Source: Fidelibacterota bacterium
Lineage (GTDB): Bacteria > Fidelibacterota > Marinisomatia > SCGC-AAA003-L08 > JACNLC01
DNA: 64,000 nt
Reading direction: 5' to 3'
Assembly (NCBI GenBank): GCA_014381725.1
Contig: JACNLC010000070.1
Span: 1-64,000, forward strand
Of this stretch, positions 1 to 64,000 are shown one piece after another (within the stretch, counting starts at the first letter, position 1; each line of letters starts with the position of its first letter). The notes beneath the pieces were generated by a model. That model was not told where the DNA came from. It ran no database searches and saw nothing but the letters and a program-made list of their open reading frames with translations. The translations under genes were made by a program, and so were the position numbers.

Positions 1-88
1 CAAATGTGCAATTTGTGCGTTGGCTTTTCATTTCAATATTTTCTTGTAGCAAATTTATCATTCTATGCTTCTTCTTTGCATTGGGCAT
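1..88 (-). CDS. Start of a second cassette ORF (partial, runs off left edge): MPNAKKKHRMINLLQENIEMKSQRTNCTF...
   Basis: Open frame on minus strand from ATG at 88..86 to the window edge; ATG lies inside the GTTATGC core-like motif ending the attC-like palindrome. Confidence 0.4.
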   Translation of the reverse strand, partial: MPNAKKKHRMINLLQENIEMKSQRTNCTF

Positions 89-274
89 AACGTTTAGTAT
101 AAGAATAGTAAGGGATTAAAATGCAATTACTTTCGGTTTAGCACTTAGCCAAATTTACAATTTTTACCGTTAATTTTCTTTAAACCGTCAAATTGTAAAT
201 TTGGCGGACTTTGTTAATTTGCACCAACTTTAGGTTTGGCACTTAACCCTTATTATTTTTATACCTTGTTGTGC
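85..274 (-). repeat. attC-like imperfect palindrome (cassette recombination site candidate)
   Basis: Ends GCATAAC (85-91) / GTTGTGC (268-274); GTATAAGAATAGTAAGGG (97-114) pairs with CCCTTATTATTTTTATAC (247-264), 16/18 plus two G.T; perfect inner 16-bp inverted repeat GCCAAATTTACAATTT (148-163) / AAATTGTAAATTTGGC (190-205). Confidence 0.65.
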
Positions 275-279
275 TTTCG

Positions 280-1173
280 TTATTTATTCACAATGTTATA
301 ATCGCCTTCTAATCCATTTATATGATTTACAAACGGTTCAATATTTCCTATTCCCCATTGTGTGCTTGTTGCAATCGTAGAGTCAGAAAGTTCTATTAAT
401 TCATCTGATTTTAAATAATATCTCTTGTGTCCAGTTCTGTCAAAAATTTCTTGTGCATTTTCACTTGTTGTAAATACTCCAATACTTCCCTGTAAATTTT
501 GGGGTATTAAACGTTCTAGCTCCGCGTATGTAATGTTAGGTTTAGATTCGATTATGGTTTTTAATACCTTGTTTACAAGTCTAGCTTTGTTGTATGTAAT
601 ACCTCTAAATTCAAATTTCGAAAAATCTCGATTTGTATAATTATATTTGAAAAACGTATCGGTAATAACAAATATTTCTCCTTTTTTACTTCTAAATCTT
701 CTTATAATTAAGCCAGCAATTGGGATTCCGCTTTCTGTTACAAAACCATCTTGAAGTTTTCTTTGTAATTCTGGAGAAATTGAAGTTCCAACTAATACAC
801 CAATCCATTTTGGGTTTTCATTTTCTGTCCAAAATTCTGGATGTTTTATTAAAATTTGTTCTTTCTCATTTAGATAATCATTTAGTTGAATTAATGTGTC
901 TTCATTAATTTCATTTACTTTTAACTCTACAATAGCAAGGTAATCAACTCCATATTTTGCAAGTATATCTATTCTTCCATCTCTGTTTGAAGTTTTTCTA
1001 CCGCTTTTAAGTGCAATTTCGGCATCTAAAACTGTTATTTCTGCAAAATTATCGGTGTCTAATTTTAATATATCTTCATTCTCCATTAAATAGGCTTCCA
1101 TTGCTAATTCTTTAAGAAAAGGATAGTCCTTTAATTCAATATTATTAGCAGTTATTTGTCTAAAGATTTCCAT
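280..1173 (-). CDS. Cassette-borne hypothetical protein, PD-(D/E)XK nuclease-like N-terminal region
   Basis: ORF; motif GRIDILAKYGVDYLAIVELKV resembles D..GRxDIL...ExK of NucS/PD-(D/E)XK-like proteins. Confidence 0.6.
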   Translation of the reverse strand: MEIFRQITANNIELKDYPFLKELAMEAYLMENEDILKLDTDNFAEITVLDAEIALKSGRKTSNRDGRIDILAKYGVDYLAIVELKVNEINEDTLIQLNDYLNEKEQILIKHPEFWTENENPKWIGVLVGTSISPELQRKLQDGFVTESGIPIAGLIIRRFRSKKGEIFVITDTFFKYNYTNRDFSKFEFRGITYNKARLVNKVLKTIIESKPNITYAELERLIPQNLQGSIGVFTTSENAQEIFDRTGHKRYYLKSDELIELSDSTIATSTQWGIGNIEPFVNHINGLEGDYNIVNK

Positions 1174-1199
1174 TTAATTTCGGAGTTTTTTTTAATGAA

Positions 1200-1206
1200 G
1201 CACAAC
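1200..1206 (-). promoter_or_regulatory. Candidate attI-proximal core site GTTGTGC (cassette boundary)
   Basis: Minus-strand GTTGTGC 27 nt upstream of the 280..1173 start codon; exact reverse complement of the GCACAAC at the far end of the same cassette. Confidence 0.45.
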
Positions 1207-1302
1207 TTATGGCTAAACCAATTACATTTATTTTCACAATATCCATTGTCGAAACAAAGGTGCGTTTATTTCTCTGGATTGGTGGTATATATGTATGTTT
1301 TG

Positions 1303-2142
1303 TCATTTACTCTCCAATATATCATCAATTGGGCTAGTAATATTCTGGAAGTTTTTCTTAGAAACATGAGTGTAAATCTCTGTTGTTTTACTACTACTAT
1401 GTCCTAACAGTTCCTGAATATAACGTAAATCAGTACCTTGTTCAAGCAAATGTGTTGCAAAACTATGACGTAACATATGTGGTGTAACTCGCTTGTTTAA
1501 TCGAGCAATGCCTGTTGCTTTGTGCAGTAATTTAGAAACACTTTCGGCACTATATCTTCCACCTGATTGTCCTTCAAACAAATATAATGTCGGTCTATAT
1601 TGAATATAATATTCTCTTAGTTGTTTGAGAAGAGGTTCAGATAAAATTGTAAATCTGTCCTTTTTACCTTTACTTCCATTAATACGAAGCAGTCCTCTGT
1701 CAGACTGAATATCATCTATTTTTAAGTTAATCAATTCAGATTTACGCAAACCACCGCTATATAGAATAGAAATAATCATCCGATGTTTTATATTTTTTGT
1801 CACAGAAAGTATTTTGGTGATTTCTTGTTTTGACAATACTTTTGGTAAAGTTTGTTCTTTTTTGGGTCGTAGAAGAGAATAACACTGCTTTTCTCTACCA
1901 AGTACTTTTTCATAATAAAATTTAATAGCATTAATTCGTTGATTCTGTTGACTGATTGAAATATCTTTAAGTTTTATCAATTCTAAAATATATGAGTTTA
2001 TTTGATTTGTAGATACATCATCTATATTTTTAGACTCAAAATATGTTACAAAAGCTTTAAAATAATTACAATATGTTTTTATTGTATTTGAACTGTATCT
2101 TTTTTGAATCAACAAGTCGTTATATTTACATAAAACATCCAC
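1303..2142 (-). CDS. Tyrosine recombinase / XerC-like site-specific integrase
   Basis: N-terminal SAM-like core-binding region; catalytic motifs SGGLRKSEL, HMLRHSFATHLLEQGTDLRYIQELLGHSSSKTTEIYTHV. Confidence 0.93.
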   Translation of the reverse strand: MDVLCKYNDLLIQKRYSSNTIKTYCNYFKAFVTYFESKNIDDVSTNQINSYILELIKLKDISISQQNQRINAIKFYYEKVLGREKQCYSLLRPKKEQTLPKVLSKQEITKILSVTKNIKHRMIISILYSGGLRKSELINLKIDDIQSDRGLLRINGSKGKKDRFTILSEPLLKQLREYYIQYRPTLYLFEGQSGGRYSAESVSKLLHKATGIARLNKRVTPHMLRHSFATHLLEQGTDLRYIQELLGHSSSKTTEIYTHVSKKNFQNITSPIDDILESK

Positions 2143-2271
2143 ATTTTAATTTACACTATGAATTTGTTCTTATCAACGAAAATATATCTTTATCAAAATA
2201 TTTTGATAGACCTTGTTTACACTATTATAACGGAGGATTTTTAATAAGCATCCAACAGCTTTTCATACTTC

Positions 2272-2703
2272 TTATCCTAAATTCTGCAACAATAATTTTA
2301 AACCTTCCAAATAACTATTTTTACCAAGACCGGTTACTTGTCCTATACAAACGGGAGAAATTACAGATAGTTGTCGAAAATCTTCACGATGATGGATGTT
2401 GGTAAGATGAACATCCACAGCAGGAATATTAACAGCAGATAATGCGTCCCGAATAGCATACGAATAATGAGTAAATGCTCCCGGATTAATAATAATTCCC
2501 TGTGCCCAATGCCGTTCATCGTGAATCGAATCTATAATTTCACCTTCGTGGTTGGATTGGTAAAATTTAAAGGCATGCCCAGAAGCTTCTGAGGTTGTTT
2601 CTAACCAAGTCATCAACTCTTCAAGAGTTTCATCTCCGTATATTTCGGGCTCTCGTTCGCCCAATAAATTCAGATTAGGTCCATTAATTACAAGAATATT
2701 CAT
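2272..2703 (-). CDS. aroQ: Type II 3-dehydroquinate dehydratase
   Basis: MNILVINGPNLNLLGEREPEIYG and INPGAFTHYSYAIRDAL motifs. Confidence 0.95.
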   Translation of the reverse strand: MNILVINGPNLNLLGEREPEIYGDETLEELMTWLETTSEASGHAFKFYQSNHEGEIIDSIHDERHWAQGIIINPGAFTHYSYAIRDALSAVNIPAVDVHLTNIHHREDFRQLSVISPVCIGQVTGLGKNSYLEGLKLLLQNLG

Positions 2704-2724
2704 TATTCCTCCTATTTCTAATTT

Positions 2725-3657
2725 TTATACAATTTCATCGCAATGATGGTTTAGTTCCTCAAAATTTTCCGGTTCAATTTGTATTGTGCAGTGTTTTATG
2801 CCAAATTGTTCATCTAATATTTGTTGTGCACTTTTTAAACATTCCGACCAATGATGAGTGTTGTGGCAATGATCAGAAACTTTGATATGGACACTTAAAG
2901 CAGGTTGCCCTTCGGTAATCGTCCAAATGTGTAAATCGTGGATTTCTGTGATGTGTTCCATATTTAGTAAAACATTTTTGACTTTGTGAAAATCAATATG
3001 CTCTGGTGCGGCATTCATTAAAATGTTAATGCTTTGTTTGAGTAGAGTTTTCGTCCCTATAAGAATAAGAACAACAATCATAACACTCGCGATAATGTCC
3101 ATAAATTGGAAATCCCAAAGCCAAATAGCAAGCCCAGAAATAATAGCCCCAACTGAGCCTATTGCATCAAAAATCATATGTAAAAATGCACCTTCGATAT
3201 TGAGATTTTTCTTGCGGTCACCCATTAAAATCCACGCACTGATGAGATTTGCCAATAATCCAAGAACTGCAACAATTAGCATTGGGATTCCTAATATTTC
3301 TTGTGGATGACGAAATCTTTCAAATGATTCAAAGAGGATAAAACCACAAATTGCAACTAAAGTTGCACCGTTTATAAATGCACCGATGATTTCTGCGCGC
3401 ATATAGCCAAAAGTTCGTTTTTCGTCACGAGGTCGTTGAGCCAACTTAGAAACGATTATTGCTAGCCCAAGTGCTCCAACATCAGTTAGCATATGCCCAG
3501 CATCCGAGAGTAGCGCCAAACTGTTTGTATAAATACCGCCCAAAACTTCAATTATTAGAAAACAGAAGTTAATCCAAAACGCCCACCACAAACGAGTTCT
3601 ATGAACATTTTTGTGATTATGATGGTGGTGATGTCCGTGTGAATGAGAATGTGACAT
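2725..3657 (-). CDS. Cation diffusion facilitator family transporter
   Basis: His-rich N-terminus MSHSHSHGHHHHHNHKN, LSDAGHMLTDVGAL, multiple TM helices. Confidence 0.93.
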   Translation of the reverse strand: MSHSHSHGHHHHHNHKNVHRTRLWWAFWINFCFLIIEVLGGIYTNSLALLSDAGHMLTDVGALGLAIIVSKLAQRPRDEKRTFGYMRAEIIGAFINGATLVAICGFILFESFERFRHPQEILGIPMLIVAVLGLLANLISAWILMGDRKKNLNIEGAFLHMIFDAIGSVGAIISGLAIWLWDFQFMDIIASVMIVVLILIGTKTLLKQSINILMNAAPEHIDFHKVKNVLLNMEHITEIHDLHIWTITEGQPALSVHIKVSDHCHNTHHWSECLKSAQQILDEQFGIKHCTIQIEPENFEELNHHCDEIV

Positions 3658-3917
3658 TATTGTTGAACCTGCTTTGATGATTTAAAAACTGCGGTAAAAA
3701 TTCTGATTAGCTGTTCTTCTGAAAGAGTACCTTTTGCGTGATGGGTTAAGCGTTCAATTATTGTTTTTTCACGATTAGAATCTTCAATGGGCACATCTAG
3801 TTTGGATTTTAATTCCCCAACTTTTCTTGAGATTTTCATTCTCTCTTTTAATAATGACAATATTTTTTCGTCTATATTGTCAATATCTTGCCTGAGTATC
3901 AGTATTCTTTTATCCAT
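3657..3917 (-). CDS. Chorismate mutase (AroQ-fold, monofunctional)
   Basis: LRQDIDNIDEKILSLLKERMKISRKVGELK. Confidence 0.88.
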   Translation of the reverse strand: MDKRILILRQDIDNIDEKILSLLKERMKISRKVGELKSKLDVPIEDSNREKTIIERLTHHAKGTLSEEQLIRIFTAVFKSSKQVQQ

Positions 3918-4017
3918 CTTGTTGTAAATTTAAGATACTTGAAATTGCAAATTATAACAGATTTGTCGGAAATTTGTAATTTATTGTACTAAAAGAATAG
4001 TTACAAGGAATTATGTA

Positions 4018-4425
4018 ATGTATAAGTTTAATAAAAAAGTAGGGTTTAGTGAAGTCGACGCCGCGGGGGTAATGTTTTTTGCACGAGCTTTTGAATTATT
4101 TCATATTGCTTATGAAGACTTTATGGCAAAAATTAATCTCGATTTACATAAAATGTTTCTGGAAAAAGGAACGGCTCTGCCAGTTGTCCACACAGAAGCA
4201 GATTATAAGAAATCCATAAAATTGGGCGAGACAGTTATAATCTCATTAGAAATACTAGATATAGAAACTCGCTCCTATACAATTGCATACAAAATTTTTG
4301 GCGAAGATGAAACACTACGAGTTAAAGGAATTACAAAACATGTATTTGTTGATGCTAGTTTTAAGTCAGCATCATTGCCAAAAGAGATGAAAAGAATTTT
4401 ATTAACACAAAAAGGAGAAAAATAA
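4018..4425 (+). CDS. Hotdog-fold thioesterase (possible DHNA-CoA thioesterase)
   Basis: FSEVDAAGVMFFARAFELFHIAYEDF hotdog/4HBT signature; near menE/menC/menA/menB. Confidence 0.75.
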   Translation: MYKFNKKVGFSEVDAAGVMFFARAFELFHIAYEDFMAKINLDLHKMFLEKGTALPVVHTEADYKKSIKLGETVIISLEILDIETRSYTIAYKIFGEDETLRVKGITKHVFVDASFKSASLPKEMKRILLTQKGEK

Positions 4426-4426
4426 A

Positions 4427-4786
4427 ATGGAAAAAATCACACAAATCGCAAAAGCATCGTTTTTCTTTGCATTGACAATATTATTATTATCATTCACTTT
4501 TAGAGTTTTATCTGGAGACGGATGTGGTCCTAAAAAATTCCACGGAGGCAAGCACGGTTCACATGAAAAATGTGGGAAAATGGGAGGCCATCACGATATG
4601 ATGATGTTTAATGTTGATGGCAAAGAATTTGATATTTCTGAACATCTAAAAGGTATAGACTTGCCCGAGGATGTTTTGGAAATAATAAAAGATGAACTGA
4701 AAAATATTGATATTGAAATTAATGCTGAAGACGGCGAAGATAAAATAAAAGTAATTGTTAAAACAATCACGACTGATGAGGAATAA
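4427..4786 (+). CDS. Small His/Gly-rich exported protein of unknown function
   Basis: N-terminal hydrophobic segment then GGKHGSHEKCGKMGGHHDMMM, acidic C-terminus. Confidence 0.6.
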   Translation: MEKITQIAKASFFFALTILLLSFTFRVLSGDGCGPKKFHGGKHGSHEKCGKMGGHHDMMMFNVDGKEFDISEHLKGIDLPEDVLEIIKDELKNIDIEINAEDGEDKIKVIVKTITTDEE

Positions 4787-4911
4787 CTAAAACACAGAAA
4801 AAACTAAAGACATATTTCAAGCTATAGCATTCTCTCACACAATCTATGAAGCAGATAGTTGAAATATAAAACCATTACGATACTTTTCTAGAACATAAAT
4901 ATTGATAGTTT

Positions 4912-6264
4912 TTAGTCCTGTGACTTGTCAACTTCAATAAATTCTTTAGGGACTTTATAATTTGATAATCGTTCTTTACACCAATCTACTAACCAAGTTC
5001 CCAGAGCCAAGTCCACAGAACCCATAACTACATACGCAATTACTTTTTGCCCCCACTTATCATCTTTAATTCCAACAACTTTAGAAGATTTGATTTTAGG
5101 ATGAGAATTTATCACATCTTCAACTTCACTAGGATTTACATTTTCACCACCGGTTACTATCAAATCGTTTCGTCGAATATCTAAATAAAGAAATCCATCC
5201 TCATCAAATTTTCCTAAATCACCAGAGCAATGAACGCCTTTGGAGTCAGGCTGATTCAAATAACATTTCATCACTGATGGAGAAGAAATTACAATTTCAT
5301 CATTTGCAATGTTGATTATTGTATTATTGAAGGGCGTTCCAACCGAAGAAATTTTCTCCGGATAGTCGTTCAAATAAAATCCGGCTACACCTGAAGCGGT
5401 CTCCGTCATTCCATAAGTTTTATAAATTGGAAGATTGTGCTTAATGCAGAATTTTAGCAACTTTTCAGATGCCAATCCTCCTCCTAATAAAATTGTGCGA
5501 AGCTCTTTTGGGAATGTCCTATCACCTCTATTATCAACTATTTTCTGCAACATCGTCGGGACCAATGAAATCAACGATATATTTTTCTGGTCAATTAATC
5601 GACTAATATTTTGTGCGTTAAATCTATTTGCGAGAGTTACAGAAAAACCATAAATCAATGCTCTGAATATTATGGAAATTCCGCCGATATGGTCTAACGG
5701 CATACAATTCAAATAATTGTCATCATCAGAAAAATTCAGAACATCATTCCACATTTCTGCGTTTGATAGAAAATTTGAGTAAGTAAGTTGTACTGCTTTG
5801 GGTTTACCGGATGTCCCCGATGTAAATAAAATAGCACAAACATCATTTTCATTAATTTTGATATTTTTCGTTGTGGTGCTTTGAACATTTTGCAACTCAT
5901 CAATTAGACAGGTTATAAAATCAAAGCGTTGAATATTTTTGGTTAACTTTCTGTTGGTAATTATTAAATCTGGGCAGAGGTGTTTCAAAGCAATCTCTAG
6001 TTCACGGTTTTTCAATTGCGATTTTATTGGTGTAAAAATTGCCCCAATATTCATACACGCAAGAAAAGTTTTTATAATCTCAATTGGTTCATCAAGATAT
6101 ACCGCAACTTTAGAATTTTTAGTAATTCCAAGTGATGTTAGCAATCTAACATAGTCATTAGCAGATTCATAAATTTCTAAAAATGTAATCTTTTTTTCAT
6201 CAACTCGGAGAAAAATCGAATGTGGATTTTTATAAACTAATTGTTCTAACCAATTAAAATTCAT
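4912..6264 (-). CDS. menE: o-succinylbenzoate-CoA ligase
   Basis: AMP-binding motifs LFTSGTSGKPKAVQLT, KTYGMTETASG; start set to MNFNWLEQ (6264), not the ORF-track 6402, which runs deep into menC. Confidence 0.88.
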   Translation of the reverse strand: MNFNWLEQLVYKNPHSIFLRVDEKKITFLEIYESANDYVRLLTSLGITKNSKVAVYLDEPIEIIKTFLACMNIGAIFTPIKSQLKNRELEIALKHLCPDLIITNRKLTKNIQRFDFITCLIDELQNVQSTTTKNIKINENDVCAILFTSGTSGKPKAVQLTYSNFLSNAEMWNDVLNFSDDDNYLNCMPLDHIGGISIIFRALIYGFSVTLANRFNAQNISRLIDQKNISLISLVPTMLQKIVDNRGDRTFPKELRTILLGGGLASEKLLKFCIKHNLPIYKTYGMTETASGVAGFYLNDYPEKISSVGTPFNNTIINIANDEIVISSPSVMKCYLNQPDSKGVHCSGDLGKFDEDGFLYLDIRRNDLIVTGGENVNPSEVEDVINSHPKIKSSKVVGIKDDKWGQKVIAYVVMGSVDLALGTWLVDWCKERLSNYKVPKEFIEVDKSQD

Positions 6265-7300
6265 TGTTGATATTGATGTGTTTGATTCCAAGCCCGGGCG
6301 AGTTTGATAAATAAAGTTCTCCATTGTTGATTTTAGGAAATTCAGCAATGTCTCTGGACAACAAATGTCCGGTATCAAGTCCGCAGGCTTCTGTAATCTC
6401 ATTAGCTACAATCAAATGACAAATCGCAGTTCTTCCAATTGCAGTTTCCAAAGATGAAGTAATAACTGTTCGGATTTTATGTTGTTTTGCTATATCAATT
6501 ATTTTCTGAGATTCACGAAAACCACCTGAAACCATTGGTTTAATCACAAAAACATCTGCTGAATTTTTATCAATAATATTTTGTGCAGAATTCAGAGTTG
6601 TAAGAGATTCATCAACTGCAATTTGAATATCCGTTTGTTGTCGAAGTTCAGCTAGCCCATCCAAATCTTTTCTTGGGAGTGGTTGCTCTAAATAATCTAT
6701 ATTGAAATATTGAATATCATTACAAAACTTTACAGCAGTCTGAAAATCCATTGAACCATTCGCATCTAGCCGAAATGAAGTTTGTTCTCCGAATTTCATT
6801 TTTGCCATTTGCAAAAGTTCTAGCTCATCTTCAATTGGCTTTATTCCAATTTTAATTTTAACTGTTGGGTTGTCCCAAATTTCTGAAGAACCAAATAAAG
6901 CGTTAACTTTTATTTTGTTTCGTGCATTAGGATTAAGATATTGAGCTAAGAATATTTCGGACATTTGTGACGCAATATCTAAAACAGCTGTTTCAAATCC
7001 GAATTTGACAGATGGGATATTGTTTGAGTGATTATCAACAATTTCAAAAAGTTCATTAATTGTAAAATCTATTTCTGTTTGAGAGATGCTATTTTGGATT
7101 TTCTCAATGGCATCCAAACAATGTTGTTTGGTTTCGCTACTGAATCCCGGCAATGGAGCAATTTCTCCATAACCAACAAACTCATTTGTTCTCAAAGATA
7201 TAATAAACCCTTCTCGGCGTAAGAATGTTTCTCCTGCTGTAATCAAAGGAGAAATGAGTGGAATTGAATACGGATAAATATCAATATTTTTGATTATCAT
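6254..7300 (-). CDS. menC: o-succinylbenzoate synthase
   Basis: Enolase superfamily; FRLDANGSMD, YLEQPL, AVDESL; adjacent to menE and menA. Confidence 0.88.
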   Translation of the reverse strand: MIIKNIDIYPYSIPLISPLITAGETFLRREGFIISLRTNEFVGYGEIAPLPGFSSETKQHCLDAIEKIQNSISQTEIDFTINELFEIVDNHSNNIPSVKFGFETAVLDIASQMSEIFLAQYLNPNARNKIKVNALFGSSEIWDNPTVKIKIGIKPIEDELELLQMAKMKFGEQTSFRLDANGSMDFQTAVKFCNDIQYFNIDYLEQPLPRKDLDGLAELRQQTDIQIAVDESLTTLNSAQNIIDKNSADVFVIKPMVSGGFRESQKIIDIAKQHKIRTVITSSLETAIGRTAICHLIVANEITEACGLDTGHLLSRDIAEFPKINNGELYLSNSPGLGIKHININNEF

Positions 7301-8163
7301 AGCAAAATTCCAAAAGTCAGCAAGAGTGCAAAAATAAACAATAATTTTGCTGTTTGAACAAGAACTTCATTTAGAAATTTGCCACTTTCAGTCGATAACC
7401 GAATGGCTAATCTAACTGCAAGCGGAATTGAAAATATCGGCAAAAACAGCGAAAGTTGGTTCCACTTTAGCGCTAAAATTGTTGGTATAAGATATGCAAT
7501 TACTAGAAGTAAAATATATTCTATTTTTACAAATAATGTTCCGAATCTAACAGCTAAAGTTTTTTTCCCTGCCTTAGAATCCGTCTTAATATCGCGTAGA
7601 TTATTAACAACCAAAATCGCTGTAGAAATTGCCCCAATTGCAATTCCAAGCAAAATGGATTCGGCAGAAATAATTCCAGTTTGTAAATAATAAGTCCCGG
7701 GTACAGCAATAATTCCGAAGAACAAAAAAACGAAAACATCTCCCCATCCGTGATATCCAAGAGGATACGGGCCTCCTGTATAAATAACTCCAGCTATAAT
7801 AGATGCAATTCCGATAATTACAATTGACAATCCACCGATAAATGCAAGATAGCAACCGATGAACAGAGCCAATACAAAAGTAACAACCATTCCATTTTTG
7901 ACTTGTGATGGAGTAAGTAAGCCCGATTGTGTAACTCGTTTTGGACCAAGCCGATTTTCTGTGTCTGCTCCTTTTAGAAAATCAAATACATCATTCGCTA
8001 GATTAGAACCAATTTGTAATAGAACTGCAGCAAATAGTGTGGCAATGGCTACCAAAAGATGAAACTCGTTGTCATGATACGCTAAAGCAATTCCAACCAA
8101 AACCGGCGAAATTGCTGCCGGAAGGGTCTTGGGACGAATAGCAATTAACCAAGAATTATTCAT
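7297..8163 (-). CDS. menA: 1,4-dihydroxy-2-naphthoate polyprenyltransferase
   Basis: UbiA family; LANDVFDFLKGADTENRLGPKRVTQSG; start at MNNSWLIAIRPKTLPAA. Confidence 0.9.
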   Translation of the reverse strand: MNNSWLIAIRPKTLPAAISPVLVGIALAYHDNEFHLLVAIATLFAAVLLQIGSNLANDVFDFLKGADTENRLGPKRVTQSGLLTPSQVKNGMVVTFVLALFIGCYLAFIGGLSIVIIGIASIIAGVIYTGGPYPLGYHGWGDVFVFLFFGIIAVPGTYYLQTGIISAESILLGIAIGAISTAILVVNNLRDIKTDSKAGKKTLAVRFGTLFVKIEYILLLVIAYLIPTILALKWNQLSLFLPIFSIPLAVRLAIRLSTESGKFLNEVLVQTAKLLFIFALLLTFGILL

Positions 8164-8285
8164 TGTTTTACCACCAATTAACACGATATAGAATAAATAT
8201 TTTATTTTCAACCAAAATATCAGCTAAATAGTCACAAACATTTACGCTTTGTTTTACTTTCGTGTTCATTCGTGATAATTAGCGG

Positions 8286-9116
8286 TTACGGCAATCGTGG
8301 AAATTTATCAAAATCCGGTTTTCGCTTTTCTTTGAAAGCATCGCGTCCTTCTTGTGCTTCTTCTGTCATATAAAACAGAAGTGTTGCATCACCTGCAAGC
8401 TGTTGAAGCCCGGCTTGTCCATCACAATCAGCATTCATTGCAGCTTTGAGTACCCGAATTGCCATTGGAGATTTTTCTAAAATTTCCTGCGACCATTGAA
8501 CAGTTTCTGCTTCAAGTTTTTCATAAGGAACAACTGCATTAATTAATCCCCAATCCAATGCCTTTTTGGCATCGTAAAATCTACATAAGAACCAAATTTC
8601 TCTAGCTCTCTTTTGTCCAATAATACGAGCCATATAAGAAGAACCCCAACCACCGTCAAATGAGCCGACTTTAGGACCTGTTTGCCCAAATTGTGCGTTT
8701 TCTGAAGCTATGGTTAAATCACACATCATATGAAGAACATGGCCACCACCAACAGCATAACCGGCAACCATTGCGATTACAGGTTTTGGGATTGTTCTAA
8801 TTTGTCGTTGAACATCAAGAATATTTAATCGCGGGACGCTATCTTCACCAATATAACCCGCATCTCCGCGTATTTTTTGATCACCCCCAGAGCAGAATGC
8901 GTGTTCACCTTCTCCTGTTAAAATAACAACACCAACATTTTGATTTTCTCTAGCAAGCTCAAATGCTTCTTTTAACTCGAAAACAGTTTGAGGTCGAAAA
9001 GCATTTCTAACTTCCGGTCTGTTTATTGTAATTTTTGCAATTCCTTTAGAATCTTCCAACCCGGTTTCATACTTAATGTCTGTAAATGTTTTTTCTGATT
9101 TCCATTGAATGTTCAT
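8286..9116 (-). CDS. menB: 1,4-dihydroxy-2-naphthoyl-CoA synthase
   Basis: Crotonase fold; [48 protein letters not shown]. Confidence 0.95.
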
Positions 9117-9213
9117 AATTTCTCCGAAGTAATTAATCCAAATAAAATATAATCTATTGTCGAAAGTTACAACGATATAGTATGTTTAAGCACGCATAGA
9201 ATTAATATTTAAA

Positions 9214-9246
9214 TAAAAAAGGACTGAATCATATCAGCCCTTTCTC
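9214..9246 (-). terminator. Rho-independent terminator downstream of yaaA-like gene
   Basis: Minus strand GGGCTGA-tatgat-TCAGTCC followed by TTTTTT. Confidence 0.7.
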
Positions 9247-9263
9247 ATTTTAGTAGTTATAGT

Positions 9264-9962
9264 TTAATCTCCTTGCTTGACGAATGCGTTTCCATCCCAT
9301 TGGAATCCGCCATAATCAAATCCTTCAAAATCATCTAATTTTGTTACATTATTTTCAGCCATATATCGTATAAACTTTCCTTTAACGGCCTTCCCGTAAT
9401 GCCCAGCAGCAGTTTTCTTCCCCTTGGCCATAACTAAAAATTCAATTTCTTTTACATTGTCGCTAGATTGATAAGCTCTTCTGTGAACTTGTGGCAATAA
9501 ATCGATTATCAAATCCTCATTTTTCAACGCTTCTGTTAGAATTGGCTTCCAATGATATTGTAAAGAAAGTAAATTCATTTTTAATTTATAATCTGGGATT
9601 AGTGTTTTAGGTGTTACTAAACCAAACAACCCACTTATAATTTGAACATATTTCTCCATATAATCCTGCGCTGAATCATTTAGAGTTAACCAATCAAGAT
9701 GTTCGTAAACAACTCCCGTATATCTCTCGATTGCGTACCAACACCGGCTATGCATAGCGTCTTGGTTTTGTCGATGAAATTTCAGTGCCTTATCTTTTGA
9801 TGTTCCGTAAACGGATCGCAAATCCTCTTCATCCATCAAGCTCAGTAATCTGATAACTTGATTTACTTCTTTAGTAAATCTGAAATTTGTATCCTCAAAA
9901 CGAATCTCTTGTGGTTTTTTTATTCTGTGTTTGCCTTCACTTGGTGGAATTAAAATAATCAT
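9264..9962 (-). CDS. yaaA: YaaA family protein (peroxide stress/DUF328)
   Basis: MIILIPPSEGKHR...; KGKKTAAGHYGKAVKGKFIRYMAEN. Confidence 0.85.
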   Translation of the reverse strand: MIILIPPSEGKHRIKKPQEIRFEDTNFRFTKEVNQVIRLLSLMDEEDLRSVYGTSKDKALKFHRQNQDAMHSRCWYAIERYTGVVYEHLDWLTLNDSAQDYMEKYVQIISGLFGLVTPKTLIPDYKLKMNLLSLQYHWKPILTEALKNEDLIIDLLPQVHRRAYQSSDNVKEIEFLVMAKGKKTAAGHYGKAVKGKFIRYMAENNVTKLDDFEGFDYGGFQWDGNAFVKQGD

Positions 9963-10004
9963 AAATCTCCCTATATATTATTCGTTAATATCAGTTTAAT
10001 CTGT

Positions 10005-10571
10005 TTAAAAGTTATCGTCATTTATTTCTAAAGAATCTGATACTTCAGGAGTCGGTGGTTCTTTACCCCAAAAAGATTCCGTTGTGCCAAGATGATGAAT
10101 TATTGATGAATTTGTAAGATATACTTCTGGAGATTGTCTCATCCGCACATAATTATGACTCCAATCTGTTTTTGATCTACCAAAAACATAATATCCTAAA
10201 GTTTCATCTGTTTTGCTAATTAAAGCAACATGAGTTCCTAAAGAATCATCTACTGAAAACTTGTACCATTTTTTTGGATTTTCAGAAACCTTAGTGCTTT
10301 TTTCAGTTGTTAGTACTATATCAAACAAATCTGTAATTCGGTTTTCTCTAACAATTAGAGAATCGTTGCCAGCAATTGACCAGCTACTATCGGCAAACTC
10401 CAGTTGTATAGCATCATCCTCTTTTTGAATTAAAACTTTCTGAATTTGGCCAGTATCGCCGCTAAAAATCAGCGAAGATGACGATTCATGTTTAGCCTGA
10501 GTGTAGCGATTTAGAAAAAATGCACCAACCAACACTACTATTACAATTAAGAATGTTTTATTTTTGTTCAT
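10005..10571 (-). CDS. DUF4340-like protein
   Basis: Position downstream of gldG-like gene and 'YYVFGRSKTDWSHNYVRMRQSPEVYLT'-like pattern. Confidence 0.65.
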   Translation of the reverse strand: MNKNKTFLIVIVVLVGAFFLNRYTQAKHESSSSLIFSGDTGQIQKVLIQKEDDAIQLEFADSSWSIAGNDSLIVRENRITDLFDIVLTTEKSTKVSENPKKWYKFSVDDSLGTHVALISKTDETLGYYVFGRSKTDWSHNYVRMRQSPEVYLTNSSIIHHLGTTESFWGKEPPTPEVSDSLEINDDNF

Positions 10572-12096
10572 AAATTTCTCCTAATATTTTTGCCCTATTA
10601 GATTCTTTTCTCAATATAAAAAATCCTAAGCTGATAATTAAAAGTGATGGGAGCAATATATTCATCCATTTCAATTTTGATTTTAATTCATCATCAATTG
10701 CCTCTAACGGACGAGTGGTAATTTCACGAGATCGCAATGCAATTAAGTCACTATCGCCCATTAAATAATCTACAGTATTCATTACAAAAACTGAATTTTC
10801 CTGAATTGACCCACCTCCATCATCAGATAAAAATTTACTGTCAGCAACCAAAACAATTTGGCTTAACCAAGTAGATGTTGAAGTTTCAACAGCTGCTAAA
10901 ACTGCGACTGCTTTTCCTTTTTCATTTAAGTTTTGTATTACAGGATTGGTCTTCGGCTCATAACTTAAATTATAATAGCCAGACATAGTTGCAGATTTAT
11001 CAGATGTATAAAACAAAGGTGTTATGTTTGCATCTATAACATCATTTACAGAATCTGCAATAATTGAATTATCAATTACGATTGAACTAGGGAATAGTAT
11101 TCTGATTTGTTCCAACCCATCAACAATTAGATGATCACCAAAATTCTGAATCAGCGGGAAAAATGGATAATCAACCGCTGAATTCATTCTAAAAATTCCA
11201 ACATTTTGACTAACAGTTACTTGTCCACATTGTTTATCAAGAATTACATTTTCGTCAATTGCTAACCCAAATTCTCCCAACACATCAAAGAAATTTGATT
11301 GAATTACACTTCCTCGCAGTGTTTGCAGATCAGCTTTAATTTTGCTTTGAGTTACAAAAAGATTTCCTCCTTTTGCTACAAATTGTTTCAGATTACTAAT
11401 TTCATTTTCTGAAACAGAATCCTCAACACCATTAACCAGCAACAAAGATATGTCATTAGGAATTTCTGTATCAAGTTTGATATCTTTTACATTATACGAT
11501 TGACGAAGTAGTTGTGTAATGTTGTCATTAGTCATCACCTGACCTTCAAACTTCGCAACAGCTAAAGTTCTCTTTTGAGTATCAACCAATTTCTTTATTT
11601 TGGTTGTAATATCATATTCTAGCCCAGTTGTAGTTTGAATTACAGGAATAATTTCTCGTTGATCTTCATAAATAAAAACCATTCCCATATAAACCTTTTT
11701 GATCTCCAATTTATCATTTTCTACCACCTGAAGTTGTACGGGCTGAATACCATATTTTTGTGCTTCAGATGCAAGATTTTCACTGTCTTCGGGTTTATAA
11801 AATTCAAAGTGAATATTGCCATGAGAAAACGCCTCGTATTCCTCCAAAATATCTTGCAGATATCTACGATTATTACCATATTTGTCTGGTAAATCATCTG
11901 AAAAATATACTTTTAATGTTAACAAATCGTCAATTTTATCTACAACAAGTTTGCTAGAATCAGACAAAGAATACATTTTATTAGCTGTTAAGTCTAAACG
12001 AAAAAATATATTTCTAAATAGAACATTCACCACAACGATAGAAAATATAATTATCACAAAATATAGAAGAAATGATTTTTTATTTGTAATTGTCAT
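10558..12096 (-). CDS. GldG-like ABC transporter auxiliary protein
   Basis: N-terminal TM, large periplasmic IFT52/GldG-like domain, C-terminal TM; adjacent to permease and ATPase. Confidence 0.8.
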   Translation of the reverse strand: MTITNKKSFLLYFVIIIFSIVVVNVLFRNIFFRLDLTANKMYSLSDSSKLVVDKIDDLLTLKVYFSDDLPDKYGNNRRYLQDILEEYEAFSHGNIHFEFYKPEDSENLASEAQKYGIQPVQLQVVENDKLEIKKVYMGMVFIYEDQREIIPVIQTTTGLEYDITTKIKKLVDTQKRTLAVAKFEGQVMTNDNITQLLRQSYNVKDIKLDTEIPNDISLLLVNGVEDSVSENEISNLKQFVAKGGNLFVTQSKIKADLQTLRGSVIQSNFFDVLGEFGLAIDENVILDKQCGQVTVSQNVGIFRMNSAVDYPFFPLIQNFGDHLIVDGLEQIRILFPSSIVIDNSIIADSVNDVIDANITPLFYTSDKSATMSGYYNLSYEPKTNPVIQNLNEKGKAVAVLAAVETSTSTWLSQIVLVADSKFLSDDGGGSIQENSVFVMNTVDYLMGDSDLIALRSREITTRPLEAIDDELKSKLKWMNILLPSLLIISLGFFILRKESNRAKILGEIYEQK

Positions 12097-12102
12097 TGCT
12101 AC

Positions 12103-12831
12103 TTACCTCCACTTTCTCATATCAAGAATTCTAACTGTCATCATCAAGAAAAAAGCAATCATTGATCCAAAATAAACTAAATTTCTAGAATCAATCACAC
12201 CTCTTGAAATATTGGAAAAATGAAAGTCCACACTCATATATTGAATAATTCCGCTCAATGAAACAGGCACAAAAATCAGTAATTTATCCATTAAAAAGAA
12301 AATAATTATAATTGCAATTCCAACAATGAATCCAACAACCTGATTCTCTGAAATGCTACTTGCAAAAGTTCCGATTGCCGCATAAAATCCACCGACAAGT
12401 AATAATCCGAGATACCCACAAATTGCAGCACCGTAATCGATATTTGTACCAACTCCAATTAAAGTGAAAAAGTGAATTAGAGTGAAAAGTAATCCAATTG
12501 AAATTAGAGAAAGAACTGCAAAATACTTACCTAAAACAAATTCGTGATCCTTGATGGGAAGAGTAGAAATTACTTCAATAGTTCCTTGATTTTTTTCCTT
12601 TGCAATCACGCCCATAGCTATAGCTGGAATAAAGAACAGATAAACCAAAGGTATTATGCTAAACAATGCGCGCATATCAGATTGATTTATCAAGAAAAAA
12701 GTATTTGTGAAAAAATATCCATTGATTAATGCAAAAATAACCAAAAAGATATACGCCATTGGACTGTTGAAATACGATTTTAATTCACGAATAAAAATAC
12801 CTTTTATATTACGCATTTCCACCTCCTTCAA
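12103..12831 (-). CDS. ABC transporter permease, GldF-like
   Basis: Multi-TM ABC2-type permease: RELKSYFNSPMAYIFLVIFALING, KEKNQGTIEVISTLPI. Confidence 0.85.
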   Translation of the reverse strand: MKEVEMRNIKGIFIRELKSYFNSPMAYIFLVIFALINGYFFTNTFFLINQSDMRALFSIIPLVYLFFIPAIAMGVIAKEKNQGTIEVISTLPIKDHEFVLGKYFAVLSLISIGLLFTLIHFFTLIGVGTNIDYGAAICGYLGLLLVGGFYAAIGTFASSISENQVVGFIVGIAIIIIFFLMDKLLIFVPVSLSGIIQYMSVDFHFSNISRGVIDSRNLVYFGSMIAFFLMMTVRILDMRKWR

Positions 12832-13753
12832 TTGTTAAAGTTCTAAATACATCTTCCAGTTGAACTTTATGAGTAGTCATTTCTAGCAAAGTCCACTTTT
12901 CTGCCACTGCGTGATTAAATACCATTTCTCGCGGATCGATTTTCTTGTCAAATTCCAAAGAAATAACTCGCTTGTCCTTAATGGTAGAAACATTTGCAAT
13001 ATGAATTCCGCTTTCTTTTTCTTTGAGTTGCATAATGCTGTCGTCTGTAGCATTTTTTGCTTCGATTGTCAATTGTGCCTTTCCGTGGAAATTATGCATC
13101 AGCTCTTGATGTGTTCCATCGGCGACCAATTGTCCTTCGTGAATTATTATTATTCTGTCAACAGTAGCTTCAATTTCTTGTAAAATATGGCTTGAAATAA
13201 TAACTGTTTTTTCTTCTCCAACTTTTTTGATAAGCTCACGGATTTCAACAATTTGGTTTGGGTCAAGCCCAGAAACTGGTTCATCTAAAATCAGTACTTT
13301 TGGGTCGTGAATCATTGCCATTGCTAAACCAACCCGTTGCTTATACCCTTTGGAGCATTCAATGATTTGTTTGTGGATTATGCCCTTTAAACCGCATTGT
13401 TCAATGACTCTACCTAAAGCACTTTTGAATGCTTTGCCTTCAATCCCCCGAACTTTCGCGATGAATTCTAAAAAGTCATAGACTTTCATTTCGAGATAAA
13501 GTGGATTATTTTCAGGCAAATATCCAACTTCTTTTCTAATTTCTAGAGAATGTTCCAAAATATTTTTGTCATCAAAATGAACATTTCCAGCTGTTGGTGA
13601 TAAAAATCCTGTCATCACTTTTAGAGTGGTAGATTTTCCAGCACCATTAGCGCCGAGAAATCCAAGGATTTCTCCATCTTTTACTTCAAAATTAATTCCC
13701 TGGACAGCCCTTACGCTCCCGTAGTGCTTTACCAGATTTTCTATTTTTACCAA
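12809..13753 (-). CDS. ABC transporter ATP-binding protein, GldA-like
   Basis: Walker A GANGAGKST, Walker B VLILDEPVSGLDP, SKGYKQRVGLA signature. Confidence 0.93.
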   Translation of the reverse strand: MVKIENLVKHYGSVRAVQGINFEVKDGEILGFLGANGAGKSTTLKVMTGFLSPTAGNVHFDDKNILEHSLEIRKEVGYLPENNPLYLEMKVYDFLEFIAKVRGIEGKAFKSALGRVIEQCGLKGIIHKQIIECSKGYKQRVGLAMAMIHDPKVLILDEPVSGLDPNQIVEIRELIKKVGEEKTVIISSHILQEIEATVDRIIIIHEGQLVADGTHQELMHNFHGKAQLTIEAKNATDDSIMQLKEKESGIHIANVSTIKDKRVISLEFDKKIDPREMVFNHAVAEKWTLLEMTTHKVQLEDVFRTLTIEGGGNA

Positions 13754-14121
13754 GACAATCCCCTCCCAGCTAATTTTAGTAGCATAAACATAATACGAAT
13801 AAATGTTCTAGAAAAACGGGGGTAAATTTACGAATGATTATATATTAATTTCAGAATTAATAAGAAATGTAAGACCTTTTTATGGAGAATGTGAGAACAG
13901 GTGATTTCTGGAGTAGGGCAACAGAAAGAGTTTAACTTAGCTTATTATTCCTTTTATTTATATGCCCAATTTCGGCTACAACCACAAACTTTAAATCATT
14001 CAAATTACTCCCACAAATCTTGTGATGTCTATTCGTGGTACAAAAATAGTAATCCGATATTGGTTAACTTGCCTACTTCACAGTAAATTTTGAGCACATT
14101 TTAATATAAGGAATTAGAACA

Positions 14122-14451
14122 TTGACAATTGAAAGAATGAACAAAGGAAACTGGGGAAAAATCAGAGCTTTCTTTGACCTCAAAACCGAAGATGGTTTTA
14201 TCATAAAAGGATTCAAACTTATTGAAGGAATTAACGGATTATTTGTAGGATTCCCCAGTCAAAAAAACAAAGAAGATGAATATTTTGACACAGTCATGGC
14301 AGAAAGAGAATTAAGGGAAAAATTAACTAAACTTGCAATCAAAGAATTTGGTCCCGGAATAATGACTGATGCTCCAGAATCTGGCTATAAACAAGCTCCT
14401 CAACCAGTAGAATCCGACGGTGGATTTTCAGACGACGATATTCCGTTTTAA
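14122..14451 (+). CDS. spoVG: SpoVG family protein (TTG start)
   Basis: IRAFFDLKTEDGFIIKGFKLIEGINGLFVGFPSQK. Confidence 0.8.
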   Translation: MTIERMNKGNWGKIRAFFDLKTEDGFIIKGFKLIEGINGLFVGFPSQKNKEDEYFDTVMAERELREKLTKLAIKEFGPGIMTDAPESGYKQAPQPVESDGGFSDDDIPF

Positions 14452-14504
14452 ATAAAATTCGAATTAACAGGAAATTACCAATTTAATCAAACTACGGAGA
14501 TTTT

Positions 14505-15326
14505 ATGAGTAAAATAAAAACCGAACTATATCCACAGTCAATCCGCAAAGGAGATGCTGCAGGATTAGCAAAAAAGAAAGCCAAAAAATCGCTATGGCTT
14601 GAGTTGTTTAGCGGTGTAACGGGACTTATACTTGCTGGATTTATCCTTGGGCATTTTGTGCTCGAAAGCACAATGTTATTTGGCGATGAAACCTATGGCG
14701 CAGTTGCTTATTTTATGGAACATACATTGCCCATAGCACAGGTTGCAATTTTTGTTGTTACAATTCTATTTTTCATCCATTTTATAACGGCGTCCAGAAA
14801 AATCCCGGGGAAGCTCGAAGATAGAAAACGGATGCTTGAGCTTGGCAAAAATTTGAAAAATTCAACACAGAAATGGAACCAAAATCCTAAAGATTATACA
14901 GCACTAAAAAAACATCTCGTCACTGAATTGTGGATTTGGCAAGTTCGCACAGGAATGATAATTCTGGCACTTGGCTCATTCCACTTGTTTTTAGTGTTAT
15001 GGAATATTTTTTCAAAATATGAATTTATGGGATTTATTAAAGAATATGGGTTGACCGGCGAGGTTGCTCACGGACGCGTGGAAAGTGGTCTGTGGATTCT
15101 GTATCTGGTTTTAGGAATTTCTGTTGTGCTACATTTATCTGTTGGGCTGTATCGTTTGGCAGTTAAATGGTTTGCGGATACTTGGTTTACTCGCAAAAAA
15201 GCGTTTGTAATTTCATCGCTTATATTTTGGTTTTATTTACTTTTGAACATCGCAGGAGTTATGGCGTTGGCTGGGGTTCCGTTTTTTCACGGACTCTTCG
15301 GTGAATTATTTGGAGGAGCAGTATAA
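14505..15326 (+). CDS. sdhC: Succinate dehydrogenase/fumarate reductase cytochrome b subunit
   Basis: Five-helix fused cytochrome b type; WQVRTGMIILALGSFHLFLVLWNI, directly upstream of sdhA. Confidence 0.9.
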   Translation: MSKIKTELYPQSIRKGDAAGLAKKKAKKSLWLELFSGVTGLILAGFILGHFVLESTMLFGDETYGAVAYFMEHTLPIAQVAIFVVTILFFIHFITASRKIPGKLEDRKRMLELGKNLKNSTQKWNQNPKDYTALKKHLVTELWIWQVRTGMIILALGSFHLFLVLWNIFSKYEFMGFIKEYGLTGEVAHGRVESGLWILYLVLGISVVLHLSVGLYRLAVKWFADTWFTRKKAFVISSLIFWFYLLLNIAGVMALAGVPFFHGLFGELFGGAV

Positions 15327-17257
15327 TGGGACAAGTTTTCACTACTGATGTTTTAATAATTGGAGCAGGACTTGCCGGAGAAAGAGTTGCGGTTGAATCT
15401 GCTAAAAATGGTTTAGATGTTACTTTATTATCGCTTGTTCCACCAAGGCGTTCACATTCATCCGCGGCACAAGGAGGAATGCAAGCTTCTCTAGGAAATT
15501 CTAACAAAGGTGCAGGAGATAATCCAACTGTTCATTGGCTTGATACTGTTAAAGGTTCAGACTGGGGTGCAGACCAAGAAGTTGCAAGGATTTTTGCAGA
15601 CAATGCTCCGATAGCAATGCGAGAAATGGCTCACTATGGCGTTCCCTGGAATCGTGTAGTTGGTGGGCCAACAGATTATTTTATTAAAGGAAAAAAAGTT
15701 ACACTCGAAGAACCAAAAGAGAATGAAGGATTAATCACTGCTCGAGATTTTGGCGGAACTGCTAAATGGAGAACATGCTATACAGCTGATGGAACCGGAC
15801 ATACAGTTTTATATGCTATGGATAATCTCGTTTCTCAATATGGGATTACTGTCCACGATAGAATGGAAGCAATTTCTTTAATCCACGAAAACAACCGTTG
15901 CTACGGCGCAATTGTAAGAAGCTTGAAAGAGGGCTCGTTAAACATCTATTATGCGAAATCAACAGTAATTGCTACAGGTGGTTATGGTCGGATTTATGGA
16001 GCATCAACAAATGCTGTTATTAACGAGGGCACAGGAGTTTCAATTGCACTTGACACAGGAGAAATTCCACTAGGAAATATGGAAGCAGTTCAATTTCACC
16101 CAACAGGAATTGTGCCAACAGATATTTTGGTAACTGAAGGATGCAGAGGTGATGGTGGATTATTACTCGATGTTGATGAATATAGATTTATGCCGGATTA
16201 TGAACCCGAAAAACAAGAATTGGCTTCCCGTGATGTTGTTTCTAGAAGGATGAAAGAACATATGCTAAAAGGAAAAGGTGTTAAATCTCCTTACGGTGAC
16301 CACCTTTGGTTGGACTTACGACATTTAGGAGAAAAACATCTTAAAACAAAACTTCGAGAAGTATATGATATTTGTATGTATTTCATTGGTGTAAATCCGA
16401 TTACTGAACTAGTTCCAGTTCGACCAACTCAACATTATTCAATGGGCGGAATTCGTGTAAACAAAGACGGACACTCATACAATATGGAAGGGTTGTTTTC
16501 TGCAGGTGAAGCTGCGTGTTGGGATATGCACGGATTTAATCGCTTGGGTGGAAATTCGTTGGCAGAAACTATTGTTGCCGGAATGGTTGTAGGGGAAGCA
16601 GTTTCTGAATTTACCAAAGGAACTGAATTGAAAATATCATCGAGTTTGGGCGAAAAGTTTAGAAAAATCCAAGAGGATAAAATCACGCAGTTTTACAATA
16701 ATGAAGGGAAAGATACAGTAATTCAAATCCGCAATGAAATGGCTGAGATTCTATCAAACTATGTCGGGATATTCAGAACAGGCGACGGACTTAAAAAAGC
16801 AGTTGATGACCTAAAAACATTATACAAAAGAGCAATAAATGTAAAAGTTGTAACAAAAACAGCTGGTAGAAATCCAGAACTTACAGAAGCCATCAAGCTC
16901 CCTGGAATGGTAAAACTTGCATTGACAATTGCTAAAGGTGCATTAGATAGAACGGAAAGTCGCGGAGCACATACTCGAGAAGATTATCCTGCTAGAGATG
17001 ACGAAAATTGGCTAAATAGAACTTTAGCTCGATGGCCTGAAGGCGCAGACGAACCAACACTTACTTATGAACCAGTTGGATTGTTAGATCTACCTCCTGG
17101 CGACAGAGGTTATGGAGGTGGTCAAATGGTTAAAATGGATAAATCTCTTGATGAGTATAACAAAATTGTTGACAAGCTGCAAAAAGAATCTGGCAAACTC
17201 GATACTTTAGAGAAAATTGGAGAAAAATTGCCTAAAGAACTTTGGAAAGAATCATAA
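15326..17257 (+). CDS. sdhA: Succinate dehydrogenase/fumarate reductase flavoprotein subunit
   Basis: IIGAGLAGERVAVESA, RRSHSSAAQGGMQASL, HPTG, RPTQHYSMGGIRVN. Confidence 0.95.
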   Translation: MGQVFTTDVLIIGAGLAGERVAVESAKNGLDVTLLSLVPPRRSHSSAAQGGMQASLGNSNKGAGDNPTVHWLDTVKGSDWGADQEVARIFADNAPIAMREMAHYGVPWNRVVGGPTDYFIKGKKVTLEEPKENEGLITARDFGGTAKWRTCYTADGTGHTVLYAMDNLVSQYGITVHDRMEAISLIHENNRCYGAIVRSLKEGSLNIYYAKSTVIATGGYGRIYGASTNAVINEGTGVSIALDTGEIPLGNMEAVQFHPTGIVPTDILVTEGCRGDGGLLLDVDEYRFMPDYEPEKQELASRDVVSRRMKEHMLKGKGVKSPYGDHLWLDLRHLGEKHLKTKLREVYDICMYFIGVNPITELVPVRPTQHYSMGGIRVNKDGHSYNMEGLFSAGEAACWDMHGFNRLGGNSLAETIVAGMVVGEAVSEFTKGTELKISSSLGEKFRKIQEDKITQFYNNEGKDTVIQIRNEMAEILSNYVGIFRTGDGLKKAVDDLKTLYKRAINVKVVTKTAGRNPELTEAIKLPGMVKLALTIAKGALDRTESRGAHTREDYPARDDENWLNRTLARWPEGADEPTLTYEPVGLLDLPPGDRGYGGGQMVKMDKSLDEYNKIVDKLQKESGKLDTLEKIGEKLPKELWKES

Positions 17258-17276
17258 ATATAAAATGGAGAAAACA

Positions 17277-18002
17277 ATGGCTCGAACACTAACATTCAAA
17301 ATATTTAGATATAATCCTTTTGATGAGAATTCTGTTCCTAAAATGCAGGAATATAAATTAGACGAAACACCTAGACTCAATCTTTACAGTGCTTTGTATA
17401 GGATTAAAGATGAGCTTGATCCAACATTGATGTTCGATTTCGTATGCCGTGCAGGAATCTGTGGAAGTTGCGGGATGACAATTAATGGTCGCCCAACTTT
17501 GGCGTGCAGAACCCTCACCAAAGATTTACCGGATGTAATTGAATTACACCCATTGCCATTTTTCAAAATGTTGGGAGATTTATCTGTTGATACAGGAATT
17601 TGGTTTAGAGAAATGGCACAATCCGTAGAATCTTGGATTCATACAGAAAAAGAATTTGACCCAACCGCAGAAGAAGAACGGATGGATAATAAAATTGCCA
17701 ACGATATTTATGAAAATGAACGCTGTATTGAATGTGGGTGTTGTCTAGCCGGTTGTGCTACTGCACAGGTTTATACTGATTTTCTTGGCGCAACTGGGCT
17801 AAATCGCATTGGCAGATTTATGATTGACCCAAGAGATAAACGAACACAAGAAGAATGGTTTGAGCTTGTATCTACTGATGAAGGAGTATTTGGTTGTATT
17901 GGTATGATGGGTTGCGACGATGTCTGTCCTAAAGATTTACCACTACTAGAAGTCTTTGCCTATGTCAGACGAAAAATGATGGTATCATTGACGGCAAAGT
18001 AG
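17277..18002 (+). CDS. sdhB: Succinate dehydrogenase/fumarate reductase iron-sulfur subunit
   Basis: CRAGICGSCGMTINGRPTLAC, CIECGCCLAGC; start MARTLTFKIFRYNP rather than the ORF-track 17217 inside sdhA. Confidence 0.94.
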   Translation: MARTLTFKIFRYNPFDENSVPKMQEYKLDETPRLNLYSALYRIKDELDPTLMFDFVCRAGICGSCGMTINGRPTLACRTLTKDLPDVIELHPLPFFKMLGDLSVDTGIWFREMAQSVESWIHTEKEFDPTAEEERMDNKIANDIYENERCIECGCCLAGCATAQVYTDFLGATGLNRIGRFMIDPRDKRTQEEWFELVSTDEGVFGCIGMMGCDDVCPKDLPLLEVFAYVRRKMMVSLTAK

Positions 18003-18015
18003 AAAGTTTATAAAG

Positions 18016-18052
18016 TTGAAAGAAGAAAAGATTTTCACTTTTCTTCTTTCAA
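18016..18052. terminator. Perfect 15-bp inverted repeat between convergent genes
   Basis: TTGAAAGAAGAAAAG (18016-18030) / CTTTTCTTCTTTCAA (18038-18052), 7-nt loop. Confidence 0.65.
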
Positions 18053-18064
18053 TATTGTTAAAAA

Positions 18065-19024
18065 TTACAAACTTCCTACTAATAACAAGAAACCTCCTAC
18101 AGCAACCCCAGCACTTATCCACATTGTAGATTCTTTTTGACCTACATTTTGATTAACTGTGAGTTGCTTTTGATTGCTCGATATAACCACATCCCGTAAC
18201 TTGTCTTGTGATTTAATATTTGGCAATGTATGATCATAAAACTTATAATGAATATTTTTAAGTTCTTTCATTTTTGATTTAGGAATAATATCCTTTATTT
18301 CTTTTTCGACCAAACCAGCATTTAAAATTTCACCAGTTTTTGCATTTTCTAATCTACAGTGTAATCTAGTCCTGGCTAAACGAAGTATTTTGTTATTATC
18401 CGAAGAACTATTTTTGTAAATAACCCCACATTCAAGCACTCTGTAAGTTAGTATTTTATCCGCTGCCGTAAGGTCGGTCAAAACTAATTTTCCACTCTCT
18501 TCCTCTGACAAACTCGCATCACTTTTTGATAAAGTATTAGAATCTACATTCCCATAATAGTAATTATTAATTGTTGCACCCTCTGGTGCTTTAGCTTCTT
18601 CTGATTTATTTGCATCGGAACCCTTATATTGTAAATTGTATAGATTATATTTTTCTTTTGATTCTCGTGACAAATGCCACATAATATCAGGATCTCTTTC
18701 TCCCACTCGGTATCCTGCAATTTTAAGAGAACTTATAATATTATCTTCAATAAGGTATCTAGTACCAGTGTCCAAGTAGTAGTTATGATCACCAGTAAAT
18801 AATGCCTCTGCAGAAGCTAGAACAATCAGATCATTGTCCTTGTTCACAACCTTGTTTACAAATTCAACGATGTTTAATCCAACAATACTCTCTTCAATTT
18901 TTACTGGATTTGATGAGTCGTAATCAACTACAATAGAATCAACAGTAGGAGGTTGTATTTTGTTTAGTTCAGCACAACCTGTTAATAACAATAAAACAAC
19001 TAAAGTAGATATAATATTTTTCAT
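18065..19024 (-). CDS. Uncharacterized lipoprotein
   Basis: Signal peptide with lipobox LLLTGCAELN; C-terminal hydrophobic segment. Confidence 0.65.
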   Translation of the reverse strand: MKNIISTLVVLLLLTGCAELNKIQPPTVDSIVVDYDSSNPVKIEESIVGLNIVEFVNKVVNKDNDLIVLASAEALFTGDHNYYLDTGTRYLIEDNIISSLKIAGYRVGERDPDIMWHLSRESKEKYNLYNLQYKGSDANKSEEAKAPEGATINNYYYGNVDSNTLSKSDASLSEEESGKLVLTDLTAADKILTYRVLECGVIYKNSSSDNNKILRLARTRLHCRLENAKTGEILNAGLVEKEIKDIIPKSKMKELKNIHYKFYDHTLPNIKSQDKLRDVVISSNQKQLTVNQNVGQKESTMWISAGVAVGGFLLLVGSL

Positions 19025-19133
19025 TTTATTTCCTCTCGACTTGACTTAGTTAACTATTAGGCCCAAAACTGGACACCAAAGATTACTGAAATTAATTACA
19101 CAAAAACAAATGAAATTTTTTATTGAAAACGAA

Positions 19134-19154
19134 ACAAGGGAGCAGCTCCCTTGT
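19134..19154 (-). terminator. Hairpin downstream of tonB operon
   Basis: Palindrome ACAAGGGAGC-A-GCTCCCTTGT; weak T-tract. Confidence 0.55.
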
Positions 19155-19182
19155 CTAATCATTAATGATATTTGTTTAAAGT

Positions 19183-19809
19183 CTAATTTTCTGTTAAAGT
19201 AAATCGTATTGGAATACTATACCAAACGCCGATTTTTTTATCTCTTTGGAGTGCTGGTTTCCAGCGAGTTCTTTTAACTGCATCAACTGCGGCTTCGTCA
19301 AGACCTGTATTCGGGATGCCTTTTGCGACCACTACCTGCGTTACATTTCCATTTTTATCTATAAATGCTTGCACATACACTACACCTTCAATTCCTGCTT
19401 CCCTTGCAATATCAGGATAAACTGGCCTAATTGGCGTTTTTGGTCGTGGAGGTTCTTCAAAAGGAATAAACACTACTTGAGGGCCACTACTTGCCGGTGG
19501 CGGTGGAGCATCCCATTCCTCAAATTGGTCGAATTCGGTTTCTTCAATTGTAATATCTTCATCCAAAAATTCATCTTCAGAAGCTACCGGCACCGATGGT
19601 CTCGCGGGTGGTTCCGGCAATTTAAACTGTTGTGTTTGAGGAATATCAAAAGTTTCAATTTCGATAATTAAATCGTCTCCACCAATTTTCTTAGCTTCAC
19701 CCAAAAATCTTGGGTAAAAGTAAAATACAATTGAAAATCCAAGCAATACAAAAACAGTAATTAGTCGAAGCCGAACAGGATAATGAACTAAAAGAGGATC
19801 AGTTCTCAT
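19183..19809 (-). CDS. tonB: TonB family energy transducer
   Basis: Single N-terminal TM, Pro-rich linker, YPDIAREAGIEGVVYVQAFIDKNGNV TonB C-terminal domain. Confidence 0.92.
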   Translation of the reverse strand: MRTDPLLVHYPVRLRLITVFVLLGFSIVFYFYPRFLGEAKKIGGDDLIIEIETFDIPQTQQFKLPEPPARPSVPVASEDEFLDEDITIEETEFDQFEEWDAPPPPASSGPQVVFIPFEEPPRPKTPIRPVYPDIAREAGIEGVVYVQAFIDKNGNVTQVVVAKGIPNTGLDEAAVDAVKRTRWKPALQRDKKIGVWYSIPIRFTLTEN

Positions 19810-19811
19810 AA

Positions 19812-20222
19812 TTACGGTACCTCAGTTAATGCAGAATAACTCAATTTTAAAGCGTTTGCTTTGCGGAGCTCTTCGTGAATTTCAGTTATTAATTCCATGG
19901 TTGCATTTTTATCAAACTTTCCCGAAACAGTAATTTTAGGATTTGCAGATATTTTTTGATACATCACATGTCGTAAATCATTGATATGAATTAATCGATC
20001 ATCTACGGAAATTCTTCCATCTTTTGTTGCCCAAATGTGAGATGTGTTCCGTTTACTTTCTAGTTTTTCAATCATTTTAGCACGAGGTATTATTACTTTT
20101 AATCCGTCAAACTCTCTCATAACAGTTGTAACCATAAAAAATATAAGCAACATAAATACAATATCTGGCATTGAAGCTGTTGATACCTGTGTGTGGGTTC
20201 TTGTTTTTCGTGCAATTTTCAT
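19812..20222 (-). CDS. exbD: ExbD/TolR family biopolymer transport protein
   Basis: STASMPDIVFMLLIFFMVTT. Confidence 0.92.
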   Translation of the reverse strand: MKIARKTRTHTQVSTASMPDIVFMLLIFFMVTTVMREFDGLKVIIPRAKMIEKLESKRNTSHIWATKDGRISVDDRLIHINDLRHVMYQKISANPKITVSGKFDKNATMELITEIHEELRKANALKLSYSALTEVP

Positions 20223-20620
20223 CAGAAATCCGGATTAGCAATAGATATTCTGCTTGCTTTTGCAATTTTCAACTGATCAATAACACTAACATAATCATCA
20301 TACTTTGTTTTGGAATGAGTTTTAACAGAGAAAATCATTTTATCGTTACCTGCAATTTTTTCTTCTACAATACGAGCAATGTCCTTAACAAAAACAGGCT
20401 TATCATCAATCAGCACTTTACCGGCTTGATTGACCAAAATATTAGTGATGTTTTTCTTTGGAATTTCTTTTTGCTCACCCTCGGCAGGAAGAACAAGATT
20501 TATCCCTTTATCCATAGAAATGGTTGTTGTTAATAGAAAAAATACTAAGAGCAAAAAAGCAATATCCGCCATTGATGATGAATTGATCTCTTCTGCTTCT
20601 CGCCTTTTTTTAATAATCAT
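20222..20620 (-). CDS. exbD: ExbD/TolR family biopolymer transport protein
   Basis: SSSMADIAFLLLVFFLLTTT. Confidence 0.92.
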   Translation of the reverse strand: MIIKKRREAEEINSSSMADIAFLLLVFFLLTTTISMDKGINLVLPAEGEQKEIPKKNITNILVNQAGKVLIDDKPVFVKDIARIVEEKIAGNDKMIFSVKTHSKTKYDDYVSVIDQLKIAKASRISIANPDF

Positions 20621-20640
20621 ACAATATCCTTAGTAGGTGA

Positions 20641-21255
20641 TTATTTTTTATGGAAATGATCCTTAATTGATGTAATCAAAGCTGCAATACTTTTTTGCAT
20701 AGTTACAACTTGATTATCAATTATGTATAAACAAGCATTTTGTAAAAATTGGAGTATGATAGCCACAATCAATCCAAATGCTGTAGTTAACAAAGCAACA
20801 GAAATACCGCCGGCAACAACTGCTGGAGAAATATCGTTAGCCGCTTTAATGTCGTTAAAAGCTTGAATCATTCCCCAAACAGTTCCTAAAAATCCCATCA
20901 TAGGAGCAACTGCAATCATCAGAGAAATCCAAGTCATATTTTTTTCAAGAGAAGCCATTTCCACTGCACCAGCATTATCTAGAGCAGCTTCTGCTTCTTC
21001 AGCGCCTCTATCGGCACGATCTAAAGCAATTAAACATAAATTTGCTACAGGCCCCTTTGCACCCTCATGCTCAGTTTTTGTTTGTTCAATACCATTAGTT
21101 CTTACGGATTCAGAAACTTCTAAAGCAAATTTTTCGCCCGTTGCTAAACCACTTATAAGATGAACCAATCTTTCCACCACAAAAACAAGACCAATGATAA
21201 ATGCAATTAGAATAGGCCACATAAAGCCACCACCATTTATAAATAATTGAACCAT
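20641..21255 (-). CDS. exbB: MotA/TolQ/ExbB proton channel family protein
   Basis: TWISLMIAVAPMMGFLGTVWGMIQAF, GGISVALLTTAFGLIVAI. Confidence 0.93.
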   Translation of the reverse strand: MVQLFINGGGFMWPILIAFIIGLVFVVERLVHLISGLATGEKFALEVSESVRTNGIEQTKTEHEGAKGPVANLCLIALDRADRGAEEAEAALDNAGAVEMASLEKNMTWISLMIAVAPMMGFLGTVWGMIQAFNDIKAANDISPAVVAGGISVALLTTAFGLIVAIILQFLQNACLYIIDNQVVTMQKSIAALITSIKDHFHKK

Positions 21256-21358
21256 TTTAATTATCCTTTATTTACTGATTAAATTTGTATTTCATGTAAA
21301 ATATTAGCTGTAAAGTTTATGAGATTTTTCACTCATCGACAAAGAAATATTTTAACTA

Positions 21359-22918
21359 TCAAAAAATTAAATCTTTTGCCTCTTCAAAATGTAGAATAGC
21401 TTCCTGAAATTGAGGGTCGGTATCTAGCATTTTTCTAAAGAGAAATTCTTTTCCCCAAATAATACTGGAGATTTGAGATAAAATCCTATTTTCTACAAAA
21501 ACCCAATCTTCTAGGACTTCCTCCCTGTCATATTCAATATCTCGTTCGTCAACCCAAGAAAAAAACTTCTTCTGATACTTTTTCTTAAAAACAAATTTAT
21601 TTTTGAAATCATCAAAAGACGAATATTTTTCAGAGATATTGTCTGTAAGTGTTTCTGCAAAATTAAAAATTATTCTTTCAGGATTATTTAGTATTTTAAG
21701 AGTGCTTTTTGAATATTCTCTATCGGAGACAAAATAAATATCAGGGGTGATGCCACCTCCACCATAAACTTTTCGTCCATTTTTTGTAGTAAATTGTGGA
21801 AGCTCTGCTAAAACAGAATCTCTAGCTTCCCTATCGTTTGCAAAAATACTTTTATAGTATTCATCCAGACCATTATCGTAAGGTCGCTGGATCAATCTTC
21901 CAGAAGGGGTATAATATTTTGCGACGGTAATTCTAGCTGCCGAACCATCTCGCAGAGGATATTGTCTTTGGACCAATCCTTTCCCAAAACTAGTTTCACC
22001 TACAACCAAACCTCTGTCGAGATCTTGTAAAGCACCAGCAACAATTTCGCTTGCACTTGCAGAACCGCGATTCATTAAGACAATCACAGGATATAATTTA
22101 TGAGTACCAGAAATGTGGGCTTTATGAACTTCGTTAGAATTTCGAATTCGTCCTTTAGTGAAAACAATTGTATCACGAGACTCAACGAACATATCAACAA
22201 TTTTGATTGCCTGATCCATTAGTCCCCCGCCATTATTTCTTAAATCGAGTACCAATTGTTCCATACCACTATGCTCAAGTTTGTCGAGTGCATCTTCAAC
22301 TTCTTGTGCAGTAGTTTGTGCAAAACGATTCACTTTTATATATCCAGTTTTCTCATCAGTCATAAATGAACCGAGAACGCTGAAAATAGGAATTTCGTCT
22401 CTTATCAGAGTAACCTCAATTAAATCCTCAACCCCATGCCTTTTTATAGAAACATCAACACGAGACCCTTTTGGTCCACGCAACTTTTTAAACACTTCTT
22501 CTTGTGTTATTTGAAATGCAGATTCATCATCTATTTTTATAAATTTATCACCGGGCTTTAATCCAGCGCGGTCTGATGGTGTTCCGGGAATTGGGGAAAT
22601 AACAGTAATGTAATTGTCTAAGATATCGAATTCTATTCCGATGCCTTCAAATTTACCTGCAAATTGTTCTTTTGATGTTTTAAAATGATCTTCTGAAAGA
22701 TATGAAGAGTGCGGATCGAGCTCATTTAACATACCAATAATTGCACCATCCAATATTTCTCCCATATCTACATCTTCAACATAATTAGCATCAATTAATC
22801 TGGTTAGTTGAAAAAGTGTTTTCATTTTCTCGAACTTATCAGCACCATCTTCCGACTTAAATCCATAGATCAAAATCAGAGCAACAGCTGTCAAAAGGAA
22901 ATATTTAATGTTTTTCAT
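21359..22918 (-). CDS. ctpA: S41 family C-terminal processing peptidase
   Basis: PDZ domain and MNRGSASASEIVAGALQDLDRGLVVGETSFGKGLVQ. Confidence 0.94.
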   Translation of the reverse strand: MKNIKYFLLTAVALILIYGFKSEDGADKFEKMKTLFQLTRLIDANYVEDVDMGEILDGAIIGMLNELDPHSSYLSEDHFKTSKEQFAGKFEGIGIEFDILDNYITVISPIPGTPSDRAGLKPGDKFIKIDDESAFQITQEEVFKKLRGPKGSRVDVSIKRHGVEDLIEVTLIRDEIPIFSVLGSFMTDEKTGYIKVNRFAQTTAQEVEDALDKLEHSGMEQLVLDLRNNGGGLMDQAIKIVDMFVESRDTIVFTKGRIRNSNEVHKAHISGTHKLYPVIVLMNRGSASASEIVAGALQDLDRGLVVGETSFGKGLVQRQYPLRDGSAARITVAKYYTPSGRLIQRPYDNGLDEYYKSIFANDREARDSVLAELPQFTTKNGRKVYGGGGITPDIYFVSDREYSKSTLKILNNPERIIFNFAETLTDNISEKYSSFDDFKNKFVFKKKYQKKFFSWVDERDIEYDREEVLEDWVFVENRILSQISSIIWGKEFLFRKMLDTDPQFQEAILHFEEAKDLIF

Positions 22919-23051
22919 AGAAAAAAAGTTAAACCTTTAAGTAACTCAATAACAACGCACAAAATATATTGATGTTTCAGAGATTATTAGAAAAATATTG
23001 CAAAAAACACTTTGAGACTAAATTTATATTCCATTACCTTTAATACTATCT

Positions 23052-25907
23052 ATGGAACAGAAAACACCAATTTCACAGACGAATTTTGACAGAATATTTG
23101 TTAAAGGTGCACGCGAACACAACCTTAAAAATATTGATGTGGAAATTCCACGCAATAAACTAGTAGTAATCACTGGGCTTTCAGGATCAGGGAAATCATC
23201 CTTGGCGTTTGATACAATCTACGCGGAAGGTCAGCGGAGATATGTTGAATCACTATCTTCTTACGCTAGGCAATTTCTTGGGATAATGGAAAAACCAGAT
23301 GTTGATTATATTGAAGGACTTTCTCCTGCAATTTCCATCGAGCAAAAATCAACGAGTAGAAATCCACGCTCAACCGTTGGTACAATTACAGAATTATACG
23401 ACTATCTACGGCTTCTTTATGCGAGAGTTGGAATCCAAAAATGTCATAAATGTAAAGGAGATGTTGAACGACAAACAGTTCAACAAATTGTAGATCAAGT
23501 ATTAGCATTACCGGATGGCACAAAATTTCAAGTACTTGCCCCAATAGCCAAAGGAAAAAAGGGAACATTTAAAGATATTCTAAAATCAGTATCTAGAGAA
23601 GGATTTATTAGAATCAGAATAGATGGTAAAACCCAAAATTTAACGGGGGAGATATCTCTTCAAAAAAACAAAAAGCACAATATTGAAGTTGTTATTGATC
23701 GGCTTACATTAAAATCATCCGTTCGAGAACGATTAACTAGTTCCGTAGAGTTGGCATTAAAGGTGGGTAACGGAACTATAATTATTGACGAAAACGGAGA
23801 AACTGAACACTTGTTTAGCGAAAAACATTCGTGTCCTAAATGTGATATTTCTTTTGAGGACTTACATCCAAGAATGTTCTCATTTAATTCTCCTTTTGGT
23901 GCCTGTACGACATGTGATGGAATTGGAACAGAGGTATCAATTGACCCAGATTTGGTGGTTCCAGACAAAAAACTAAGTCTTATTCAAGGATGTATCGTTC
24001 CTATTGGAGAGCAACCTCGTGGAAGTTGGTATAGTTCAATTTTAAAGAGCTTATCTAAACATTACGAATTTTCATTTACCACACCATGGAATGAAATGTC
24101 AGAACGAGTTAGAAATATTCTATTGTTCGGGACAGGAAATGATAGGAATTTATCAATGTCATATAACTCCAAAAGATTTTCTGGTGAATATAAAGGTGGT
24201 TTTGAGGGAGTTATACCAAACCTGCAACGACGATACACACAAACACGGTCTTCTCATATCCGAGAATGGATAGAGAAGTTTATGTCCAAACAAAAATGTC
24301 CAAAATGTAAAGGTGCAAGGTTAAAACAGGAATCACTCTCAGTATTAATTGATAACAAAAATATACATCAATTAACTTCTGATACAATTGGGGAACTTCA
24401 TCACCTTTTCTCAATAATTGATTTGCCAAAAAAACACAAAGAAATTGCTGATCAAATTATAAAGGAAATTCAAGCAAGGTTAGAATTTTTAGTCAATGTC
24501 GGATTAGATTATCTAACGCTAAATCGCTCAACTGGCACACTATCTGGAGGTGAAGCACAAAGAATCCGACTTGCAACCCAAATTGGTTCTCAACTTGTTG
24601 GAGTGCTTTATATTCTTGATGAACCTTCAATTGGTTTACACCAGCGAGACAATAAACGCTTAATACAAACCTTGAAGCATCTTAAAAAGTTAGGAAACAC
24701 AGTAGTTGTTGTAGAACACGATGCTGAAACAATAATCTCTGCCGATTGGATAATTGACCTTGGCCCCGGTGCAGGAATACATGGTGGTGAAATTGTGGCT
24801 ACTGGTACTTCACAGAATATAATTGACAACAAGAGCTCAATCACAGGTAAGTATTTATCAGGAGAGAGAAAAATTCAGTTTTCCCAAAAAAGGCACAAAG
24901 GAAACGGGAAACAGATTGTTCTTCATAAAGCTTCTGGTAATAATTTAAAAAACATAACTTTTACCATTCCAGCTAATAAATTAATTTGTATTACCGGAGT
25001 ATCTGGCTCGGGAAAATCAACACTAATTAATCAAACTTTGTATCCGATATTAGCAAGAGAATTTTATTCAAGTAACAGAAAACCGCTGAAATATGATTCG
25101 ATTGATGGACTACTATATTTAGATAAAGTTGTAAATATCGATCAAGCCCCAATTGGTAGGACTCCCCGTTCAAACCCAGCAACTTACACTGGTGTCTTCT
25201 CTCATATTCGAGAACTTTTTAGCCGTTTGCCAGAAGCAAAAATCAGAGGATATCAGCCCGGACGCTTTTCGTTTAATGTAAAGGGTGGCAGATGTGAAGC
25301 TTGTCAGGGGGTTGGTTTAATAAAAATTGAAATGCATTTCCTTGCAGATATGTATATCGAATGTGAAGATTGTAAAAGCAAAAGGTATAATAGAGAAACC
25401 CTAGAAATCACATATCGCGGTAAAAATATATCTAATATCCTAAATATGACAATTGAAGAAGCGTTGAATTTCTTTGATAAACATATTCCAATAAAACGAA
25501 AACTTCAAACTCTACATGATGTTGGGCTAGGATATATTAAACTCGGACAACAAGCGACAACGCTATCCGGAGGCGAATCCCAACGAGTTAAATTAGCTGC
25601 TGAACTTTCAAAGGTTGGAACAGGCAGAACTCTATACATTTTAGACGAACCGACAACTGGACTCCATTTTGAAGATGTAAATATGTTGTTAAAAGTTTTA
25701 CATACACTAGTTGAAAAAGGAAATACTGTAATTGTAATAGAGCATAATCTAGATGTCATTAAAACGGCAGATTGGATAGTTGACCTTGGTCCAGAAGGAG
25801 GAGATGCTGGTGGAAAAATTATCGCAGAAGGAACCCCAGAAACAGTATCAGAAAATTCTAAATCTTATACGGGCCAATTTTTAAAACAAGTTTTGAATGA
25901 TAATTAA
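23052..25907 (+). CDS. uvrA: Excinuclease ABC subunit A
   Basis: [51 protein letters not shown]; Zn-binding CxxC motifs. Confidence 0.98.
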
Positions 25908-25994
25908 ATTTAAAGATATTCCGGGTTCAAAATTCACGAAATATCTTTCATTTCAGGGTGTTTTTGTCGTATATTTACTGTCAATTTTTTTATC

Positions 25995-27038
25995 ATGATT
26001 TCATCCTTTAAAGATTCTATACGGAAAATTAATGCTCCAGAGAAGCATGGCGAAGATGTTCTTGCTGAACAATCGTTAAGACCAACTCGTTTTGAGGATT
26101 TTGTAGGGCAGAAAGAAACAATTGAAAATCTAAAAGTTTTCATTGAAGCTGCGCGGAAAAGAACAGAAGCACTTGACCATGTTTTACTATTTGGCCCTCC
26201 GGGGCTTGGCAAAACAACTTTGGCAACAATTATTGCTAGAGAATTGGGTGTAAATATCAAACTTTCTTCTGGCCCTGTTCTGGATAGACCAGGTGATCTA
26301 GCTGGCACACTCACTAATTTAGCTGAACACGATGTATTTTTTATTGACGAAATTCATCGGTTAAGCAGTGTCGTAGAGGAATATTTGTATTCAGCAATGG
26401 AAGATTACAATATCGACATCATGCTAGATAAAGGTCCAAGTGCTAGAAGTATTCAATTGAACTTAAATCCGTTTACTTTAGTTGGAGCAACAACTCGGCT
26501 AGGAAATTTAACATCTCCTCTGCGAGATAGGTTTGGTGTTATTCTAAGGATGGATTTTTATTCTGATAAGGATTTGCTTAAAATAATTACTCGTTCCGCA
26601 AAAATTCTAGAGATTGAGACTGACGAAAAAGGAGCATTAGAAATTGCAAAAAGATCTCGAGGAACACCTAGAATTGCTAATCGTATACTCCGGCGTGCTA
26701 GGGATTTTGCACAAGTAAAATCTGACGGAGTCATTACAGAAGAACTTGCTAGCGAATCCTTAAAACGACTAGGTATTGATGAAAATGGGTTAGACGATAT
26801 GGATAGGAGAATTTTAGATTCTTTAGTTACAAAATTCAATGGCGGACCTGTCGGATTAGACTCGTTAGCTGTAGCGATTTCTGAAGAAGCTCGAACAATT
26901 GAAGAAGTCTATGAGCCATATTTGATAAAAGAAGGATTTTTGCAAAGAACATCAAGAGGCAGAATTGCCATGGATAAAACATTTAAATATTTGGGTATTA
27001 AACCTAAATCTCAAAATAAACAAAACAAATTGTTTTAA
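25995..27038 (+). CDS. ruvB: Holliday junction DNA helicase RuvB
   Basis: [32 protein letters not shown]. Confidence 0.98.
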
Positions 27039-27054
27039 GAAAAGAGGTAAAATC

Positions 27055-28113
27055 ATGTTATTTGGATCAGTAGAAAAACCACCACGCCTTTCAGAATTTG
27101 AAATGGAAATTCCTGAAAAACTAATAGCTCAAGAGCCAGAACAAAAAAGAGACGAATCGCGTCTAATGGTTCTTAATAGAGCTGAACAACAAATTGAACA
27201 CAAACAGTTTACAGATATTGTAGATTATTTCAAAAAAGGCGATGTTCTTGTTATAAACAATACTAGAGTTTATCCGGCAAGAATGATAGCTCATAAAGAT
27301 AAATCGGAAGCAACTGTAGAGGTTCTGCTCTTGAGAGAACTGGATAACGATCTTTGGGAAGCAATGGTTAAACCAGCTAGAAAAGTTAGAATTGGGAATA
27401 AGCTCGTGTTTGGCGACGGTGTTGCTTGTGATGTTATTGATAATACAGTTTCTGGAGGAAGGGTAGTTAGGTTTGAGTATAATGTCCCATCTATTTATCC
27501 GTTTATTGACGAACATGGCTTACCACCATTACCTCCGTATATCAAAAGAGAAACAACCCAAGAGGATAAAAGTCGATATCAAACTGTTTATGCAAAAGAA
27601 CGAGGATCTGTGGCAGCACCTACTGCTGGGCTACATTTTACAGATGATATTTTGGAAAAAATGAAAGCAAAAGGCGTTCATATTGTTGATATTACTCTTC
27701 ATATTAGTTTAGGTACTTTTAGACCAATTATGGTTGAAGATCTAACTCGACACCACATGGATTCTGAATATTTTAGGGTTCCTGCAGAAACAGCAGATAT
27801 AATAAACAGGGCAAGAGAAAAAAGAAAAAAAATAGCAGTTGTAGGTACATCTGCAGTTAGAACCTTAGAAGCTGTAACTGTTTCAGGGTTTAAAATTACT
27901 CCTCGGCGAGGATGGACAGACAAATTCATTTATCCACCATATGATTTCAAAATGGTCGATCGTTTGATTACAAATTTCCACCAACCAAAATCAACACTAA
28001 TGATGTTAGTTGCGGCATTTGCGAAAAAAGATTTTATTCTTAAAGCGTATGAAGAAGCTGTAAAGAAAAAGTATCGTTTTTATAGCTATGGCGATGCGAT
28101 GTTTATTATTTAA
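27055..28113 (+). CDS. queA: S-adenosylmethionine:tRNA ribosyltransferase-isomerase
   Basis: FEMEIPEKLIAQEPEQKRDESRLMVLNR, GSVAAPTAGLHFT; start at MLFGSVEK, not the ORF-track 26965 inside ruvB. Confidence 0.96.
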   Translation: MLFGSVEKPPRLSEFEMEIPEKLIAQEPEQKRDESRLMVLNRAEQQIEHKQFTDIVDYFKKGDVLVINNTRVYPARMIAHKDKSEATVEVLLLRELDNDLWEAMVKPARKVRIGNKLVFGDGVACDVIDNTVSGGRVVRFEYNVPSIYPFIDEHGLPPLPPYIKRETTQEDKSRYQTVYAKERGSVAAPTAGLHFTDDILEKMKAKGVHIVDITLHISLGTFRPIMVEDLTRHHMDSEYFRVPAETADIINRAREKRKKIAVVGTSAVRTLEAVTVSGFKITPRRGWTDKFIYPPYDFKMVDRLITNFHQPKSTLMMLVAAFAKKDFILKAYEEAVKKKYRFYSYGDAMFII

Positions 28114-28593
28114 ATGAATAAGATTGGAAATGGATGCGATATTCATCAGCTTGCTGAAGGATATCGTTTAATCATTGGCGGGATTCATATTCCGTTTGAA
28201 AAGGGATCAAAAGGACATAGCGATGGTGATGTTCTAATCCATGCCATTGTTGATGCACTTCTTGGTGCAGTAGCAGAAGGTGATATCGGTGCTCATTTTC
28301 CGTCGAATGACGATAAATGGAAAAATGCAGATAGTCGTATATTTTTAGAACATGCACATAAAATTGTTACAAAAAAGGGCTTTCAAATTAGTAATCTTGA
28401 TTGCACGATTATTCTTCAAACCCCAAAATTATCAACCTTCATCTCAAAAATCCGAAAAAATATATCCGAAATACTGGATTTATCTTTAGACAATATTTCA
28501 ATTAAAGCAACTACAACAGATTATTTAGGATTTATCGGACGAGGAGAGGGTATTGCATCCTTAGCAACTTGCTTACTAAACAGGAATAAATAA
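28114..28593 (+). CDS. ispF: 2-C-methyl-D-erythritol 2,4-cyclodiphosphate synthase
   Basis: GNGCDIHQLAEGYRLIIGGIHIPFEKGSKGHSDGDVLIHAIVDALLGA. Confidence 0.96.
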   Translation: MNKIGNGCDIHQLAEGYRLIIGGIHIPFEKGSKGHSDGDVLIHAIVDALLGAVAEGDIGAHFPSNDDKWKNADSRIFLEHAHKIVTKKGFQISNLDCTIILQTPKLSTFISKIRKNISEILDLSLDNISIKATTTDYLGFIGRGEGIASLATCLLNRNK

Positions 28594-30011
28594 TGAGTAT
28601 AAAAGTGAGATTTGCACCAAGCCCAACCGGCTATTTACATGTTGGCGGGCTACGAACAGCTTTATATAATTACCTCTACGCAAAAAAAGCAGGTGGGAAA
28701 TTGGTTCTTCGCATTGAAGATACCGACCAAAATCGCAAAGTTGAAGGAGCCGAACAATTATTAATTTCCACTTTTGAGAAAATTGGAATTTCGTTTGATG
28801 AAGGTCCTATGCAGAGCGGTGAAGACGGCCATTATTTTCAAAGTCAACGATTAGACATTTACAACAACCATATCCAACTATTATTGAACAACGGAAACGC
28901 TTATCCATGTTTTTGTTCAGCAGAAAGATTAGAACGAGTTAGGGATAAGCAAAGAGAAAATAAAGAAACTATAATTTACGATAGACATTGCTTGAATATT
29001 TCGAAAGAAGCAGCAAAAGATAGAATGAAATCTGAACCACATGTTATTCGGATGAAAATCCCGGATGAAGATGTTGTGTTTTACGATGTTGTTAGAGAAA
29101 AAGTTAGCATTAAATCTTCTGAAATAGATGACCAAGTTTTGATGAAAACGGATGGATTTCCTACTTATCATTTCGCAAATGTTGTGGATGACCGCTTAAT
29201 GGGAATTACTCATGTAATGCGAGGTGAAGAATGGCTACCCTCAACACCAAAACATGTGCTGTTATATCAGTTTTTCGGCTGGAAACTTCCAAAATTTATT
29301 CATCTTCCACTATTACTAAATCCGGATAAATCTAAGCTATCCAAACGGCAAGGCGATGTTGCAGTTGAAGATTATCTCGATAAAGGATATTTACCCGAAA
29401 CGCTGATTAATTTTGTTGCACTATTAGGATGGCATCCAAAAAACGACAGAGAATTTTTCACTCTTAAAGAACTAGAGGAAGAGTTTTCAATCAAGAGAAT
29501 ACAAAAAGCTGGTGCAGTGTTTGATATTGAAAAATTAAAATGGATGAATGGCCATTATTTGCGTGAAAACAAACTTGAAGAAATCGCAGAAAAAACGCGA
29601 TCAGTTGTTACAAAAGCTGGACTTGATATATCAGACAAACGAAAATACCTCTCCGCGATAGACAATGCACGCAAACGAGTAGATACAATTAATGATATGT
29701 TACAGCACATACTTCCTTTTTATCAAAACCTTGATTTTTCTAAAGAAGATTTGAAATTATTGAAAAAAGATAGTTCACAAAAAGTAATAAATTTTTGGAG
29801 TGAACAATTATCATCCAAATCGGATTGGAATGAAGTAGAGATTAAATCTTTGGTTAAGGAAACCACCACAATAACAGGAGTTAAAGGTAAAGATTTATTT
29901 TTTCCACTTCGCTTAGCGTTATTCGGATCAACTCAAGGACCGGATATCCCGCTGATTATTGAGATTTTGGGAGTGGAAGAAACAATTAAGCGATTTAAAA
30001 TGCTTTTGTAA
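28593..30011 (+). CDS. gltX: Glutamyl-tRNA synthetase
   Basis: RFAPSPTGYLHVGGLRTALYNYLYA, KLSKRQGDVAV. Confidence 0.97.
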   Translation: MSIKVRFAPSPTGYLHVGGLRTALYNYLYAKKAGGKLVLRIEDTDQNRKVEGAEQLLISTFEKIGISFDEGPMQSGEDGHYFQSQRLDIYNNHIQLLLNNGNAYPCFCSAERLERVRDKQRENKETIIYDRHCLNISKEAAKDRMKSEPHVIRMKIPDEDVVFYDVVREKVSIKSSEIDDQVLMKTDGFPTYHFANVVDDRLMGITHVMRGEEWLPSTPKHVLLYQFFGWKLPKFIHLPLLLNPDKSKLSKRQGDVAVEDYLDKGYLPETLINFVALLGWHPKNDREFFTLKELEEEFSIKRIQKAGAVFDIEKLKWMNGHYLRENKLEEIAEKTRSVVTKAGLDISDKRKYLSAIDNARKRVDTINDMLQHILPFYQNLDFSKEDLKLLKKDSSQKVINFWSEQLSSKSDWNEVEIKSLVKETTTITGVKGKDLFFPLRLALFGSTQGPDIPLIIEILGVEETIKRFKMLL

Positions 30012-30279
30012 TTCGGCAGTAATTCAATAATTATTCAATTGTGATTAGAATAAAGTGCATTGGTAAAATCAAATATGAATTAGTGTAAATCCTGCAATTA
30101 GCGGTTAAAGGGAAAAATACTATAAAGTCAAAAGAGCAAATTAATTATCTAATGTTTGAAAATAATGATCAAATTAAAGTAGCAAAAATCTAACAAAACT
30201 CCTCAAAATCACTTCTTGAAGCGAAAATAAATGAGGTATTGCATAGCAAAATTAAGTTTGAACAGTAAAGGAAACCGAA

Positions 30280-31941
30280 ATGACAGATGAAAACAAACAA
30301 ACAAATTTTATTCGAGAAATCATAGACAATGATCTCGAATCTGGCAAGCATGCAAAAATCATTACTCGATTTCCGCCCGAGCCAAACGGTTATTTACATA
30401 TTGGTCACGCAAAGTCTATCTGCCTTAATTTTGGAATTGCTAAAGACTACGACGGAATCTGCAATTTAAGGTTTGACGATACAAATCCGATTAAAGAAGA
30501 AGATGAATATGTAAATTCAATTATTGAAGATGTAAAATGGTTGGGTTTCGACTGGGAAGACAGATTGTATTATGCTTCTGATTATTTTGACCAATTATAC
30601 GAATGGGCAATTCAACTCATCAAAAATGGGAATGCTTTTGTCTGCGATTTAACTGCAGACGAAATAAACGAATATCGTGGAACTCCAACTAAACCCGGCA
30701 ACGAAAGCCCGAATCGTAATAGAACTGTTGAAGAAAATCTTGAATTGTTTGACAAAATGAAAAATGGAGAATTTCCGAATGGAGCAAAAGTTCTTCGTGC
30801 TAAAATTGATATGGCATCTCCAAATATGAATATGCGAGATCCAGTTGTTTACAGAATTTTACATGCTACACACCACAGAACGGGTAGCAAATGGTGTATC
30901 TATCCGATGTATGATTGGGCTCACGGATTGGAAGACTCGCTTGAAAATATTACTCATTCTTTATGCACTTTAGAGTTTGAAGACCATCGTCCGCTGTATG
31001 ATTGGTTTATAGATCAACTCGATGGGGTTTATCATCCTCGACAAATTGAATTTGCACGACTGAATTTAAACTATACGGTGATGAGCAAAAGAAAGTTACT
31101 AGAACTTGTTGAGGGTGGATTGGTGAATGGTTGGGACGACCCACGAATGCCAACAATTTCTGGGTTGCGAAGAAGAGGATATACGCCTGCATCTATTAGA
31201 GAATTTGCCGATAGAGTTGGTGTAGCTAAGCGAGAAGCAACATCAGACATTGCTTTATTGGAACACTGCCTTCGTGAGGATTTAAACAAAAGAGCTCATC
31301 GTCGAATGGCAGTTCTTGAACCATTGAAAGTTATAATTACGAATTATCCTAAAGATCAAACGGAAGAATTTGAAGCAGTTAATAATCCGGAAAATGAAAA
31401 TGATGGAAAGAGAATGATTCCGTTTTCTCGTGAGATTTACATTGAGAAATCAGACTTTATGGAAGATCCTCCTAAAAAGTTTTTTCGTTTAGGTATTGGT
31501 CGCGAAGTTCGACTTAAACATGCATATTACATCACATGTAACGAAGCCATTAAAAATGAAAATGGTGAAATTGTAGAATTACATTGCTCGTATGATCCTG
31601 CAACAAAAGGTGGCTGGAGTGATGATGGCCGAAAAGTAAAAGGGACACTTCATTGGGTTTCCGTAGAACACGCTGTTCAGGCTGAAGTCAGATTATACGA
31701 CAATCTGTTTTCAAAAGAAAATCCTTATGAAGTTGAGGACGGCAAAGACTGGAAAGATAATTTGAATTCGGAGTCATTAATTGTTAACAAAAACTGTTAC
31801 ATTGAACCATCTTTAGCTAACTCTAATTCTGAAGATAATTTTCAGTTTCTGCGATTAGGCTATTTTACTACAGATAAAGATTCTACCAAAGATAAACCGG
31901 TATTTAATCGTGCAGTAAGTCTGAGAGATAGAAAAAAATAA
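30280..31941 (+). CDS. glnS: Glutaminyl-tRNA synthetase
   Basis: [34 protein letters not shown]-terminal anticodon-binding domain. Confidence 0.97.
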
Positions 31942-31964
31942 CAGATAACGGTTAATAGTAAAAA

Positions 31965-32837
31965 ATGAAAATTAAATCAAATGCAAAAATAAATATTGGG
32001 TTAATAATCCTCAACAAGCGAGAAGACGGATATCATAATATTGATACTGTTTTCGCAGAATTGGATTGGGGTGATACACTCATGTTTGATGAAGTATCTA
32101 ACAAAGACGCTAAGTCGCAAAGCAGCAAATACCCAATATCCAACATCCAACACCAAACACTAAAATCCCAACTCCCAGCGGACGATTCTAACCTAATCAC
32201 AAAAGCTTACAAATTATTGCGAAGCACTGTTTCAGAAGTACCAACAGAATATCAAATTAAATTAATCAAACGAATCCCAATGGGTGGGGGTTTAGGCGGA
32301 GGTTCATCAAATGCATCAGCGACTTTAATCGCACTTAATCAACTTTGGGGATTAGATTACTCAGCTGAAAAGTTACAATCTCTTGGAGCACAACTCGGAG
32401 CAGATGTCCCGTTCTTTATTAAAGGCGGAGTCCAACGAGGGCAAGGAATAGGAGAAAAATTACAACCTATTAAATTGAACGAAGATTGGTTTATCGTTAT
32501 AGTTGTTCCGCCTATTCATTGCTCAACCGCCGACGCGTACAGGGATTATAAAAAGTATTTGCCAGTTAATTGGAATAATCGTAATATTACTGGCTCGGAA
32601 TTAACCGATAAAGAACTAACTGGACTTAGAAATGATTTCGAGCCAATGATTTTTGATAAATTTACAGAAATTGAAAAAATCAAGAGTCAACTGATAAAAG
32701 CAGGTGCAATTATCTCGCGTTTATCTGGTTCTGGCTCCGCCGTATATGGCGTTTTTCAAACCAAAGATTTAGCTCAACAATGCCAATCTTCGATTGACTC
32801 TTCGTATTTTTCAATAGTAACAAAAATTAAGAAATAA
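31965..32837 (+). CDS. ispE: 4-diphosphocytidyl-2-C-methyl-D-erythritol kinase
   Basis: KSNAKINIGLIILNKREDGYHNIDTVF, PMGGGLGGGSSNASATL. Confidence 0.95.
   Translation: MKIKSNAKINIGLIILNKREDGYHNIDTVFAELDWGDTLMFDEVSNKDAKSQSSKYPISNIQHQTLKSQLPADDSNLITKAYKLLRSTVSEVPTEYQIKLIKRIPMGGGLGGGSSNASATLIALNQLWGLDYSAEKLQSLGAQLGADVPFFIKGGVQRGQGIGEKLQPIKLNEDWFIVIVVPPIHCSTADAYRDYKKYLPVNWNNRNITGSELTDKELTGLRNDFEPMIFDKFTEIEKIKSQLIKAGAIISRLSGSGSAVYGVFQTKDLAQQCQSSIDSSYFSIVTKIKK
32104..32170 (+). repeat. Dispersed simple-repeat insertion inside ispE
   Basis: AAGACGCTAAGTCGCAAAGCAGCAAA plus CCAATATCCAACATCCAA, encoding KDAKSQSSKYPISNIQHQT. Confidence 0.65.
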
Positions 32838-32844
32838 ATTTATT

Positions 32845-32915
32845 TCGGGGATCGTTCAATGGTAGGACACATGGTTTTGGTCCATGGGATTGGGGTTCGA
32901 CTCCCTATCCCCGAG
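32845..32915 (+). tRNA. tRNA-Gln (TTG)
   Basis: Acceptor TCGGGGA/TCCCCGA with U1-A72; anticodon stem CATGG/CCATG and loop TTTTGGT; T-loop TTCGACT; CCA not encoded. Confidence 0.95.
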
Positions 32916-32919
32916 CATT

Positions 32920-33852
32920 ATGAAGATATTCAGTGGAAGATCAAATCCGGTATTAGCTAAAGGTATTGCAGATTACCTCGGCATAGAACTGGGCAAAGTA
33001 GACATCAGAAATTTCAGCGATGGTGAAATTCGTATTGCTTTCGAAGAAAATATCAGAAATGAAGATGTGTTTTTAGTACAATCTACAAACCCACCAGCTG
33101 ATAATATTCTTGAACTTTTAATAATGATGGACGCAGCTCGTCGTGCTTCTGCGAGAAGTATTGTAGCTGTAATTCCATACTTTGGATACGGAAGACAAGA
33201 TAGAAAAGATAGGCCACGAGTCCCAGTTTCAGCTCGGATGATTTTGGATATGATATCTGCTGTTGGTGCAAATCGAATTATTTGTATGGACCTTCACTCT
33301 GCTCAAATTCAAGGATTTGCTAATGTTCCATTTGATCATTTATACTCCCGAATTGCTCTTTTAGATAGGTTGAAAGAATTTGACTTAAATGAAGATACGG
33401 GTGTTGTATTAGCTCCTGATATGGGTAGTGCAAAAATGAGTCAATCTTACGCAAAAAAACTACAAGTAGGTTTTGCTTTAATTGATAAACGCCGACCAAA
33501 ACCAAATCAGGCTGAAGTTGCTAATCTTATTGGTGATTTGGATAATAAGCATGTATTAATAATTGATGACATGATAGACACAGCAGGGACAATTTGCAAT
33601 GCTGCCCAAACAGCAATTGACCATGGAGCAATTGATGTTACTTGCGTAGCAACACATCCAGTATTGTCAGGAGAGTCAATAAAACGGTTAAATAAATCAC
33701 CTATTACAAAAATTGTTCTGTGTGATACAATCCATATTCCACAGGAAAAAAAATCAAAAAAAATTGAAATTATTTCAGTAGCAAGTGTGTTTGGAGAATC
33801 CATTAGAAGGATAAATACAGGGCAATCATTAAGTTCAATGTTTAATTTTTAG
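32920..33852 (+). CDS. prs: Ribose-phosphate pyrophosphokinase
   Basis: MKIFSGRSNPVLAKGIADYLG, YFGYGRQDRKDRPRVPVSA, LIIDDMIDTAGT; ORF-track start 32884 lies within tRNA-Gln. Confidence 0.97.
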   Translation: MKIFSGRSNPVLAKGIADYLGIELGKVDIRNFSDGEIRIAFEENIRNEDVFLVQSTNPPADNILELLIMMDAARRASARSIVAVIPYFGYGRQDRKDRPRVPVSARMILDMISAVGANRIICMDLHSAQIQGFANVPFDHLYSRIALLDRLKEFDLNEDTGVVLAPDMGSAKMSQSYAKKLQVGFALIDKRRPKPNQAEVANLIGDLDNKHVLIIDDMIDTAGTICNAAQTAIDHGAIDVTCVATHPVLSGESIKRLNKSPITKIVLCDTIHIPQEKKSKKIEIISVASVFGESIRRINTGQSLSSMFNF

Positions 33853-33878
33853 AAATTTAGAGATATAGAGGAGAAAAT

Positions 33879-34547
33879 ATGGCACAAGAATATATATTAG
33901 AAGCTCATAGTCGAAAAGAAATGGGAAAAAAAGATGTGAAAATATTGCGATCAGAAGGTAAAATACCGGGCGTTTATTATTCTCACGACTCTAAAGAGAG
34001 CATTCCTTTTTATATTGAGACAAAAGAATTGTTTAACGCGTTCAAATCCGACTCTCATTTATACAAAGTAGAAGTTGGAGATAAAATGAGAAATGTTATG
34101 TTTAAGGATATTCAGTATCATCCAGTTACTGATGAAGTTATCCATTTAGATTTATATGGAGTAAGAATGGATGAGCTTATCCAAATTAAGGTACCAATTC
34201 ACTTAATCGGAGATTGCCTTGGCGAAAAAGAAGATGGTGGTAAAATAACTCAACCATTAATGGAATTGGATATTAAATGTCTTCCTTCTAACATTCCTGA
34301 TTTTGTTGAATTGGATATCACAGAATTAAGATTAGGTGACAGTTTACATGCAAGCGATGTTATGCTTGCAGATGATGTGGAACTTGCATCCAATCCTGAT
34401 TCAGTTATTGTATCTGTAACTCACGGTATCAGTGATGCGGACCTCGAAACTGCTGTACTAGAAGAAGAAGGTGTTGAATTTGAAGATGCTGAAGGTGAAG
34501 AAAGTGCTGAAGAAGGCGCTGAAGGTGAAGAAAAGAAAGACGAATAA
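33879..34547 (+). CDS. rplY: 50S ribosomal protein L25/Ctc
   Basis: RKEMGKKDVKILRSEGKIPGVYY; acidic C-terminal tail. Confidence 0.95.
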   Translation: MAQEYILEAHSRKEMGKKDVKILRSEGKIPGVYYSHDSKESIPFYIETKELFNAFKSDSHLYKVEVGDKMRNVMFKDIQYHPVTDEVIHLDLYGVRMDELIQIKVPIHLIGDCLGEKEDGGKITQPLMELDIKCLPSNIPDFVELDITELRLGDSLHASDVMLADDVELASNPDSVIVSVTHGISDADLETAVLEEEGVEFEDAEGEESAEEGAEGEEKKDE

Positions 34548-34561
34548 GCACCTAAAGAATA

Positions 34562-35119
34562 ATGAATTTGATTGTTGGACTAGGTAATCCTGGGAAAAAA
34601 TATGCAGAGACTAAACACAATTTTGGATTTTGGATTGTTGATTATTTCGCTGAAAAGAGTGATTTGCAATTCAAAGCAGGAAAGGGTGATTATTTATTCT
34701 GTAAAACCAACGAACTAATGCTTATGAAACCAACAACTTATATGAACAATAGCGGAATAGCAGTAAAAGAAGCGTGTAAATATTTTGACATTGAGCCAAA
34801 AGATATTCTTTTGGTTTATGATGAAATTGATTTACCAGTTGGAACTATCCGCTTTCGTTCCGATGGTGGAAGCGGTGGGCATAAAGGAGTTGAATCAGTC
34901 ATTTATCAATTAGAAGATGACAAGTTTAGTAGGTTGAGATTAGGAATTGCAACTGATGAAAATATGCGACCTGCTGAACATTATGTTCTTAAACCGTTCA
35001 GCAAAAACCATAAAGAACAAGCGGAAGAAGTTATAAAAACTTCCGCAGATAGTATTGAGTACTATTTGTCGCATACAATTGACGAAACAATGAATAAGTT
35101 TAACCAATCAAATATTTGA
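34562..35119 (+). CDS. pth: Peptidyl-tRNA hydrolase
   Basis: LIVGLGNPGKKYAETKHNFGF, KPTTYMNNSG, GGSGGHKGVESV. Confidence 0.97.
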   Translation: MNLIVGLGNPGKKYAETKHNFGFWIVDYFAEKSDLQFKAGKGDYLFCKTNELMLMKPTTYMNNSGIAVKEACKYFDIEPKDILLVYDEIDLPVGTIRFRSDGGSGGHKGVESVIYQLEDDKFSRLRLGIATDENMRPAEHYVLKPFSKNHKEQAEEVIKTSADSIEYYLSHTIDETMNKFNQSNI

Positions 35120-35135
35120 ATAAGAAAGGAAAAGA

Positions 35136-37301
35136 GTGAATAATATTTATTATGTAATAGTTGCCGGTCTAATTGCGATGCTTTACGCGTTTTGGAAAAC
35201 CAACTGGATTAACAAACAAGACCAAGGCACTAAGAAAATGGAAGACATTGGTAAACATATTGCAGATGGTGCTATGGCGTTCCTAAAAGCTGAGTATAAG
35301 ATTTTATCAATTTTTGTGTTAGCAGTAGCAATTTTGCTTTTTGTTGGGAATATATCAAGAGGGACAGAATTAGTATCTGTATCTTTTGTTGTTGGGGCAT
35401 TAGCGAGCGGAATAGCAGGTTTTCTTGGGATGAGAGTTGCCACAAAAGCAAATAACCGAACAACACACGCAGCACGAACAGGATTAGCGTCTGCACTTAA
35501 TGTTGCGTTTACTGGTGGTTCAGTAATGGGTTTGAGCGTTGTAGGTTTAGGTGTTATTGGTTTAGGATCTTTATTTGCAGTTTACTCGAATCAGTTTGGA
35601 ACCGATCAAGAGAATATGTTAAAAGTTTTGAATATACTTTCAGGATTTTCTCTTGGAGCATCATCAATTGCTCTATTTGCCAGAGTTGGTGGTGGAATTT
35701 ACACCAAAGCTGCAGATGTAGGTGCAGACTTAGTTGGTAAAGTTGAAGCTGGTATTCCTGAAGACCATCCACTAAATCCTGCAACAATTGCGGATAATGT
35801 TGGTGATAATGTTGGCGATGTTGCTGGTATGGGTGCAGACTTATTTGAATCTTATGTAGGTTCAATTATAGGTTCAATGGTTTTAGGTGCAAGTATCGCA
35901 GTGGGTGGTGGATTTGACTTGTCATTTGTAACACTACCCCTATTTATTGCAGCATCTGGTATTATTGTTTCAATTATAGGTACATTTATGGTATCTGTAA
36001 AAGAAGGCGGAAGTCCACAAAAAGCACTAAACATTGGCGAATTTGGTTCATCATTTATTATGATTATTGTGATGTACTTTTTAATTACATTATTGCTGCC
36101 ATCAAGTTTTACACTTGGAGGAACTGAGTTTACAGCAATTGGAGTATTTTGGGCAACTGTAATTGGATTAGCGGCTGGTTTAGGTATTGGAATGATTACT
36201 GAACATTATACAGGGACTGATAAATCTCCAACTAATTCTATTGTAAGACAATCTTTAACAGGATCAGCAACCAATCTTATTGCTGGTTTAGGAGTTGGAA
36301 TGCAATCTACCGCGATACCAACTATCATTATTGCAGCGAGTATTATGGGCGCTTATTATTTTGCAGGATTATATGGAATTGCAATGGCGGCACTCGGGAT
36401 GTTAGCTAATACAGGTATTCAACTTGCGGTTGATGCTTATGGTCCGATTTCTGATAATGCTGGTGGAATTGCTGAAATGGCTGAATTGCCAAAAGAAGTC
36501 AGAGAACGAACCGATAAACTTGATGCAGTTGGAAACACAACAGCTGCGATTGGTAAAGGGTTTGCGATTGGTTCTGCAGCTTTAACCGCACTTGCATTAT
36601 TTGCTGCTTTTAGAACAACAGTTGAAACTCTTCGTGGTGAAACTATGAATATCACAATCACAGATGCAAATGTTATGGCTGGACTGTTTATTGGAGCGAT
36701 GCTTCCGTTTGTATTTTCATCTATAGCGATGAATGCAGTTGGGCGAGCTGCAATGGCAATGATTGAAGAAGTTCGTCGCCAATTCAAAAATATTCCAGAA
36801 TTATCGGCAGCATTAGCGGTAATGAAAAAGTATGGTGACGGAGAAAAAATGTCATCTGAAGACAGAAAAATCTTTGATGAAGCAGACGGAAAAGCTGAAT
36901 ATGGGAAATGTGTAGAAATTTCAACTAAATCAGCACTGAAAGAAATGGTTGTTCCTGGTCTATTGGCTATTTTAACCCCTGTTGCAATTGGTTTTATCTT
37001 TGGAGCAGAAACTCTTGGTGGGCTGTTAGCTGGAGTAACTGTTAGTGGTGTATTGATGGCAATCTTTCAGTCCAATGCAGGCGGTGCTTGGGATAACGCA
37101 AAAAAGATGATTGAAGAAGGAGTAGAAGTAGATGGTGAAAAGTATGGAAAGGGTTCTGACCCACATAAAGCCGCGATTGTTGGTGATACAGTAGGTGATC
37201 CATTTAAAGATACATCAGGGCCATCGCTCAATATTTTAATAAAATTAATGTCAGTTGTATCATTGGTTATTGCTCCGATGATTGCAAAAATAAATTTTTA
37301 A
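35136..37301 (+). CDS. hppA: Membrane-bound H+-translocating pyrophosphatase (GTG start)
   Basis: [59 protein letters not shown]. Confidence 0.96.
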
Positions 37302-37312
37302 GGGAGAAATAA

Positions 37313-37873
37313 ATGAAATATTATGAAACAATGGTTATCATTCATCCTGCTCTAGAAAAAGGGCACTTGAAAGATAATGTAGTAAATGTTCAAGATAACA
37401 TTCAAAAATATGGTGGGGATGTTGTTTCGACAGAAATTTGGGGTAAAAAAAGATTAGCTTATTATGTTGAAAAACAAAAATATGGGACATTCACTCTTTT
37501 TCAATATTCTGGTGAAAAAGTTAATCTTAACGAATTTAATGTGGACTTAGAACACGACACAAATATTTTAGCATATATGACAATTCGTATTGAGGAAAAT
37601 GAAATTCGCGAACAAAAGGAAGACTTGGATGCTCAAATTGATGGACGCTCAAAAACACCAGTAGTTTCTGAAAATATTAAGAAGCAGTCTGATGAAGATA
37701 AAACTAAACCCAAAGTAGAAGCACAATCGGAACTTGTTGACGATACTAAAATTGCTGAATTAGCACCAATAGAATCTGCAGAAGAGCCGGAAAAAGAAGA
37801 TAAAAAAATAGATACTGAAACAGATGAAGGTTCTACAGATCCTATAACGACTGTTCAGGAAGAGAAAGAATAG
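37313..37873 (+). CDS. rpsF: 30S ribosomal protein S6 with acidic C-terminal extension
   Basis: [17 protein letters not shown]...; upstream of rpsR and rplI. Confidence 0.94.
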
Positions 37874-37889
37874 AAGGGGGAATCCTAAA

Positions 37890-38120
37890 ATGGCATTTAT
37901 AAATACACGAAAAGTTTGCACATTCTGTGAAAATCCTGAGATGAAAATTGATTATAAAGAGTATAAAATTCTAAGAAAATTCATCACAGAACAGGGAAAA
38001 ATTATCCCCGGATTTGTTACAGGAGTTTGTTCAAAACATCAAAGACAAGTAACTCGTGCAATCAAAAGAGCTCGAAATATTGCTTTACTATCATACTCAA
38101 ATGATTTGAGAGAATCTTAA
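37890..38120 (+). CDS. rpsR: 30S ribosomal protein S18
   Basis: [58 protein letters not shown]. Confidence 0.96.
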
Positions 38121-38132
38121 GGAGCCAAGAAA

Positions 38133-38579
38133 ATGAAAATTATTTTAACTCAAACTATTGAATCTTTGGGGGCTGCCGGAGAAATCATAACAGTAAAAGA
38201 TGGTTATGCGCGGAATTATTTAATCCCACGGGGTATGGCGATGGAAGCAACCAAAAAGACAATTGCTACTGTGCAGAAAAACATTGATCAGACTGAAATC
38301 AAAGAAGCTAAAGCTCGAGAGAATCTTGAATCTTTGGTTAAACAATTAAACAAACTTACTCTCAAGTTTACATTAAAAGCTGGCGAAGAAGAAAAATTGT
38401 TTGGTTCGGTAACTTCTCAGATGATTGCAGATGCTATTGTTTCTAAGGGTTATCAAATTGACAAAAAAGAAATTGATCTTCACGAACCTCTTAAGCATGT
38501 TGGGAATCATTTTGTAGATATTAAAGTTGGCAAAGGACTAACCGGCCGAATTAAAGTGAAAGTAGCTGCAGAGAAGTAA
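38133..38579 (+). CDS. rplI: 50S ribosomal protein L9
   Basis: MKIILTQTIESLGAAGEIITVKDGYARNYLIPRGMA. Confidence 0.96.
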   Translation: MKIILTQTIESLGAAGEIITVKDGYARNYLIPRGMAMEATKKTIATVQKNIDQTEIKEAKARENLESLVKQLNKLTLKFTLKAGEEEKLFGSVTSQMIADAIVSKGYQIDKKEIDLHEPLKHVGNHFVDIKVGKGLTGRIKVKVAAEK

Positions 38580-38603
38580 TTAGCTGTTAGCTCTTAGTTG
38601 TTG

Positions 38604-38637
38604 CAAAAAAGCCGTTCGAATGGACGGCTTTTTTTTG
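38604..38637 (+). terminator. Rho-independent terminator after rplI
   Basis: GCCGTTC-GAAT-GGACGGC followed by a T-run. Confidence 0.88.
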
Positions 38638-38660
38638 TGTAAAATATCTAATTTTGAAAT

Positions 38661-38816
38661 TTACTTCAGCAACAATATTTTCTGTGAAGTAGTAAAGTTT
38701 GGTGTAACAAGTTTCGCAAAATAAACTCCACTTGGATGATTGAAGGCATCCCAAATTACTGAATGATATCCAGCATCCTGTTTACTAACACTGCTTACTA
38801 ATTCTTCTACAGCCAT
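38661..38816 (-). pseudogene. Orphan C-terminal secretion/sorting-domain fragment (T9SS/FlgD-like tail)
   Basis: Translated by hand from minus strand: MAVEELVSSVSKQDAGYHSVIWDAFNHPSGVYFAKLVTPNFTTSQKILLLK*; in-frame stop shortly upstream, no mature protein. Confidence 0.7.
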
Positions 38817-38853
38817 TCTTTGGGTTGCACTTGCTAGTTGAATTCAAGGTTAA

Positions 38854-41124
38854 TTAAATTTTCTTTTTCATAACTTTTTCCGGCGTAATCGGCAAATTGC
38901 GAATTCTCACCCCACAAGCGTTAAAGATCGCATTTACTACTGCTGGAGCCGGAGCATTGATTGGAATTTCCGCAACCGCTTTTGCACCGAATGGCGCGGT
39001 AGGTTCATCAGTTTCCACAAAATCTACGATAATTTCTGGCATATCGAGTGATGTAAAAATATGATAATCATCAAAATTGGTGTTTGTCATTTTACCGTTT
39101 TCGTCAAATGTCATAAATTCAGATAACACCATCCCGAGTGATTGTGGAATTGAACCTTCAACTTGTCCTTCTGACATCTGTGGATTTATAATTTTACCAG
39201 CATCCGTAATGGATACAATTTTTCCCACGGTTACAAATCCAGTTTCTGTATCTACTTCTACAATCGCGAAAGTTGCATTGAATGGCTGAGGAGAATCGAA
39301 ACTCATATTAGACGCTTCCGCCATTATTTGCATCTGATTTTCTGTGTAAAAGGATTTTGTGCACAAATCTTTAAACGAAATTTTATCTCCAGTTTCAGCA
39401 ATCACAAACTCATTTTCTATTTTCACATTTTCTAAATTTAGGAATTTCTGTCCTTGTTCAAGAATTTGCTCTATCACTTTTTCAGCCGCTTTTTTTACTG
39501 CGCCACCGGAGACATAAGTTGTGCTTGAAGCATACGCTCCAGTATCAAATGGAGTCAAATCTGTGTCAGACGAATACACAATGATTTTTTCTACAGCAAC
39601 ACACAAAACTTCAGCGGCGATTTGTGCTAAAGCCGTGTCAGAGCCAGTACCCAAATCCGTAGCACCAACAAGCAAATTGAAACTTCCGTCTTCGTTCATT
39701 TTGATGAATGCAGATGCCATATCAATACCTGCAATCCCAGAGCCTTGTGCAGAAGTTGCAACTCCAATCCCTCGTTGTATTGGACTATTTTTATCAGATT
39801 GTTGAAATTCATCCCAACCAATTAATTTTCTACCTTTTTCCATACATTCTGCTAAACCATTCGAATTCACAAATGCTTTAAACCCTTCCCGTCCTTCACC
39901 AAGAGCACGCATAATTGGAAGTTCATCTCCAAGTTCAAACAAATTCTTTTTACGAAATTCGATTGGACAAATTCCCAATTCCGTTGCGATTTCGTCCATT
40001 AATGATTCAAGTGCAAAAAATGCTTGAGGTGCACCATATCCTCTATAAGCCGCTGCAATAGGTAGATTTGTATAAACAGCATTTCCCACAACTTTGAAAT
40101 TCTGCATTTTGTAAATCGAAAATAATTTCTGTGCTGTAACAGACATTACCGTTAGAGCGTGTGGTCCGTAAGCACCACAATTTTCCAATATGTTTGCTGT
40201 CATTGCCGTAATTTTTTGATTCTCATCCAATCCAATTTTTAGAGATATTTTTTGCGGATGTCGAGAACGAGTTGCATAAAATTCTTCTTCTCGAGTCAAT
40301 TCAAGTCGTGCAGGTCTTCCGGTTTTAAGAGTGATGGCAGAACACAAAGTTTCAGTTAAAATTTCTTGTTTCCCACCAAATCCACCACCAATTCGCGGTT
40401 TGATAACACGAATTTTACTAATAGGGAAATTTGTAACTTCAGCGACAATTCTTCTCACGTGAAACGGTACCTGAGTTGCAGTGCGAACATTCAGGCGACC
40501 ATTTTCATCAAGCCAGGTTAATGTGATATGTGGCTCAATCTGTGCGTGCTGAACAAATGGCGTTGAGTAAGTTCCCTCAAAAATATGCTCAGACTCCGAA
40601 AACGCTTTCTCAGCATCTCCAATTTCTGCTTCAAGATGAGACGCCATATTTTTTTGAGTATTGTAAATTCCAGTTTTGCCACTTTCTGGATGAAGAGAAG
40701 AAGATTCCGTTGCCTTTTCCATCTCAAAATTTGCTGGTAGAATTTCGTATTTGACGATGATTTTTTCAATTGATTTTTCAGCAATTTCATTAGTTTCTGC
40801 AGCGACGATTGCAACCTCATCTCCAACAAATCGTACAGTTGAATCTAAAATTCTAGTATCTCTTGGAGACGGCTCAGGATAGCCCTGCCCTGCGGTTGTG
40901 TAATAATGTGCAGGAAAATCTTCGTGCGTTAGAATTGTAACTACACCAGAGATTCCCATCGCTTCGGATTTGTCAATTTCTACTATTTTTGCGTGGGCGT
41001 GTGGAGAACGGAGAATTTTGATAAATACAGTATCGGCAACGGAAACATCATCCGTAAAAACTGGTTTTCCCGTCGCTAACGCAACGCCATCAACTCTGGG
41101 TGTCTTTTTGCCGATCACTTTCAT
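38854..41124 (-). CDS. Molybdenum hydroxylase large subunit (xanthine/nicotinate dehydrogenase-like, XdhD-type), set 1
   Basis: RIGGGFGGKQEILTETLC, AAYRGYGAPQAFFALES, GATDLGTGSDTALAQIAAEVL, FGAKAVAEIP; start MKVIGKKTPRVDG. Confidence 0.9.
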   Translation of the reverse strand: MKVIGKKTPRVDGVALATGKPVFTDDVSVADTVFIKILRSPHAHAKIVEIDKSEAMGISGVVTILTHEDFPAHYYTTAGQGYPEPSPRDTRILDSTVRFVGDEVAIVAAETNEIAEKSIEKIIVKYEILPANFEMEKATESSSLHPESGKTGIYNTQKNMASHLEAEIGDAEKAFSESEHIFEGTYSTPFVQHAQIEPHITLTWLDENGRLNVRTATQVPFHVRRIVAEVTNFPISKIRVIKPRIGGGFGGKQEILTETLCSAITLKTGRPARLELTREEEFYATRSRHPQKISLKIGLDENQKITAMTANILENCGAYGPHALTVMSVTAQKLFSIYKMQNFKVVGNAVYTNLPIAAAYRGYGAPQAFFALESLMDEIATELGICPIEFRKKNLFELGDELPIMRALGEGREGFKAFVNSNGLAECMEKGRKLIGWDEFQQSDKNSPIQRGIGVATSAQGSGIAGIDMASAFIKMNEDGSFNLLVGATDLGTGSDTALAQIAAEVLCVAVEKIIVYSSDTDLTPFDTGAYASSTTYVSGGAVKKAAEKVIEQILEQGQKFLNLENVKIENEFVIAETGDKISFKDLCTKSFYTENQMQIMAEASNMSFDSPQPFNATFAIVEVDTETGFVTVGKIVSITDAGKIINPQMSEGQVEGSIPQSLGMVLSEFMTFDENGKMTNTNFDDYHIFTSLDMPEIIVDFVETDEPTAPFGAKAVAEIPINAPAPAVVNAIFNACGVRIRNLPITPEKVMKKKI

Positions 41125-41174
41125 ATTAGCTACTAAGAACGGCAAGTTTCGCTAAATTGTTTTTTGATTCTGTT

Positions 41175-41636
41175 TTATTCATTTTCGTGTTCCTTTGTGC
41201 TCTTTGCGGCTAAAATCGGTTTCACATATCCTGTGCATCTGCAGAGATTGCCTGCAAGAGCATCTTTGATTTCGTCTTCATTCGGGTTTTGATTTTCCCG
41301 ATTTAATGCCTCCAAAGATATCAACATTCCCGGTGTGCAATATCCACATTGGATTGCACCTTCGTCAATGAATTGTTTTTGCAACGGATGAAGTTCTCTA
41401 TTTCCCCCAAAATTCTCAATGGTTTCAACAGTTTTCCCATTCAAAGTATGCATTAGAATCAGACAAGAATTGAACGCTTTATTGTCAATCAAAACTGCAC
41501 ATGCTCCACAGCGACCATCATCGCAACCGTATTTCACACTTTTAATTCCGCTATTGCGCAAATAATCAAAAAGCGTTTGGCTCTTCGTGATTTCTATTGA
41601 TTGTTCTATGCTATTTAGAGTAAACCTGATTTCCAT
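41175..41636 (-). CDS. 2Fe-2S subunit of molybdenum hydroxylase, set 1
   Basis: KYGCDDGRCGACAVLIDNKAFNSCL, CGYCTPGMLI, AGNLCRCTGY. Confidence 0.94.
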   Translation of the reverse strand: MEIRFTLNSIEQSIEITKSQTLFDYLRNSGIKSVKYGCDDGRCGACAVLIDNKAFNSCLILMHTLNGKTVETIENFGGNRELHPLQKQFIDEGAIQCGYCTPGMLISLEALNRENQNPNEDEIKDALAGNLCRCTGYVKPILAAKSTKEHENE

Positions 41637-42382
41637 ATCAATTCGTCTTTCACTCGTTTAACTGCCGTTGAGATGAGCGATTCCTTGTAAGAAACTGAAC
41701 CAAAGTCATCGTCATAAAAGCCCGTTTTCGCTTCCTTTGCGATAATAATCTCCGAATTTTCATTCCAATTATTAAGTGCAATTTTATGGTTTGTTATTTT
41801 GTTCGTTTTCCCACCGATTGCAAACTCAAGATCCCCATTTTTGAAAACTCCAGCAATATTCACAATCGCTGGTGCTGATGGTATTACAGAAAATCGTTGA
41901 ACCGCAACAGTGTCAATATTTTTAGGGGAATATGAAATTTCCGTAATGATTCCGTTAGTATTCCAATCACGGATAGAGATTTGAAATTCTTTCTCTGCGA
42001 CAATTGCGAGTTTTGCATTCACCGCATTGAGAAATGTTAGAATTTCAGAGTTAGTGCGATTTTGTGCAATCTCCCCACCGAATGTCCGTTGATTTCTGAT
42101 ATTTTTTGACGGACAAGCAATTTCCACAGACGGAATGAGTTTGCAATTCGGGTTCACTTTCATCGAACAATCAATAAAATTCTGCAAATTTGCACCTGCA
42201 CCGATTCGAACTTTCTCATATGAAACATCAATCGAAAAATCCAAAAGAGTAGTAATATCAATTAAATTGTTTTCGGAATTATGCTTTGTTAAAATGTAAG
42301 TCCCTCCTGCAAAATACTCGTGATTTTGTAATTTGCTCAACTCAAAAGCATCTTGCAAGGAAACTGGAAATTGGAAATTCAT
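41615..42382 (-). CDS. FAD-binding subunit of molybdenum hydroxylase, set 1 (YgfM-like)
   Basis: EYFAGGTYILTKHN, IRNQRTFGGEIAQNRTNSEILTFL; operon position. Confidence 0.85.
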   Translation of the reverse strand: MNFQFPVSLQDAFELSKLQNHEYFAGGTYILTKHNSENNLIDITTLLDFSIDVSYEKVRIGAGANLQNFIDCSMKVNPNCKLIPSVEIACPSKNIRNQRTFGGEIAQNRTNSEILTFLNAVNAKLAIVAEKEFQISIRDWNTNGIITEISYSPKNIDTVAVQRFSVIPSAPAIVNIAGVFKNGDLEFAIGGKTNKITNHKIALNNWNENSEIIIAKEAKTGFYDDDFGSVSYKESLISTAVKRVKDELIWKSGLL

Positions 42383-42582
42383 TCTTGTGTCTTTAAATTT
42401 TGTGATTGTGCCAATACTCCTTCCGCACTTTCCCGCCTAATTCGTGTTTTACAATTTCTGCCGATTTCCCAATAAGTTTTGACTAAAATTGTGGTAACAG
42501 TTTGGGCTATATGCTGTCTGGCAATAGTGAGTAAGTCACCTATTTTGTTGATTAATTTGGAAGAGTCTGTTTTTCTTGGCAC
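42379..42582 (-). pseudogene. Truncated DUF1016/YhcG-like N-terminal fragment
   Basis: LINKIGDLLTIARQHIAQTVTTILVKTYWEIGR, then in the shifted frame AEIVKHELGGKVRKEYWHNHKI*: frameshift and no nuclease domain. Confidence 0.75.
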
Positions 42583-43959
42583 TTAATTTACCTTCTTTAA
42601 TTCCAGCATCTCACTTGCAATTTTATTATGTAGTTCAATCAAGTTTTGTTCATCAATTTTATTTTTTCCATCTCTAATTTGAATTTGTCCGTTGATGATT
42701 AAAAAATCCACTGAAGACATTCGATTTGAAAAAACAAGGGATGCAAGTGGGTCGCTCATTCCTCCTGCATATTCGATTTTATCCATAGAGAATAATGCAA
42801 AATCAGCACATTTCCCGACTGATATTTCGCCGATGTCAGTTCGCCCAAGAACAGCCGCTCCACCGCGTGTTGCCATCTTTAAAACATCTCTTGCTGAGAG
42901 CCAAAACTGTTCTTCTCTGAGTCGTGAAATCAACATTGCATTGCGGATTTCGCTGAGCATATTTGATGAATCGTTGGAAGCAGAACCGTCAACACCCAAA
43001 CTCACATTCACGCCAGCATCTAGCATTTCACGAATTCGTGCTATACCGGAACCGAGTCGCATATTTGAAGTCGGACAATGTGAAATTCCAACACCAATAT
43101 TTCCAATTTTTTCTATCTCTGCTTTATTCAGATGAACCATATGTGCAAACCAAGAATTATCCGAAATCCATCCTAGAGAATCGAGATATTCTACCGGACG
43201 CTTTCCATATTTTTCAACACAGAAATTTTCTTCGTCAATCGTTTCACATAAATGAGTATGAATTTGTAAGTTGTTTGATTTTGCAAATTCTGCTGTTTGT
43301 TTCATCAATTCTGGAGTAACAGAAAACGGCGAGCACGGAGCAAGTGAAATTCGCACCATCGCACCGAAATTAGCATCGTGGTATTTATCAATCAACCGCT
43401 CAACATCAACCATAATTTCGCCTTCTGTCTGCACCACATCGTCAGGAGGAAGTCCACCATTTGACTTACCCAAAGACATCGAACCACGCGTCGGTTGAAA
43501 CCGAATTCCAAGTTCTTTTGCGACATCAATTTCTGCGTCAATAAGTTCACTAGAAACATCTTCTGGAAATAAATAAAAATGGTCAGAGGTTGTAGTAACT
43601 CCGGATTTCATCATCTCCAAAATTCCTGTTTTTGCGCTTACTGAAACGGCTTCTTCAGTGAGATTTCGCCAAACTTCATAATGTGCAACCAGCCATTGGA
43701 AAAGCGGTGCATCCTGCATTTTAGGTAAATTCCGTGTGAGTGTTTGATACAAATGATGATGCGTATTTATAAATCCTGGCAACACAACCATTTTTGAAGC
43801 ATCAATTGTTTCATCAACTGTAACATTTTCAAGCGAATTTTCCCCTGCTGAAACAATTTTATTATTTTCAATCAAAATATGCCCGCCGGAAAATTCTTCC
43901 ATAGAATCATTCATAGTTGCTACTACAAGCGGATTTTTGATAAGAATTCTTTTAGCCAT
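42583..43959 (-). CDS. ssnA: SsnA-like amidohydrolase (atrazine chlorohydrolase/guanine deaminase family)
   Basis: VVLPGFINTHHHLYQTLTRNLPKMQDAPLFQWL, SLGVDGSASNDSSNML. Confidence 0.88.
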   Translation of the reverse strand: MAKRILIKNPLVVATMNDSMEEFSGGHILIENNKIVSAGENSLENVTVDETIDASKMVVLPGFINTHHHLYQTLTRNLPKMQDAPLFQWLVAHYEVWRNLTEEAVSVSAKTGILEMMKSGVTTTSDHFYLFPEDVSSELIDAEIDVAKELGIRFQPTRGSMSLGKSNGGLPPDDVVQTEGEIMVDVERLIDKYHDANFGAMVRISLAPCSPFSVTPELMKQTAEFAKSNNLQIHTHLCETIDEENFCVEKYGKRPVEYLDSLGWISDNSWFAHMVHLNKAEIEKIGNIGVGISHCPTSNMRLGSGIARIREMLDAGVNVSLGVDGSASNDSSNMLSEIRNAMLISRLREEQFWLSARDVLKMATRGGAAVLGRTDIGEISVGKCADFALFSMDKIEYAGGMSDPLASLVFSNRMSSVDFLIINGQIQIRDGKNKIDEQNLIELHNKIASEMLELKKVN

Positions 43960-46900
43960 AGTATTTAATAGAATTTTTCAAATATTTCATAAATATCGCC
44001 ATCGTTGCTACCTGCTCAAAATTACAATCTTTTGCACTTTTTTTGAGGTTAAAGTTTTGAATTTTCAATGTTTTATAGTCAAATTCTGCAAGGACTTCAC
44101 TGTTTTCGAAAACTAATACTTTATCAATTCTATTCAATGTCGCCCATTTATCTTTGTTTTTCCATCGCAAAATTCCATCGTCAAAATAATATCCTTTTTC
44201 AGTTTTTTCAAAACTGGACTTATCTAAATAGAATTTTGGTTTATCACGATACGGAGCACCGTTTGTTGGGCAAAATGTTGCACAATTCCCGCATTCGTTG
44301 CATAAATTTGCAGTGTTTACTATCTGATATTTCTGCTCAATTCTGAATGGTTCAAGTTCACAAATTTTCCCGTTTTTTATTTCGTAAGCAGGATATTCCA
44401 TCTGTTCCACATCAAAACTTACATTTGCTCGATTTGGACAAACCGAAACACAAATATTGCAAAATTGGTCACATTGCAAACAACGCATCGCCTCTGTTTG
44501 CTCATCATCTGATTTTTTAGGATAAATCCTAGTGGCCTGCATTTGTTGAAACTCTGCCAATGAAATATTGCTTCGTTTTTCGCCAATATTGTTTTCAGTC
44601 AATTTTTCTCCGCACTGAATCAAAATTTCTTCTGCTGCCCGTTTTCCATCTCCAATTGCATTCACAAGCGATGATGCACCACGAGTAAAATCACCTCCAG
44701 TAAATACATTTTTGATTTGTGATTCCTGAGTGTTGGAATTGATTTGCACTTGAGGTTCAGGGAAAAAGTCGAGCACAATTTCTTGCCCAATCGCTGAAAT
44801 AACTGAATCAAAATGCATTTCAAATTCCGAATTTGAAATTTTAATCGGTCGTTTTCGTCCACTTTCGTCTGGTTCTCCGAGTTTCATTTTAGAGCAAACG
44901 AGTCCTGTTAATTTACCACTATTTTCGATAATATTTTCTGGCAGAATCAATTCTATAATTTCGATACCTTCTTCAATGAGTTCGCGAATTTCTTCTGGAT
45001 TTGCTGGCATTTCTTTTTTGGTCCGACGATATAAAACACTAACCGATTTTGCGTTTCGTTTCGCGGCTCTTGCGACATCCATCGCCGAATTTCCGCCACC
45101 AATCACAGCAACAGAATTACCCAAATTTATTGACTCACCATCCTTCAATTTCGATAAAAATTCAAGTTGATCAAATGCTAATTTTTCGTTTGGAATACCA
45201 AGTTTTCGACTTTTTTGTGCACCAGTGCCGATAAATAAAAAATCGAAATTATTTTGCAATTCGTTGAATTTCCATAAATCAACTTTTGTATCAAAGTGAA
45301 TTTTCGCACCAAGTTCGATAATCCTATCAATATCTGCATTAATGCTTTCGTCATTCAAACGAAATTCTGGAATCACGGCTGAAATCATTCCACCCGCTTG
45401 CGATTTTTGCTCAAATATCTCAACCGAAAACTCATTATTAAGCAGAAAATATGCACACGAAAGTCCAGAAGGTCCAGCACCGATGATTGCGATTTTTGGA
45501 TGTTGGATATTGGATATTGGATGTTGAATATTTCCTACGCTCCATTCACTGCTCTCTGCTATAAACTTTTTGATGTCACGAATTTTTAGTGGAGAATCAT
45601 AATTGATTCTTGTGCATTTTGTCTGGCATATTTGATCGCATACTGCTCCGGTTGAATATGGAAAGGGGTTCGTTTGTAACACTATTTTCAGCGCATTTTG
45701 CAAATCTCCCTGTGCAACAAAATCAAGATATGCCGGAACATTTTGGTCGGTCGCACAAGTTTCTGTGCACGGTGCTTTTGCACAATCAAAAATTGGCAAA
45801 TCACGGCTCGTTTTGATATTTTGATATGGAAATTCAGATTTTCTATATCGTGGATTTTCCAGAACAAATTTTGCATAATTTTGCAATTTGCCTTTTGTAT
45901 TCGTAATTTCTAATTCGTAATTCCTAATTCTCAATTCTTCAAAATATTGAGCCAACCGAGCATAACCACCGGGTTTGAGCAAATCTGAGCAAACAGTAAC
46001 GGGAAAAAGTCCGCATTCAAGAGTTTCAGAAACATTAAACGCATCTACGCCAGCACAAAATGAAATGTTCAGTTTGTTATCAAAATCTGATTGTAATATT
46101 TCTGCTAAATTAATAGCCAACGGATGTAACGCGCGACCGCTTAGATAAACCATTATTTCAGAATTTGGCAAATCAGTATTTTCGTTCAAAACTTCCAAAG
46201 TGTTTGTTAATTTGATTCCAAATTCCACACCAAATATTTCCGCTGTATTTTGCAATGAATGAATCATCTTTACAGCATCCGGATATTTCAAATCGTGCTC
46301 AAATGCAATATCAGGCACTGTAATTTCATATTCCAAATTTTCGTTTAAAATTTCACGAACTTGATGTTTCCCAAGCAAAGTTGGATTCAATTTTACTGTA
46401 GTGTGAAATTTTCGTTCCGTTAAAAAGTATTCTGCAATTTTCTGAATTTCCTCTGTCGGACATCCGTGCATTGTAGAAATTGTCAAATTATTTGAAATCT
46501 GTGTTGGGATATTTAAACTTCGAATATTTGGATAAATCGGTTCCAATATTTTTAGATAATTTTCTAGTTCTTCTGAGCAATCTGTCATTCTATTCAAATA
46601 TTGTTGCACATTCGGTTTTTTGATTCCAGCCAAATCGTAACCAACACTCATATTGAAAATAAATCCTGATTCATTCGATTCAAACCCAAATTTATCTTTT
46701 AATAAATGAATCAATATCCACGCTTTTAGATATTCGTCAAACGATTCATTAAGTTTCAATTCCTGCGACCATTCGCAATTGTATCCTTCATCGGAAATAT
46801 CAATACACGGACGGGTGATTTCGAGTTCGTCGATCGTCTGCACAGTTTTAAGTTCGATGTATCGTGCTCCACAAAGCCACGCTGAAATAATATTCTGTGC

Positions 46901-47110
46901 CATTTGTGTATGCGGACCTGCAGCAACTCCAATCGGTGTTTCTAATAGTTGACCATAACGCTTTGCTCTAAAATAATCATCTGATTTCGGGTTGAAAAAT
47001 AGCGATTTGTGAATACCAAAAATCGTGTCTTTTTTGCCACAAAGTTCGCAAAGATTCGCTAAGGTTTTTAAATTTATTCCTTTAAAATTTTTCATTTTAC
47101 TGTTCATCAT
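43952..47110 (-). CDS. ygfK: YgfK-like Fe-S oxidoreductase (putative selenate reductase subunit family)
   Basis: N-terminal DHOD-like barrel, GltD-like GAGPSGLSCAYFLL and IGGGNSAMDVARAAKR, C-terminal Cys-rich ferredoxin-like motifs (CNICVSVCPNRANV, CNECGNCATFCPTNGAP). Confidence 0.9.
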   Translation of the reverse strand: MMNSKMKNFKGINLKTLANLCELCGKKDTIFGIHKSLFFNPKSDDYFRAKRYGQLLETPIGVAAGPHTQMAQNIISAWLCGARYIELKTVQTIDELEITRPCIDISDEGYNCEWSQELKLNESFDEYLKAWILIHLLKDKFGFESNESGFIFNMSVGYDLAGIKKPNVQQYLNRMTDCSEELENYLKILEPIYPNIRSLNIPTQISNNLTISTMHGCPTEEIQKIAEYFLTERKFHTTVKLNPTLLGKHQVREILNENLEYEITVPDIAFEHDLKYPDAVKMIHSLQNTAEIFGVEFGIKLTNTLEVLNENTDLPNSEIMVYLSGRALHPLAINLAEILQSDFDNKLNISFCAGVDAFNVSETLECGLFPVTVCSDLLKPGGYARLAQYFEELRIRNYELEITNTKGKLQNYAKFVLENPRYRKSEFPYQNIKTSRDLPIFDCAKAPCTETCATDQNVPAYLDFVAQGDLQNALKIVLQTNPFPYSTGAVCDQICQTKCTRINYDSPLKIRDIKKFIAESSEWSVGNIQHPISNIQHPKIAIIGAGPSGLSCAYFLLNNEFSVEIFEQKSQAGGMISAVIPEFRLNDESINADIDRIIELGAKIHFDTKVDLWKFNELQNNFDFLFIGTGAQKSRKLGIPNEKLAFDQLEFLSKLKDGESINLGNSVAVIGGGNSAMDVARAAKRNAKSVSVLYRRTKKEMPANPEEIRELIEEGIEIIELILPENIIENSGKLTGLVCSKMKLGEPDESGRKRPIKISNSEFEMHFDSVISAIGQEIVLDFFPEPQVQINSNTQESQIKNVFTGGDFTRGASSLVNAIGDGKRAAEEILIQCGEKLTENNIGEKRSNISLAEFQQMQATRIYPKKSDDEQTEAMRCLQCDQFCNICVSVCPNRANVSFDVEQMEYPAYEIKNGKICELEPFRIEQKYQIVNTANLCNECGNCATFCPTNGAPYRDKPKFYLDKSSFEKTEKGYYFDDGILRWKNKDKWATLNRIDKVLVFENSEVLAEFDYKTLKIQNFNLKKSAKDCNFEQVATMAIFMKYLKNSIKYYG
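45490..45535 (-). repeat. Dispersed simple-repeat insertion inside ygfK (copy of 18-mer in ispE)
   Basis: TTGGATGTTGGATATTGG (45496-45513) is the exact reverse complement of 32133-32150; encodes NIQHPISNIQHP. Confidence 0.7.
45899..45937 (-). repeat. Second dispersed repeat type inside ygfK
   Basis: ATTCGTAATTTCTAATTCGTAATTCCTAATTCTCAATTC encoding ELRIRNYELEITN. Confidence 0.65.
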
Positions 47111-47924
47111 TCATCCTTCGAACCTCATTGTTCAAAAGGTTTACTAACACTTGTTCTCTATAATTTGCACTTGCCCGAATGTCTGAAATCGGCGAAATGT
47201 CGGGGACAATCAAATTGGCAGTGATGTCAGTTTTAGGATTATCAAGCAACACATTTTCCAATGTTTTCAGTCGGATAATCGTCGGGGCAACGGCTCCTGC
47301 AAAAATAGAAAGATGTTCAAAATTATCGCAGTTTTTCTTATACACAATTGCAAAGTTGACTACAGAAATTGCCATAGATTCACGCAATCCTAGTTTGATA
47401 AACAGCGATTGAAAATCTGTTTTCGGCAAAATAACGGACTGCAAAATCTCACCATTATTAAGTGCAATTTCACCGGGATTTGTGATGATATTTTCGATTG
47501 GAACGATTCGTTCACTTTTGCTCCTGATGAGTTTTAGTTTAGCACCAAAAGAATAAAGTGGTGTGAGTAAATCACCCGATGGAGAAGCATTGCAAATGTT
47601 TCCACCGATTGTGGCACGATTGCGGATTTGCACACCAGCGAACTCTTTTGTAGCCTGCCATAATGCGTTGAAATATTTGTGAATTACAAGATTTTTCTGT
47701 AATTCTGTAACCGTCGTGAGCGCTCCAATTTCGATTTCTTCTGTGGTTTCACGAATTTCTGAAAGGTCTGAGATATTTTTCAAATCAATCAAATTTTCAG
47801 GAAGTGGAGTTCCATTTTCAAATCCTGGCATTAAATCCGTCCCACCAACTAAAATGGTGTAATTTTTGATCGATTCGAAAAGATTAAATAATTCTGAAAT
47901 TGAATTTGGAGAAAAATAGTTCAT
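47097..47924 (-). CDS. FAD-binding subunit of molybdenum hydroxylase, set 2
   Basis: LVGGTDLMPGFENG, VQIRNRATIGGNICNASPSGDLLTPL. Confidence 0.93.
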   Translation of the reverse strand: MNYFSPNSISELFNLFESIKNYTILVGGTDLMPGFENGTPLPENLIDLKNISDLSEIRETTEEIEIGALTTVTELQKNLVIHKYFNALWQATKEFAGVQIRNRATIGGNICNASPSGDLLTPLYSFGAKLKLIRSKSERIVPIENIITNPGEIALNNGEILQSVILPKTDFQSLFIKLGLRESMAISVVNFAIVYKKNCDNFEHLSIFAGAVAPTIIRLKTLENVLLDNPKTDITANLIVPDISPISDIRASANYREQVLVNLLNNEVRRMNDEQ

Positions 47925-47931
47925 TTAATTG

Positions 47932-48390
47932 TCAATTGTTTTCAATTGCATCCACTATTTTTTTGTATCCAGTGCAACGACAAATATTCCCCGCAAGTTT
48001 TTCTTTGATTTCGTCACGAGTAGAATGTGGGTTTTCTTTTCGGATTTCCTCTCCAGCAAGCACCATTCCCGGAATGCAAAATCCACATTGCACCGAATGA
48101 TGCTCGATAAAATTCTGTTGTATTTCCGATAATTCGTCTACTTTTGCGATTCCTTCTATCGTTGAGATTTCACTCCCATTAGTTTCCACTGCAAAAATTA
48201 AACACGAATTTACGATTTTCCCAGCAAGAATTACAGAACACGCTCCGCATTCGCCTTCGCCACAGACTTCTTTCGTGCCAGTTAATTTCAAATGGTTTCT
48301 GATGAAATCCAAAAGTCGCAAATGCGTTGGAATCGTTTTTTCGACTTGCTTTCCGTTAATTTTTACCGAAATTGCCTTGCTATTTTTCAT
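47932..48390 (-). CDS. 2Fe-2S subunit of molybdenum hydroxylase, set 2
   Basis: EVCGEGECGACSVILAGKIVNSCL, CGFCIPGMVLA, AGNICRCTGYKKIVDAI. Confidence 0.95.
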   Translation of the reverse strand: MKNSKAISVKINGKQVEKTIPTHLRLLDFIRNHLKLTGTKEVCGEGECGACSVILAGKIVNSCLIFAVETNGSEISTIEGIAKVDELSEIQQNFIEHHSVQCGFCIPGMVLAGEEIRKENPHSTRDEIKEKLAGNICRCTGYKKIVDAIENN

Positions 48391-48444
48391 CCGCGATTTT
48401 TGGTTGTAAACAATCTGTGAAATCCGTGAAATCTGTGGTTTTGT

Positions 48445-49671
48445 TCACAGGTTTAAATTCTCAATTGAATCTATCGCTTCCGGAATTTCTATTTTCTTCT
48501 GTGCCGCTGGAATGTCTTTCAATCCCGTGCCGGTTGCTAGAATTACGACAGTCTCATTTTTTTCGATTTTTCTGGATTCAGTCGCTTTTTTGAATCCTGC
48601 AAATGACGATGCCGCCGCTGGTTCTGTGAAAATTCCCGTTTTTTCAGAAAGTTCCTTTTGCGCTGTCAAAATTTCATCATCACTCACAGTAATTCCAAAT
48701 CCGTCGCTGTTTTTTACGGCTCTGAGTGCTTTTGTTCCGTCGGCGGGATTGTCCACAGAAATGCTATCGGCAATGGTATTTGACGAAACAGGTTCGATTT
48801 TCCCATCATTTTTGAGTGCATTGACACTGGCACAACTTCCTTCGGATTGCACGGCGACAAGTTTCGGCATTTTGTCAATCCAACCGAGTTTTTTCAAATC
48901 CCAGAACGATTTGTAAACTCCGCCGATGATGCAACCATCTCCGGTCGGAACGAAAATCAAATCCGGCACATTCCAATTCAATTGTTCAGCGATTTCGAGT
49001 CCGACAGTTTTTTTGCCTTCGGAAAGTATGGGATTGATGCCTGTTGAACGCGAGTAAAATCCGTATTTTTCAGAAATTTTCATCGAAAGTGCGAACGCGT
49101 CATCATATGTTCCGTTCACAGGAAAAAGTGTTGCGCCGTATTGTAAAATCTGCGTGAGTTTGGCTTTCGGAGCCGAAGCCGGTGCGAGGATAATTGCATT
49201 TTTTCTGTAAAATGCCGAAAGCGCTGAAAGCGAAGCCGCCGCATTGCCCGTCGAAGCAGCCACAATCGTGTTTTCGCCCATTTCCGTCGCGTGCTGAATA
49301 CCGATGTCCGTAGCGCGGTCTTTCAGCGAACCGGATGGATTGCGTGTGTCATCTTTGACGAAAAATTCCGAGACACCAAATTCCTCTGCAATTTTCGCAA
49401 AGGAAATCAACGGAGTTCCGCCGATTTGCATCGTGCGTTTTGGTGCATTTTTAACCGGTAAAATCGGTAAATATCTCCAATGAGAACGGTCTGGATTTTT
49501 CGCTAAATCTTGCTTCGTCCATTTTTGCGAAATTGAAGCATAATCGTAAATGATGTCTAAATTCTCACCGCAATCACATTGATAACGAAATGGTTCGATG
49601 TCATATTTTGCATCGCAGGAAACGCACTGCACATTGATAATTTTTGGTTTTTGATTTTTCATTTCAACCAT
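48445..49671 (-). CDS. Threonine synthase-like PLP-dependent enzyme (fold type II)
   Basis: Cys-rich N-terminus, VKDDTRNPSGSLKDRATDIGI, STGNAAASLSALSAF. Confidence 0.88.
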   Translation of the reverse strand: MVEMKNQKPKIINVQCVSCDAKYDIEPFRYQCDCGENLDIIYDYASISQKWTKQDLAKNPDRSHWRYLPILPVKNAPKRTMQIGGTPLISFAKIAEEFGVSEFFVKDDTRNPSGSLKDRATDIGIQHATEMGENTIVAASTGNAAASLSALSAFYRKNAIILAPASAPKAKLTQILQYGATLFPVNGTYDDAFALSMKISEKYGFYSRSTGINPILSEGKKTVGLEIAEQLNWNVPDLIFVPTGDGCIIGGVYKSFWDLKKLGWIDKMPKLVAVQSEGSCASVNALKNDGKIEPVSSNTIADSISVDNPADGTKALRAVKNSDGFGITVSDDEILTAQKELSEKTGIFTEPAAASSFAGFKKATESRKIEKNETVVILATGTGLKDIPAAQKKIEIPEAIDSIENLNL

Positions 49672-49742
49672 TGATTACACGAATATCACAGAAGATTTAG
49701 CCGCGAAGAGCACAAAGAAATACGAAAATAAAAACCGTAAAA

Positions 49743-51188
49743 TCATCCACTAATTTTCGAATTAAACTCTTCGATTTTTCTGTCCCATTCGTCGGCTTTC
49801 GCAAACTGATTTTTCCAATAATCGTCATCATTCCATTGTGCATCGAGTTCTTCAACTGATTTGCCTTGTTGCTCGATCCACGTAAAATATTTCAAATTGT
49901 GAATCCTCTTTTTTTCGTAATACGAAAGTTCCAAAATATCGTCTTTTCCGATGCCTAGAAGCCGATGTTCAAAATCCACTTCCGCTTGCGTTTCCGTGTA
50001 TTTACCAAATTTCTCATTCGCTTCAGCAAGTCGTGATTGATACATTTCCATCGAATCGGTAGCCACTGTAAACACGCAATCGTTTTCGTTGAATTCGTAG
50101 TATTTCGCTATTTTGATTGCACCCAAAATATTCGCAACCGAAGAAATACCGAAATGATGCAATTTTTCCAGTAAATCTTCAGAAATACCATGATTTTTGA
50201 GAACCGATTTTCCTCCCGTTTCATTGAACAGTCGAATGAGTCGCATCGGTGCTTCGTCATCAATTCCGGCAACCATATCGAGATTTTTCACATTCATAAT
50301 CCACGGAATATGCTTATCGCCGATGCCCTCAATTCTGTGTCCGCCGTAGCCGTTTCGGAGCATTGTCGGGACTTGCGATGCTTCGCCCGCGGCAATTTTA
50401 ATTTGTGGGAATTTTGTGCGAAGATAATCGCCACTACCGAGAGTTCCACCGCTGCCTTGCGTCAAAAACAATCCGCTGAACCGCTGATTTTCTGCCGACT
50501 CCGATGCGAAAACTTCCGCCATCGCAGGACCCGTTATAGCATAATGCCAGAGCGGATTTCCGATTTCAGCGAACTGATTCAAATTCACAATTTCATCGCC
50601 GCGCTGGGTTTGCAATTCCTTGACTTTATCGTAAATTTCCTTCACATTCGCCTCACCGCCTGGCGTGGCAATGACTTCGGCACCGACTTTTTTGAGCCAA
50701 TCAAACCGTTCCTGCGACATTTCCTCCGGCAAAACAGCAATCGAAGGACAGCCGAGTAAATAGCCATCGTAAGCGCCGCCCCGACAGTAATTCCCCGTCG
50801 ATGGCCACAGCGCTTTTTGGCGAGTTGGGTCGAATTTTCCAGTAATCAATTTTTCGACAAGCGGACCGAAAGTCGCACCAACTTTATGTGCTCCAGTCGG
50901 GAAGTATTTCCCAAGCAAAATGAATATTCTTGCTTCCACACCGGTCAATTCCGATGGAAGTTCAAGAAAATTCACTTTTCCGAATCCACCACCTTTTTTC
51001 ACGGGTTCGTTTTTCCAGGTGATGCGAAATAAATTGAGCGGATTCAAATCCCACAAACCGACTGTTTTCAGTTTGTCCTTGATGCTCTGCGGAATTAACT
51101 CCGTATTTCGCATTTGTTTGTAAGTCGGAATAACGATATTTTTCTCTCTACAGCGTTGAATTGTGTTTTGTAAAATTTGATTTGTCAT
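49743..51188 (-). CDS. Fold-type-II PLP-dependent enzyme of uncertain reaction
   Basis: GAHKVGATFGPLVEKL, WPSTGNYCRGGAYDGYLLGCPSIAVLPEEMS, TQGSGGTLGSGDYLR. Confidence 0.8.
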   Translation of the reverse strand: MTNQILQNTIQRCREKNIVIPTYKQMRNTELIPQSIKDKLKTVGLWDLNPLNLFRITWKNEPVKKGGGFGKVNFLELPSELTGVEARIFILLGKYFPTGAHKVGATFGPLVEKLITGKFDPTRQKALWPSTGNYCRGGAYDGYLLGCPSIAVLPEEMSQERFDWLKKVGAEVIATPGGEANVKEIYDKVKELQTQRGDEIVNLNQFAEIGNPLWHYAITGPAMAEVFASESAENQRFSGLFLTQGSGGTLGSGDYLRTKFPQIKIAAGEASQVPTMLRNGYGGHRIEGIGDKHIPWIMNVKNLDMVAGIDDEAPMRLIRLFNETGGKSVLKNHGISEDLLEKLHHFGISSVANILGAIKIAKYYEFNENDCVFTVATDSMEMYQSRLAEANEKFGKYTETQAEVDFEHRLLGIGKDDILELSYYEKKRIHNLKYFTWIEQQGKSVEELDAQWNDDDYWKNQFAKADEWDRKIEEFNSKISG

Positions 51189-51222
51189 ATTTTTTCCTTT
51201 TTAGATATAAATTTCACGGATA

Positions 51223-52179
51223 TTAGCAGTTTATTATCTGCGTTCCGGTTTTTCCGTTCAAGGCATCAATCGCCTTATCCAAAGATGTAATTATCGCCCG
51301 TTCGCCACCGGATTTTACGAATCGAATACACGCTTCCACTTTCGGCCCCATGCTTCCATCGGCAAATTGTCCATCACTGAGATATTTTTCCGCTTCAGCA
51401 ACCGTAATTTCGCTCAACGATTTTTGGTTCGGTTTCCCGAAATTCAGATAAACACATTCCACATCGGTGAGTACCAGGAAAATATCTCCGTTTACGACTT
51501 CTGCAAGTTTCTGCCCGGCCTTGTCTTTATCCACGACCGCTTCTACTCCGATGAGTTGACCATCTGATTGTTTCACGACGGGAATTCCGCCGCCGCCTGA
51601 TGTTATCACAATCACACGATTTTCCAAAAGAAGTTTAATCGCTTCCGCTTCGATAAGTCCAATCGGTTCCGGCGACGGAACAACTCTCCTCCATGATTTT
51701 TCCGCTCCCGGCTTGACTTCTTTGACAATGTATCCTTTCTTCTCTTTCAATTCCATCGCTTCCTCGGGTGTGTAAAACGGTCCCACCGGCTTACTTGGAT
51801 TCATAAAATCGGAATCCTTGTCATCCACCAAAACCTGCGTAATTACCGAAGTAATCGGAATTTCCCGCCCGTCCTTACGAAACGCATTCTGCAATTGATT
51901 TTGAAACATGTAACCGATTTCTCCCTGGGTCATCGCATCCACAACATCCAGCGGCAAGGGCGGCACGAGCATTTTGCTTTCTTCCTGTTGAATCAGCAAA
52001 TTTCCAGCCTGCGGACCATTTCCGTGTGTGAGAATCAACTTGTAACCGAGTTTGTTCATCTTCACGAGTTGTTCGCAAGTCAGCGCCACATTTTTGAATT
52101 GATCTTCAGCGGTGCCGACTTCTCCCGGCTGCTTGATCGCATTTCCTCCGAGAGCAATTATAATTAATTTTCTTTTCAT
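51223..52179 (-). CDS. arcC: Carbamate kinase
   Basis: IIIALGGNAIKQPGE, LTHGNGPQAGNL, RRVVPSPEPIGLIE, ITSGGGGIPVV. Confidence 0.95.
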   Translation of the reverse strand: MKRKLIIIALGGNAIKQPGEVGTAEDQFKNVALTCEQLVKMNKLGYKLILTHGNGPQAGNLLIQQEESKMLVPPLPLDVVDAMTQGEIGYMFQNQLQNAFRKDGREIPITSVITQVLVDDKDSDFMNPSKPVGPFYTPEEAMELKEKKGYIVKEVKPGAEKSWRRVVPSPEPIGLIEAEAIKLLLENRVIVITSGGGGIPVVKQSDGQLIGVEAVVDKDKAGQKLAEVVNGDIFLVLTDVECVYLNFGKPNQKSLSEITVAEAEKYLSDGQFADGSMGPKVEACIRFVKSGGERAIITSLDKAIDALNGKTGTQIINC

Positions 52180-52264
52180 ACTTTTCTCCATAAAAACCAC
52201 GAATGAACACTAAAATTCGCAAATAAAATCTTAGTGAAACTTAGCGCTCTTGGTGGCTAAAAAA

Positions 52265-53239
52265 TTACATCGTTAACGCCATCACCGCTTTTTGAGCGTG
52301 AAGCCGATTTTCCGCCTGATCAAAGACAACCGAATTCGGTCCGTCAAGAACTCCATCGGTAACTTCGATATTCCGATCTGCAGGCAACGGATGCATGTAA
52401 ATCGCATCTGGCTTTGCCATCGCTAAACGACGCTCATCGGCAATCCAATCACTATATTGCTCGGTGATTCGTTTGTCATTGGTTGGATCCGTCGTTGTCA
52501 ACATTGGTCCCCAACTTTTCGCATACCAAATGTCCGTGTCTTTCACGCCAGCTTCAAAATCGTCCATTATCTCAAAACTTCCGTGATGCTTTTTCGCATT
52601 TTCTTTCGCCTGATCAATGAATTTCGATTTCAGTTTGAACTCAGGCGGATGTACCAAACGGACATTCATTCCATAGCGGGTCATGAGCAAAATCAAACTA
52701 TTCGGAACACTTTGTGGTTTTGAGTAACTCGAAGCATACGCCCAACTCACAGTAATCGTTTTCCCGCGAGGATCGCCTTTTTTTTCTTTGATAGTTTGCA
52801 AATCTGCCAAAATCTGATGCGGATGAAATTCATCGCATTGCATATTCAAAACCGGCGTTCGGCTGGCTTCGGCAACCCAACGAATGTATTGATTCCCATG
52901 CTCCCAATCTACTTGACGAATCGCAATTCCATCGTTGTAACGACCGAGAATATCGCCGATTTCTTTAGCCGTATCACCGTGGGAAACCTGCGTCGTTTTG
53001 CTATCCAAAAACATCGCATGTCCACCGAGTTGAGCCATTCCCGCTTCAAACGACGCACGAGTCCGAGTGCTGGAAAAGAAAAACAACATCGCCAGAACTT
53101 TATCACGCAAATAAGCATGCGGTTCGCCCAAAGCCCTTTTGCGTTTCAAATCCATGGCAACATCCATAATCGTGTCGATTTCTTCCCGAGTCCATTCCTG
53201 AGTCGTAATCATGTCACGGCCGCGTAAAAATGTCTGCAT
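52265..53239 (-). CDS. Carbamoyltransferase, YgeW/ornithine carbamoyltransferase-like
   Basis: FFFSSTRTRASFEAGMAQLGG, SWAYASSYSKPQSVPNSLILLMTRYGM, MHPLPADR. Confidence 0.85.
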   Translation of the reverse strand: MQTFLRGRDMITTQEWTREEIDTIMDVAMDLKRKRALGEPHAYLRDKVLAMLFFFSSTRTRASFEAGMAQLGGHAMFLDSKTTQVSHGDTAKEIGDILGRYNDGIAIRQVDWEHGNQYIRWVAEASRTPVLNMQCDEFHPHQILADLQTIKEKKGDPRGKTITVSWAYASSYSKPQSVPNSLILLMTRYGMNVRLVHPPEFKLKSKFIDQAKENAKKHHGSFEIMDDFEAGVKDTDIWYAKSWGPMLTTTDPTNDKRITEQYSDWIADERRLAMAKPDAIYMHPLPADRNIEVTDGVLDGPNSVVFDQAENRLHAQKAVMALTM

Positions 53240-53248
53240 AATTTCCTC

Positions 53249-54202
53249 CTATTCTTGTGAACCAAGAACCAACGCTAAAAGTGCCATTCGCATGACAACA
53301 CCGTTGAACGCTTCCTGCCAGTATCGCGACCAGCGAGTGATATCCACATCCGCCGGAATTTCATCCATGCGTGGAAGTGAGTGCAACAGAATCGCATCTG
53401 ATTTTGCTTTTGTGGATAGCAATTCACGTGTAATTTTGTAATTAGACGGAGTCAAATCAACATCACCTGAGCGTTCATCTCTGGCTTTTGTATAATCCGG
53501 CTGAACGACAGGTTCAACCAAAATCACATCCGCATCGGCGATGGCTTCTTCAACATGTTCGGCTTCTTTGAAATTCAGATTATATTTTTTGATTTCCTTT
53601 TTAAATTCGTCGGTCATACTCATTTCCGGCGGTGATACGAATGTAATGGGACAATCAAACTGCGTCAGCCCGTGTGCCAGCGAATGCATCGTTCGCATTC
53701 TCATATCACCGACGGCTAGCCATTTTAATCCGTCAATCCGTCCTTTTTCACGATAGACAGTGTAAAGATCAGTCAAAATTTGCGTCGGATGTTCGCCCCA
53801 GCCGTCACCGCCGTTGATAATCGGCACAGATGACCATTTTGCTGCTTCGTGTGGTGCCCCTTGTTGAAAATGTCGCATCACGATCACATCGCCGTAGAAT
53901 TCCAGCATCTTGACAGTATCTTTGATTGTCTCCTGATAAAAATCACCGGCACGTGTCATTTTCGCATCTGCAAAACCTGTAACATGTCCACCAAGCCGAT
54001 GCATCGCAGCTTCGTGCGCCAATCTTGTGCGAGTGCTTGGCTGATAAAATGCCGTAACCAACGTTTTTCCCGCCAAAAGATCCGTATTTTGTCTATTTTC
54101 GGCATGATGTTTCAAGCGATCCGCCACATCAAACACTCTAAAAAATTCATTTCGTTCAAAGTCCTTAAGTGAAAGAATATCTCTTCCTGCAAAACTTCTC
54201 AT
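53249..54202 (-). CDS. Second carbamoyltransferase, aspartate carbamoyltransferase (PyrB)-like
   Basis: AFYQPSTRTRLAHEAAMHRLGG, WGEHPTQILTDLYTV, LHSLPRMDEIPADVD. Confidence 0.85.
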   Translation of the reverse strand: MRSFAGRDILSLKDFERNEFFRVFDVADRLKHHAENRQNTDLLAGKTLVTAFYQPSTRTRLAHEAAMHRLGGHVTGFADAKMTRAGDFYQETIKDTVKMLEFYGDVIVMRHFQQGAPHEAAKWSSVPIINGGDGWGEHPTQILTDLYTVYREKGRIDGLKWLAVGDMRMRTMHSLAHGLTQFDCPITFVSPPEMSMTDEFKKEIKKYNLNFKEAEHVEEAIADADVILVEPVVQPDYTKARDERSGDVDLTPSNYKITRELLSTKAKSDAILLHSLPRMDEIPADVDITRWSRYWQEAFNGVVMRMALLALVLGSQE

Positions 54203-54289
54203 TTTTATTTCCCTTTCTTTTTTAACTGCAAATTGACGCGAATAAACACTGATATTTTCGTGTAAACTCGTGTAATCTGTGGTTCATTT

Positions 54290-55579
54290 TCAGTTCATTT
54301 TATTCCAAATTAATTTTGCTTGTAATCTTGCTTTTTCCAAGATTTCAAATTCGTTTAAATCAACACATTTTCCGTTCCGAATTCGAAACTTACCACGAGT
54401 TATCACATCCGTGGGGTTTTCCAGTCCAAACAGGATATGCGCTGAAAAGTTTTCTTTGGTAATCTCCGTTTTTGGAGAATAATCGAAAAAAACCAAATCG
54501 GCTTGGTAACCTGGTTGAATATTGCCCAATTTCAAACCAGACAATTTACTTACAATTTGCGAATTATTTTCGAATAAAAATGCAAAATAATCCACATTTT
54601 TCTCCTTGTGTGAACTGCGAATCAGCACTCCTTCTTTCGCTTCGGATAGCATGCTCGCCTGCATTCCGTCTGTTCCCAATCCTACTTTAGTTTTTTCGAT
54701 GATTTCGGATGATAGAATTCCAACTTTGTTGTTCGCATTGGATGTTGGATTGTGCACAAGATTCGCTCCGGTTTTCTGCAGAATTTCCAAATCTTCCGGC
54801 AAGATGTGGATTCCATGCGCAACCAGACTTCTCTCATTCAACAATCCAAAATGATTGAGCCGTTGAATCACCGATGGATAGCCTAATCTTTTTGTGTATT
54901 CCTCATCTGCTTTGTCTTCGGAAACATGGATGTGAATTCCACAATCCGATTCTGCGATTTTCTCTAATGATTTATCAGAAAGCGTAAACGATGCATGAAG
55001 TCCCAATAACGGAAAAACATGAGGATTGTTTTCGTGTTTTTGTAATGTTCTCAAATTTACCGCCAAACCAGATTCGAAATATCCCTCACCGTTTCGGTCG
55101 GTAATTTCAAATGCAGGCGAGATATTGATTCCAAATTTCTCAGCAATTTCAGCGAGCATTTCGAGTGAACCTTCGGTGAAATTCGGACTGGAATGATGAT
55201 CAATAACTGTCGTAACGCCACATTTTAAACATTCCAATAATCCAGTTTCAAAAGACGCTCGAGTTGAATTTTCATCTAGCGCCAAATCCAGTTTCCACCA
55301 GATTTGTTCAAGAATTTCCGTGAAGTTATTTGGAATTTTCTGTGGAGGAGGCATCCCAATTGCAAGAGATGAATACAAATGGTGATGCATATTTATCATT
55401 CCCGGTAAAACCGTTTTTCCGGAAAAATCCAGAATTTCATCGAAATCATTTTCTTCAAGAATTCCAGAACCGACTTTCTCAATTTTATCATTCATAATTG
55501 AAACCCGACCATTTTCAATAAATTCTGGTTCACCGAATGGATTTACAATTCTGATATTTTTGATGAGTGTTTTTTTCAT
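54290..55579 (-). CDS. Amidohydrolase, second SsnA-like paralog
   Basis: TVLPGMINMHHHLYSSLAIGMPPPQKIPNNFTEILEQIWWKLD, HNPTSNANNKVGI, GLGTDGMQ. Confidence 0.87.
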   Translation of the reverse strand: MKKTLIKNIRIVNPFGEPEFIENGRVSIMNDKIEKVGSGILEENDFDEILDFSGKTVLPGMINMHHHLYSSLAIGMPPPQKIPNNFTEILEQIWWKLDLALDENSTRASFETGLLECLKCGVTTVIDHHSSPNFTEGSLEMLAEIAEKFGINISPAFEITDRNGEGYFESGLAVNLRTLQKHENNPHVFPLLGLHASFTLSDKSLEKIAESDCGIHIHVSEDKADEEYTKRLGYPSVIQRLNHFGLLNERSLVAHGIHILPEDLEILQKTGANLVHNPTSNANNKVGILSSEIIEKTKVGLGTDGMQASMLSEAKEGVLIRSSHKEKNVDYFAFLFENNSQIVSKLSGLKLGNIQPGYQADLVFFDYSPKTEITKENFSAHILFGLENPTDVITRGKFRIRNGKCVDLNEFEILEKARLQAKLIWNKMN

Positions 55580-57825
55580 GATTCTATTTTCTCCAACACA
55601 TTTTCTGGTGTCATCGGAATTTCATTAAATTCAATTCCAGTTGCATTGCTCACGGCATTTGCGATTGCGGCGGCTGTTGGAATAATAGCCGGCTCGCCAA
55701 TTCCTTTTGCGCCCCATGGTCCGAGTGGTTCTGAATCCTCTACCAAAATCGTCTCAACCTTTGCGGTATTTTGAGCAGTTGGAATCAGATAAGTCGAAAG
55801 GTTTTGTGTTACGGCTTTGCCGTGTTCATATTTAAAATTTTCTGTCAATGCCCAGCCGATACCTTGAGCCGTTCCGCCTTCTACTTGTGCTTGCAAACCC
55901 GCCGGATTGATCGCTTTACCAATATCGTGTGCCGCCCAGATTTTTTCCACCTTCACTATTCCAGTCAATCGGTCAACCCGCACTTTCACAATTTGCGTAG
56001 CATAGGAATAAGTAAAATACGCATCGCCAGTTCCCGTTTCCGAATCGTAATCCAACTCCGGAACATGCCACCAGCCGTTCGATTGTGTTTTCATCCCGTT
56101 TAGATGTAAATATCCGGCAATTTCCGAAAATGTAATTTTCCGCTCTGATTTCAAATTCTTTGCAAAACAGTTTTTGATTTCTATATTTTCCTGATCGCAA
56201 TTCAAAATTTCAGCACTCACTTTTTTTAAAATAGGAAGCAATTCTTCAGCGGCATTGCGGATTGCGTTTCCAGTCATCACGACATTCCTGCTAGCCACAG
56301 ACGGACCGCTATCCGGAACGTGAATCGTACTCGTCGGCAAAATCTCGATTATTTCCGTCGTTACGCCTAACGCTTGGGCTGTCATTTGAGCAACAACCGT
56401 TTCGGCTCCCTGACCCATTTCCACGAGTCCAAATGCAACCGAAATTTTTCCATTTTTCCGAATTTTAATGTTCACTCCCGCTCCGTCCAAATGCCAGCCA
56501 GCCGCACCGAGACAATTTCCATAATGGCATGATGCAATTCCGATTCCTTCGAGATAATGTGAATTATTATTGTTTTGGATGATATTGTTATTAATTCTTT
56601 CCGATGCGTTTTGAAGTGTCTCTTTTGCGCCAACACTGGATGTCAATTTTTGCCCTGTCATCGTTTCATCACCGACTTCGAGCATATTTTTCATGCGAAA
56701 TTCCACAGGATCGATTCCTAATTTTTTCGCCAAAATATCCATTATTCGCTCGTGTCCAAATGTCGCTTGTGGCGAACCAAATCCACGAAATGCGCCGTTC
56801 GGTGGGAGATTAGTGTAATATGATTTCGACCGAACTTTGACATTCGGAATTTTATACGGACCCATCGCCTGCATCGCAGCACGGTAAGAAACGACGGACG
56901 AGAGTGTCGCATACGCTCCAGCATTTTCTTCGAGCAAAATCTCAGCGGCAAGCAATTTTCCACTTTTGGAAACACCGACTTTGTATCGCATTTGGAACGG
57001 ATGGCGCTTGCTCGTGAGTTGCACATCTTCTTTTCGGGAATAAACCATTTTTACGGGTTTGCCCAATTTTTGCGCCGCAACCGCAACGCGAGCACAAAGT
57101 TCAGACGGAACATCTTCTTTCCCGCCGAAAGCACCGCCGGTCGGAGATTGCTCCACTTCGACATTTTCAAGCGGAATTCCTAATACACGAGAAACGGCTT
57201 TTTGAATGTAAAACGGACATTGAAGAGAGCCGAGAAGTTTCATTTTGTCGGTTTTTGGAAAGGCGATGCATCCCTGTGGTTCCAAGTAATAATGCTCAGC
57301 AACGGAAGTTTTGAAAGTTTCTTCGATAATCAAATCCGCATCGGTAAATCCGGTTTCGATATCGCCGCGAATCACTTGATGTTCGCAAGCGAGATTCGAA
57401 TCATGTAAAAATATTTCCGTCGCATTTCTGGATTCGTCAATAGTGAAATATGGAGATAACTCCTCAATTTTAATTTCCACAAGTTTCGCAATATCCCGTG
57501 CGTTTTGTGGAGATTTTGCGACGATCAAACCAATCACATCACCGACAAACCGCACAATTTTATCGGCAAAAAGTGGCTGATCTTCGATAATTACTCCAAC
57601 CTGATTTTCTCCGGAGATATCTTTTGCGGAAATGAAATCCACAAAATCCGGATATGATTTTGCTTTGGAGAAATCAATGCTCAAAATTTGCCCAAACGGA
57701 ATCCCAGAATAAACCGGAGCGGCGTGGAGAAAATTTTCATCGGGCAAATCGTCAAGAAATTTGGTTTGACCTAAAACTTTCTCCAAAGCGTCAATTCGTT
57801 TGTATGATTTGCCGATTTCTTCCAT
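55576..57825 (-). CDS. Molybdenum hydroxylase large subunit (xanthine dehydrogenase-like), set 2
   Basis: SPTGGAFGGKEDVPSELCARVA, NGAFRGFGSPQATFGHERIMD, LVEMGQGAETVVAQMTAQALG, WGAKGIGEP. Confidence 0.92.
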   Translation of the reverse strand: MEEIGKSYKRIDALEKVLGQTKFLDDLPDENFLHAAPVYSGIPFGQILSIDFSKAKSYPDFVDFISAKDISGENQVGVIIEDQPLFADKIVRFVGDVIGLIVAKSPQNARDIAKLVEIKIEELSPYFTIDESRNATEIFLHDSNLACEHQVIRGDIETGFTDADLIIEETFKTSVAEHYYLEPQGCIAFPKTDKMKLLGSLQCPFYIQKAVSRVLGIPLENVEVEQSPTGGAFGGKEDVPSELCARVAVAAQKLGKPVKMVYSRKEDVQLTSKRHPFQMRYKVGVSKSGKLLAAEILLEENAGAYATLSSVVSYRAAMQAMGPYKIPNVKVRSKSYYTNLPPNGAFRGFGSPQATFGHERIMDILAKKLGIDPVEFRMKNMLEVGDETMTGQKLTSSVGAKETLQNASERINNNIIQNNNNSHYLEGIGIASCHYGNCLGAAGWHLDGAGVNIKIRKNGKISVAFGLVEMGQGAETVVAQMTAQALGVTTEIIEILPTSTIHVPDSGPSVASRNVVMTGNAIRNAAEELLPILKKVSAEILNCDQENIEIKNCFAKNLKSERKITFSEIAGYLHLNGMKTQSNGWWHVPELDYDSETGTGDAYFTYSYATQIVKVRVDRLTGIVKVEKIWAAHDIGKAINPAGLQAQVEGGTAQGIGWALTENFKYEHGKAVTQNLSTYLIPTAQNTAKVETILVEDSEPLGPWGAKGIGEPAIIPTAAAIANAVSNATGIEFNEIPMTPENVLEKIES

Positions 57826-57891
57826 AATTCTATTGCATAATTTACGAAAATAGTTCCGTCAGATATACCTAAATTAACTTTAATTTACAGC
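57826..57891. promoter_or_regulatory. Divergent intergenic region between the hydroxylase operon (-) and accessory operon (+)
   Basis: 66-bp gap separating divergent gene blocks; no promoter motif assigned with confidence. Confidence 0.5.
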
Positions 57892-58611
57892 ATGGAATTT
57901 TACCAGATTATTGATAAAAACAGAGAAAATTTGAAGAATTCGTGCATCGCCTTGATCGGTGGCGGAGGAAAAACAAGTTTCATGCGACAAGTTGGTTTGG
58001 AACTTGCCAATTATTTTCAAAGGATATTGATTACATCATTGACGAAATCTGAATTTGACGAAAAAGTAATTTTACTCGATAAGATTTTCGGGAAACTGGA
58101 TTTTTCGGAAAATCCGCTTTTTTTGATGAAATTCAAGCAAAACAATCAAAAGTTAACTGGAATTTCAGAAATTGAATTAGAAAATATTTATCCATTGTCA
58201 GATATCACAATTTTCGAATGCGACGGTGCACAAAAATTGCCACTGAAAATTCACAACAATTTCGATCCGATTGTACCAACATTTGCCACACACACAATCA
58301 TCTTTATCGGAGCGGACGCGGTAAACACGAAATTATCAGATGGAAAAATTCACCGCCAAGAATTGTTCAAACAATTCTGGAGAATTAACGATAATTTTGT
58401 GCTCGATTGCGAATTTATCGCAGAAGTTGTAACCTCGAAAAATGGTTATCTTAGCAAAATTCACCACGACCCAAAATTGATTTATTTCGTAAACAAAGCA
58501 GATAAATTCCCTGAAAATGCGGAAAATTTAGCAAAATCCATTTTTCAAAAGTCCAATCATCCCACATTTTTCGGAAGTATTCACTCTGGATTTTGGGAAC
58601 AAATCCGATGA
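57892..58611 (+). CDS. yqeC: Putative selenium-dependent hydroxylase accessory protein YqeC
   Basis: P-loop-like CIALIGGGGKTSFMRQVGLEL; TIFECDGAQKLPLKIHNNFDPIVP; gene context. Confidence 0.85.
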   Translation: MEFYQIIDKNRENLKNSCIALIGGGGKTSFMRQVGLELANYFQRILITSLTKSEFDEKVILLDKIFGKLDFSENPLFLMKFKQNNQKLTGISEIELENIYPLSDITIFECDGAQKLPLKIHNNFDPIVPTFATHTIIFIGADAVNTKLSDGKIHRQELFKQFWRINDNFVLDCEFIAEVVTSKNGYLSKIHHDPKLIYFVNKADKFPENAENLAKSIFQKSNHPTFFGSIHSGFWEQIR

Positions 58612-59183
58612 AAATTTCGCTTATCATTCCAGCGGCTGGACTTTCGAGCCGTCATAAGGAAAACAAATTGCTACGGAAAATTGACGAAAAATTCGTGCTT
58701 GAAAAAACGATTTCCACATTCACAAGTTTTCCAATTCAAATTTTGGTTGTGCTCGGATTTCAATCTAAAATAATTCGCAAAATTCTCGAAAATGAGTTTG
58801 CAGAACAAATCGAAATTTTGGAAAATAAAGATTTCCGCAGCGGAAAAAGTTCTTCAATTCGTGCTGGGATTTCCGCTTGCGAAGATGCTGATTATTTAGG
58901 ATTTTGCAACGGCGATTTGCCATTTATCAGCAAAGAAACTGTGACAAAATTGTTGAATATTTTGGATATGAAAAAACCGTCAATTCTCGCTCCAAAATTT
59001 CAAAATCAAATGGGACATCCGATTTTTTTTGATCGAAGATTGTGCTCGGAACTTTTGCATATTTCAGGTGATTTTGGTGGGAAATCGGTCGTAAATGCTC
59101 ATCCGGAAACGGTTTTCGTGCCTGTTGATGATTCCGGCGTAATTATAGATATGGACAGGTTACTCGAAAATGAAAAAATTTAG
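58608..59183 (+). CDS. mocA: MobA/MocA-like nucleotidyltransferase
   Basis: LIIPAAGLSSRHKENKLLRKIDEKFVLEKTI, FCNGDLPFI, GHPIFFDRR; ATGA overlap with yqeC. Confidence 0.85.
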   Translation: MKISLIIPAAGLSSRHKENKLLRKIDEKFVLEKTISTFTSFPIQILVVLGFQSKIIRKILENEFAEQIEILENKDFRSGKSSSIRAGISACEDADYLGFCNGDLPFISKETVTKLLNILDMKKPSILAPKFQNQMGHPIFFDRRLCSELLHISGDFGGKSVVNAHPETVFVPVDDSGVIIDMDRLLENEKI

Positions 59184-59976
59184 CGACATCAAAATTTGGA
59201 TTCGTGGTGCCGGTGAACTTGGGAGCGCAACAGCACATTTGCTCCATCGAATAGGTTTTTCGGTTTTCCTTAGCGAATTAGAAAATCCGCTTGCAATCAG
59301 ACGACCAGTAACTTTTAGCGATGCGATTTTTAACGGATTTTCAGAAGTTGAAGGTGCTCGAGCAAAATTCTGTTCGATTTCCAAAATTGAGAAAGTTTTT
59401 TCCGCAGACGAAATTCCGATTCTAATTGATAATTCGGATTTAATGAAAAACGCCTGTTTTGAGATTTACATAGACGCCCGAATGTTGAAAACCATACAAA
59501 ACGATTCCCGAAATATCGCGAATATTTCCATCGGATTAGGTCCCGGATTCACGGCAAAAAATAACTGCGATGTCGTAATTGAAACAATGCGTGGACACAA
59601 TCTTGGTAAAGTAATTTGGGATGGTTCAGCACAATCCAACACAGGAATTCCAGGAAATATCGGAGGAAAAACAAAAGACAGAATCATCAAATCTCCTGCA
59701 AACGGCACAGTTGATTGGCTCGTTGATTTTGGTGAAATTGTGCAAAAATATCAAGCGCTTGGAAAAGTGGGAAATACAGAAATTTTGACAAAAATTCATG
59801 GGATTGTGCGCGGATTAATTTATCCCAAAGTTGCGATTTTGGATGGTATGAAAATCGGTGATGTTGACCCGAGAGGTACATCTGTCAATTTTCGTGCGAT
59901 TTCGGAAAAATCGAGGTGTATCGCGCGAGGAGTTTTGGAGGCAATTTTGATAAATTTGAAAGGTGAAAATGGATAA
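59170..59976 (+). CDS. yqeB: Selenium-dependent molybdenum cofactor accessory protein YqeB
   Basis: KIWIRGAGELGSATAHLLHRIGFSVFLSELENPLAIRRPVTFSDAIFNG. Confidence 0.9.
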   Translation: MKKFSDIKIWIRGAGELGSATAHLLHRIGFSVFLSELENPLAIRRPVTFSDAIFNGFSEVEGARAKFCSISKIEKVFSADEIPILIDNSDLMKNACFEIYIDARMLKTIQNDSRNIANISIGLGPGFTAKNNCDVVIETMRGHNLGKVIWDGSAQSNTGIPGNIGGKTKDRIIKSPANGTVDWLVDFGEIVQKYQALGKVGNTEILTKIHGIVRGLIYPKVAILDGMKIGDVDPRGTSVNFRAISEKSRCIARGVLEAILINLKGENG

Positions 59977-60958
59977 GGTTTTACTACAGAATATTCTGAA
60001 TATTAATTCTTCGCAAAATTCCGTGATTTGCTCGCAGATTGCATGGGAAGGCTCAGTCCCGAGAAAGGATTACCCTACGATGCTCGTCATGGAAAATGGA
60101 AAAACTATCGGTACAATTGGCGGAGGAAAACTCGAATTTCGAACCATCGAACAAGCCAAAATTGCGTTGCAAAATCAACAGATATTTATCAAACAATTTG
60201 ATTTGAGCGGCACAGAAATCGATGCAGAAATCGGCGTTTGTGGTGGGAAAACGACGATTTTAATAGAGCCATTTTCAAAAGAATTGAAAGATTTTTGGGA
60301 ATCTGTTGAGTTGGAAACACATCCACTTTTTGTGCTGACAGCAATCGAAATGGAAAATGAAATTCGTGTGGAAAGGACAAGATTAGATTCTTGCTCTGAA
60401 ATTCACTGTGAAATTTCCAAATTGTACGAATCGGCTCTGCGAAAAAAACAATCCATGTCATTTGAAAAAGACGGAAAAATCTATTTATTCCAACACATTC
60501 GTGGTCGTCCACAATTGCATATTTTCGGTGCTGGACACATCGGGAAAGCCGTTTCTGAATTGGCAAATTGGATAGAATGGGATGTGAAAATCTATGACGA
60601 TCGTAAACTTTTGGCAAATTCAAAACGATTTCCAAACGCTTTAGAAATATTCTACAAACGGTCAAATTTGAAGATTGCTGAGGATGATTTTGTTTTGGTC
60701 GCATCTAGAGAACACCGACAAGATTACGCAATTTTATCGGAAGTTTTGAGAGAAGATGTAAAGTTTATAGGACTTCTCAGCAGCCGTCGCAAGTGGAAAT
60801 TGATTGCGGAAAAACTCCAAAAAGACGGATTTTCCAAATCTCAGATTCAAACGATTCATGCGCCAGTTGGAATTGATATTTCTTCTGAAACTGTTCCGGA
60901 AATTGCGGTGAGCATCATGGCAGAGATGATTCGGCATCACGGGGAGAAAACAACATGA
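59963..60958 (+). CDS. xdhC: XdhC/CoxI family protein
   Basis: MVMENGKTIGTIGGGKLEF, HIFGAGHIGKAVSELANWIEWDVKIYDDR, LLSSRRKW. Confidence 0.88.
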   Translation: MKMDKVLLQNILNINSSQNSVICSQIAWEGSVPRKDYPTMLVMENGKTIGTIGGGKLEFRTIEQAKIALQNQQIFIKQFDLSGTEIDAEIGVCGGKTTILIEPFSKELKDFWESVELETHPLFVLTAIEMENEIRVERTRLDSCSEIHCEISKLYESALRKKQSMSFEKDGKIYLFQHIRGRPQLHIFGAGHIGKAVSELANWIEWDVKIYDDRKLLANSKRFPNALEIFYKRSNLKIAEDDFVLVASREHRQDYAILSEVLREDVKFIGLLSSRRKWKLIAEKLQKDGFSKSQIQTIHAPVGIDISSETVPEIAVSIMAEMIRHHGEKTT

Positions 60959-62295
60959 AAAGGATCCTTTTAAGAAATGGGACAATTGTCAATTCTTGCA
61001 AAATCACCAAGATGGACATTCTGATTCTCAGTGAAACAATTGAACAAATTGGTGAAAATTTGCCCATTGAAAACGGAGTTGAAATTTTGGATTGTTCCGG
61101 GAAATTGATTTTTCCCGGCATTATTGATTCACACACGCACATGGGCGTTCCGATAAAATCTGGTTTTTCTGCCGATAATTTTGAAACTGGTACAAAATCC
61201 GCAGTTCATGGAGGCGTAACTACGATTTTAGATTTTACAATATTGGACGAAAATCAAACGCTACGACAAAGCATAGAATCGCGTAAATTTGACGCAGCAA
61301 AATCCATTTGTGATTACAATTTACATTGCAATATTACTCAATATTCGGAAGAAATTTTATCCGAAATTCCGATTTTAATTGAAACAGGAATCACAAGTTT
61401 CAAAATATTCACAACCTACGAAGAAGCAGGGATGATGCTTTATTACGAACAAATTCAGCGGATTGCACAAGCAATTTCAGCACATGACGGTTTGCTAATG
61501 GTGCACGCAGAAGATGATGAAATTCTTAGAAATGCAATGTTGCCCTTTAAAACGAAATTTATCACAGATCCATTTTATCATGCGCTGAGTCGTCCCGACG
61601 ATGCAGAAGCAGTAGCCATTCAAAAAATTGGGGAAATCTCGGAAAAAACCGGATGCAGGATTTACATCGTTCATCTGAGTTCCGCAAAGGGCTTAGAAAC
61701 GGCGAAACAATTTGAAAATCTTGTTGTAGAAACCTGTCCGCAATATCTATTTTTGGACGAGAACATATACAAAAAAGACGACGGGCGTATGTTTGTGGCA
61801 AGTCCGCCACTGAGAAAACGCCATGATAACGATGAACTTTGGGGTGGGATTTTAGACGGAAGTATCAGCACAATCGGCACAGATCATTGCCCCTTTTTCG
61901 AAAAACCTCGCGAAATACATTTTTCTGATATTCCAAATGGAATTGGCGGTGTTGAAACGCTATTTCCTATTTTGCTTGCGCAGTGGATTTTGCGAAAATT
62001 GGATTTGCGATTGCTCAGCAAACTTTTATGCAAAAATCCTGCAAATGTTTTCGGATTGTCTCATCGAAAAGGCACGATTCAAATCGGAAAAGATGCCGAC
62101 TTTGCAATCGTGAATCCGAAGGAAATTCACATGAATTGGGAGAACTCTCTTGTTTCTGCTGTGAATTGGAATGCGTTTACCAATTTTCCAGCATGTTTTC
62201 CAAATCATGTTTTCCGTCGCGGTGATTGGATAGTAAAAGATTCCAGATTGCAGACAGGGAGCAAGGGAGTTTTTGTGAAATCCAAATTTCCTTAA
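60955..62295 (+). CDS. hydA: Dihydropyrimidinase/phenylhydantoinase-like cyclic amidohydrolase
   Basis: LIFPGIIDSHTHMGVPIKSGFSADNFETGTKSAVHGGVTTILDF, HAEDDE, STIGTDHCPF. Confidence 0.9.
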   Translation: MKRILLRNGTIVNSCKITKMDILILSETIEQIGENLPIENGVEILDCSGKLIFPGIIDSHTHMGVPIKSGFSADNFETGTKSAVHGGVTTILDFTILDENQTLRQSIESRKFDAAKSICDYNLHCNITQYSEEILSEIPILIETGITSFKIFTTYEEAGMMLYYEQIQRIAQAISAHDGLLMVHAEDDEILRNAMLPFKTKFITDPFYHALSRPDDAEAVAIQKIGEISEKTGCRIYIVHLSSAKGLETAKQFENLVVETCPQYLFLDENIYKKDDGRMFVASPPLRKRHDNDELWGGILDGSISTIGTDHCPFFEKPREIHFSDIPNGIGGVETLFPILLAQWILRKLDLRLLSKLLCKNPANVFGLSHRKGTIQIGKDADFAIVNPKEIHMNWENSLVSAVNWNAFTNFPACFPNHVFRRGDWIVKDSRLQTGSKGVFVKSKFP

Positions 62296-62414
62296 AATTT
62301 CCCGTTATTTTTGAATTCTCAGTACTTTTTCTAACTGATTTTCTAATATAGGCTTGTTATCTTCTACTTCTACGATTACAAGATCTGCCACTTCGTGTTT
62401 TCAACTCAAGTCTT

Positions 62415-64000
62415 TTAGTTTTCTGAGATTGAACTTACAAGCATCATAACATCAACAATATTTATCTGTCCATCTTCATTCAAATCCGAAGTCCACAATT
62501 CGTATGGATTTGGTTCTGATATACTTAATATATAATTAATAACTGATACTAAATCGTAAATATCAATTTCTCCGTTTGCGTCAATATCTCCGGTTGGAGC
62601 ATCTCCAAGAATATTGATGTAATTTTCTTTTGTATGAGTTACCGGATTGCCATTATAGTCCAAAATTGTTAAACTAACGGAGTAGCTGCCTAGTTCGGTA
62701 TAAATATGATTTGGATTTTGGAGAATACTTTCTGCGCCATCACCAAATTCCCAATAATGATACCCAACTACACCAATAGATTCATCCGTAAACAAAACTT
62801 CCAAAGGTGCAATTCCTAAAATTTGGTTAGCAGAAAAATGTGGACTTGGAACAGAAAGCTGATTATAAATTGTCTCAACAAAAATCATTTCAGTAGTTTC
62901 AACAATTTCATCAGATTGCAATTGAACAAAGTAAAAATCATTCGGATTAATAATTTCACTCTGGAATGTTAAAGGAGTCCAGTCCGTCCATTCGATAATT
63001 CCCACATTATCAAACCACGAATGTGCTTCTCCGCTTTGTGGGATGTTGCTATTCAATCGAATATCAACAAACCGAGTATCTTCCGGTATGGTTAATCCAT
63101 TGTAGTAAAAAGTCCAATCTGTATCACTATTTATGTGAGTTCCAATATCTTCTTGAGCGAGATATGTTGGATTAGTTCTAGAATCATAATATCGAATTTC
63201 AATTGTTACATCTGCACAGTTTTGAGTTTTTATAAAACCATAAAGTGAATGCTTTTTTACTGCATCAACCTTAACTCGTTTTTCAAAATTAGTGACAATG
63301 TTATCAGGCGAATCGGAGTCTCGCCGATGATGGAGAGACCTTTGACCTTCAAACGATTCTGTACCATCTAACCATTCATCATCGCTGTTGGCATTCCACA
63401 GAGATGAACCTTCGTCTTCAAAATTACCCATCCAAACCAATTCTCTTCCTAAGCGAAAATCTGCATTTGTGATTTCTACAATTTCCTCAATTGATGATAT
63501 ATTCCCATTTTTTGGAAGAAATATCGGTGCAGAAATTCCGGATTCCTCAAAATGCATAATTGCTCGATTATAGACAGTAGTTTTAGGCATTAACAAAGTA
63601 TCCATCAATACATTTGCGATTACATTTTCTCTATCAATAAATAAATAAGTATCCAAATCTTTTGACCGCATTGCAAGATAATCAAGAAGATGTTGTCCAA
63701 GTTCACCAGTTGCCTGTTTTGGGATATAATCATCAATATAAATCGGAGTAATAGAATAATCATAAAATCCGGTTTCATTAATTTTCGCATTGAGAATCAT
63801 AGATGGAAATGTTTCTGCATAGCTCAAATCAAACGCAAAATTTCCCAACGAATGGGCGATGAGTTTGCCATTATAAACTTCAACTCCCTGAATAATATGT
63901 GGATGATGAATTATCACCAAATCAGCCCCCGCATCAATCGTATGATGCCGAAGTTCAACATCCCACATCTGTGGCACATCATTCAGTGGAGAATATTCTT
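62415..64000 (-). CDS. CapA-like protein (metallophosphatase-type) with carbohydrate-binding-like, PKD and dockerin-like C-terminal domains, 5' end beyond window
   Basis: GADLVIIHHPHIIQGVEVYNGKLIAHSLGNFAFDL; FGDGAESILQNPNHIYTELGSYSVSLTI (PKD); GDIDANGEIDIYDLVSVINYIL...SDLNEDGQINIVDVMMLV (dockerin-like); frame open to the edge. Confidence 0.85.
   Translation of the reverse strand, partial: EYSPLNDVPQMWDVELRHHTIDAGADLVIIHHPHIIQGVEVYNGKLIAHSLGNFAFDLSYAETFPSMILNAKINETGFYDYSITPIYIDDYIPKQATGELGQHLLDYLAMRSKDLDTYLFIDRENVIANVLMDTLLMPKTTVYNRAIMHFEESGISAPIFLPKNGNISSIEEIVEITNADFRLGRELVWMGNFEDEGSSLWNANSDDEWLDGTESFEGQRSLHHRRDSDSPDNIVTNFEKRVKVDAVKKHSLYGFIKTQNCADVTIEIRYYDSRTNPTYLAQEDIGTHINSDTDWTFYYNGLTIPEDTRFVDIRLNSNIPQSGEAHSWFDNVGIIEWTDWTPLTFQSEIINPNDFYFVQLQSDEIVETTEMIFVETIYNQLSVPSPHFSANQILGIAPLEVLFTDESIGVVGYHYWEFGDGAESILQNPNHIYTELGSYSVSLTILDYNGNPVTHTKENYINILGDAPTGDIDANGEIDIYDLVSVINYILSISEPNPYELWTSDLNEDGQINIVDVMMLVSSISEN

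Follow-up and report, generated by a model that had tools for sequence, protein, structure and literature searches.

The DNA at the start of this contig very likely represents an integron-like cassette array at its recombinase-proximal end, in a variant that has neither the I2 insert in its integrase nor extrahelical bulges in its recombination sites. The system works like an integron, but it is not of the IntI family by the usual definition, as both of these features are absent. Considered together with its relatives, it probably belongs to a second integron lineage, itself widespread, whose I2-less integrases act on folded, bulge-less attCs, with members in Bacteroidota, the phylum of the window, and possibly other phyla and DPANN archaea. 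Such a lineage would represent either the state of integrons before I2 was gained or a separate way of capturing cassettes as single strands that arose independently.

Cassette organization at the contig end

The window analyzed here covers the initial 64 kb of a contig of 114.6 kb, from a genome assembly of 88 contigs and 2.18 Mb. Its first base is also the first base of the contig, where the cassette array is truncated with no DNA to its left in the assembly, and one complete cassette is visible. On the minus strand, the recombinase is followed by an attI-like site, a core site, a cassette gene, a palindrome, and the start of a further ORF (Table 1), with a 96-bp spacer between the recombinase stop and the core GTTGTGC that contains the attI-like inverted repeat. 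On the other side of the recombinase lie aroQ and a metal transporter, and a check of its neighbors found no phage or conjugative genes and no target-gene att sites.

Table 1. Features of the recombinase and cassette region in the window
Feature	Position	Strand	Details
Insert-less integron integrase (tyrosine recombinase)	1303..2142	-	279 aa, GTG start; alignment, profile matches, AF2 model
attI-like site	~1200..1241	-	Inverted repeat AATAAATGTAATTGGTTTA, 7 nt, core GTTGTGC; compared by eye with the attI of relatives, putative in the window
Core site GTTGTGC, cassette start	1200..1206	-	Exact reverse complement of 268-274
Cassette gene	280..1173	-	297 aa; PD-(D/E)XK nuclease-like motif RIDILAKYGVDYLAIVELK by inspection; weak NucS match
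attC-like recombination site	85..274	-	190 nt; inverse core GCACAAC (268-274), core GTTATGC (85-91)
attC 5' arm, GTATAA[A]AATA[A]TAAGGG	247..264	-	Bracketed A258 and A253 lie opposite C on the other arm
attC 3' arm, CCCTTA[C]TATT[C]TTATAC	97..114	-	Bracketed C108 and C103; A.C on the cassette strand, G.T wobble on the opposite strand
Next cassette start	1..91	-	Core GTTATGC at 91-85; ORF open from ATG at 88, rest cut by the contig end

This layout agrees with the original prediction, which had placed the recombinase, the cassette gene, and the palindrome where we find them. It also described a core at the cassette start that is matched in inverse form at the near end of the palindrome, and the two motifs are indeed exact reverse complements, with the far end of the palindrome matching at 6 of 7 positions as described. 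The palindrome itself folds more stably than dinucleotide shuffles, with z-scores of -3.4 and -4.0 on the two strands. When the flank of the window was shuffled 5000 times, a rule-obeying cassette (exact 8-nt inverted core plus palindromic arms) arose three times within 500 bp of the recombinase end. A plain DNA search with the palindrome matched only itself in its own genome, and an Rfam search returned no match.

The recombinase falls outside the IntI and Xer families

All catalytic residues of the recombinase (R133, K158, H222, R225, H248, and Y257) are present and invariant across a 40-row alignment. The IntI-specific additional domain (I2) around patch III is absent, making the stretch between the KG and HxxRH motifs ~40 residues shorter than in classical integrases, and this confirms the earlier claim that it has no room for the IntI-specific helix region. 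The spacing from the KG to the HxxRH motif is mostly 63-68 residues (about 65) in the aligned insert-less relatives, compared to 107 in classical IntI and 69-78 in XerC/D; spacings were measured by regular expression, and a few values are off where another KG was matched. The TIGR02249 profile scored 214.7 bits against the window recombinase, below its cut-off of 265, with the best stretch covering 6-180 only. The best NCBIfam match was NF040815 (XerA_Arch), whose 220.6 bits are barely above the cut-off of 220. Most insert-less members carry an [SN]PLD-like C-terminal motif, as in IntI, and XerC/D lack it. An AlphaFold2 model of the window recombinase (pLDDT 89) gave archaeal XerA as the Foldseek match with the best E-value, and IntI4 (2A3V) as the one with the best TM-score among the top matches (0.72).

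In a tree of 67 proteins, which comprised 41 insert-less members including that of the window, four Xer rows, and no XerA row, and from which phage/ICE integrases were left out, the insert-less proteins formed a clade with support of 98/97, separate from both the classical IntI proteins (100/100) and the Xer proteins (100/100). The window recombinase thus joins neither XerC/D nor classical IntI. Its original description as XerC-like captures the absence of I2, which is shared with XerC/D, but not the [SN]PLD motif and cassette system that it has in common with IntI, nor its separate clade. A grouping with phage or ICE integrases, which had been named as contrary evidence, finds no support in the neighborhoods of the relatives, where cassettes occur in place of phage/ICE genes. 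This tree gives no firm order to the deepest branches among IntI, the insert-less clade, and the archaeal relatives. Because XerC/D and the archaeal rows also lack I2, a gain of I2 by IntI would be a simpler reading than its loss in the insert-less clade. The Bacteroidota recombinases L092, L097, L100, L102, and L128 have an extra N-terminal domain of ~100 residues (ITLKHL...GVAW), which the window enzyme lacks.

Cassette arrays accompany related recombinases

Two genomes of the same class (L027 and L028) each have a related recombinase divergent from three cassettes that follow the core rule exactly, with the pairs GTTGGCAAC/GTTGCCAAC, GTTGGGCAAC/GTTGCCCAAC, and GTTAGGGGC/GCCCCTAAC in L027 and GTTGTGTGGT/ACCACACAAC, GTTGTGCGT/ACGCACAAC, and GTTGTGTGGC/GCCACACAAC in L028. 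Arrays in Bacteroidota mostly start 41-131 bp past the recombinase stop and are co-directional like the window, as in Aequorivita (L100), Aquimarina (L102), Winogradskyella ursingii (L097), and Flavobacteriaceae S0862 (L092). The array detected in Flavobacterium enshiense (L128) starts farther from the recombinase. Similar palindromes with exact inverted cores are therefore present beside related recombinases in many genomes, an outcome on which the original prediction had staked itself.

To count such associations, a cassette was called by exact 8-nt inverted cores and palindromic arms. Of the 70 loci with room, 22, the window included, had a cassette start obeying the rule no more than 500 bp from the recombinase 3' end, and 6 further, divergent loci had a cassette at the 5' side. 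By comparison, random anchors in the same loci gave 48 of 1740 (2.8%), and shuffled flanks gave 0 of 855. The same test found no 3' cassette in 48 of the 70 insert-less loci with enough downstream sequence, and some family members may have no cassettes or do something else. Strand was unusable as a control for the core rule because inverted cores are symmetric. A strict core-pattern palindrome scan was dropped after it overlooked the arrays of relatives, as were a loose-criteria chain test, in which shuffles also gave long chains, and a chain test requiring R''/R' similarity, which broke true chains.

Cassettes of the insert-less system often begin with GTTRNNNN and then CAAT, CATT, or a similar motif (e.g., GTTGTGCTTCATT and GTTATGCCCAAT), so that conservation at the start extends beyond the 7-base core. 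Among archaea, the insert-less relatives L160, L163, and L161 (Pacearchaeota, Woesearchaeota, and Aenigmatarchaeota) have attI-like repeats upstream of the recombinase, and their single cassettes start with GTTAGTTGCAAT or GTTAGGCGTAAT, with low to moderate scores.

Recombination sites differ with the type of enzyme

To compare sites, the 3' arm was reverse-complemented and aligned with the 5' arm. All 12 of the 12 classical attCs had two one-sided bulges, typically 6 bp apart, which resemble the extrahelical bases reported for attC (PMC3053210). Across 77 insert-less attCs from 35 loci, the window among them, two same-side gaps occurred in 4. At least one A.C mismatch was found in 74 of these 77 sites, compared to 1 of the 12 classical sites, and in 25 of 27 further insert-less sites, a few of which repeat loci of the main set. 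Most 1x1 mismatches in insert-less attCs (126/173) were an A opposite a C on the cassette strand, and a frequent arm pattern was six pairs, A.C, four pairs, A.C, and at least four pairs. The window attC has this full pattern (A258/C103 and A253/C108) and has no extrahelical bases on the folded bottom strand.

Because the A.C mismatches of the cassette strand become G.T wobbles on the bottom strand, the bottom-strand hairpin is the more stable one, as calculated for 68 of the 77 sites and 33 of the 35 loci. The letters of the arms differ among sites, and pairing is kept in 607 of 643 cells, a count biased upward since arms were selected for complementarity. R''/R' cores, with an inverse core matching the start of its own cassette, were found at all 77 sites in the 35 loci. 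In the structure of VchIntIA, the I2 helix makes contact around the second extrahelical base (PMC3053210), so that the absence of I2 and the absence of bulges fit each other.

Cassette genes and signs of insertion

The cassette gene of the window had no match in 244 other genomes of its phylum, and PADLOC and PDB searches with it returned no match. The first cassette gene of the Flavobacteriaceae S0862 array, in turn, shares 74% identity with it along its length. The gene thus looks foreign to its phylum, which, like the attI junctions described below, is an indirect sign of cassette movement. Cassette products elsewhere include a type IIG restriction enzyme, HNH and NERD nucleases, a PIN domain, a sulfotransferase, and a PADLOC candidate.

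Three contigs match exactly across 55 nt spanning attI and GTT, after which each runs into a different first cassette. One belongs to genome G057 and carries a recombinase; the others are contigs 21 (L210) and 44 (L233) of the window's own assembly, which begin exactly with these 55 nt of a divergent-type attI, and contig 44 consists of three cassettes end to end. Such a shared attI, with divergence exactly at GTT, is what insertion at attI would leave. Contigs 21 and 44 may be mis-binned, as their attI is identical to that of G057. The expectation of more same-type cassettes was thus realized on other, possibly mis-binned contigs of the assembly, rather than to the left of the window, where the contig ends. 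Divergent-type attI-like sequences without a recognizable recombinase upstream also occur in L297, L315, L316, L320, L321, and others, with several per genome in G049, G057, and G129.

Distribution in the genome, the phylum, and Bacteroidota

The genome of the window was scanned in pieces, with 1.39 Mb of its 2.18 Mb read and some stretches covered more than once in that figure. It contains classical IntI C-terminal fragments on contig 86 (L018, 1-112) and contig 9 (L019, 3764-3874), as well as classical-type bulged attCs on contig 16 (L205), and seems to contain both systems, so that a classical enzyme could act in trans there. It also has separate likely XerC/D genes (L001 and L002). On contig 73, L017 (6920-7285) is a truncated paralog of the window recombinase, 75% identical over the first 113 residues, with the catalytic domain deleted and the C-terminus kept; an attI-like stem-loop and a type III restriction-modification cluster lie after it, and it looks like a decayed second copy.

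Counts across genomes refer to a sample that includes many MAGs. In the phylum of the window, the insert-less recombinase is patchy (37 of 245 genomes), and classical IntI occurs in 42 of the 245. The recombinase family is common rather than rare, being present in 74 of 297 sampled Bacteroidota genomes when called at E <= 1e-60 to the Winogradskyella protein. Classical IntI was found in 84 of these 297, and a hand count of the two lists put both types in 22 genomes, compared to ~21 expected by chance. No classical IntI over the cut-off was found in the array-bearing Winogradskyella ursingii, Flavobacterium enshiense, or Flavobacteriaceae S0862, where TIGR02249 matches best to the insert-less recombinases themselves, with each match interrupted at the position of the absent insert.

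Proposed mechanism and alternative explanations

We propose that the recombinase would bind attI, whose short inverted repeat lies a few bases from GTT, and catalyze the joining of attI to the attC core on circular cassettes, with crossover at GTT. Because the crossover would fall at GTT, each cassette would be left flanked by its core on one side and by an exact inverted copy of it on the other. Since the arms of attC vary in sequence and yet stay complementary, the site probably acts as a folded single strand, as it does in classical integrons. The choice of strand would then depend on the conserved A.C (coding strand) or G.T (bottom strand) positions instead of the bulged bases read by I2, and an enzyme without I2 would have to read attC by other contacts.

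The anatomy, the core rule, the association with the recombinase, the site-type dichotomy, and the divergence at the attI junction were observed, and catalysis, the single-strand substrate, strand preference, and the circular intermediate are inferred. The single-strand step has an alternative that is unlikely but deserves some weight. The enzyme could act on double-stranded DNA as Xer recombinases do, with the palindrome serving as two ordinary inverted binding sites. It has no I2 helix, to which single-strand use has been credited (PMC7790495), and its attI, like dif-type sites, is a compact inverted repeat. However, arm sequences vary widely with complementarity kept, even if the pairing count is biased by arm selection, and the polar A.C/G.T positions recur although double-strand recognition would have no need of them. 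It is also quite improbable that the recombinase is a bystander and that a classical IntI elsewhere in the genome builds the array. The classical fragments and bulged attCs in this genome, along with the frequency of IntI in the phylum, lend this idea its appeal, but three array-bearing genomes lack a classical IntI over the cut-off, cassette starts are anchored to the insert-less recombinase, the site type is not the classical one, and co-occurrence in Bacteroidota is at chance level only.

We give very little credence to a degenerate classical integron, in which an IntI that lost its insert is dead or dying. The truncated paralog in the same genome would fit such decay; by contrast, the insert-less proteins form a separate, well-supported clade across many phyla, with intact catalytic residues and their own site type, and the differences at attI junctions point to recent insertions. 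A housekeeping Xer recombinase that happens to lie beside unrelated repeats is scarcely conceivable. The XerA_Arch score and the best Foldseek E-value both lean toward XerA, but the gene is patchily distributed, the genome has its likely XerC/D genes elsewhere, and neither the exact cassette rule nor the IntI-like C-terminal PLD motif would be expected of such an enzyme. An insert-less integron therefore remains our preferred reading, and the original suggestion of a distinct cassette-capture system parallel to classical integrons is supported by the arrays beside relatives, their own site type, and the 98/97 clade.

Comparison with known systems

The window recombinase shares its fold and its absent I2 with XerA, XerC, and XerD, but these are housekeeping enzymes without cassettes on a separate branch, and the XerC/D rows examined have no [SN]PLD C-terminus. 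Co-direction of the recombinase with its cassettes had been presented as a distinguishing feature; the arrangement in the window is real, but it is not itself unprecedented, as the reverse integrons of Treponema also have an integrase co-directional with the cassettes and transcribed toward attI (PMC3607928). Those were reported as IntI integrons (PMC3607928). The archaeal integrons of Ghaly et al. 2022 likewise have attI/attC cassette arrays, but their IntIs were required to have the IntI-specific domain, which L160, L163, and L161 lack (PMC9668308). In the accessible part of Smyshlyaev et al. 2021, which describes an "Integron-like" subgroup of tyrosine recombinases, the insertion is held essential for integron function, and we found no mention there of arrays beside insert-less members (PMC8138268). 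A literature search of open-licence papers without preprints found no insert-less integron. IntegronFinder requires the IntI-specific domain profile (PMC9668308), and arrays of this kind would thus at best be listed as orphan attC clusters. Bacteroidetes have been reported as very poor in complete integrons (PMC9024848), in contrast to the 74 of 297 sampled genomes with an insert-less recombinase.

Close counterparts are also the classical IntI integrons (e.g., class 1 and the Vibrio superintegron), with which the window system shares a tyrosine recombinase, an adjacent attI, cassette arrays, attC palindromes with R''/R' cores, the exact inverse-core rule, a C-terminal SPLD motif, and the bottom strand as the likely substrate. 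It differs from them in having no I2, in attCs with A.C/G.T positions instead of two extrahelical bulges, in arrays that are mostly co-directional with the recombinase in Bacteroidota, and in its separate clade. The I2 helix has been regarded as necessary for cassette capture, as the source of single-strand recombination, and as the innovation behind integrons, and a leading study named the lack of intermediates as a limit (PMC7790495). Natural arrays run by I2-less enzymes on bulge-less sites would supply this missing comparison, and with relatives common in Bacteroidota and other phyla, they make that view of how integrons arose and work directly testable.
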